From IMG/VR virus record IMGVR_UViG_3300042541_000250, positions 1-30,646 of that record: a DNA stretch of 30,646 nt, one strand, 5' to 3'. This DNA comes from a virus. Of this stretch, positions 1 to 30,646 are shown piece after piece. The position numbers and the translations under genes are program-made. Each line of letters opens with the position of its first letter. The stretch's first letter is position 1. The notes beneath the pieces were generated by a model. That model saw only the letters and a list, made by a program, of their open reading frames with translations. It searched no databases and had not been told where the DNA came from.

Positions 1-2
1 TA

Positions 3-509
3 GAAACTCCAGCCATACAAAAGGACTTTCTTGCATTTGCAGAAATCACCCAAAGGTTTGAAATCAAGGATGAAGAAAAACGCATCGTTACGGGTGCAGC
101 AATGATTGCTGATCTACCCATCTACCGAAGGGACGATGTGCGTGGTGAATACTATGTGGTATTTGACAAGGAGAGCATCTTTAAGATTGCAAAAAAGTGG
201 GCAAGAGGCAACAAGTACGATGCGGTTAACACTCACCACAAAACACCCATCGCTGATGGCGTGAGCTTGTTTGAATCATACATTATAGATCGTGAACGGG
301 GCGTTATGCCACCAAAGGGATTTGAAGAAGTTGCCGATGGTTCTTGGTTTGTCAGTTACCTGATAGACAATGAAGATGTTTGGTCAAAGGTGAAGTCAGG
401 CGAGTTCAAAGGATTCTCGGTTGAGGGTGTTTTTGACTTTCCAGTTGATGCTGATGAACAACTCCTTGAGCAAATGAAATCAATCCTTAGCCAGTGGAAT
501 GGCAAATAA
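3..509 (+). CDS. Prohead maturation protease (XkdF-like), 5' end missing
   Basis: The frame is open to the left window edge; 168 residues are visible. The segment resembles the XkdF-like phage serine protease family, which cleaves scaffold and capsid N-termini during head maturation. Visible hallmarks are a His-containing motif (NTHHKTPI, about residues 75-82 of the visible part), a following FESYIID strand, and near the C-terminus GFSVEG, where the candidate nucleophile Ser lies. An internal ATG at 102 would leave 135 aa, but the coding signal continues upstream of it (RFEIKDEEKRIVTG), so the real start is outside the window. The next genes are a scaffold-like protein and the major capsid protein, the usual partners of such a protease. 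The family call is confident; catalytic residues are inferred from pattern only. Confidence 0.8.
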   Translation, partial: ETPAIQKDFLAFAEITQRFEIKDEEKRIVTGAAMIADLPIYRRDDVRGEYYVVFDKESIFKIAKKWARGNKYDAVNTHHKTPIADGVSLFESYIIDRERGVMPPKGFEEVADGSWFVSYLIDNEDVWSKVKSGEFKGFSVEGVFDFPVDADEQLLEQMKSILSQWNGK

Positions 510-548
510 AATTGCAACACTTAAAACAAAAACCTAATTATATAACAA

Positions 549-1082
549 ATGAACGCAAAAGAAACACTCAAGGAAATCCGCACAATGCTTGGATTCTCTG
601 ACGAACCCGTTGCCGTTGAATTAGCGACTGCTACTTTGACCGATGGCACTGTAATTACTTACGAAGGCGAATTGGCAATCGGAACTGCCATCTTTGTTCA
701 AACTGCTGAAGGTGATATCCCAGCACCTGATGCAACTCACGAGGTTGAAGGTGGATTGTTGGTGACAACCGTTGGTGGTTTAGTTACTGAAATCGTTGAA
801 CCCGAAATCGAAGTTGAAGTTGAAGCCGAAGAGTTCGCAACCGTATCTGCATTCAACGAAGTAGTTGCCAAGATGGAAACTGCAATCGCTGAATTGACTG
901 CTAAGGTGGCAACATTGACTGCATCAAACAACACACACAAAGAAGCAATGAGCAAAGCAATCGACTTGATTGAGAAAGTTGCTGACTTGCCTTCAGAAGA
1001 ACCAACCAAAACTCCCGTTTCAAACAAGAAGAATGATCAGTTTGAAGCATTGAAAAGATTAAAAAACTCACTAAATAAATAA
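549..1082 (+). CDS. Probable capsid scaffold protein
   Basis: This 177-aa acidic protein lies between the protease and the major capsid gene, the usual position of a scaffold. Residues about 25-85 form a Thr/Gly/Val-rich, probably beta-rich module (TDGTVITYEGELAIGTAIF). Residues 85-95 are a Val/Glu repeat. Residues about 105-145 are predicted helical or coiled coil (AKMETAIAELTAKVATL). The C-terminus is short and basic (QFEALKRLKNSLNK), as in scaffolds that bind capsid through a basic tail. An A-rich stretch precedes the ATG and no Shine-Dalgarno is visible. Function comes from position and architecture, with no diagnostic motif; a decoration protein is the alternative. Confidence 0.6.
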   Translation: MNAKETLKEIRTMLGFSDEPVAVELATATLTDGTVITYEGELAIGTAIFVQTAEGDIPAPDATHEVEGGLLVTTVGGLVTEIVEPEIEVEVEAEEFATVSAFNEVVAKMETAIAELTAKVATLTASNNTHKEAMSKAIDLIEKVADLPSEEPTKTPVSNKKNDQFEALKRLKNSLNK

Positions 1083-1090
1083 CTAAAACT

Positions 1091-2020
1091 ATGGCATTTT
1101 CAGTCGGATCTCTCGTTAATTACAACAACGAACAATCAACAGATTTGTTGGTTAAAGCATTGTTCAGCGGTAAAACTGCTGCTGCGATGTACGCTGCTAA
1201 CCAAGTGCAAGTAGGTGTAAAATCATCTGCTGCCTTGAACATCATCGCTTCAACTGTATTCTTTCAAGCCGATGGCTGCGGATACAATCCAAGTGGTACA
1301 ACTACCTTCACACAAAGAAACATCACCGTTGGTGCTGTGAAAGTTGAAGAAACTTTATGTCCTAAAACTTTGGAAGCAAAGTGGATGCAAACACAAATTA
1401 TGCCTGGCTCACCAACAATGATTCCTTTTGAGGAGCAGATTGGAAACGAGAAGGTAGCCGTGATTGCACAAACTTTGGAAACTGCTCTTTGGCAGGGTGA
1501 TACTGCAAGTGGTAATCCTAATTTAAGCCGTTTTGATGGTTTGAGCAAAATCATCGCTGCTGCATCTCCAACATTGGCGAATGCTGCCCCAACAACTTTC
1601 ACAACTGTAACTTCTGCAAACATTGATGACATCTTGGATCAAATCTATGCAAACATCCCTGCTGCCGTTGCAACCAAAACTGACTTAGTTTGTTTCTTGG
1701 GTGTTGATGCTTACAAGTTGATGTTGGTTAATTTGAAGAACGCCAATTTGTTTCACTATGTAGCTGATGCTGCAACTGAAATGGAAATGGTTTATCCTGG
1801 AACTAATATGAAGTTGATCGCCGTTGGTGGTTTGAACGGAACAAACAAATTGTTTGCTGGTTCTTTGTCTAACTTCTTCTTAGGAACTGACCTTGCAAAC
1901 GAAGAGGAAATCGCAAAACTTTGGTACTCTGAAGATTCTGACGAAGTTCGTTTCCGTTTGACTTTCAAGTATGGTGTGCAGGTTGCATTCCCATCTGAAG
2001 TTGTTTATTTCACCCTTTAA
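1091..2020 (+). CDS. Major capsid protein
   Basis: This 309-aa protein directly follows the protease and scaffold genes and has the size of an HK97-fold shell subunit. It starts in the context AAAACT-ATG after an 8-nt gap. The N-terminal part is Ala/Val/Asn-rich. The middle contains KWMQTQIMPGSP and an EKVAVIAQTLETALWQGD segment that fits the long helix and P-domain of major capsid proteins of Bacteroidetes phages. The C-terminal third (MKLIAVGGLNGTNKLFAGSL, then LTFKYGVQVAFPSEVVYF) resembles the A-domain strands of that fold. Codon use is regular and GCT/GTT-rich, as in highly expressed genes. The fold is inferred from order and pattern, not from a structural comparison. Confidence 0.82.
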   Translation: MAFSVGSLVNYNNEQSTDLLVKALFSGKTAAAMYAANQVQVGVKSSAALNIIASTVFFQADGCGYNPSGTTTFTQRNITVGAVKVEETLCPKTLEAKWMQTQIMPGSPTMIPFEEQIGNEKVAVIAQTLETALWQGDTASGNPNLSRFDGLSKIIAAASPTLANAAPTTFTTVTSANIDDILDQIYANIPAAVATKTDLVCFLGVDAYKLMLVNLKNANLFHYVADAATEMEMVYPGTNMKLIAVGGLNGTNKLFAGSLSNFFLGTDLANEEEIAKLWYSEDSDEVRFRLTFKYGVQVAFPSEVVYFTL

Positions 2021-2031
2021 TCTAAGGTAGG

Positions 2032-2538
2032 ATGGCTTGTTTATTAACATCAGGATTTACCCTTGATTGCAAAGAAGCAATCGGGGGTATCAAAAGCATC
2101 CACCTAATCAGTTGGACAGCATCTAAGTTTACCGTTGTTAGTGGTGTAGTTACCGCAACAACTGTGGTGAGCGGTGATGTATACACTTACGAGCTACCGA
2201 AAGCAACCGGCTCAATGACAAACACCACAAATGTGAGCATTGAGAACGGCACATCTTTCAACCAAGCCGACATTGCGTTCAAACTTCGCAGATTGTCAAC
2301 CACCAAGCGTAACGAGATGAAACTCCTTGCACAAGGTCGTTGCTATGCAATCGTGAAAACGAACAACGATGAGTATTGGTTGGCTGGTAAGGACTTGGGT
2401 TGTGATGTGACTGCAATGGTCAGCAACACGGGTACTGCAATGGGTGACTCAACTGGATACGAGGTGACTCTATCTGCCATTGAAGCCGAAGCACCATTCT
2501 TGCTTCAAGCATCGGTAGTAACCACATTAGGAATTTAA
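2032..2538 (+). CDS. Virion structural protein, possibly tail tube or decoration
   Basis: This 168-aa protein directly follows the major capsid gene and is the last gene before the terminator at 2563. It begins with a Cys-containing segment (MACLLTSGFTLDCKEAIGGI) and is largely beta-strand and Thr/Val rich, with one charged helix (KLRRLSTTKRNEMKLLAQG) followed by AIVKTNNDEYWLAGKDLG. The C-terminus is EAEAPFLLQASVVTTLGI. This layout, beta segments around one helix, is compatible with a tail tube or head decoration protein, but no family motif is decisive. Shared transcription with the capsid gene supports a structural, high-copy role. Confidence 0.55.
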   Translation: MACLLTSGFTLDCKEAIGGIKSIHLISWTASKFTVVSGVVTATTVVSGDVYTYELPKATGSMTNTTNVSIENGTSFNQADIAFKLRRLSTTKRNEMKLLAQGRCYAIVKTNNDEYWLAGKDLGCDVTAMVSNTGTAMGDSTGYEVTLSAIEAEAPFLLQASVVTTLGI

Positions 2539-2562
2539 GTACGCTTGATTCATAGAGAGAGA

Positions 2563-2588
2563 GGGTGGGCATTTGCTCACCCTTTTTT
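2563..2588 (+). terminator. Rho-independent terminator after the head operon
   Basis: The arm GGGTGGGC (2563-2570) and the arm GCTCACCC (2575-2582) form an 8-bp stem with one G-U wobble around the loop ATTT, followed directly by six T (2583-2588). It lies 24 nt after the stop codon at 2538 and ends the capsid transcription unit. Its T-run runs into the -33 element of the next promoter candidate. Confidence 0.88.
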
Positions 2589-2617
2589 GTTACATAAAAG
2601 ACAAGTCGCTATTTTAG
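2586..2617 (+). promoter_or_regulatory. Bacteroidetes-type promoter candidate for the fibre operon
   Basis: TTTG at 2586-2589 is followed by exactly 20 nt and then TATTTTAG at 2610-2617, seven of eight matches to TAnnTTTG. The -33 element uses the last three T of the upstream terminator. The predicted transcription start would fall at or beside the ATG at 2622, implying a leaderless or nearly leaderless message. Confidence 0.55.
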
Positions 2618-2621
2618 GTAG

Positions 2622-2972
2622 ATGCTCCAAGTAACTAAACAAGATTCCGAATACTGGTATGTAACTCTCACCGAAAAAGTGACGATTGCAAACCCGTATT
2701 TTTTATTTAGTATGAAGTGCAGACAAACCGATGCGGTCAAGAATTTTATATTGACTGACACATCCACTTTCAAAGAACGATACAACAAGTTTTTGTTTGA
2801 TGAAGGTGTAACGGATGCCAAAACTTTGGAGGTCGGTGAACACGAGTACAATATCTACGCACAAATTTCATCTAACAATTTGAATCCTTCATTGGCTGAT
2901 GAGTTGGTTGAAACGGGATTATTGAAAGTTCTGCCATTGTTAAACAACGAGTTATTCTATCAGGTATCGTGA
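2622..2972 (+). CDS. Hypothetical phage structural-region protein
   Basis: This 116-aa protein is the first gene after the terminator and promoter pair. It starts with short strands (MLQVTKQDSEYWYVTLTEKV) and contains ANPYFLFSMKC, ILTDTSTFKERYNKFLF, and a C-terminal GEHEYNIYAQISSNNLNP then GLLKVLPL. This arrangement, an F/Y-rich beta domain of about 115 residues, recalls a small protein often found beside tail-fibre genes of Bacteroidetes phages; I know no function for it. It overlaps the next gene by 4 nt (GTGA). No signal peptide or membrane segment is visible. A head or tail accessory role is inferred only from position. Confidence 0.6.
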   Translation: MLQVTKQDSEYWYVTLTEKVTIANPYFLFSMKCRQTDAVKNFILTDTSTFKERYNKFLFDEGVTDAKTLEVGEHEYNIYAQISSNNLNPSLADELVETGLLKVLPLLNNELFYQVS

Positions 2973-3196
2973 GCGAGAAAATCTACACAACGAATCGTGA
3001 TATGGGCGTTGAACACGAAGTATCACTCACCAAGAAAACATTCACAACAAATCGTGATATGGGGTTTGAGAGAAGCGTGGATGATGTTAAGAAGAACTAT
3101 GAAGTAGATGCGTTGACTGCTGCTTTCTTATTAACTGAGGATTCATTTTTATTGCTCCAAGAGGATGGAGGTCGTTTGATAGAAAGTTATGTCTAA
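2969..3196 (+). CDS. Small protein with two repeats, fibre region
   Basis: This 75-aa protein starts at GTG inside the GTGA overlap with the preceding stop. Residues about 7-20 (TTNRDMGVEHEVSLTKK) and 26-39 (TTNRDMGFERSV) are a tandem repeat, also visible in the DNA (CGTGATATGGG twice, 54 nt apart). The C-terminus is acidic and Leu-rich (LLTEDSFLLLQEDGG). It overlaps the next gene by 8 nt, so translation is coupled. No family is recognised. Small repeat proteins here may be fibre connectors or chaperones, but that is a guess. Confidence 0.6.
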   Translation: MSEKIYTTNRDMGVEHEVSLTKKTFTTNRDMGFERSVDDVKKNYEVDALTAAFLLTEDSFLLLQEDGGRLIESYV

Positions 3197-3989
3197 CAAG
3201 AAAATTTCACAACTTGATTCCATTGGAACTATTGATGTCAATCAAGATAGTATACCGATCGTTGACTATTCAGAGAATGTCACCAAACGGACAAACCTTG
3301 CCAACATAGGACAAAGGGTATTGGAAGCCAGTTCAACAACAAACCTTGCAGAAGGAACAAACCTATATTTCACCAATACACGAGTTTACACGAAGGCAAA
3401 GGCAGCGTTCAAAGCTGGTTCAAACACATCTATCACTTTTGACGATACACTCCAAACCATCACCATCGCATCACAAGGCAATGTCCAATCCGTAAACACA
3501 AAGACGGGTGCAGTTGTATTGACAACAACGGACATAAGCGAGGGAACAAACGAGTATTTCACCGCAGCGAGAGTGAGAGCAGTTGTGTTGACTGGTCTTT
3601 CATTGGTGACAAATGCCGTGATTTCTGCAACCGATTCAGTATTGGTTGCGTTCGGTAAGTTACAAGCTCAGATCACCGCAAACCTTTCAACACTTACATC
3701 ACATACATCCGATACAAGCAACCCACACGCTACTACAAAAGCACAAGTCGGGTTGGGCAATGTTGCCGATGTAGACACCACAAACGCATCAAACATTGCG
3801 AGTGGTACATTGGCTGATGCGAGGTTAACATCTGCCGTTACAAAGCAAGGAAACACATTTAACGGAGCATCGCAATTAGTACAGTTGGATGCATCAACCA
3901 AACTTCCTGCCGTTGACGGCTCTAATTTGACAAACTTAAACATTCCACCTTCAACGGGTGGGGATTTATACTTATTTTACAACTACTAA
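3189..3989 (+). CDS. Tail fibre-like protein
   Basis: This 266-aa, Thr/Asn/Ala-rich protein has few aromatic residues. The N-terminus (MSNKKISQLDSIGTIDVNQD followed by IPIVDYSENVTKRT) matches the module many Bacteroidetes phages use to start fibre or appendage proteins. The repeats NLAEGTNLYFTNTRVYTKAK (about residues 55-73) and DISEGTNEYFTAARVRA (about 114-130) are two copies of one motif typical of fibrous shafts. The segment SNPHATTKAQVGLGNV (about 177-192) is the well-known phage tail-fibre repeat. The C-terminus is short and Pro/Gly-rich. It probably forms a trimeric host-contact fibre. The stop is 1 nt before the next ATG. Confidence 0.8.
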   Translation: MSNKKISQLDSIGTIDVNQDSIPIVDYSENVTKRTNLANIGQRVLEASSTTNLAEGTNLYFTNTRVYTKAKAAFKAGSNTSITFDDTLQTITIASQGNVQSVNTKTGAVVLTTTDISEGTNEYFTAARVRAVVLTGLSLVTNAVISATDSVLVAFGKLQAQITANLSTLTSHTSDTSNPHATTKAQVGLGNVADVDTTNASNIASGTLADARLTSAVTKQGNTFNGASQLVQLDASTKLPAVDGSNLTNLNIPPSTGGDLYLFYNY

Positions 3990-3990
3990 A

Positions 3991-4395
3991 ATGGCAGCAA
4001 ATACATCACCCATATTCGCACTATCTCCCGAACTTTCATTTGCAACGGTAACAGGTGCGACAACCGACCGAACAGGTGCAACGATGACAAACACCGTCAC
4101 GCTTTTAACTGCTGCAACAAACGGCACGAAGATCACGCAGATAGGGGCAAAGGTTGCAGGAACAAATGCGGCAACTGCTGTGCTTATTTTCATTAGTGAT
4201 TCAACTGGGGCAAATTTCAAGTTGTTTGATGAGATTGCTTTGGCTGCCATTACCGCAGGAAATACAACCACATCGCAAAGGGCGGTAACTGCTTACTCTG
4301 ATTTGCAATTAAAAGCTGGGCAAGTCGTAAAGGTTGGAACAACTGTTGCCATCACCGCAGGAGTAAATATATTTGCAGTAAAAGGAGATTATTGA
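3991..4395 (+). CDS. Small beta-rich virion protein, decoration or fibre
   Basis: This 134-aa protein is rich in Ala, Thr and Val. An upstream in-frame ATG at 3958 would overlap the fibre gene by 32 nt and add residues copied from its frame, so the ATG at 3991, right after the stop at 3989, is preferred. The sequence alternates strands (NTVTLLTAATNGTKITQIGA, AAVLIFISDSTG, KLFDEIALAAI, AGQVVKVGTTVAITAGVN) and looks like a single beta-sandwich or jelly-roll domain, as in capsid decoration or fibre-tip proteins of environmental phages. No catalytic motif is visible. It lies between two fibre genes with 1-nt gaps. Confidence 0.6.
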   Translation: MAANTSPIFALSPELSFATVTGATTDRTGATMTNTVTLLTAATNGTKITQIGAKVAGTNAATAVLIFISDSTGANFKLFDEIALAAITAGNTTTSQRAVTAYSDLQLKAGQVVKVGTTVAITAGVNIFAVKGDY

Positions 4396-4396
4396 G

Positions 4397-5254
4397 ATGC
4401 CTGACTTTGGGATAATGCGTGGGTTTAATGAAAAATTGTTTGGTGACAAGTTGGTCGCTGGGCAATTGCCTACGCAGTTGGGGTTAATTGGTAGTAGTGA
4501 TTTCGGAATTGATGTAGACTATCAAGCGATATTAAATTACGCCACATCACAAGGATATACCTTGCCAAGTGCATCGCAACAATTACTTCAAAATAGATTA
4601 ATTGGTGATTTGAAGTCGGCTGGTGTTTGGTCTAAATTAGACACTTTTGCAATGTTTGCGACTAACGGAAATAGTAGTTTTGCTTTAATTGATTGGAAAA
4701 GATTATCACAATATACCGCTGTTAATAGTCCGACTTTTACAACTAATCAAGGATTCAATGGTAATGCCTTGTCAAGTTATATAAATACAAACTATAATGC
4801 TGTCACAAATGCAACAAATTACACTTTAAACAGTGCATCTGTTGGGGCTTATTTATTTGAAAACGCAACGGGCGATTTTGCCTATATAGGGGCATTGGTT
4901 CTTCCAAATGCTTTTTCTGCATTAGTCCCAAATAGAAACAGTAATTTGACGAGACTAAACGATTCCGGCTCCGCATTCCCAAGTACAAATATTACGGAAA
5001 CGGGGTTGATTTGTGCAAATAGAACAAATAGCACAACGGTAAATATTTATAAAAACGGTATATTGCATGACTCAAAATCAGAATCAACTACTGCATTGCC
5101 AAACACTAATTTTTATGCATTAGCGTGGTCTTTAGGGGGATCTCCAGGACAATTGACAAATAAGAAAGTTTCTTGCGTTTTTACTGGAGGGGATTTGACA
5201 TCAACTCAAGTTAATTTTTCTAATGCGTTAAATACCTATATGACATCATTATGA
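4397..5254 (+). CDS. Tail fibre or receptor-binding protein, lectin-like fold
   Basis: This 285-aa protein starts 2 nt after the previous stop. The N-terminal 40 residues (GIMRGFNEKLFGDKLVAGQL) look like an attachment segment. The central part follows a pattern common in phage appendage proteins with a concanavalin or laminin-G-like sandwich: helix LQNRLIGDLKSAGVWSKLDT, then FAMFATNGNSSFALIDWK, then strands with NATNYTLNSASVGAYLFENA and NSTTVNIYKNGILHDS, and a terminal ALAWSLGG...VSCVFTGGDLT segment. Its DNA is more AT-rich than neighbouring genes, as is frequent for swapped host-range genes. Role in host binding is inferred. Confidence 0.65.
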   Translation: MPDFGIMRGFNEKLFGDKLVAGQLPTQLGLIGSSDFGIDVDYQAILNYATSQGYTLPSASQQLLQNRLIGDLKSAGVWSKLDTFAMFATNGNSSFALIDWKRLSQYTAVNSPTFTTNQGFNGNALSSYINTNYNAVTNATNYTLNSASVGAYLFENATGDFAYIGALVLPNAFSALVPNRNSNLTRLNDSGSAFPSTNITETGLICANRTNSTTVNIYKNGILHDSKSESTTALPNTNFYALAWSLGGSPGQLTNKKVSCVFTGGDLTSTQVNFSNALNTYMTSL

Positions 5255-5460
5255 TTACTGTACTACACCCTAACGATGAGCAATATAACGCACTAAACGG
5301 ATATAGACATAATTCCAGTGAACTGCTATTTGTACAAGATGGTAGCGATAGATGGATAGTTGGATTAGAGGTTTTAGGTGATTCTAATTTTGCAGAAATA
5401 CACAACCAACTTGAACAACTTGAACGAATTGAATACATTCCACCACCATTTCCGATATGA
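5251..5460 (+). CDS. Small protein after the fibre gene
   Basis: This 69-aa protein starts in an ATGA overlap with the fibre gene and ends in an ATGA overlap with the histidine kinase gene, so it is translationally coupled on both sides. It contains QYNALNGY, a WIVGLEVL strand, an acidic helix (AEIHNQLEQLERIEYI) and a PPPFPI tail. Small proteins with a QYN..NGY start next to fibre genes are common in phages of this kind; a fibre-assembly helper is possible. No motif proves this. Confidence 0.6.
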   Translation: MITVLHPNDEQYNALNGYRHNSSELLFVQDGSDRWIVGLEVLGDSNFAEIHNQLEQLERIEYIPPPFPI

Positions 5461-6680
5461 AACTAAGCGGTCGTTCTTGGATCGCTTTGATAATTGCTGC
5501 GGTAATTATGTTGTGTTTTTTATCGGTGCAAACTGCCCTGGTACTGAAATACATTCAGCCAAGTCACGAAGCTGCACTCTTCGGCTATTGGTCAATTATT
5601 GGATTCCTGCCTTTTTTCTATTTTGTGGTCGTTGAGTTCGTCAGAAAAGCACGACATAAATTCCAAAGCATTGACGATACATTCAACGCCATTGATGCCA
5701 GTAACATCGTATTGGAGTTTGACAAAAGCGGAACTATCCGAAAAGCAAATTCAAAGTTTTACACATCATTTGGCTATGCAGATATAATTGGACAACGCCA
5801 CAAAGTTTTGGTCGGTGATGTAGATGCGAACGAATACAACTCATTTTGGAATCAACTCAGAGTCGGCAGATTCAAGCAAGGAGAATATGAACGATTGAAG
5901 TCAGATGGTTCGGTGATATGGTTATTTGCAAACTACAACCCCATCAAAGATCCATACGGTGAAGTTTACAAAGTGATGCTCATTGCAACCGATATCACCG
6001 ACAAGAAGATAATTGAAGCGGATGTAAACAAAAAGAATTCCTATTTGGAACACGCTGCGAAGATTCTAAGACACGATATGCACTCAGGTATCAATACATA
6101 CATTCCTCGTGGTTTGAGTTCCTTAAAACGCAGATTGTCTGAAGAGCAAATCAAGGAACTAAAGATTGATGCACCCTTGCGAATGATTGAAGAGGGATTG
6201 ACCCACACGCAAAAAGTTTACAAGGGAGTGAAAGAATTCACGAACTTGGTGAAGGCGGATGCACAACTTGAAAAGAATGAGTTTGATCTGCGTGAAATCC
6301 TAATCAGTTACCTGAGTTCTACCAGTTACGAAAAGCAAGTTGTCATTGAAGAACTACCCACTATTGAAGTGAACGAGTCGTTGTTTTGTACTGCCGTTGA
6401 TAACCTAATCAGAAACGGGTTAAAGTACAATGATAGTTCAACGAAGGTGATTCGCATATTTGCGGAGGACAACTATCTTTGCATCGTTGACAATGGTCGT
6501 GGAATGAGTCAAGAGGATTTGATTCAATGGTCGCAACCGTATAAACGAAAAGAAGGGCAGAAAGAAGCTGGAAGCGGATTGGGTTTGAACATTTGTATTG
6601 CGATAATGGATGAACACAAATTCCCGGTGACTGCTGAGAAATTAGAAATAGGTACAAAATTAAAGATAAAAATACGATGA
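5457..6680 (+). CDS. Membrane sensor histidine kinase with PAS domain
   Basis: This 407-aa protein has two membrane helices (about 7-30 and 42-61) joined by a very short loop, so no large external sensor is present. A PAS/PAC domain spans about 75-185 (ANSKFYTSFGYADIIGQ; closing LIATDITDKK). The H-box reads ILRHDMHSGINTYIPRG, with candidate phospho-acceptor His206. The ATPase part has the N-box DNLIRNGLKYND (315-326), G1 box DNGRGM (345-350) and G2 box GSGLGL (372-377), so all kinase boxes appear intact. It overlaps the genes on both sides by ATGA. The next gene is a receiver protein, making a complete two-component pair within a phage late operon. The signal sensed is unknown; the PAS domain suggests a cytoplasmic cue such as redox, ligand or membrane state. 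Confidence 0.92.
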   Translation: MKLSGRSWIALIIAAVIMLCFLSVQTALVLKYIQPSHEAALFGYWSIIGFLPFFYFVVVEFVRKARHKFQSIDDTFNAIDASNIVLEFDKSGTIRKANSKFYTSFGYADIIGQRHKVLVGDVDANEYNSFWNQLRVGRFKQGEYERLKSDGSVIWLFANYNPIKDPYGEVYKVMLIATDITDKKIIEADVNKKNSYLEHAAKILRHDMHSGINTYIPRGLSSLKRRLSEEQIKELKIDAPLRMIEEGLTHTQKVYKGVKEFTNLVKADAQLEKNEFDLREILISYLSSTSYEKQVVIEELPTIEVNESLFCTAVDNLIRNGLKYNDSSTKVIRIFAEDNYLCIVDNGRGMSQEDLIQWSQPYKRKEGQKEAGSGLGLNICIAIMDEHKFPVTAEKLEIGTKLKIKIR

Positions 6681-7114
6681 TTGATTCCATATTGCTTGTA
6701 GATGACGAGGATTTATTCCACTTAGTTTTTGAAGATTCTTGTTCTTTACTGGACATCACACTTTCCCTCCAGAGTTTAACATCTTCAGACGAAGCCGACC
6801 GACTATTCAAGAAGTGGTTCAATGAAGGTCCTGTGGAAGATAGACCCGAATGCGTGTTTGTGGATTTGAACATCATCGGCAGTTCGTTTGATGGGATTGA
6901 GTTGATTAGAAAAATCAACACGGAGTACGGCAACGGGGTTGTCATCGGAATCATCTCCAGTTCAGACGATAAACAAGAAATTGACAAGGCGAAATCCGTT
7001 GGAGCTCAGTTTTGGATTATTAAATCAGATGAGATTGAGCCAAGATTGGAATCCTTTCGCAGAGATTATGAAGGGTACAAGAACAAAACTGCTCCGTTTA
7101 AGGTATACAAGTGA
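6677..7114 (+). CDS. Receiver-only response regulator
   Basis: This 145-aa single receiver domain has no DNA-binding output. Key residues are present: the acidic pair D9-D10 (SILLVDDED), the phospho-acceptor D63 (CVFVDLNI), the switch Ser in GIISSSDD (94-96) and Lys116 (FWIIKSDE). Its start lies in an ATGA overlap with the kinase stop, so it should be made in proportion to the kinase and is the likely phosphorylation partner. CheY-like stand-alone receivers act by protein contact, so the output could be the next membrane protein, a host protein or a phosphorelay. The end overlaps the next gene as GTGA. Confidence 0.9.
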   Translation: MIDSILLVDDEDLFHLVFEDSCSLLDITLSLQSLTSSDEADRLFKKWFNEGPVEDRPECVFVDLNIIGSSFDGIELIRKINTEYGNGVVIGIISSSDDKQEIDKAKSVGAQFWIIKSDEIEPRLESFRRDYEGYKNKTAPFKVYK

Positions 7115-7653
7115 TTCTAAGCAATGATACTGCCCAACAACTACTCAACCTATGGAAAACAAAAAAGGTTGGTTTAGAGGGCAATGTCTTGAAAGTCATC
7201 CAAACTACGGATGAGGAATTCCAAAGGTACATTGACGAGGCAAAGCAGCGTGATCAAGAAACAAGACGGAAACGATTAGAGATTACCAAACAAGTTCAAT
7301 CTCAAAACAAGGACTTAATTGAAAGCCAAGCGGATCGTGAGAAGTTGATGATAGATTTGCAAGAATCACTTGCACAATCTGAGATGCTCAAGAACGCAGC
7401 CGTTGAGGATTTGGAATCACTACAAAAAAGGACTCAATTTGAACTGATTGGATTGATTGTGAAGGTTGCATTATCGGTGATTGGTGCGGTTTGTATCTTG
7501 ACAACGATTCTTTATTTGTATGTCATCAGTAAGGGGTTAAATTCTACAATCATTGAAACTACCTGGAGCAATCTATTTGGAATCATCTTGACTAACTCAT
7601 TCTCAATCATTGGAACAATTATGGGTGTTAAACATATGGCAGATAAAAAGTAA
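7111..7653 (+). CDS. Coiled-coil membrane protein coupled to the two-component genes
   Basis: This 180-aa protein starts at GTG in the GTGA overlap with the response regulator stop. Residues 1-35 are soluble. Residues about 35-108 form a long charged coiled coil (REKLMIDLQESLAQSEMLKN). Two membrane helices follow (about 111-138 and 151-173), and the C-terminus is short and basic. No enzyme motif is seen. Because it is translationally coupled to the kinase and regulator, it may be their membrane partner or effector; it could also belong to the lysis cluster that follows. I do not recognise a named family. It overlaps the next small gene by 1 nt (TAATG). Confidence 0.75.
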   Translation: MILSNDTAQQLLNLWKTKKVGLEGNVLKVIQTTDEEFQRYIDEAKQRDQETRRKRLEITKQVQSQNKDLIESQADREKLMIDLQESLAQSEMLKNAAVEDLESLQKRTQFELIGLIVKVALSVIGAVCILTTILYLYVISKGLNSTIIETTWSNLFGIILTNSFSIIGTIMGVKHMADKK

Positions 7654-7796
7654 TGGATAGGCATTTTGAAGATATCGTTGAACCCTTTGTGGTTTGTGTT
7701 TCGGCAGCAGCATTTGTTGGGTTGTTGTTATTTGGATTTATCTTTTTTGTAGATCAGTATTTTATGGAGAAAGACAAAAAGCAACACAACGACTGA
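7653..7796 (+). CDS. 47-aa single-span membrane protein
   Basis: The ATG shares a base with the preceding stop (TAATG at 7651-7655) and the frame runs to TGA at 7794. The protein has an acidic N-terminus (MDRHFEDIVEP), one membrane helix at about 13-33 (FVVCVSAAAFVGLLLFGFIF) and a basic tail (MEKDKKQHND). Size, charge layout and position upstream of the endolysin suit a small holin-like or holin-regulating protein, but nothing is diagnostic. Stop-start overlap and codon pattern support it as real. Confidence 0.6.
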   Translation: MDRHFEDIVEPFVVCVSAAAFVGLLLFGFIFFVDQYFMEKDKKQHND

Positions 7797-7801
7797 TTTT
7801 C

Positions 7802-7809
7802 TATTTGTT
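7802..7809 (+). promoter_or_regulatory. TATTT box 11 nt before a GTG start
   Basis: TATTTGTTTGC lies directly before the GTG at 7813. The stretch from TATTT through GCGTGGC and the first codons closely matches the one at 26531-26550 before another GTG start. There is no TTTG at the -33 distance, so promoter function is weakly supported; it may instead be a translation-start context. Confidence 0.25.
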
Positions 7810-7812
7810 TGC

Positions 7813-8091
7813 GTGGCATCTATCAAAAAACCTTCAGCACTTCCAGTATCGTTTGAACAATTTAAGAAAAATCCAATTGCTGCCGTGGCTTTTTGTATGC
7901 TTGTGGCTGTCAGCTATCTTTACATTGACCTTCGTTCAGGGTATAAAGAGCAGATTGAAAAGAGTAATCACAAGATAGATCAACTTGATATTAAGATTGA
8001 TAAATTGACCTACGCCCTGAAGCGTTCGGATTCTGCATTGGCATCTGCCATCACGGAGATTCGCATAATGAACACTATGAAAAAATTATGA
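7813..8091 (+). CDS. Membrane-anchored coiled-coil protein, possible inner spanin
   Basis: This 92-aa protein starts at GTG; no in-frame ATG precedes the membrane segment. Residues 1-20 are cytoplasmic and basic, 21-39 form one membrane helix (PIAAVAFCMLVAVSYLYIDL), and 42-88 are a coiled coil facing the periplasm (IEKSNHKIDQLDIKIDKLTY). This N-in, coiled-coil-out layout is that of Rz-type inner spanins. It overlaps the following signal-peptide protein by ATGA, and the endolysin is two genes downstream. Spanin function is inferred from topology and neighbours only. Confidence 0.6.
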   Translation: MASIKKPSALPVSFEQFKKNPIAAVAFCMLVAVSYLYIDLRSGYKEQIEKSNHKIDQLDIKIDKLTYALKRSDSALASAITEIRIMNTMKKL

Positions 8092-8507
8092 AACACATCA
8101 CATTGCTTTTTGTCGCTTGTTTTTTTGTGGGGATTATTGCCACACCAGTAGAAAAATCAAAGTCAGTACCTGTTGACGAGGTGGAACTGATGCTCCAAAA
8201 GATATCTGAGAATTTAGAGATGGCATCGGTTGCAACTGCACAAGCAAAAGCAATGGGTGAGAAGATGGTCGCTGAGAAAGTTGAAGAGAAAGCACAGTTA
8301 AAAGAAGCCGTTGCCATTGCCGAGAACAAGGTTGATGTGATGACCAAGAAAGTTGAAGTGTTTTCAGCCAAGATGATTGGTGCTGGACTTGACACAAGCG
8401 AAGTGCCATTGAAACTATCAGGCAAGGCATACGATGCTTGGTTGAACTATGTTGAAGAAGGTGGTAAAGAGGACTTTGAGTATTTCCGTTTATACATATT
8501 TAACTAA
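8088..8507 (+). CDS. Exported helical protein in the lysis region
   Basis: This 139-aa protein starts in an ATGA overlap. Residues 1-19 look like a signal peptide (MKHITLLFVACFFVGIIATP). Residues 25-105 are a nearly continuous Ala/Glu/Lys-rich helix (VAEKVEEKAQLKEAVAIAEN), probably coiled coil. The C-terminal part is a small globular segment (AYDAWLNYVEEGGKEDFEYF). A partner for the preceding membrane coiled-coil protein is plausible, which would resemble a spanin pair, but the Cys11 is not in a good lipobox, so an outer-membrane lipoprotein is not supported. The stop overlaps the next start (TAATG). Confidence 0.6.
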   Translation: MKHITLLFVACFFVGIIATPVEKSKSVPVDEVELMLQKISENLEMASVATAQAKAMGEKMVAEKVEEKAQLKEAVAIAENKVDVMTKKVEVFSAKMIGAGLDTSEVPLKLSGKAYDAWLNYVEEGGKEDFEYFRLYIFN

Positions 8508-8626
8508 TGGCAAAGGCAACCAACACATCCACATTTAGAGCGAAGCCAAAGAATAAGCTCCGCAGACATACCAAGCACAAAAACAAACATAAGTCAACCA
8601 AACCATATAATAAACAAGGAAGATGA
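8507..8626 (+). CDS. Very basic 39-aa protein
   Basis: The frame from ATG 8507 to TGA 8626 overlaps the previous stop by 1 nt and the endolysin start by 4 nt (ATGA). The product is strongly positive: FRAKPKNKLRRHTKHKNKHK followed by STKPYNKQGR. The pattern (K/R-rich, Ser-Lys near the end, C-terminal GR) recalls a tiny basic protein seen near lysis genes of other Bacteroidetes phages. It may bind nucleic acid or anionic membrane. The overlaps on both sides and this pattern make a chance frame unlikely. Confidence 0.7.
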   Translation: MAKATNTSTFRAKPKNKLRRHTKHKNKHKSTKPYNKQGR

Positions 8627-9201
8627 CAAGAGAACAAATTGAAGCTGCGATGATCAAGAAGGGATTCGCTTATTTCTCAACTGGAGAATTGAATCTGAAC
8701 ATCATCGGTGTTCGCCAAAGTTCAACCGGCAACAAGGTGACAAACCTATTTGATGACTTTCTAACTTTGAGCTACAAACACAACGGTGCTTGGGTATTCA
8801 AAAAGTGGGCAGCGACAACTGACCCAGGAACAAAGGGCGTGAAGGAATTTCACAACGCTGCTGGTGTTGCTCGTTTGGTTGCTGGTCAATATCGTGGTTC
8901 ACACGCTATCGGTTTGCATCAAGGCAAATATGAAGCGTTGAGACAAGCGAAGAATGTCAAAGTTTATCGTGATGCCAACAAGGATATGACCTATGATGAA
9001 AGCAAAATTCAAGAAGGTGTGTTTGGAATCAACATCCACAAAGCCGGTGCAGATTCTACCTATGTAGAGAACTGGAGTGAAGGTTGTCAGGTGTTCAAGA
9101 AGTCAGCTGACTTTGACGAGTTTATGGTCATCGTTAAAAAAGCCGCAGCATTGCACGGAAATTCATTCACTTACACATTATTAAACTCAAACGAGATATG
9201 A
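8623..9201 (+). CDS. Endolysin-like protein with L,D-transpeptidase-type active site
   Basis: In this 192-aa protein the C-terminal half carries GINIHKAG (135-142, His139) and WSEGCQVF (151-158, Cys155), which match the His ... S-x-G-C active-site layout of the YkuD-like fold. Bacteroidetes phages often carry such a protein in the lysis cassette. The N-terminal 60 residues (IEAAMIKKGFAYF, LNIIGVRQSSTG, FDDFLTLSYKHNG) form the start of the same domain. No signal peptide is seen, so release would need the holin-like protein encoded next. It probably acts on peptidoglycan; hydrolase versus transpeptidase activity cannot be told from sequence. Confidence 0.78.
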   Translation: MTREQIEAAMIKKGFAYFSTGELNLNIIGVRQSSTGNKVTNLFDDFLTLSYKHNGAWVFKKWAATTDPGTKGVKEFHNAAGVARLVAGQYRGSHAIGLHQGKYEALRQAKNVKVYRDANKDMTYDESKIQEGVFGINIHKAGADSTYVENWSEGCQVFKKSADFDEFMVIVKKAAALHGNSFTYTLLNSNEI

Positions 9202-9419
9202 AGTTTTTAGATTTTTTCAAAGGTGACAAAGGGGAAGCATCATCCAAAAGATTCGTTGGCATCATCGGTGCTTTTGTTTTGTTTGGGACTATGGCTCACA
9301 ATTCTCTTAGTCCTGCTGACATTGTACCTTCTCCCGATTTGGTTAGTGCAGTAGAATTCATCGTGATTGCTTGTCTTGGATTTACATCTATTGACAAGTT
9401 CTCTAACAAAAAGGAATGA
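9198..9419 (+). CDS. Holin-like protein
   Basis: This 73-aa protein starts in an ATGA overlap with the endolysin. It has a charged N-terminus (MKFLDFFKGDKGEASSKR) and two membrane helices at about 18-33 and 48-64 (VGIIGAFVLFG; AVEFIVIACLGF) linked by a Pro/Ser loop, and ends in a basic tail (DKFSNKKE). Size, two spans and direct linkage to the endolysin fit a class II holin. The pattern K-G-E-x-S-S-K-R before the first helix is common in holin-like proteins of these phages. Confidence 0.7.
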   Translation: MKFLDFFKGDKGEASSKRFVGIIGAFVLFGTMAHNSLSPADIVPSPDLVSAVEFIVIACLGFTSIDKFSNKKE

Positions 9420-9423
9420 TTGC

Positions 9424-9431
9424 TATTTAGT
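9424..9431 (+). promoter_or_regulatory. TATTT box 12 nt before the portal start
   Basis: GCTATTTAGTAG lies just upstream of ATG 9436, at the same distance as GCTATTTTAGGTAG before ATG 2622. No TTTG is found 20 nt upstream, so it is only a candidate -7 element for the portal operon. Confidence 0.25.
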
Positions 9432-9435
9432 AGAG

Positions 9436-11322
9436 ATGATCTTCCAAAGAATTAATTTTCACGACAATGTTCTTCCCGTATTCAAAGAGAATAAGGCGAA
9501 GGGATATGTCACTTTCGGAGCGGACAATCTCTATCCCGAATTTCTTATAGAACTATTTAACAAAAGCCCTAAACACAATGCAATCGTTTCTTCAAAAGCT
9601 TCGTATATTAGTGGAGTTGGCACTAAAGTATTTGGACAAAACACCGTTGACATCGCAAAAGCCGAAGCCAAGATCAAAGCCATTAACGCCTACGAAACCC
9701 TTGACCAAGTCAAAGGTAAAATAGCGTACGACCTTGAGTTGTTCAATGGCTATTGCCTTGAGGTAATTTGGAACAAAGCCAAGACGGCAATTGCTGAGAT
9801 TTACCACATCCCTTTCAAGAATATCCGCAAAGGACTTGAAGGCGAATATGTGTATTGTGAGGATTGGACTGACCGCAAAGCGGAGCAAGTTCACTATCAG
9901 CCATTCAATGCAACCACACGGGAATCAAAGTCACTTTATTATTGCCAATTCTATCGTCCCGGACAAGGGGAATATCCTTTGCCTGATTACATCGGTGCGT
10001 TAAAATATATTGAAGTGGACACGGAGATTTCAAATTACTATTTGAACTCAATCAAAAACGGATTCACCGCACAAACTCACATCCAGTTATTCAAGGGAAT
10101 CCCAACACCTGAAGAAGCTCGTGCAACTGCAAGACGATTCAAAGAGAATTATCAAGGCACGGACAATGCTGGTGGACTTATCATTCAATACAACGACCCA
10201 CAAGAGAAAGAGTCGGTAATCAGCAACTTGCAACCGTCTGATTTTGACAAGCAATTTGATTTGCTAAACAAGACCGTACAACAAGAGATATTTGTTGCAC
10301 ACAAGGTGAACTCTCCGATGTTGTTTGGAGTGCGTGTAGAGGGTCAATTGGGAGGTCGTTCAGAGATGATTGAAGCGTATGAGATGTTCCAACAATCGTA
10401 CATCGAACCAAGACAACAAAAGATTGATGATACTTTGACTTACTTGTTTGAGTTCATCAGTCCAGTTCGCTTGGAAACAATAAACAAACCACCGATCGGA
10501 TTGGATTATCAGGCGTTATTTACTGCCGGTTTGATTTCAAACGAAGAAGCTCGTCAAGAATTGGGACTTCCACAAATTTCAAATGTAAAAGTGCAGTCAT
10601 CATTGAACGATGCCATCAACGCATTGAGTCCGTTGGTTGCAAACAATGTCTTGTCAAATATGACAATCAACGAGAAGAGACAATTGGCTGGACTTGATCC
10701 GATTATTGGCGGTGATTCTTTGCCATCAGGAGCAGCACCCGTTGCCTTGTCATCACAAAATCCTTTTGGATGGGATGATGAAAGAGATTTGGCGGTGTTT
10801 ATGAAGTACGGTGAACCTGCTGAGAACTTTGAACCGATGAAGTTTGACTTCGCATCTGCGATTGAATCAGCCATCTTGAATGTGCTGAAGGAAAACAAAG
10901 GTTTGCAGATAGGTGATATCGTCAACATCACCAAACTTGATCCACAAGTGGTGGTTGATACCATTGCAAAATTGAACGATGCCAAGTTAATCAAAGGATA
11001 CAACGAAGGTCTTGAGGTTACACCAAAAGGATTGGATGAAATCAGTCAACTACAAACCGAAATCGTTGTCCGTTACAAGTACGCACTTGCACCAGGAATA
11101 TCAGGTGGAATGATTATACCCGGTTCTCGTGATTTCTGCCGACAAATAGATAGGAGCAATCGTGTTTATTCTCGTGCGGATATTGATGCAATGTCGGCAC
11201 AAACGGGGATTGATGTTTGGAGCAGACGAGGTGGGTGGTATCACGACCCAGTGAGAGATGTGAATGTTCCACAATGCCGTCACATTTGGCAACAACAATT
11301 ATTAAGGAGAATTAAGAAATGA
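9436..11322 (+). CDS. Portal protein with C-terminal winged-helix-like and minor-head-like domains
   Basis: The frame is open from 9367, but residues before M at 9436 come from the overlapping holin frame; the ATG at 9436, 16 nt after the holin stop, is chosen, giving 628 aa. Residues 1-430 follow a phage portal pattern (LYPEFLIELFNKSPKHNAIV; DLELFNGYCLEVIWN; MLFGVRVEGQLGGRSEMIEA), forming the DNA entry ring. About 477-537 resembles a winged helix (ILNVLKENKGLQIGDIVN; KLNDAKLIKGYNEGLEVTPK). About 545-628 resembles the end of minor head proteins (GSRDFCRQIDRSN; WSRRGGWYHDP; QCRHIW). Connector genes follow, the next overlapping by ATGA. Portal identity is firm; the extra domains are tentative. 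Confidence 0.85.
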   Translation: MIFQRINFHDNVLPVFKENKAKGYVTFGADNLYPEFLIELFNKSPKHNAIVSSKASYISGVGTKVFGQNTVDIAKAEAKIKAINAYETLDQVKGKIAYDLELFNGYCLEVIWNKAKTAIAEIYHIPFKNIRKGLEGEYVYCEDWTDRKAEQVHYQPFNATTRESKSLYYCQFYRPGQGEYPLPDYIGALKYIEVDTEISNYYLNSIKNGFTAQTHIQLFKGIPTPEEARATARRFKENYQGTDNAGGLIIQYNDPQEKESVISNLQPSDFDKQFDLLNKTVQQEIFVAHKVNSPMLFGVRVEGQLGGRSEMIEAYEMFQQSYIEPRQQKIDDTLTYLFEFISPVRLETINKPPIGLDYQALFTAGLISNEEARQELGLPQISNVKVQSSLNDAINALSPLVANNVLSNMTINEKRQLAGLDPIIGGDSLPSGAAPVALSSQNPFGWDDERDLAVFMKYGEPAENFEPMKFDFASAIESAILNVLKENKGLQIGDIVNITKLDPQVVVDTIAKLNDAKLIKGYNEGLEVTPKGLDEISQLQTEIVVRYKYALAPGISGGMIIPGSRDFCRQIDRSNRVYSRADIDAMSAQTGIDVWSRRGGWYHDPVRDVNVPQCRHIWQQQLLRRIKK

Positions 11323-11882
11323 CAAACTTTGTATATTTCATAAGCACCACTTATCTCAAGGACAACAGTCCGTTGAATGAGAATGTGGATGACAAGTTGC
11401 TCAAGTCAGCAATAAAAGAAGCTCAAGAGATTTATATCCGGGATGTCATCGGTTCAGGTATTTACAACGAGTTGCAAGTTCAGGCATTTGCAGGAACTCT
11501 GACCAACTTAAACACCACCCTTTTGGATTCATACATTGCACCTTGTTTGAGGTACTACACTTTGACTGAGGCAATGTTGCCAATGACATTCAAGTTGATG
11601 AACAAATCAGTTGCATCTCGTGAATCTGACAATGCTCGTGCAGTATCGGTGGAAGAGATGACATTGATTGAAGGCAGATACCGTGACAAAGCCGAATACT
11701 ATGCGAATAGGTTGCGTGATTACTTGCGTACCAATACGAATGATTATCCGTTATTCTTGAATCCTGGCAATACCTTTGACACCATCAGACCAAAGAACAC
11801 CGCATTCAGCGGAGGAATTTATCTACCGACAAACTATGACGATTGTTTCTGGAACTATGACTTCCCCCACGAGGACAAATAA
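11319..11882 (+). CDS. Head-tail connector (adaptor) protein
   Basis: This 187-aa protein starts in an ATGA overlap with the portal gene. It is mostly helical: YLKDNSPLNENVDDKLLKSA, EAQEIYIRDVIGSGIYNELQ, a central LRYYTLTEAMLPMTFKLMNK helix, and a charged helix RYRDKAEYYANRLRDYLRTN. It ends with PNYDDCFWNYD-like aromatic residues. This follows the DUF6712/adaptor pattern in which such a protein docks under the portal ring. The position directly after the portal supports it. No tail-specific motif is seen. Confidence 0.7.
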   Translation: MTNFVYFISTTYLKDNSPLNENVDDKLLKSAIKEAQEIYIRDVIGSGIYNELQVQAFAGTLTNLNTTLLDSYIAPCLRYYTLTEAMLPMTFKLMNKSVASRESDNARAVSVEEMTLIEGRYRDKAEYYANRLRDYLRTNTNDYPLFLNPGNTFDTIRPKNTAFSGGIYLPTNYDDCFWNYDFPHEDK

Positions 11883-11930
11883 GTGGCAAAAAAACAACGA
11901 AGCCAAACTTCTCAAATTCCTAAAGAATGA
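11883..11930 (+). CDS. Possible 15-aa basic peptide
   Basis: A GTG directly after the connector stop opens a frame of 15 codons (MAKKQRSQTSQIPKE) closing in an ATGA overlap with the next gene. It may be a real mini-gene or simply a coupling device that carries ribosomes across the gap. Nothing but the perfect stop-start junctions supports it. Confidence 0.35.
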   Translation: MAKKQRSQTSQIPKE

Positions 11931-12367
11931 CCCTAAACCAAATCATCACAAAAATCCAAGAAGCAGCCGAAAGCCATAAAATGGTCGGTCACTTTGGTGT
12001 AGGTCAGCAGTCCAATCTCACGGTTGAGAATGTTGAATACTATCCGCTTGTTTGGTTGTATCCTGATGGGTTCAATCTCCAGTCAGCCGGGAAGTTGATG
12101 ACATACAACTTTGCATTGATTGTGATGGATCGTGTTTTTGAATCTGAATCCAACACAATTGAGGTGCTTTCGGATACGGCTCAGATTATGGCTGACATAT
12201 TTGCTTTGATTGACAACAACAATCAAGCAGATGGTGATTTTGAATTAAGCATCAACGGGAATGCCACTCCTTTCTACGATGCGAAAACTGACATACTTGC
12301 TGGATATGCAATCAACTTCCAAATCCTCACTCCTTATTTGGCTAATAGTTGCGTTGTTCCTGTGTAG
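11927..12367 (+). CDS. Head-tail junction protein, putative
   Basis: This 146-aa protein has an N-terminal helix (LNQIITKIQEAAESHKMVGH), a beta-rich middle (VEYYPLVWLYPDGFNLQSAG; YNFALIVMDRVF), an acidic helix (IEVLSDTAQIMADIFALIDN) and a final strand pair (ILAGYAINFQILTP). This arrangement and its place between the adaptor and an HK97 gp10-like protein fit a tail-terminator or neck protein. The 3' end overlaps a second frame starting at 12306. Confidence 0.6.
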   Translation: MTLNQIITKIQEAAESHKMVGHFGVGQQSNLTVENVEYYPLVWLYPDGFNLQSAGKLMTYNFALIVMDRVFESESNTIEVLSDTAQIMADIFALIDNNNQADGDFELSINGNATPFYDAKTDILAGYAINFQILTPYLANSCVVPV

Positions 12368-12599
12368 TGTGCTTTGGTCAATGTTCAACTTTCAAGAAGA
12401 ACACCGACCCATCCCACCGCAGATCAATGTCGAGATGCACGAGCGAATCGTTGAACATACCAAGATAAAAAGAATAAAGCTCATTGAAGAAATCAACCAC
12501 TATGACACGATTTTTCTTGATACTTTTGATGCTACATCTTCAGGACTTGAAGGGGCAATCAATCTCCATAGATTCTGCGACTCTACGCTCGGCAAATAG
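12306..12599 (+). CDS. Membrane-anchored small protein nested in connector region
   Basis: The frame is open from 12261; several starts are possible (12261, 12279, 12306, or a GTG at 12369 after the upstream stop). I favour 12306 (97 aa) because it keeps a strong membrane helix (LLIWLIVALFLCSVLW) after a short Ser/Lys N-terminus. The rest is soluble: IPPQINVEMHERIVEHTKIK, then a Thr/Asp stretch and GAINLHRFCDSTLGK. It overlaps the preceding gene by 62 nt and the next by 98 nt in another frame, a layout like Rz/Rz1 spanins. Function unknown. Confidence 0.5.
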   Translation: MQSTSKSSLLIWLIVALFLCSVLWSMFNFQEEHRPIPPQINVEMHERIVEHTKIKRIKLIEEINHYDTIFLDTFDATSSGLEGAINLHRFCDSTLGK

Positions 12600-12846
12600 T
12601 TACTTGGTCAAAGGTGCAATCGCACGGCAGAAAGTATCGCAATTGATGAAGGTTGTCCAAGCGGATTCCATCATCATTGACCAGCAAGATTCAATCATCA
12701 TCAAGCAGAAGTTGAACATCGGATATCTGAAGGATGAAAACAAAGTCCTTGTGAAGCAAAATAAAGCCATCTCACGCACTTTGAAGTTGTTCAAGAGTAT
12801 AAGTATAGGTTTGGTAATTTTAAGCGTTCTCGGATGGCTCAAATAG
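12502..12846 (+). CDS. Signal-peptide coiled-coil protein with C-terminal membrane helix
   Basis: The start at 12502 has the CTATG context common here; an earlier in-frame ATG at 12484 is possible. The 114-aa product has a signal-like segment (MTRFFLILLMLHLQDLKG), a long helical middle (ARQKVSQLMKVVQADSIIID and KDENKVLVKQNKAISR) and a C-terminal membrane helix (SISIGLVILSVLGWL). N-terminal export signal plus C-terminal anchor is the topology of single-protein spanins, but no lipobox Cys is present. The stop overlaps the next gene by 13 nt. Confidence 0.55.
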   Translation: MTRFFLILLMLHLQDLKGQSISIDSATLRSANSYLVKGAIARQKVSQLMKVVQADSIIIDQQDSIIIKQKLNIGYLKDENKVLVKQNKAISRTLKLFKSISIGLVILSVLGWLK

Positions 12847-13370
12847 ATTTATCCAAATTGCCTGATGCACTTGATACTTATTTAGGTGATGCATCTCAAG
12901 GGTCACTCCTTCAGCAAATTATTATTGATTGGTGGAACAAGAAGGTAATCCCACCGATTTGGGCGAACATTGATGCAAACAATAGCATCGCAAGTGGTAA
13001 ACTTCGCCAATCGTTCGCACCCGGTAACATCACCAAGTCACCGACATCCATCAACACAATTTTACTTGCTGAGGACTATTGGGAGTTTGTTGAATACGGA
13101 AGAAAGCCAACACGAGGAGGACATATTGAAGGCACTCCTTACTTATGGCAATCGTTAAAAACTTGGATCAGTCAAAAGGGTATCAAACCGGCTGAAGGTC
13201 AAACCTACGATTCACTTGCCAAAGCCATTGCCAAGAAGATTCACCGAAGCGGAACGAAGGCACAACCATTCCTTGAGAAAGCGTTTACCGAATCCATACA
13301 AATGGAATTGGTCAACGAGTTGAACGCTCGTTTCGGGGATTTGATATTTAGTGAGGACATAAAAATATAA
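12834..13370 (+). CDS. HK97 gp10-like neck/tail completion protein
   Basis: This 178-aa protein starts inside the preceding gene. It has an N-terminal helical part (LLQQIIIDWWNKKVIPPIWA), then GKLRQSF, a beta strand pair around LLAEDYWEFVEYGRKPTRGG, and a C-terminal SLAKAIAKKIHRSGTKAQPF helix with AFTES. The YWEFVEYGRKP-type segment with the downstream RSGTKAQPFL is typical of gp10-like neck proteins. It closes the connector operon; the next gene has its own promoter. Confidence 0.7.
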   Translation: MAQIDLSKLPDALDTYLGDASQGSLLQQIIIDWWNKKVIPPIWANIDANNSIASGKLRQSFAPGNITKSPTSINTILLAEDYWEFVEYGRKPTRGGHIEGTPYLWQSLKTWISQKGIKPAEGQTYDSLAKAIAKKIHRSGTKAQPFLEKAFTESIQMELVNELNARFGDLIFSEDIKI

Positions 13371-13372
13371 TT

Positions 13373-13417
13373 AAAAGTAAAATTTATTTGCATTACTGAT
13401 AAGTTTATTTTACTTTT
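13373..13417 (+). promoter_or_regulatory. Inverted-repeat operator around the early promoter
   Basis: AAAAGTAAAAT (13373-13383) is perfectly repeated in inverse as ATTTTACTTTT (13407-13417), an 11-bp repeat with a 23-nt spacer. The left arm lies just upstream of the -33 box and the right arm covers most of the -7 box. The gene directly downstream encodes a small HTH protein, so autoregulation is a reasonable inference. The AT-rich sequence makes partial matches common, but a perfect 11-bp match here is notable. Confidence 0.55.
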
Positions 13418-13418
13418 G
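13387..13418 (+). promoter_or_regulatory. Canonical Bacteroidetes promoter of the early operon
   Basis: TTTG at 13387-13390, a 20-nt spacer, and TACTTTTG at 13411-13418 match TTTG-N20-TAnnTTTG completely. The ATG of the HTH gene is 8 nt after the -7 box, so the leader would be only a few bases. It is the first promoter after the connector operon and would drive the recombination genes. Confidence 0.8.
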
Positions 13419-13426
13419 CTCTCGTT

Positions 13427-13612
13427 ATGGATTACACGAAAGCAATTGAAATCATCAAACTGAAACGCAGACAAGGTCTTTATCAGATTGTCGCAAGAAA
13501 AACGGGAGTATCACTTCCAACTGTCAGAAAGTATTTAGTTGAGGGAAACATCGTTTCTCCCAAAGCAAAAGCCGTCATTGAGATTGCATTGAGGGAGGTG
13601 TCCAATGATTGA
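13427..13612 (+). CDS. Small HTH regulator
   Basis: This 61-aa protein contains one helix-turn-helix: helices about 4-14 (TKAIEIIKLKR), then YQIVARKTGVSLPTVRKYLV (residues about 19-38) with the Val-Ser-Leu-Pro-Thr-Val recognition part, and a final helix SPKAKAVIEIALREV. It is nearly the minimum size for a DNA-binding repressor or Cro-like protein. It directly follows the strong promoter whose -7 box lies in an inverted repeat, suggesting it represses its own operon. It overlaps the next gene by 8 nt. Confidence 0.75.
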   Translation: MDYTKAIEIIKLKRRQGLYQIVARKTGVSLPTVRKYLVEGNIVSPKAKAVIEIALREVSND

Positions 13613-13874
13613 GTTGGCAATTAACGGATGGATTCTGACTGTGAAAGGTCTTATCACCGAAGAGAAATACATCTACACAATCGAAGCCGTTGATCATTGG
13701 TTAATCAAAAACCACATTGATGAGCTTCAAGAATATGTCAACTCACGAGAAGTGGGATTCGGTGATTGCGTGACTAAGGAATTTGATGGTATCAACTCAG
13801 AAGCATTCTTTTGTTGGGAGCCGACAAGATTCACAGTCCTTTTTATGCTCGGACAACAAACAAACTTTTTATAA
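13605..13874 (+). CDS. Hypothetical early protein
   Basis: This 89-aa protein, rich in aromatic and Trp residues, overlaps the HTH gene by 8 nt. It has strands at the start (LAINGWILTVKG), an acidic helix (HWLIKNHIDELQEYVNS), then GFGDCVTKEFDGINSEAFFC and a final RFTVLFMLGQ strand. No family is recognised. Its place in the early operon before ERF suggests a host-takeover or recombination accessory, but nothing direct shows this. Confidence 0.6.
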   Translation: MIELAINGWILTVKGLITEEKYIYTIEAVDHWLIKNHIDELQEYVNSREVGFGDCVTKEFDGINSEAFFCWEPTRFTVLFMLGQQTNFL

Positions 13875-13881
13875 AAACTCT

Positions 13882-14421
13882 ATGAATAAAAGCGAATCAA
13901 TCAAGAACATTGCCGGTGCGTTGGTAAACTTCCAAGCAACGGTGAGCAAGGTCGGAAAGGAATCAAGCAATCCTTTCTTCAAATCCAAGTATGCAAGTTT
14001 AGCGAACATACTGGACACCATCCAAAAGCCATTGAGCGAATGCGGTTTGGCAATTACACAGTTCCCTGATGGGAATGCACTCACGACATTAATCGTTCAC
14101 GCTGAATCAGGCGAGTGGATGGAATCATCCTATGTGATGCCGGTTGCAAAACAAAACGATCCACAAGCAATGGGAAGTGCAATGACCTACGCACGGAGAT
14201 ATGCACTCGGCTCAATCCTAAATCTGAACATTGACGATGACGATGACGGAGAGAAAGCAATGGGAAGGCAGTCAGCACCCAAGAAAGAAGAACTCACCCC
14301 AAAGCACAAGAGTTGGGCAAAGGCAGTTGAACACTTGCAGACAGGTGGACTGATGACCGACATCACCAGTAAGTTTGAAGTGAGCGAAACAAATCAGAAA
14401 CTTTTAATAGGCGAGAAATGA
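13882..14421 (+). CDS. ERF family single-strand annealing protein
   Basis: The frame is open from 13783, but the ATG at 13882 in the ...CTATG context, just after the previous stop, gives the canonical ERF start (179 aa). Hallmarks are NPFFKSKYASL (30-40), GLAITQFPDG (55-64) and DPQAMGSAMTYARRYAL (93-109), then the acidic DDDDDG run (118-123). ERF proteins anneal complementary strands in phage recombination and work with a 5' exonuclease. The next gene, overlapping by ATGA, is a YqaJ-type nuclease, giving the complete pair. The C-terminal 55 residues are linker-like. Confidence 0.92.
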   Translation: MNKSESIKNIAGALVNFQATVSKVGKESSNPFFKSKYASLANILDTIQKPLSECGLAITQFPDGNALTTLIVHAESGEWMESSYVMPVAKQNDPQAMGSAMTYARRYALGSILNLNIDDDDDGEKAMGRQSAPKKEELTPKHKSWAKAVEHLQTGGLMTDITSKFEVSETNQKLLIGEK

Positions 14422-15065
14422 AACTTCAACTTCCAACAATTCACACTAATTTGAACGAAGACGACTGGCAAGATCTAAGGCGTTCTCGCTTCACCGCATC
14501 TGAAATCCACAAGCTGATGGGAACTCCGAAAAACAAATCGGAGTACCTATCGGAAACTGCAAAGACATTTATCTTTGAGAAGGCAGCGGAGTATCTGACC
14601 GGTCAAAGAGCAGAGATGTATGGTCGTGCTTTGGACTGGGGCAAGGAACACGAGAAAGAGGCATTTCACTACTTCACTCAGCAGACCGATGACTTTTATA
14701 CATACTACGGTGCGGAAACATACACCTTCATCACCTATGGAGAATGGGGTGGATATTCACCTGATGCACTTGGAACACACCTGGTTGAAATCAAATGCCC
14801 GTTTAATTCGGGAAACCACCTTCAGAACTCATTCATCACCAACAACGAGCAACTCAAATCTAAACGCCCGGAATACTATTGGCAAGTTCAGATGGGGATG
14901 GTTGCAACGGAGATGACTGAGGCGTTGTTCTTATCGTACGATCCACGAATGCCCATCGGCAAGAAGCTCACGCAAACCTTAATCACTTTGGAGGAGGACA
15001 TTCAAGAAATCATTGACGAGAAGTTGTCTGCGGCTGGAGAACTATTTTTGTCAATCACTAAATAA
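14418..15065 (+). CDS. YqaJ-family recombination exonuclease
   Basis: This 215-aa protein has YqaJ / lambda-exonuclease-like motifs in order: RFTASEIHKLMG (24-35), WGKEHEKEAFHYF (74-86), YSPDAL (113-118, Asp115), LVEIKCPF (122-129, Glu124 and Lys126) and YYWQVQMGM (153-161, Gln156). These are the metal-binding and catalytic positions of the PD-(D/E)xK fold. It would resect double-strand ends so that ERF can anneal the exposed strand. The ATGA overlap with ERF couples their translation. The full length for the family is present. Confidence 0.9.
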   Translation: MKLQLPTIHTNLNEDDWQDLRRSRFTASEIHKLMGTPKNKSEYLSETAKTFIFEKAAEYLTGQRAEMYGRALDWGKEHEKEAFHYFTQQTDDFYTYYGAETYTFITYGEWGGYSPDALGTHLVEIKCPFNSGNHLQNSFITNNEQLKSKRPEYYWQVQMGMVATEMTEALFLSYDPRMPIGKKLTQTLITLEEDIQEIIDEKLSAAGELFLSITK

Positions 15066-15097
15066 ATCGTTCATTCACCAAGTCAAAGAAAAATATA

Positions 15098-15129
15098 TTT
15101 TCATTTGTGAAAGTTATTGTGTTAGTTTG
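15098..15129 (+). promoter_or_regulatory. Weak promoter candidate before the 92-aa gene
   Basis: TTTT (15098-15101), 20 nt, and TTAGTTTG (15122-15129) match the Bacteroidetes pattern with one mismatch in each box. It lies in the 71-nt gap after the nuclease gene, with the ATG 7 nt downstream. A second A/T-rich box (TATATTTT, 15094) is an alternative. Confidence 0.4.
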
Positions 15130-15136
15130 AATCACT

Positions 15137-15415
15137 ATGAAAAACGAAATGAATTTAACACAACTGGAAGAGACATTATTAAATGCCTTAATTAATCACC
15201 TGTATGCTGAAGAAGGTTTCTCAGATGTTGAGGCAAATGATTTGGCTAAATGGACAAACACCGATATCAAGATTGTACGAGGTGGACTTGGTAGTTTAAT
15301 TAAAAAAGGCATTGTTTCTATTTTCCAACAACAGGGTGAAACACAAAACCAATTTCACCAAATCATCTACCTAAACGAACAACACTATAACTTGCATCCA
15401 GTTTGGGGAAAATAA
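15137..15415 (+). CDS. Small winged-helix-like protein
   Basis: This 92-aa protein has helices at LTQLEETLLNALINHLYAEE and DVEANDLAKWTNTDIKIVRG, a third helix GGLGSLIKKGIVSIF, and a wing-like QFHQIIYLNEQHYNLHP at the end. This is the order of a winged-helix domain of MarR/DUF-type, similar to small transcription factors of Bacteroidetes phages. Start context is AATCACT-ATG. Target unknown; regulation of the early operon is inferred. Confidence 0.6.
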   Translation: MKNEMNLTQLEETLLNALINHLYAEEGFSDVEANDLAKWTNTDIKIVRGGLGSLIKKGIVSIFQQQGETQNQFHQIIYLNEQHYNLHPVWGK

Positions 15416-15423
15416 AAAAACAC

Positions 15424-15443
15424 GGGGGTGAGCAATCATCCCC
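15424..15443 (+). promoter_or_regulatory. GNRA-loop hairpin before the 68-aa gene
   Basis: GGGGGTGA (15424-15431) pairs with TCATCCCC (15436-15443) through an 8-bp stem with one wobble, closed by the loop GCAA. On the + strand it is followed by TTAATTAT, not a T-run; on the - strand it is followed by a T-rich stretch (GTGTTTTTTATTTT). It could be a + strand mRNA stability or processing element or a terminator for antisense transcription. Confidence 0.5.
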
Positions 15444-15457
15444 TTAATTATAAAACT

Positions 15458-15664
15458 ATGGACTTAATTTTTTTACTCGTAATCACACCCATCACCATTG
15501 CGGTGATGTTCGTGTACTGGAAGTTGAAACAATACTTCAATGACTTTGACAAATTGCCTGAAGCATCGCCCTATCAATTTGAGAAGGACAACTACATCCC
15601 CGAATTTGATACCTACACGAAGGCAATCTACAAACACAAATTTTACAAAGGAAAAAACAAATAA
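15458..15664 (+). CDS. Small N-terminally anchored membrane protein
   Basis: An in-frame GTG at 15428 lies inside the hairpin and would add 10 residues; the ATG at 15458 in AAAACT-ATG is preferred (68 aa). The N-terminus is one membrane helix (MDLIFLLVITPITIAVMFVY) followed by a basic/aromatic cytoplasmic part (KLKQYFNDFDKLPEASPYQF) ending in KHKFYKGKNK. No family is recognised; a membrane-anchored early protein is all that can be said. Confidence 0.55.
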   Translation: MDLIFLLVITPITIAVMFVYWKLKQYFNDFDKLPEASPYQFEKDNYIPEFDTYTKAIYKHKFYKGKNK

Positions 15665-15671
15665 AAAAACT

Positions 15672-16019
15672 ATGAATCAAATGCAATTATTTGACCAAAT
15701 GCCGGAGAGCGATTTGGCAATCTTGAAGAAAGCGTGGAGTATCTTGAATCGGTACTTTGCGGAAACAACAACACCAGTTAAGAAAACACGCAACCGAGGG
15801 ATTCACCGAACGACTCAATTGTGTTTAGACGAAATCAAGTCCGCTTACGGAAAAGAATGGATTCTCAGACACGATGTTCTTTTTAAGGAGATTTATATCA
15901 AGCACAAGAAATGGGATGTTTCAAATTTGATTAAAAAATATGTTCAACTTAATCTTATTGAAGAAGTAAGGGACACCAAAAACAAAAACAATAACATCAT
16001 TAAATTCAGATTCTTATGA
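15672..16019 (+). CDS. Hypothetical early protein, DNA-binding-like
   Basis: The frame is open from 15540, but that stretch overlaps the previous gene in another frame; the ATG at 15672 in AAAAACT-ATG gives 115 aa. It is helical and basic: LAILKKAWSILNRYFAETTT, TRNRGIHRTTQLCLDEIKSA, then KWDVSNLIKKYVQLNLIEEV and a last KNNNIIKFRFL strand. The ending of helix-helix-strand resembles a winged helix. The stop overlaps the next gene by ATGA. Function unknown. Confidence 0.6.
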   Translation: MNQMQLFDQMPESDLAILKKAWSILNRYFAETTTPVKKTRNRGIHRTTQLCLDEIKSAYGKEWILRHDVLFKEIYIKHKKWDVSNLIKKYVQLNLIEEVRDTKNKNNNIIKFRFL

Positions 16020-16282
16020 CAACAATCATCATTCTCGGACTGGCTTTGTTTCTCGCCATTGCCTTGTTCAAAGTCAACGCACTTTCAACAAGGGAAGAAG
16101 AACTACAAGAACAGGTAAACAAGCTTAATCGTGAGTTGTGGGATTTGCAAACGGAGAATCTGACCATCAGGTCAAAGATTGCCGAAGCAAACGATCGTGC
16201 TAAAACTTGGGAACTTCACGCCAACGATTTAATTCAAAGTAGAAAAAATGCTCAAAGCTCTGGTCGTAAAGGCATCAATTAA
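16016..16282 (+). CDS. Membrane-anchored coiled-coil protein, early region
   Basis: This 88-aa protein starts in an ATGA overlap. Residues 2-20 are one membrane helix (TTIIILGLALFLAIALFKV), followed by a leucine-zipper-like coiled coil at 27-65 (REEELQEQVNKLNRELWDLQ) and a Ser/Lys tail. Its last 35 nt overlap the next gene in another frame. Topology resembles an inner spanin, but it is far from the lysis genes, so another membrane role is as likely. Confidence 0.6.
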   Translation: MTTIIILGLALFLAIALFKVNALSTREEELQEQVNKLNRELWDLQTENLTIRSKIAEANDRAKTWELHANDLIQSRKNAQSSGRKGIN

Positions 16283-16385
16283 TTTCATCATAAAGTGGCG
16301 AGTGTATTTCGCAGGAGAACTCCTCGCCACATTTGAGAACGAACAGGATGCTATTGAATACGCAAACTTTATAGATAGACAATGA
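16248..16385 (+). CDS. 45-aa small protein
   Basis: The frame from ATG 16248 to TGA 16385 begins inside the preceding gene and ends in an ATGA overlap with the next, so it bridges an otherwise unexplained 99-nt gap. The product reads MLKALVVKASINFIIKWRVY then FAGELLATFENEQDAIEYAN: a strand, a turn and a helix, the pattern of a tiny alpha/beta domain. The clean coupling and sensible residue pattern argue that it is real. Function unknown. Confidence 0.65.
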   Translation: MLKALVVKASINFIIKWRVYFAGELLATFENEQDAIEYANFIDRQ

Positions 16386-16570
16386 AGACAACAACGGAAT
16401 TTATCTTTGAGTTGCTATGGGAAAAAGTCCAAAGCGGTGAGCTGAGGTCTGACATCTACACAACATCAGTCCTGATGGACATAGAACGACAAGCCATCCA
16501 GTACGAACCATTCATAAGCCAGGAACACTACAATGACGGATTCAGCAAAGCGAAGGAAATCTATGGATGA
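16382..16570 (+). CDS. Small hypothetical protein
   Basis: This 62-aa protein starts in an ATGA overlap. It is helical and acidic, with FIFELLWEKVQSGELRSDIY, a middle VLMDIERQAIQYEPFI and a tail YNDGFSKAKEIYG. Small proteins that start with xxxLWExxQ and end in GFxxAKxIYG are common in Bacteroidetes phage early regions, but their role is unknown to me. The stop overlaps the next ATG by 8 nt. Confidence 0.6.
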   Translation: MKTTTEFIFELLWEKVQSGELRSDIYTTSVLMDIERQAIQYEPFISQEHYNDGFSKAKEIYG

Positions 16571-16748
16571 GTATGCTCTCATTTGGGCAATCGCAGTTCT
16601 TAGAGAAGATATGCGACACACTTGGGACTACATCGGTAAGCGTCTAAACATTAACCCAAAAAGAGCAGCGTATTTATACGACAAAATAAAACCACACTAC
16701 AACTATGAACAAATATATCAAAGCAACGGTAACGGCAGTAATGATTAA
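16563..16748 (+). CDS. Small HTH-like protein
   Basis: An upstream in-frame ATG at 16533 would add 10 residues; 16563 in the TCTATG context is preferred (61 aa). It has a helix LIWAIAVLREDMRHTWDYIG, then an HTH-like DYIGKRLNINPKRAAYLYDK (about 27-46) and a polar Asn/Gly tail. The HTH sequence 'YIGKRLNINPKRAAYLYDK' fits a recognition unit, so it may bind DNA. Its last 44 nt overlap the next gene in a different frame, so the C-terminal tail may be unconstrained. Confidence 0.55.
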   Translation: MDEYALIWAIAVLREDMRHTWDYIGKRLNINPKRAAYLYDKIKPHYNYEQIYQSNGNGSND

Positions 16749-16983
16749 CCAACCGGAAACAAGGGATTGTGATTTCAAACTTATGACGGTGATCTACAAA
16801 GGTATGTGCAACGGCAATGACTTCTTCACGATGTTTGAAGCCAAGCAACTACCATCACCCGAAACCATCAGGAGAACACGAGCTCAACTCCAAGAGCATC
16901 ACGAACATCTTCGTGGGCAGAACTACCAGTCACGCCAAAGATACCAAGTCAAAGTAAAGAAAGATTTGGGATATCCGCAATGA
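16705..16983 (+). CDS. Conserved-looking early protein with R-rich C-terminus
   Basis: This 92-aa protein starts in an AACTATG context. It is beta-rich at the start (YIKATVTAVMI), carries DFFTMFEAKQLPSPETIRRT, and ends with a basic helix pair (RAQLQEHHEHLRGQNYQSRQ). The 'PSPETIRRTRxxLQE...LRGxxYxxRQ' pattern is frequent in small proteins of Bacteroidetes phages. Function unknown; the basic tail suggests nucleic acid contact. It is the last gene before the promoter and hairpin region at 16965-17095. Confidence 0.65.
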   Translation: MNKYIKATVTAVMINQPETRDCDFKLMTVIYKGMCNGNDFFTMFEAKQLPSPETIRRTRAQLQEHHEHLRGQNYQSRQRYQVKVKKDLGYPQ

Positions 16984-16996
16984 TTGATTAAATTTG
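16965..16996 (+). promoter_or_regulatory. Canonical Bacteroidetes promoter before the replication operon
   Basis: TTTG at 16965-16968 (inside the end of the preceding gene), a 20-nt spacer and TAAATTTG at 16989-16996 are a complete match to TTTG-N20-TAnnTTTG. Transcription would start near 17001-17003, immediately before two hairpins. Confidence 0.8.
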
Positions 16997-17000
16997 TTGT

Positions 17001-17090
17001 GTTAATAGTTGTGTGCGAGACAACTGACAAAGACATTTTGCCCTCGGCAAATACTCAACTCGCACTTGGGTATTTGTTCGGGGGTTTTTT
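17001..17090 (+). ncRNA. Structured leader or small RNA with complementary (kissing) loops
   Basis: Between the promoter and the replisome organizer gene the predicted RNA folds into two hairpins. Hairpin 1 has the stem AGTTGT/ACAACT (17007-17012 with 17020-17025) and 7-nt loop GTGCGAG (17013-17019). Hairpin 2 has an 18-bp stem with one bulge (17041-17058 with 17066-17084) and 7-nt loop CTCGCAC (17059-17065). The two loops are perfect reverse complements, so a 7-bp kissing interaction is possible. Hairpin 2 ends in six T and acts as a terminator. The unit may be a discrete small RNA of about 90 nt or an attenuator for the replication genes. A short frame through the region (GTG 16999) is a competing reading. 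Confidence 0.6.
17041..17090 (+). terminator. Rho-independent terminator/attenuator before the replisome organizer
   Basis: The arm 17041-17058 (starting CCCTCGGCAAATAC) pairs with 17066-17084 through 18 base pairs including three G-U wobbles and one bulged T, followed by six T (17085-17090). The ATG of the next gene is only 5 nt further. Since the promoter at 16965 lies about 70 nt upstream, transcription reaching the replication genes must read through it or come from another start. Confidence 0.8.
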
Positions 17091-17095
17091 GATTT

Positions 17096-17791
17096 ATGGA
17101 AAATATAGGACAAATAGTTAGAAGCAAAAAAACGGGGAAGAGCAGATACACTCCCATCAACAATGATATCTTGCAAAGCTCACAGTTGACTTGTGAGGAA
17201 AAAACAATCTTGATCTATCTATTATCATTGCCTGAAGATTGGGTGGTTTATAAGACCGTCATTTGGCAGAAAATGAACATAGGTAGAAACCGATTCAATG
17301 CTCACTGGAAAGGATTGGTCGACAAAGGGTATATCGTTTCAGTTCGTGTGATTGATGCTGAAACAAATCTCGTGCGTGGATGGAATCATATTGTCTATGA
17401 AGAACCAGTACTGACCGAATGTCGGATTGACCAACCGTCGGACTTACCGAATCTCGGACTGTCCGAAAACCATACTATATATAAAGAAGACATTCCACAA
17501 AAGAATAATAATACAAAAGAAACAACTGTTAAAATTTCTGATGAGTACATAGAATCCTTTGATTTATGGTTGAAATATAAACAAGAGAAGAAACAAAAAT
17601 ATACCAAGACAGGTATTGAACAACTGGTTAAAACAATTAAAGACAAATACACGCCAAGTGAATTTACCAAAGTTGTTGAATTCTCAATCAGTCAAAACTA
17701 TTCTGGTCTATACGAACCGAAAGAAAATAATACGAGTAATCAACAAATAATCCACCGAAGTAAGTTTAATTTGAAAGACTATGAACTCTGA
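17096..17791 (+). CDS. Replisome organizer / replication initiation protein
   Basis: In this 231-aa protein the N-terminal 105 residues form a winged helix (SRYTPINNDILQSSQLTCEE; then EEKTILIYLLSLPEDWVVYK; and MNIGRNRFNAHWKGLVDKGY), the layout of phage replication initiator and helix-turn-helix-36-like proteins. A polar linker (KNNNTKETT) follows, and the C-terminal part (FDLWLKYKQEKKQKYTKTGI and YTPSEFTKVVEFSISQNYSG) resembles the DnaD-like tail that loads a helicase. The next gene is DnaB, overlapping by 11 nt. It probably binds the phage origin and delivers DnaB. The preceding leader may control it. Confidence 0.75.
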   Translation: MENIGQIVRSKKTGKSRYTPINNDILQSSQLTCEEKTILIYLLSLPEDWVVYKTVIWQKMNIGRNRFNAHWKGLVDKGYIVSVRVIDAETNLVRGWNHIVYEEPVLTECRIDQPSDLPNLGLSENHTIYKEDIPQKNNNTKETTVKISDEYIESFDLWLKYKQEKKQKYTKTGIEQLVKTIKDKYTPSEFTKVVEFSISQNYSGLYEPKENNTSNQQIIHRSKFNLKDYEL

Positions 17792-19013
17792 GCAATATAT
17801 ACTTTCCCAACTTTTGTTTTATGACCAAACAAGAGCAATGCTTCCACGCATCAAATCGCAATGGTTTGAAGACAAGCTAAACAAACGCATCATTGAGGCA
17901 ATGTTGGAGATGTACATTAACAACGACCCCATTGATGTTCTTACTTTGGGCAGATTATTCAAACGGGAAGAGATGATCTACATCGTTCGCTTGACTCAAG
18001 ATGTCTACGGGATGCCAAACATCAGCAGTCACCTGCCCGAACTTGAACACAAGTACCTGAAGAAGGAATTCTTGAACAACCTTTCTACTTTGGATTTGGC
18101 AACCGACTTGAAAGAATTGCTCACCAATGTCCAAACGATGATAGACAACACCAAGTTCACAAGCATCAACGACCCTGTGCAGATTACACAAGTTACAAAC
18201 AAAGCCGTTGATACAATCATTGAAGCCGTGAAGCGTGGTGATCAACTAACCGGCAGACCAACGGGATGGGTTGGACTTGATAGGATGTTGGGTGGATGGA
18301 ATCCCGGTGATTTAGTTGTGATGGCTGCGAGACCTGGTCAAGGCAAAACGGCACTCGCTCTTACTTTGATGTGGGAGTTTGCCAAGCGTGATGGGAAAGG
18401 TTTGTTTGTATCGTTGGAGATGAGCAACGACCAAATTGCCAAACGATATTTATCATTGATCACCGACATCTCAAGCTGGAAGATTAGGAACGCCACCTTG
18501 AGAGAATACGAAGTGGATATCATCATTGACAAAGCCAACAATCAGACAGTGCAATTCTTTATTGACGATGACCCTAACTGCTCAATTATGCAAATCAAAT
18601 CCAAAGCCAAGATACATAAAGCTAAACACGGACTTGAACTTCTTGTGATTGATTACATCCAGTTAATCAAAGGAACAAAACAAAACAGGGAGCAAGAAAT
18701 TGCAGAGATATCCCGAAACTTAAAGTTGCTTTCTAAGGAACTAAACATCACCGTGATAGTGTTGGCTCAGTTATCACGCAAATGCGAGGAGAGAGCGGAC
18801 AAGAGACCTATGCTGAGTGATATCCGTGAGAGTGGAAGTATTGAACAAGATGCGGATGTTGTGATGTTCCCATTCAGACCAGCTTATTATTCAGGTGAGA
18901 AGCTTGAGAAGGAAGATGCTGAATTGATTATCGCAAAGAACAGGCACGGAGAATGCCACACGATAGACACCACCTTTATTGGATCACGCACAATGTACGA
19001 AGAACGACTATGA
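17781..19013 (+). CDS. dnaB: Replicative DNA helicase, DnaB family
   Basis: This 410-aa protein has an N-terminal DnaB domain (about 1-105; EQYILSQLLFYDQTRAMLPR) and a RecA-like C-terminal motor. Walker A is ARPGQGKTA (183-191), the catalytic Glu lies in VSLEM (210-214), Walker B is LLVIDYIQL (287-295), and the conserved AQLSRKCEERADKRPMLSDI segment (329-348) plus AKNRHG (385-390) complete the family signature. The linker helix region is shorter than in many chromosomal DnaBs. It unwinds the replication fork as a hexamer. It overlaps the organizer by 11 nt and the HNH gene by 4 nt (ATGA). Confidence 0.95.
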   Translation: MNSEQYILSQLLFYDQTRAMLPRIKSQWFEDKLNKRIIEAMLEMYINNDPIDVLTLGRLFKREEMIYIVRLTQDVYGMPNISSHLPELEHKYLKKEFLNNLSTLDLATDLKELLTNVQTMIDNTKFTSINDPVQITQVTNKAVDTIIEAVKRGDQLTGRPTGWVGLDRMLGGWNPGDLVVMAARPGQGKTALALTLMWEFAKRDGKGLFVSLEMSNDQIAKRYLSLITDISSWKIRNATLREYEVDIIIDKANNQTVQFFIDDDPNCSIMQIKSKAKIHKAKHGLELLVIDYIQLIKGTKQNREQEIAEISRNLKLLSKELNITVIVLAQLSRKCEERADKRPMLSDIRESGSIEQDADVVMFPFRPAYYSGEKLEKEDAELIIAKNRHGECHTIDTTFIGSRTMYEERL

Positions 19014-19606
19014 GAAAGTATTGGACAAAGCAAGAGGTAGATATTTTCGTCAAGATATATCCGCATACGATCACAAACGAAATGGCAGTACAGTTCAACT
19101 GCACTATGTCGCAGGTATACAACAAAGCAACCAAATTGGAGCTGAAGAAAACACCTGAGTATTTAGCCATCAATGGTGGACGGATTAAAGAATCCAATAT
19201 CAACACCCAATTCAGGAAAGGACAAAAAGCTTGGAACAAAGGGATGAAAGGATTGCATATTGGAGGAGTGGAAACACAGTTCAAAAAAGGACACAAGCCA
19301 CCGAATTGGAAACCGATTGGATATCGTTCAATTCGTGATGGATACCTGGTAGAAAAAACCGACAAAGGATTTCAGTTTGTTCACATCCTACTTTGGAAAC
19401 AATACAACCAAGAGATCCCGAAAGGAATGTTTGTGGTATTCAAAGACCGAAACAAAATGAACATCACAATTGAGAATTTAGAGTTAATTGATAGGGCTGA
19501 AAATATGAGGAGAAATTCCTATGTCAACCTACCCGAAGAAATCAAAGAAGTAATTCACATAAAAAAACAAATAACAAGAAAAATAAACAGCTATGGCAAG
19601 AAATAA
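19010..19606 (+). CDS. HNH endonuclease-like protein with N-terminal HTH
   Basis: The frame is open from 18953; the ATG at 19010 in the ATGA overlap with dnaB gives 198 aa. Residues 1-45 look like a Myb/HTH DNA-binding unit (WTKQEVDIFVKIYPHTITNE). The middle repeats FRKGQKAWNKGMKG and FKKGHKPPNWKPIGYRSIRD, typical of phage HNH proteins. The HNH part is FQFVHILLWKQYNQEIPKGM (His125) followed by FKDRNKMNITIENLELIDRA. Such genes are often free-standing homing endonucleases inserted in replication modules, though in this phage type they may also serve a fixed replication or transcription role. Confidence 0.8.
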   Translation: MRKYWTKQEVDIFVKIYPHTITNEMAVQFNCTMSQVYNKATKLELKKTPEYLAINGGRIKESNINTQFRKGQKAWNKGMKGLHIGGVETQFKKGHKPPNWKPIGYRSIRDGYLVEKTDKGFQFVHILLWKQYNQEIPKGMFVVFKDRNKMNITIENLELIDRAENMRRNSYVNLPEEIKEVIHIKKQITRKINSYGKK

Positions 19607-19814
19607 AATGACCGACTTAAGAGATCACCTTTTTGAAGTATTGGAAAAATTAAGAGATGGTGAGATTGACATTGAAACTGCACAAACGATGGCAGATGTT
19701 TCACAAGTGATTATCAACTCAGCCAAGATTGAAGTTGACTTCATCAAAGTAACTGGCAGTACATCGGATTCAGGATTCATCCAACTCGGTGAACACAATC
19801 AAAAATTGTTATGA
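19593..19814 (+). CDS. Small conserved-looking replication-region protein
   Basis: This 73-aa protein overlaps the HNH gene by 14 nt and the next gene by 4 nt (ATGA). It is helical: NKMTDLRDHLFEVLEKLRDG, IDIETAQTMADVSQVIINSA, then KIEVDFIKVTG. The 'DLRDHLFxxLExLRDGxI...A..ISxVAQVIINSAKxEVDF' pattern recurs in phages and is often placed beside replication genes. No motif gives a function; a small adaptor or regulator is a guess. Confidence 0.7.
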   Translation: MARNKMTDLRDHLFEVLEKLRDGEIDIETAQTMADVSQVIINSAKIEVDFIKVTGSTSDSGFIQLGEHNQKLL

Positions 19815-20287
19815 TTGATTATCAAGAGATGCACCTGTTGAAGCAAGAAGTCAAACGGCTCAAAGGTGTAATCGCAGAACTGAACGATTCACGGATGCGA
19901 GAGATCAAGAAACTCAAAGACCAAATCGTGAACCCACGATGCAAGATTAACGAGATAGATGCCGAATGGACGGAAGCAATGCGAGTGGTTGCAATCATCT
20001 ATGATGTCACACCTGATGCAATCGTGGACAAGGTTAGAACTCAAAACATTATGGATGCTCGGCACTTGTTTTGCTATTTATGTAGGAAGCATCTGAAGAT
20101 GACCTATCTTTCAGTCGGCAAGATTCTCAATCGGGATCACTCAACCATCATCAACTCCGTACAAGTGTACGAATCACTCATAGAATATGACCGAACAAGT
20201 AACAAATTATATGTCGAAGCTCTATCCTTATTGGGTCTGCACCTCCACGAAAGGTCTAAGCTCGTCAATCAGTATAGTCCAATCTGA
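19811..20287 (+). CDS. DnaA domain IV-like protein without AAA+ domain
   Basis: In this 158-aa protein residues 4-40 are a charged coiled coil (EVKRLKGVIAELNDSRMREI). Residues about 55-125 resemble the DNA-binding domain IV of DnaA: AIIYDVTPDAIVDKVRTQNI, MDARHLFCYLCRKHLKMTYL, SVGKILNRDHSTIINSVQVY; the DHSTII stretch (109-114) is the DnaA signature. There is no AAA+ ATPase domain, so it would bind DNA without driving melting. It may mark the phage origin for the organizer/DnaB proteins or occupy host DnaA boxes. The C-terminal 30 residues have no match I recognise. Confidence 0.8.
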   Translation: MIDYQEMHLLKQEVKRLKGVIAELNDSRMREIKKLKDQIVNPRCKINEIDAEWTEAMRVVAIIYDVTPDAIVDKVRTQNIMDARHLFCYLCRKHLKMTYLSVGKILNRDHSTIINSVQVYESLIEYDRTSNKLYVEALSLLGLHLHERSKLVNQYSPI

Positions 20288-20330
20288 GCAGGAAGCGTTA
20301 CGCATAAAGAAGAAATACGAAAAAGATGGT

Positions 20331-20338
20331 TATATTTG
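20331..20338 (+). promoter_or_regulatory. -7 element candidate before the sigma-like gene
   Basis: TATATTTG at 20331-20338 is a perfect TAnnTTTG box in the 69-nt gap before the TTG start at 20357. No TTTG lies 19-21 nt upstream, so the promoter would be incomplete or need an activator. Confidence 0.45.
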
Positions 20339-20356
20339 CATTATTGAAAAGAAAAG

Positions 20357-20866
20357 TTGACAAAAGCGGATATCATATTGGAGTTATCCAAAGCCGATTG
20401 GTTGAGGAAAGCAACGAAGAACATCGCTAAGAACAACGAACTTGCCAACGAACTGTATCAATACTTTTTTTTAACCATCCTTGAGAAACCTGATGAATAT
20501 GTGGAGAAATTACAACGGGAAGGATATCTCCAATTTTGGGCAATCCGCACTTTGTACCTTTGTATCAACGGCAACCGGCATCCCTTCGGTGGATCTCGCA
20601 TCTATGACCACTACGATGTTTATGAGCTGGACTTCCCGGAAGAACCCGACCTACTCGTTGAGCGAGAGCAAGAAGAACAAATTGAGTCAAACCGAATCAA
20701 CAAAATTAACCAAGTAACGGAAACGGCATATTTCTATGAACGAGAACTTTTCAAACTTTGGTGCAGCGGAATGTCAGCAAGAGCCATCCACCGCCAAACG
20801 GATATATCAGTTCGTGAAGTGCTAAGAGTAATTAAACTAATGAAAGAAAGATGTACAACGAAATAA
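20357..20866 (+). CDS. Sigma-70-like transcription factor of phage type
   Basis: This 169-aa protein starts at TTG (20357), because no ATG precedes the conserved N-terminus (MTKADIILELSKADWLRKAT). Residues 25-70 look like a region 2 helix pair (NELANELYQYFFLTILEKPD; GYLQFWAIRTLYLCI), and the C-terminal residues 128-163 are a region 4-like HTH (ELFKLWCSGMSARAIHRQTD; ISVREVLRVIKLMKE). An acidic linker (FPEEPDLLVEREQEEQIESN) joins them. Similar proteins occur in Bacteroidetes phages near replication genes and may switch host RNA polymerase to late promoters. Promoter recognition is inferred. Confidence 0.7.
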   Translation: MTKADIILELSKADWLRKATKNIAKNNELANELYQYFFLTILEKPDEYVEKLQREGYLQFWAIRTLYLCINGNRHPFGGSRIYDHYDVYELDFPEEPDLLVEREQEEQIESNRINKINQVTETAYFYERELFKLWCSGMSARAIHRQTDISVREVLRVIKLMKERCTTK

Positions 20867-21105
20867 TTGGAATTGCTTGTCTAAGCATCATCATCGTCAA
20901 CTTCGGTAAACCAGCCGACCTTCTCAAACGCTATCTCTACGGAAGCGACTATTCAAAGTGGAAACGAATGAAACCACTTGACTGTGCTTTTTGTTTGTCG
21001 TGGTGGTTGGGATTGTCGTTTTTTATATACACCTACGGATTTGTGGGTATCTTGTACGCATCCATCGCAACCGTAATTGTTGCACTACTTGAAACAAAAC
21101 TATGA
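20851..21105 (+). CDS. Small multi-span membrane protein
   Basis: This 84-aa protein overlaps the sigma-like gene by 16 nt. Hydrophobic segments lie at about 4-18 (EIIGIACLSIIIVNF), 49-63 (LSWWLGLSFFIYTYG) and 65-80 (VGILYASIATVIVALL). Between them is KRMKPLDCAFCLSWW, where Cys-x-x-Cys plus CLSWW recalls the DUF1360-like signature. It overlaps the next gene by ATGA. Function unknown; a membrane protein made with the early genes. Confidence 0.65.
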   Translation: MYNEIIGIACLSIIIVNFGKPADLLKRYLYGSDYSKWKRMKPLDCAFCLSWWLGLSFFIYTYGFVGILYASIATVIVALLETKL

Positions 21106-21311
21106 CACCGCAAGAGAAAGCAAAAGAGTTGGTTGATAAATTTACCGTAGTTGGATTGCAACAACGAAACGAAGGGATTCAATGTGCGTTGATTTGCGTT
21201 GATGAAATAATGCAAGAACTTGAATGCAACGCAGATGACTTTGGATTAGACATACCGAGTGGTGTTTATTCATATTGGATAAATATAAAACAAGAAATAC
21301 AAAACCTATGA
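21102..21311 (+). CDS. Small conserved-looking phage protein
   Basis: This 69-aa protein starts in an AAAACTATG context and ATGA overlap. It has the pattern MTPQEKAKELVDKF, then IQCALICVDEIMQEL and a C-terminal YWINIKQEIQNL. This 'TPxEKAxELVxKF...CALIxVDEI...YWxxVKxEIxxL' arrangement is one of the most frequent small genes in Bacteroidetes phages; I do not know its function. The stop overlaps the next start (ATGA at 21308). Confidence 0.7.
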   Translation: MTPQEKAKELVDKFTVVGLQQRNEGIQCALICVDEIMQELECNADDFGLDIPSGVYSYWINIKQEIQNL

Positions 21312-21568
21312 TAGAATTTATCCAGTCACTCCGCCCGGCATACGAGATCTACAAAAAGACACTCGTGTTCCAATTAACGCCTGAGCAATCCGCACAACTG
21401 CAAAATGTACATCGTGAGATATTTGGTCGCAATGTTCCAAACTGCTCAACTTGTGTCATTGAGTCGGTGTTCTCGCTATTAATATGGGCAGACCAAAAAG
21501 CATTGGAGTTGGCACAACTTGCCGATGATGAGCAGAAACCAAAGAGGAGGAGAAAGAATGAGCAATAA
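21308..21568 (+). CDS. Small hypothetical protein
   Basis: The frame is open from 21275; the ATG at 21308 in the ATGA overlap gives 86 aa. It reads FIQSLRPAYEIYKKTLVFQL, QSAQLQNVHREIFGRNVPNC, CVIESVFSLLIWADQKALEL, ending in a basic PKRRRKNEQ tail. The NVPNCSTCVIESVFSLL part with two Cys may form a small helical unit. No family known. The basic tail overlaps the start of the next gene. Confidence 0.55.
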   Translation: MIEFIQSLRPAYEIYKKTLVFQLTPEQSAQLQNVHREIFGRNVPNCSTCVIESVFSLLIWADQKALELAQLADDEQKPKRRRKNEQ

Positions 21569-21779
21569 ACAACAAACGGCAGTGGAGTTATTATGGGAAA
21601 TTGCATATAACAGAGAATTAACCTTTGAAGATTGGAAACAAGCCAAAGAAATGGAGAAGCAAAGAATTGAAACTGCATACAACAAAGGAACAGTTTATGG
21701 AATTGATTATCCTGAAAGTACATTACCAATAACTGGTGAACAATACTACGAACAAACCTACGGAGGAGGTGAGCAATGA
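21558..21779 (+). CDS. Small hypothetical protein with a GGAGG ribosome site
   Basis: The frame is open from 21519 but the ATG at 21558 is preferred; GGAGG lies 7 nt upstream (21546-21550), one of the few Shine-Dalgarno-like sites in the window. The 73-aa product has NKQQTAVELLWEIAYNRELT, a helix DWKQAKEMEKQRIETAYNKG and ITGEQYYEQTYGGGEQ. This 'TAVExLWE...AKxMEKxxI..AYxxG...GExYYExTY' pattern is common in Bacteroidetes phages; role unknown. Confidence 0.65.
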   Translation: MSNKQQTAVELLWEIAYNRELTFEDWKQAKEMEKQRIETAYNKGTVYGIDYPESTLPITGEQYYEQTYGGGEQ

Positions 21780-21997
21780 AAGCAATCCTTGAGTTCGATT
21801 TAACTGAAGAACGAGCAGAGTTTGATATGGCAGTAAACGGATACAAGTTCTCGTTGGTTGCTTACTATTTAGACCAGCACTTGAGAGGATTGATTAAGTA
21901 TGCACCGGATAACCAAAGCGAGGATACTTACAAAGCATTGCAAGAGACAAGAGACAAACTCCACCAACTGCTGAATGAGTACAATTTGGAGATATGA
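21776..21997 (+). CDS. Small conserved-looking phage protein
   Basis: This 73-aa protein starts in an ATGA overlap with GGAGG 9 nt upstream. It has a strand then helix: MKAILEFDLTEERAEFDMAV, NGYKFSLVAYYLDQHLRGLI, ETRDKLHQLLNEYNLEI. The 'FDLxEExxEFDxAVNGYKxxLVxxxLDQHLRxxxKYA' sequence is a very common small gene in tailed phages; its function is unknown to me. It lies directly before the small HNH gene (ATGA overlap). Confidence 0.75.
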   Translation: MKAILEFDLTEERAEFDMAVNGYKFSLVAYYLDQHLRGLIKYAPDNQSEDTYKALQETRDKLHQLLNEYNLEI

Positions 21998-22251
21998 AAA
22001 CACACACAATGCATTATCTCAATCATTTCGGTTATGACATAAGTGACTTCATCCCTTGCGAGGTGTGTGGCAAAACTGCCATTGACATCCATCACATTGA
22101 AGCGAGAGGAATCGGAGGGAGCAAAGAGGCAGACAACATTGAAAACTTGATGGCGTTATGTCGTGAGGATCACTTGAAGTACGGGGATAAGAAACAACAC
22201 AAGGAGTGGTTGAAATCCATTCACGAACAAAGATTGTCAATGGTAAAATAA
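21994..22251 (+). CDS. Small HNH nuclease
   Basis: This 85-aa protein is a compact HNH domain with Cys22-x-x-Cys25 (PCEVCGK), His33-His34 (DIHHIEARGIGG), Asn51 (DNIENLMALC) and Cys56 with His60 (CREDHLKYG), together a zinc-binding nuclease core. It lies 21 nt before the terminase small subunit gene. HNH proteins beside terminase genes often assist DNA packaging in phages; the stop codon also forms part of a tandem repeat upstream of TerS. Confidence 0.85.
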   Translation: MKTHTMHYLNHFGYDISDFIPCEVCGKTAIDIHHIEARGIGGSKEADNIENLMALCREDHLKYGDKKQHKEWLKSIHEQRLSMVK

Positions 22252-22270
22252 ATTCGGGATAAATTCGGGA
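22249..22270 (+). repeat. Two tandem 11-bp direct repeats before TerS
   Basis: TAAATTCGGGA occurs twice back to back, at 22249-22259 and 22260-22270, 2 nt before the TerS ATG. The first repeat includes the stop codon of the HNH gene. One helical turn per repeat suggests a protein-binding site, for example a packaging (pac/cos-near) or autoregulatory site for TerS. Confidence 0.6.
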
Positions 22271-22272
22271 AT

Positions 22273-22662
22273 ATGGCAATACAAGAGAAGCAACCACACG
22301 GAGGAAGTTTGACAAGACCTGAGAAAGGTGAAGTCCTAAATCCGCACGGCAGACCCAAGAAGTTGATCACACAACTCAAGGAAATTGGATATCAAAAAAG
22401 CCAAGTTGAGGACACAGTCAACACGATGCTCACGATGTCACGCAAAGACCTTGAGAAGATTGACAAGGGTGATGAGTTCACAATCCTTGAGAGAATCATT
22501 GCTGGTGCTTTGTTGAAGTCGCACGACAAAAACTCCCTGTTCAACTTGGAGATGTTGCTCACGAGATCACAAGGCAAACCAAAAGAAACGATTGACCAAA
22601 CGATTGAATCAAAGAACTTCACAATAACACTAAATTTAGATGAGAGCAAACTGGAGAGATGA
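22273..22662 (+). CDS. Probable terminase small subunit
   Basis: In this 129-aa protein the N-terminus (GSLTRPEKGEVLNPHGRPKK) matches the DUF5681-like pattern often annotated as TerS in Bacteroidetes phages. The rest is helical (QLKEIGYQKSQVEDTVNTML; FTILERIIAGALLKSHDKNS) with a final ESKNFTITLNLDE strand. It would recognise the packaging site and recruit TerL, which is encoded about 1.9 kb downstream after three inserted genes. The tandem repeat just upstream is a candidate binding site. It overlaps the next gene by 23 nt. Confidence 0.7.
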   Translation: MAIQEKQPHGGSLTRPEKGEVLNPHGRPKKLITQLKEIGYQKSQVEDTVNTMLTMSRKDLEKIDKGDEFTILERIIAGALLKSHDKNSLFNLEMLLTRSQGKPKETIDQTIESKNFTITLNLDESKLER

Positions 22663-22825
22663 GAACATCCTACCACCTGAAGATGAACGACTTTGTGTGG
22701 TGAGTGATATACAAGAGATCAAACACCTTGCCCGTTACATTGACGGTTATTGGATTGATGAATTCACAGGGAACTTTGTAGAGATGTTGTACTGGATGCC
22801 TATCCCTTTATTACCAAACGAATGA
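22640..22825 (+). CDS. DUF551-like small protein
   Basis: This 61-aa protein overlaps TerS by 23 nt and the next gene by 4 nt (ATGA). The pattern ILPPEDERLCVVSDIQ, HLARYIDGYWIDEFTG and MLYWMPIPLLPNE follows the DUF551 arrangement (LPPxxxxVLV...Y..GxW...V.HWMPLPxxP). DUF551 proteins are frequent in phages with no known function. Confidence 0.7.
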   Translation: MRANWRDENILPPEDERLCVVSDIQEIKHLARYIDGYWIDEFTGNFVEMLYWMPIPLLPNE

Positions 22826-23565
22826 AAGTAATCCAGTCGGGACATCTTGGTGATTTGATCTATTCACTTACGGCAACCAAGCGAGTTGCGGAGTTGCACG
22901 GTGCGGTAGATTTTCACATCGGATTCCGTGAGCAGAATACTGTTGCCGGTCATCCAAGCGGAGGATATTGTATGAACTTGAAATCATACGAATACATCAA
23001 ACCATTGCTTGAGCATCAATCGTACATTAAAAGCGTTGAGATGCACTCACACCCCGACATTGATTATGACTTTGATAAGTTCAGGAAGCACGGATTGAAT
23101 CTCGCTGCTGGTGATTTGAGGCGGAATCAGTTTCTTGTGTACCCCGAATTAATGACCGACCTTCACGAACCTTGCATTGAAGCAAATGAACCTATCCCAT
23201 ACTTTGCCGACAAGATTCTTTTGAACTTCTCATCTCGTTATCGCAACTACGACATCAACTATTTCCCATTGAAGGAACACAAGTGCGTTTTCTTTGGCTA
23301 TGAAGATGAGTACAATGCATTCACCGAGCGATGGCAGTTGGATTGTGAACTTCTGAAATGCCAAGATGCTTTGATGTTGGCAACCATTGTCGGCAGTTGC
23401 AAGGCATTCATCGGCAATCAGTCAAGCACATACGCCATTGCAGAACAAATGAAAGTTAAACGATTGCTTGAGATATGCGTTCACTCACCGAATGTCATCC
23501 CCATCAACAATGGCTTTGACTATGTAACCAATCACGCGTTCAATCACCTACTTAAAACTCTATGA
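22822..23565 (+). CDS. Glycosyltransferase, GT9 (heptosyltransferase)-like
   Basis: This 247-aa protein starts in an ATGA overlap. The N-terminal QSGHLGDLIYSLTATKRVAE (5-24) has the GxLGD motif of GT-B enzymes of the GT9 type, and FIGNQSSTYAIAEQMKVKRL (196-215) matches the nucleotide-sugar binding part near the C-terminus. Mid-region strands (ADKILLNFSSRYRN) and LLKCQDALMLATIV fit the fold. It is shorter than chromosomal heptosyltransferases (about 330-350 aa). Together with the next gene it forms a glycosyltransferase pair inserted between TerS and TerL, probably modifying a phage protein, DNA or the host surface. Confidence 0.75.
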   Translation: MKVIQSGHLGDLIYSLTATKRVAELHGAVDFHIGFREQNTVAGHPSGGYCMNLKSYEYIKPLLEHQSYIKSVEMHSHPDIDYDFDKFRKHGLNLAAGDLRRNQFLVYPELMTDLHEPCIEANEPIPYFADKILLNFSSRYRNYDINYFPLKEHKCVFFGYEDEYNAFTERWQLDCELLKCQDALMLATIVGSCKAFIGNQSSTYAIAEQMKVKRLLEICVHSPNVIPINNGFDYVTNHAFNHLLKTL

Positions 23566-24551
23566 AATTACTGATATTAACTGACGGAATGAATGGTGTT
23601 GTTTACCACCGACTATTCACGCCACATCTTCGGATGCAAATTGACGGACAAGCGGATGTCAGCGTTTGCCAATCACAAGAGGAATGGCTCACACTTGATT
23701 ACACCCAATTTGATGTTATCATCTTCTCACGATGGCTTGGGGCAAGGCATTATGATGTGTTGAAGAAGATTGCTGATTCAGGCACTCCCTATGTCGTGGA
23801 CATTGACGATTATTGGGTGCTTCCCAAATACAACCCAGCATATTGGAACTATCGCAAAGGAATCAAGCAAGGTGTGAAGGATGCCATCAATTACGCTGAT
23901 GCGGTGATCACCACAACTCCAGCACTTGCCAAAGAGATTCGCCAAATCAATGAGAATGTTGTGATAGCATCCAACTGCCTTGACTACACCCACAAACAAT
24001 GGGAAGCCGAACCACTACCAAGAACCGACAAAATCAAAGTCGGATGGGTTGGTGGAGTTACACACGAGGAGGACTTGAAGCTCATTGCTGAGGAGATCAA
24101 AGGAATGGACATTGAGTTCTACATCTGCGGTTATACACCAGGCGAGATTTGGAATCGGATTGCCAAGAGTATGCCTGATGCTAAGATTGTGGAAGGCACA
24201 ACCGTGTTTGAATACGGTGAGGTGTACAAGCACTTTGATATCGTGGTCGCACCCTTGCAAGATACCAAGTTTAACAACTGCAAATCTGAGCTGAAGATAC
24301 TGGAAGCGAGTGCCTACAAAAAGCCAATCATTTGTTCTGCGGTATTGCCTTACCTGTATCACACCGCAAACGATGGGGTGCTATTTCTTCCACGCAACCA
24401 ATGGAGATCAGGCATTCAGAAACTGATTGATGCCGGTCACGGAGTTCGTCAGTCAATGGGTCAAAGCAACTACGAGTATTGCAAAAAGCATCACAACCTT
24501 GAACTCCACAACCTAACCCGATTGCAGTTATACAAATCGTTGTGCAAATAA
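23562..24551 (+). CDS. Glycosyltransferase, GT4-like (GT-B)
   Basis: This 329-aa protein starts in an ATGA overlap with the first glycosyltransferase. Features are FDVIIFSRWLGARHYDVLKK, VVDIDDYWVLPKYNP, TTTPALAKEI, the KVGWVGGVTHEEDL loop (159-171), VVAPLQDTKFNNCKSELKIL (228-247) with the E-x7-E-like pair Glu243/Glu248, and AYKKPIICS. These are the nucleotide-sugar binding and catalytic positions of GT4 enzymes. No signal peptide is present, so it works in the cytoplasm. The acceptor is unknown; the TerL gene overlaps it by 10 nt. Confidence 0.85.
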   Translation: MKLLILTDGMNGVVYHRLFTPHLRMQIDGQADVSVCQSQEEWLTLDYTQFDVIIFSRWLGARHYDVLKKIADSGTPYVVDIDDYWVLPKYNPAYWNYRKGIKQGVKDAINYADAVITTTPALAKEIRQINENVVIASNCLDYTHKQWEAEPLPRTDKIKVGWVGGVTHEEDLKLIAEEIKGMDIEFYICGYTPGEIWNRIAKSMPDAKIVEGTTVFEYGEVYKHFDIVVAPLQDTKFNNCKSELKILEASAYKKPIICSAVLPYLYHTANDGVLFLPRNQWRSGIQKLIDAGHGVRQSMGQSNYEYCKKHHNLELHNLTRLQLYKSLCK

Positions 24552-25729
24552 ATTACACACGACCATATCTAACCAACTACCAAAAGGACATCCTTGATTG
24601 CGATGCCCGTTTCACTATTACGGCTGCATCAACCAAGACCGGCAAGACGGCATCACATATCATTTGGCTCTTTGAACAAGCACTCCAATGCAAGGATGGT
24701 CAGTCGGTGTGGTGGGTTGCTCCAGTATACCAACAAGCGGAGATTGCATTCCGAAGGATGAAGAACCAAGTCACGGACAAGAACTTCTTTATCAGCAACG
24801 AAACAAAACTATTGTTGACCCTACCAACGGGATCACGGATTGAATTCAAGTCAGGTGAGAAACCCGACAACTTGTATGGTGATGATGTGTACGCTGCGGT
24901 GATTGATGAAGCATCAAGGATGCGTGAGGAATCGTGGTATGCACTCCGTTCAACGCTGACCGCAACACAAGGCAAATGCAAACTGATCGGGAATGTCAAA
25001 GGCAAAAAGAACTGGTTCTACAAATTAGGTGAGAGAGCAAGGCAAGGAGAAGCCGAATACAAGTATTTCAAAATAACGGCATACGATGCAGCAAGGGAAG
25101 GCATCATCTCGGAGAAAGAGATTGAACAAGCAAAGCGTGATCTACCTGATTATGTATTCCGTGAACTCTACCTTGCAGAACCAGCAGATGACAAATCAAA
25201 TCCGTTTGGCTTGGATGCAATCCGCAAATGTTACCGACCAATATCATCAATGCCGGTTGTTGCTTGGGGAGTGGATTTGGCAAAGTATTCGGATTACACG
25301 GTGATAATCGGACTGGATGCAAACAACTGTGTTTGTTTCTGCGAACGATTCCAAGCGGATTGGTCAGTCACTCAAGCGAGGATTGTCAAACTGATTGGCA
25401 ACACACCATCGTTTGTGGATTCAACTGGTGTTGGAGATCCTATCGTTGAACAACTTCAGCGACTTTGTCAAAGAGTCAAGGGATTCAAGTTCACAAGCCA
25501 AAGCAAACAACAACTCATTGAAGGGTTGGTGATGTCGGTGCAACAAACTGATGTGTTCTTTCCTGAAGAACCGATTGGAAGTGAGATGGAGAACTTTGAA
25601 TTTGAGTACACAAGAACGGGTGTGCGATATACTGCACCGCCCGGACTACACGATGACTGTGTGATGGCTCTTGCACTTGCCGTTGATTGCAAAGCTCATA
25701 ATAGACCAGGAACATTTTATTTTGCTTAA
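24542..25729 (+). CDS. Terminase large subunit
   Basis: This 395-aa protein starts at GTG (24542) inside the glycosyltransferase gene; no closer ATG keeps the N-terminus. The ATPase part has a Walker A-like ASTKTGKTA (29-37) and Walker B YAAVIDEAS (117-125, Asp122-Glu123). The nuclease part has AWGVDLAKYSDYTV (241-254, Asp245), PSFVDSTGVGDP (289-300, Asp293) and HDDCVMALALA (370-380, Asp371/372), the three acidic sites of the RNase H-like nuclease. It pumps phage DNA into the prohead through the portal. All motifs look intact. Confidence 0.93.
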   Translation: MQINYTRPYLTNYQKDILDCDARFTITAASTKTGKTASHIIWLFEQALQCKDGQSVWWVAPVYQQAEIAFRRMKNQVTDKNFFISNETKLLLTLPTGSRIEFKSGEKPDNLYGDDVYAAVIDEASRMREESWYALRSTLTATQGKCKLIGNVKGKKNWFYKLGERARQGEAEYKYFKITAYDAAREGIISEKEIEQAKRDLPDYVFRELYLAEPADDKSNPFGLDAIRKCYRPISSMPVVAWGVDLAKYSDYTVIIGLDANNCVCFCERFQADWSVTQARIVKLIGNTPSFVDSTGVGDPIVEQLQRLCQRVKGFKFTSQSKQQLIEGLVMSVQQTDVFFPEEPIGSEMENFEFEYTRTGVRYTAPPGLHDDCVMALALAVDCKAHNRPGTFYFA

Positions 25730-25750
25730 CCCGTTACAAATTGAAACGCT

Positions 25751-26311
25751 ATGAATTGGAAAAACATAACCATCCACCAACTACAAGAGATTCACTCTTG
25801 CCGTGATATGTCTGACCTTGAACGGCAGATGAACATCCTTGCCATTGCTTTGAATCTTTCAATGGATGAGGTCGAATCAATGACATTGGACAAACTGACA
25901 ACCGAGTTTGAGAAGTTGTCGTTCTTGAATGATCTACCAAAAGCACCCATTCAGTTTATGTTCAAACTGCGTGGTCGTTACTTCCGATTAGCCAAAACGC
26001 CAAACGAGATGTGCGGTCACCACTTCATTGAACTCCAGCAGGTGTTTAACGGGGATGTGATTGAGTCGCTAAACAAGATTGTTGCGTTGCTTTCGGTGGA
26101 GGTGGATTTCTTTGGAAGGAACAAGAAGGTCGTTGATGCTCAGGCACACTATGAGGACAAATGTGCGTTGATGATGCACTTGCCCGTTCCACTTCCGTAC
26201 ACTTATGCTCTTTTTTTTTTGGAAGTTTATCCCGAATTATTGAAAAATATCCTCTCCTCTTTGACGGATCAGATGAAGGAGATGACCGAGCAGTTGACCA
26301 AAGCCCAATAG
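25751..26311 (+). CDS. Tail assembly chaperone, short (G-like) form
   Basis: This 186-aa protein is the first tail gene after TerL and is mostly helical (LQEIHSCRDMSDLERQMNIL; DVIESLNKIVALLSVEVDFF). Tail assembly chaperones at this position bind the tape measure protein while the tail tube is built. Near the end, LFFLEVYPELLKNILSSLTD contains the T-run at 26211-26220; after a -1 slip there, the longer product ending at 26511 is made (see next entries). Start context is ACGCTATG. The short form ends in EMTEQLTKAQ. Confidence 0.75.
   Translation: MNWKNITIHQLQEIHSCRDMSDLERQMNILAIALNLSMDEVESMTLDKLTTEFEKLSFLNDLPKAPIQFMFKLRGRYFRLAKTPNEMCGHHFIELQQVFNGDVIESLNKIVALLSVEVDFFGRNKKVVDAQAHYEDKCALMMHLPVPLPYTYALFFLEVYPELLKNILSSLTDQMKEMTEQLTKAQ
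26211..26220 (+). promoter_or_regulatory. Slippery T10 run, likely -1 frameshift site
   Basis: Ten consecutive T (CTC-TTTTTTTTTT-GG) contain the heptamer T TTT TTT in the chaperone frame. A -1 shift after codon TTT (26216-26218) continues into the frame that ends at 26511. A homopolymer of this length could also slip during transcription. Confidence 0.7.
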
Positions 26312-26511
26312 TTTGGTTGGAGATAGTTGACAAGATTGTCAAAGGTGATCGCACCAAGTGGGATTTCATACTGGAGATGCCGTTGATTGAGTTCCTTAAT
26401 GCGATGGCGTTCTACAAAGCCAAGACCAAAGAACGGCAGAAGCGTTTGGAGGATGCAGCCGGGAAAGGATTCAATCCCTACATCGTTGCTTGTCTCAATG
26501 AGATCATTTGA
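26218..26511 (+). CDS. Frameshift extension of the tail assembly chaperone (GT-like form)
   Basis: Reading in the -1 frame from the T-run gives about 97 further residues to TGA at 26511, so the fused product from 25751 would be about 253 aa. The extension reads GSLSRIIEKYPLLFDGSDEG, then PIVWLEIVDKIVKGDRTKWD and EFLNAMAFYKAKTKERQKRL, and ends KGFNPYIVACLNEII, the pattern of tail chaperone T domains. An isolated ATG at 26161 in this frame has no support as a separate start. The next gene begins 31 nt later. Confidence 0.7.
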   Translation, partial: FGSLSRIIEKYPLLFDGSDEGDDRAVDQSPIVWLEIVDKIVKGDRTKWDFILEMPLIEFLNAMAFYKAKTKERQKRLEDAAGKGFNPYIVACLNEII

Positions 26512-26538
26512 AACGAATGAGGCGATTGGCTATTTTTT
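26507..26538 (+). promoter_or_regulatory. Bacteroidetes-type promoter candidate for tail genes
   Basis: TTTG at 26507-26510, exactly 20 nt, and TATTTTTT at 26531-26538 match TTTG-N20-TAnnTTTG except for the last base. It lies between the chaperone stop and the GTG start at 26542, and the predicted transcription start falls on that GTG. Confidence 0.5.
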
Positions 26539-26541
26539 AGC

Positions 26542-27675
26542 GTGGCTCTATCAATCACCCAACAACCCGACAGTTACCATCCAGCATTCAACGACACGAA
26601 CTTCGTGATCACTGAATCTTCAGGTGGTATCTACACCAAAGACAATTTCAAGTTTATTGCAAATGTCAAAGTCGCAGCGACATCCGTTGCCAAACTAAAA
26701 GCACCCATCTATTTTGGAAGTACAAACAAGGGAGTGTTCAACATTGGTCGCATCCTTGAGAGTTATGTGAGCAACGATTGGAACTTTGCAGATACATCAC
26801 CAAGCGGATGCACATCGTCCTTCTCGGATTACGAGGTGGAGTTTGGGTATGAGTATTCACCATCAGCAACGGGAACAATCACGGAGTATCTTGACTTGAC
26901 TTCCGCAACTGGAACTGTTTGGAATGCTGCCTTGAATCCGTTTGATTTGGTTACTTACGCACAAGCTCAATATCTTGCCACATCATCAAGTGCAAAGTTC
27001 TTGACAAATGTCAGAACGAGGTCAATCCATCGCACTCAGAAGGATTGGTTGTATGCTTTGAAAGGTGATGCCACAAGCGTTGTAATTACTTACTCCGATG
27101 CAAGTACCCAAACATTTACATTGCCTTCGTCTAAGGTCGTTAGAATACCTGTGGGAAGCCAATTGACAATACCCGGTGGTGCAACATTCTTTGATGTCGT
27201 GTTGAAACTCGGTGGAACTGCCAAGTCAGAAACCTATCGCATCAACATAAAAGACGAGTGCAGTAAATATGAAACAACCGATATCTTTTTTATGAATCGT
27301 TTGGGTGGATTTGATTCCTTCCGATTCAATATGGTTAGACGAGATACATTTGAGGTTGCGAGAAAGCAATTCCAATCCAATCCCTACTCGCTCGGTGCAA
27401 CATATGGTTATGAGACCAGCGTCCGCACTCGTTCAAACTACCATACAACTGCAAGTCAGAAAGTGAAACTCACATCCAATTGGATTGATGACACCGAATC
27501 CGTTTGGTTGCGTGATCTAATTGAATCACCGGTGGTCTATATGTATGACGGTACTTTGTATGCAGTCAACATTGACAATGCCAACTATGAGCAGAAGAAA
27601 GGTGTCCAAGACAAGTTGTTCAACCTTGAACTTGATGTCACCTTGTCATTCGCTGACAAATCACAACGCTTATGA
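26542..27675 (+). CDS. Tail protein, putative distal tail
   Basis: This 377-aa protein starts at GTG; the frame has no earlier start after the chaperone stop. The N-terminus (ALSITQQPDSYHPAFNDTNF) and the strands YFGSTNKGVFNIGRILESYV are typical of Bacteroidetes siphophage tail proteins beside the tape measure gene. It is beta-rich (VIDFSD-like Thr/Ser strands), with KTEPYRINIKDE-like and FFMNRLGGFDSFRFNMVRRD segments and a final VQDKLFNLELDVTLSF. A distal tail or tail-tip role is inferred from order. It overlaps the next gene by ATGA. Confidence 0.65.
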   Translation: MALSITQQPDSYHPAFNDTNFVITESSGGIYTKDNFKFIANVKVAATSVAKLKAPIYFGSTNKGVFNIGRILESYVSNDWNFADTSPSGCTSSFSDYEVEFGYEYSPSATGTITEYLDLTSATGTVWNAALNPFDLVTYAQAQYLATSSSAKFLTNVRTRSIHRTQKDWLYALKGDATSVVITYSDASTQTFTLPSSKVVRIPVGSQLTIPGGATFFDVVLKLGGTAKSETYRINIKDECSKYETTDIFFMNRLGGFDSFRFNMVRRDTFEVARKQFQSNPYSLGATYGYETSVRTRSNYHTTASQKVKLTSNWIDDTESVWLRDLIESPVVYMYDGTLYAVNIDNANYEQKKGVQDKLFNLELDVTLSFADKSQRL

Positions 27676-30401
27676 TAAGGTTATTAGTCAATAACTCCCC
27701 AGTTGACCTATCGGACAACTTTGACATTCTCATCTCCAAGTCAATTGCTGACATCAAGTCACCTGAAACAAGGTCAAGTGAGTGGACAAAGACGGTTGTG
27801 ATTCCTGGTACTCGTGCTAACAACAAACTATTTGGTCACATCTTTGAGGTTGAACAAACCATTCAAGGAACTACGCAGTTTGCACCCGATTTTAATCCGA
27901 ATAAGAAAGCGGATGTCGTGGTATTGCTTGACGAGATTGAGCAGATGCGTGGATTCATTAGGTTGATTCAAATCAATGTGCTGGATTCAACGGACATCCA
28001 ATATGAATGTTCACTACACGGACAAACGGCAGATTTATTCACGACCATCGCAGACCGCAAATTGAATGTGTTGAACTTCAGCGAATACAATCACACCTTG
28101 TCAAGTGGCACGGTGATAAATTCTTGGGATACAAGCATTGTCAAGAACGCAACAACTCAAGCGTTTGCCTATGGTGAAGGTTATTTGTACGCCCTGATAG
28201 ACAAAGGATATTCAACGGTGAGAAACATCAATCGCTTTGATGTGCCATCAATGACTCCTTGCCTTTATGCAAAGACCATCGTGGACAAGATATTCAGCAA
28301 TGCCGGTTATTCGTACACAAACGATTCGTTTTTCAACAATGACCGATTCAAAAGATTAATAATTCCACCACCAAACGGATTGATTGTTGATGCAATCACA
28401 TTGGAACAACGAAGGTTCAAAGCAGGTAGATCAAGCAGTCAACTTTTGCTAACTGGTGGTACATTGATTTTTGATGTTGATTCAGGTGGTAACTTTTACG
28501 ACAACGGCAATAACTACAACACAACTACCGGTGCTTACATTGTACCTGCTGGAGGGAACTATGTCTTTGAAGCATACTTGGAACTTTTGTTGAGTAACAT
28601 ATTCCCGTCAATACTCACCACTACTTTCGGAATTGGTATTGGAATATATGTGAATGATAAGCTGATTAAAAAATCACTTGTTGGAAATACGATTGGAGGA
28701 ACTCGTGCGTATCACCTACATTTTGACTTGCAGAATCTACTGGTTGGAGATAGCGTCAAATTAAAAATGATGGGGGTGTATAATGTTGTTAATAACTATC
28801 AATTAACTGATGCCCAATTCACATTGGCAATGGTTGTCAATTCATTCTTGGAAAACAACTGTACTGGGTTTAATTATGGGTATGGCTCAACAACGGATTT
28901 TGCTCAGTTCTTAAACTCCGAAGTCAAGCAATCCGATATGCTGATGAGCTTTGTCAAGATGTTCAATTTGTACATTGAGCCAAGCCAAGACCAGCCCAAG
29001 ATACTTCGCATCGTTCCAAGAGATGATTTCTACAATGGTGTGAATGTGGATTGGACAAAGAAGTTGGACTACTCGCAACCAGTTGAGATTGTTCCGATGG
29101 GTGATCTTGATGCAAACCCTTATGTATTCACTTACAAAGAGGGAGCAGATACATCCAACAAAGAATATCAAGAAATGTATCAATCAACTTATGGCTCACG
29201 CACATACAAGATTGACAATGACTTTGTAAAAACGGAGAAGAAGATTGACATTGTGTTCTCGCCTACCCAAATCAAGAACTACAACAACAACCAAAAGAAC
29301 TTTGTGTTGAGTTATGTGGAATCTGAGAAGGATGGTGATTTGCGTATAATGTATTACGGAGGTTTGCAATCCGATGTGTATTGGGATTTGTTGTTGTTTT
29401 CATATATGGATTCCATCGTTTATCCGCAAACCAAATTGCCCTTGACGATTCACTACGATTCAGTTACTGCACCGACCTTTGATATCCTATTTGGGATGCC
29501 GAAAGAATTGGGTGTTGGTGCTGGTTATCAATACGGCAATTTTAATCTTGTCACAAATTTCTATTATCGTTTCATCACCGAAATCACCAATAAGAACTCC
29601 AAAATTGTACGAGCTTATTTCAGAATCACACCGTCAGATTGGTACAACTTGCGATTCAACAACTTGTATTTCTTTGAAGGTCAGTACTGGAGATTGAACA
29701 AGGTCAGCGATTACAATCCCGTTGAAGAAGGTGTTTATGAGTGCGAATTTCTTTTGGCTCAGTTCATCCCACCGGCAACACAAACCATCAAAGTGGTAGG
29801 TGCTGGAACGGCTGGAGGTGAGCAAGTAGAAACCTATGGTGATTTGTATCCAGCAGGTAACTTTCCATTCAAACCGGGCATCAAAGGCATCAGCGTTGGC
29901 ACAAGTCAGAGTGATGGAAGTGGTGTGTTTGTGGGAACGGGAATTGTCCAATCTCCAATCAACATCAACAACTCAGGACTTGGAGTGATTGACACCGTCT
30001 TTGGGGTGGGCGTTGATGGAAGTGTGGCACTTGTCTGCAATGACTTTGAAGTCACCAAATCTGATACACTCTATGTTGGCAACTTTGAGATGTATCCAAA
30101 CTATTTGAGTGGTGGTGCAGTTACAACCGTATCAGCAAACTACTCGGCAACAAAATATGATTGGTTAATTATAGCATCAACAACTGCCGGGAATTTTACC
30201 ATCACTCTACCCGATCCAACTGGACTAAGTGGTAAAACTTGGATTATCAAAAAGCCATTGGCAGGACATCAAGTGACCATTGACACCGCAACTGCTGCTC
30301 AAATAGACGGCAGCGACACGCACACACAAACAGCACATCATTCATACGATGTCATCACTACTGATGGCGTTGAATTTTACATAATAGCAGAAGGACACTA
30401 A
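27672..30401 (+). CDS. Large tail protein (tail-tip or fibre-like), C-terminal appendage domain
   Basis: This 909-aa protein starts in an ATGA overlap. Residues 1-400 are beta-rich (VDLSDNFDILISKSIADIKS; TPCLYAKTIVDKIFSNAGYS), the middle carries QSDMLMSFVKMFNLYIEPSQ, typical of tail proteins around the baseplate hub, and the C-terminal about 120 residues (VSANYSATKYDWLIIASTTA; GKTWIIKKPLAGHQVTIDTA) match the small terminal module often found on phage fibres. It probably forms the tip that contacts the host, and is encoded just before the tape measure gene. Trp/Tyr-rich strands dominate. Confidence 0.7.
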   Translation: MIRLLVNNSPVDLSDNFDILISKSIADIKSPETRSSEWTKTVVIPGTRANNKLFGHIFEVEQTIQGTTQFAPDFNPNKKADVVVLLDEIEQMRGFIRLIQINVLDSTDIQYECSLHGQTADLFTTIADRKLNVLNFSEYNHTLSSGTVINSWDTSIVKNATTQAFAYGEGYLYALIDKGYSTVRNINRFDVPSMTPCLYAKTIVDKIFSNAGYSYTNDSFFNNDRFKRLIIPPPNGLIVDAITLEQRRFKAGRSSSQLLLTGGTLIFDVDSGGNFYDNGNNYNTTTGAYIVPAGGNYVFEAYLELLLSNIFPSILTTTFGIGIGIYVNDKLIKKSLVGNTIGGTRAYHLHFDLQNLLVGDSVKLKMMGVYNVVNNYQLTDAQFTLAMVVNSFLENNCTGFNYGYGSTTDFAQFLNSEVKQSDMLMSFVKMFNLYIEPSQDQPKILRIVPRDDFYNGVNVDWTKKLDYSQPVEIVPMGDLDANPYVFTYKEGADTSNKEYQEMYQSTYGSRTYKIDNDFVKTEKKIDIVFSPTQIKNYNNNQKNFVLSYVESEKDGDLRIMYYGGLQSDVYWDLLLFSYMDSIVYPQTKLPLTIHYDSVTAPTFDILFGMPKELGVGAGYQYGNFNLVTNFYYRFITEITNKNSKIVRAYFRITPSDWYNLRFNNLYFFEGQYWRLNKVSDYNPVEEGVYECEFLLAQFIPPATQTIKVVGAGTAGGEQVETYGDLYPAGNFPFKPGIKGISVGTSQSDGSGVFVGTGIVQSPININNSGLGVIDTVFGVGVDGSVALVCNDFEVTKSDTLYVGNFEMYPNYLSGGAVTTVSANYSATKYDWLIIASTTAGNFTITLPDPTGLSGKTWIIKKPLAGHQVTIDTATAAQIDGSDTHTQTAHHSYDVITTDGVEFYIIAEGH

Positions 30402-30646
30402 TGGCACTAAACGCAACGATTGACTTAACCGTCAAAAAGCCCGACTTCAAATCAATGAAGGCGGAAATAAAGGCACTAACCATCGAAGCCCAACAGGCGG
30501 TGATGCAGTTCGGTGAGTTCTCACCTGAAGCACGAAAGGCAGAAGCGGCACTTGCATCTGCTCGTGATAGGATGGATGACTTCAATGATCGTGTGAAAGC
30601 GGTCAATCCCGATAAGTTTGCCCAATTGAACACAGTTGTTTCGGGT
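30401..30646 (+). CDS. Tail tape measure protein, 3' end missing
   Basis: The ATG shares a base with the preceding stop (TAATG at 30399-30403) and the frame is open to the window edge; 82 residues are visible. They are helical and basic-acidic alternating: ATIDLTVKKPDFKSMKAEIK, ALTIEAQQAVMQFGEFSPEA, RKAEAALASARDRMDDFNDR. This is the N-terminal pattern of tail tape measure proteins that set tail length. Gene order (chaperone, tail proteins, tape measure) agrees. Confidence 0.75.
   Translation, partial: MALNATIDLTVKKPDFKSMKAEIKALTIEAQQAVMQFGEFSPEARKAEAALASARDRMDDFNDRVKAVNPDKFAQLNTVVSG

Follow-up and report, generated by a model that had tools for sequence, protein, structure and literature searches.

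A gene for a small helix-turn-helix (HTH) protein lies directly behind an early promoter, P1, that carries a perfect inverted repeat. Is this repeat the operator through which the HTH protein represses its own promoter, as the preliminary description had proposed, or is it something else? The window, i.e., the whole stretch of DNA that was analyzed, is an IMG/VR virus record of 30,646 bases. All of its nameable genes are on the plus strand, which is also the strand on which open reading frames (ORFs) were searched. A distant blastn search found no close phage record in GenBank.

The HTH and ERF proteins, as well as HTH alignments, served as queries to find relatives and gave 324 HTH matches. 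Many of these are repeat retrievals of the same contig; the distinct upstream regions used number 108. They were sorted into six HTH groups, A to F; groups A and B, comprising 70 distinct regions, are referred to as close. The compared rows are related, so the counts given below are not independent.

The inverted repeat and its surroundings

The order of genes from P1 onward is HTH, an 89-amino-acid (aa) ORF, ERF, and YqaJ, followed by a second promoter, P2, and further on by DnaB helicase. The features of the locus are as follows.

12834 to 13370, plus strand: upstream late gene, tail completion/neck, 178 aa (phrog_5, E 2.4e-5); stop codon at 13368 to 13370
13373 to 13383, plus strand: left arm AAAAGTAAAAT, located near -50 to -40; unaltered in 9 of the 70 distinct close regions
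13387 to 13390, plus strand: -33 box TTTG, Bacteroidota consensus; extended form TTTGCAT at 13387 to 13393
13407 to 13417, plus strand: right arm ATTTTACTTTT, overlapping the -7 box; present in 60 of the 70 distinct close regions
13411 to 13418, plus strand: -7 box TACTTTTG of P1; predicted transcription start at 13423 to 13424, leader of 3 to 4 nt
13427 to 13612, plus strand: gene for the 61-aa HTH protein, directly behind P1
13605 to 13874, plus strand: 89-aa ORF without a PHROGs or Pfam match
13882 to 14421, plus strand: ERF single-strand annealing protein (PF04404, E 4.4e-27; phrog_2324, E 1.4e-45)
14418 to 15065, plus strand: YqaJ/RecE-like exonuclease (PF09588, E 1.9e-13; phrog_149, E 1e-25)
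15068 to 15129, plus strand: P2, with CGTTCATTCACC at 15068 to 15079, an A-rich stretch at 15084 to 15094, the core at 15098 to 15129, and the -7 box TTAGTTTG at 15122 to 15129
15137 to 15415, plus strand: first gene after P2, 92 aa, with a weak DnaD_N match (PF21984, E 9.7e-6; 26.2 bits versus a cutoff of 27)

The perfect 11-bp inverted repeat reported earlier was confirmed, with 23 nt between its arms and the arm centers 34 bp apart. The boxes and the HTH gene, which starts with the ATG at 13427, are likewise where they had been placed. The arms had also been said to bracket both boxes. This holds for the -33 box; the -7 box is mostly covered by the right arm (13411 to 13417). The window has no other perfect repeat of at least 11 bp with a gap of at most 40. 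Such a repeat appeared in only 7 of 3,000 shuffles of the 56-nt intergenic region, while 12 of 40 dinucleotide shuffles of the whole window contained at least one (mean, 0.325). The repeat is thus unusual locally, yet unremarkable for a 30-kb window, and it was picked after the fact in A/T-rich DNA.

The exact repeat was found in 18 stretches elsewhere in viral contigs. Fifteen of these share the 45-bp length and come from contigs also returned by the scans for relatives or by the P1-core pattern. The other three copies (L213, L216, and L220, with gaps of 26, 28, and 29) are unrelated. At L220, the copy (8827 to 8877) has a TetR-family gene on one side and a large surface-protein-like ORF on the other; no recognized regulator was found beside the copies at L213 and L216.

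Two further candidates were rejected. A transcription terminator was discounted, there being no U-run and no entry at the repeat in a terminator scan of positions 10000 to 18000. The other was a divergent promoter starting from the left arm, whose reverse strand reads TACTTTTA and not TTTG; no likely upstream reverse gene was seen. The repeat could also act as an RNA hairpin in transcripts that read through from the late genes. The window RNA is predicted to fold at -11.6 kcal/mol (z, -3.1) and the 49-mer at -10.6 (z, -3.5), and most of the stem would be retained in one common type of relative (-6.8). Against this, the 49-mers of seven relatives fold with z values from -1.14 to 1.18, compensated changes are almost absent, and no U-run follows the repeat. 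We consider the hairpin highly improbable.

Promoter P1 and the repeat arms among relatives

The promoter reading of the preliminary description held up. P1 is of the Bacteroidota type, lies directly before the HTH gene that heads the ERF/YqaJ operon, and recurs in six HTH groups. Its -7 box fits TAHHTTTG, and the TTTG about 20 nt upstream fits the -33 element; the spacer between the two is 20 nt. A -7 box was present before the HTH gene in 107 of the 108 distinct upstream regions, window included, and took the form TAnnTTTG in 103 of the 108. TTG was found in the -33 zone of 99 of 108 regions, with only 3 of 10 in group F. From the G of the -7 box to the ATG, the distance was 4 to 8 nt in 106 of the 107 regions with a box. 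The remaining region, counted at 2 nt, has another box at 7 to 8 nt, and a stricter filter dropped 0 of 70. The P1-core pattern had 63 matches in viral contigs, and the HTH gene was directly behind it in all 57 that were read. Upstream, homologues of the tail completion/neck gene occur on many kin loci at 66 to 95% identity, and the 3' end of this gene, as judged by eye, precedes P1 in other HTH groups too.

In Flavobacterium johnsoniae, transcription starts 4 to 5 nt past the -7 box, according to PMC6847099. On this spacing, the P1 mRNA would start at 13423 to 13424, 3 to 4 nt before the ATG, and is predicted to be leaderless. Three studies put leaders of at most 10 nt at 13% in F. johnsoniae (PMC6847099), leaderless cases at 5.5% in F. 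psychrophilum (PMC9723704), and leaders shorter than 10 nt at 3.7% in B. thetaiotaomicron (PMC7366714). Judged by comparison, P1 is an ordinary promoter type for Bacteroidota viruses with an unusually short lead-in to its gene.

One relative, L355, is arranged differently. It lacks a promoter right before the HTH gene, and a different promoter is separated from the HTH gene by another gene; by eye, a terminator-like hairpin also stands before the HTH gene (2000 to 2500 and 4110 to 4240). The leader word TCATCAAACAGATACAACTATGACAAA precedes two different genes in L355.

The preliminary description had held that repeat arms varying freely in relatives while the promoter stays would speak against an operator. 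This is what was found for the left arm, kept exactly in the 9 regions listed above. The mirror is perfect in 7 of the 70 distinct close regions, and in 53 of them the right arm is kept and the left arm changed. Only 1 of 770 cells in groups A and B contained a compensated change, versus 117 with one-sided changes. The summed complementarity of the arms was 653, compared with a mean of 661.8 after right arms were shuffled among rows, and all 2,000 of 2,000 shuffles reached it. Two relatives, L242 and L255, which are on the same contigs as L023 and L037, have an intact left arm and GTTGTTGATTT as the right arm, with the recognition helix VSLPTVRKYL unchanged. At fixed spacing, the mirror averaged 4.6 to 6.4 of 11 in the far groups C to F, where the stop codon of the upstream gene falls in or near the left-arm position in several regions (by eye). 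The best mirror at any position exceeded that of shuffles in group A (9.6 versus 7.7) and in group F (7.6 versus 6.2).

The left-arm stretch occurs in 11 A-rich versions in 45 close rows, a set from which 4 short upstream regions were dropped and 12 far rows set aside. In these rows, its columns AAAAG-AAA are 0.96 to 1.0 conserved, and within the close clade 9 of the 11 left-arm columns exceed synonymous sites in conservation. For comparison, the HTH gene is 0.80 conserved over all third codon positions and about 0.70 over the four- and sixfold ones. Since the AAAAG-AAA columns exceed these values, the stretch is under some constraint, but not visibly as a mirror of the right arm; an operator that tolerates change at two positions would also fit this pattern.

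Should the repeat nevertheless be the HTH operator, the protein would sit on the -7 box and so repress its own promoter. The repeat overlies this box and adjoins the HTH gene, it is rare in shuffles of the local sequence, and the AAAAG-AAA columns of its left arm are conserved. The modeled HTH fold resembles LacI, HipB, and Aca1 proteins to a middling degree (best Z, 5.9), and Aca autorepressors act through inverted repeats located in core promoters, as stated in PMC9410906. One of the three unrelated repeat copies, at L220, adjoins a TetR-family gene, though this is another HTH family. Against the operator, the arms change independently in relatives, and the mirror is absent from groups C, D, and E, whose recognition helix nevertheless retains the SLPT motif. 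A distance of 34 bp between arm centers is wide for one small HTH dimer. Moreover, P2 has a similar A-rich stretch without a mirror, and the core is swapped in three relatives whose HTH proteins are near-identical or 85% identical. With almost no coupled change between the arms and no partner for the stretch at P2, the proposed operator was not borne out, and we regard it as quite improbable.

Second promoter P2 and the shared spacer

P2 was examined in 72 distinct contexts, taken from YqaJ matches of at least 70% identity, with the gene start set at the first ATG. A core of the same length as in P1 (32 nt) was found right behind the YqaJ stop in 68 of these, and a TTCATTCAC-like word preceded the P2 core in 64 of 72. 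The -7 box was TTAGTTTG in 34 contexts, TTGTTTTG in 16, TTATTTTG in 10, TTTGTTTG in 5, TTACTTTG in 2, and TTTTTTTG in 1. It follows TTnnTTTG; TAnnTTTG was seen in 0 of the 68 contexts with a recognized core. According to PMC6847099, the A of the F. johnsoniae -7 box is nearly invariant, and G is virtually absent at the two middle positions. P2 therefore fits the known consensus poorly, conserved though it is. The first ATG lies 4 to 7 nt past the -7 box in 61 of 68 contexts, and the box is 4 to 8 nt before the ATG at P1 and P2 alike, so that the P2 mRNA, too, is predicted to be leaderless. The first ORFs behind P2, all 68 of at least 53 aa, fall into 21 families by single-linkage blastp.

To the left of the P2 core is a zone of 86% A+T and 60% A, at the same distance from the -33 box as at P1 and ending in AAAAT in at least 54 of 68 contexts. 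Its mirror match to the arm of P2 itself is just 3 to 7 of 11 in the 68 contexts. Since P2 has such a stretch without the right arm, the most plausible reading of the left arm at P1 is an upstream promoter element rich in A. We estimate at roughly 72% the probability that the site is a host-polymerase promoter with an A-rich upstream element and that the repeat is a chance mirror of its -7 region. The host's main RNA polymerase, of the Bacteroidota type, would read P1 through the A-rich stretch at 13373 to 13383, TTTGCAT, and TACTTTTG, and would thereby drive the HTH gene and then the ERF/YqaJ recombination operon. In this lineage, the A-rich element would by coincidence be the mirror image of the -7 region, producing the inverted repeat. 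Comparison among relatives shows the boxes and the short distance to be conserved, the arms to be independent, and a similar A-rich stretch to occur at P2. From this we infer use by the host polymerase, the transcription start, and help to the polymerase from the upstream stretch.

Three relatives (L023, L037, and L095) have, in place of the P1 core, a core whose -7 box is P2-like (TTGATTTG or TTGTTTTG); the flanks and the HTH gene stay, as if promoter cores had been exchanged. The window also contains TTTGCATTATTGAAAAG at 20335 to 20351, before an ORF at 20357. This word is close to many P1 and P2 cores, lacks a -7 box, and is present in relatives L158, L162, and L190 as well.

A different target for the HTH protein could be the shorter, imperfect dyad in the spacer, TTTGCAT-N3-TGAAA (13387 to 13402), common to both promoters. 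P1 and P2 share TTTGCATnnnTGA (the motif being read in one strict form) and the 32-nt core, and P2 of the window has a clean TTTCA-N4-TGAAA repeat. The strict form of the dyad is rare in Bacteroidota chromosomes (4 matches in 198 genomes versus 2 control matches). The window has 10 sites that score 11 or 12 of 12, versus a mean of 5.2 in shuffles, and 4 of 150 shuffles reach that number; 3 of these 10 are the seeds of the motif itself, and most others are inside genes. Sites scoring at least 10, on the other hand, are not in excess (49, reached by 10 of 40 shuffles), and three P1 variants have lost GCAT. The extended pattern was listed for 80 of 100 stretches, and 24 of the 80 matches listed are on stretches without a homologue of the window HTH, ERF, YqaJ, DnaB, or tail gene, which argues against an operator reserved for the HTH protein. 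Of these 24, 23 carry TTGTAnnTTTG. About half of the 24 among the matches listed are near-identical copies of one phage group and amount to few independent cases; some other members of that group have a distant ERF (35 to 39% identity). Genome counts were mixed. TTTGCAT..TAnnTTTG occurred 117 times versus 46 for the reversed pattern (sums over 41 Bacteroidota genomes), and TGAAA in the spacer 22 times versus 27 for the control in Bacteroidota chromosomes (sums). TTTGCAT therefore looks general and TGAAA does not, in chromosomes sampled from the phylum to which a genome titled Chitinophagaceae belongs, a phylum that may not be that of the host. We consider the spacer dyad an unlikely operator.

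A two-step early switch that does without the repeat appears unlikely, too. The host polymerase would read P1 (TAnnTTTG), the HTH protein would be made from leaderless mRNA, and this protein would help the polymerase to use P2, a constant port under phage control for exchangeable first genes. If this were true, P2 would represent a constant leaderless expression port for differing first genes. As a separate observation, a 73-aa protein encoded at 19593 to 19811 matches phrog_2044, annotated as RNA polymerase beta subunit (E 6e-15), and has no Pfam match; it is possibly a polymerase-binding protein.

The HTH protein and known systems

The HTH gene sits in the operon that P1 would control, and its product is probably a DNA-binding regulator with a target other than the 11-bp repeat. 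The 61-aa model (mean pLDDT, 85.5) has helices at residues 3 to 12, 18 to 26, 30 to 39, and 45 to 59. Its best structural match was a LacI-family regulator (Z, 5.9; root mean square deviation, 2.2 over 46 residues), followed by HNF-1A (5.8), HipB (5.2), MuB (5.2), and Aca1 (4.5), all of which are middling. Because the HNF-1A and MuB domains score similarly, the match points to a common arrangement. Pfam LacI (PF00356) matched with an E value of 3.3e-4 and 20.8 bits, under the curated cutoff of 27, so that membership of the LacI family was not reached. Further weak family matches were to RstR (E 0.006) and mad1 (E 0.0012). A search of solved structures with the HTH sequence gave none at E 0.1, and Foldseek with the first HTH model gave no match at E 0.001.

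The preliminary description had also called the site the main decision point, a view that we found unsupported. None of the 50 plus-strand proteins of the window had an integrase family among its PHROGs matches at E 0.001, in a record that may be incomplete; the ORF at 17096 to 17788 matched Pfam Phage_integrase at E 0.087, far under the cutoff. For the HTH family, a single pattern scan over 84,980 genomes of bacteria and archaea yielded just 8 matches, all of them partial.

This case argues against a plausible operator and illustrates how an A/T-rich -7 box may, by coincidence, be the mirror image of an A-rich upstream element. For uncultivated Bacteroidota phages, it offers predicted leaderless early mRNAs and, in P2, a nonconsensus -7 box before an exchangeable gene slot.

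P1 resembles the primary-sigma promoters of Bacteroidota (-33 TTTG and -7 TAnnTTTG, revised to TAHHTTTG), including the 20-nt spacing, as described in PMC6847099, PMC9723704, and PMC7366714. It is unusual in lying only 8 nt from the ATG, few leaders as short being reported in those papers, whereas P2 differs in its TTnnTTTG box. Like the Aca-type autorepressors in PMC9410906, the HTH protein is a short, single-domain protein encoded in an operon, and Aca1 is among its structural matches (Z, 4.5). In contrast to them, no inverted repeat in the core promoter is conserved among relatives here, the arms being uncoupled, and the HTH gene comes first in its operon; the likeness was seen in the fold and not in the sequence. 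Aca1 was deposited with a 14-bp palindromic target, according to the entry title, whereas the arm centers at P1 are 34 bp apart. With the LacI headpiece and Cro-type HTH domains, the window protein shares the weak Pfam LacI match and Z values of up to 5.9 over 46 residues, but it is only 61 aa long, has no ligand domain, and carries an extra N-terminal helix in the model.
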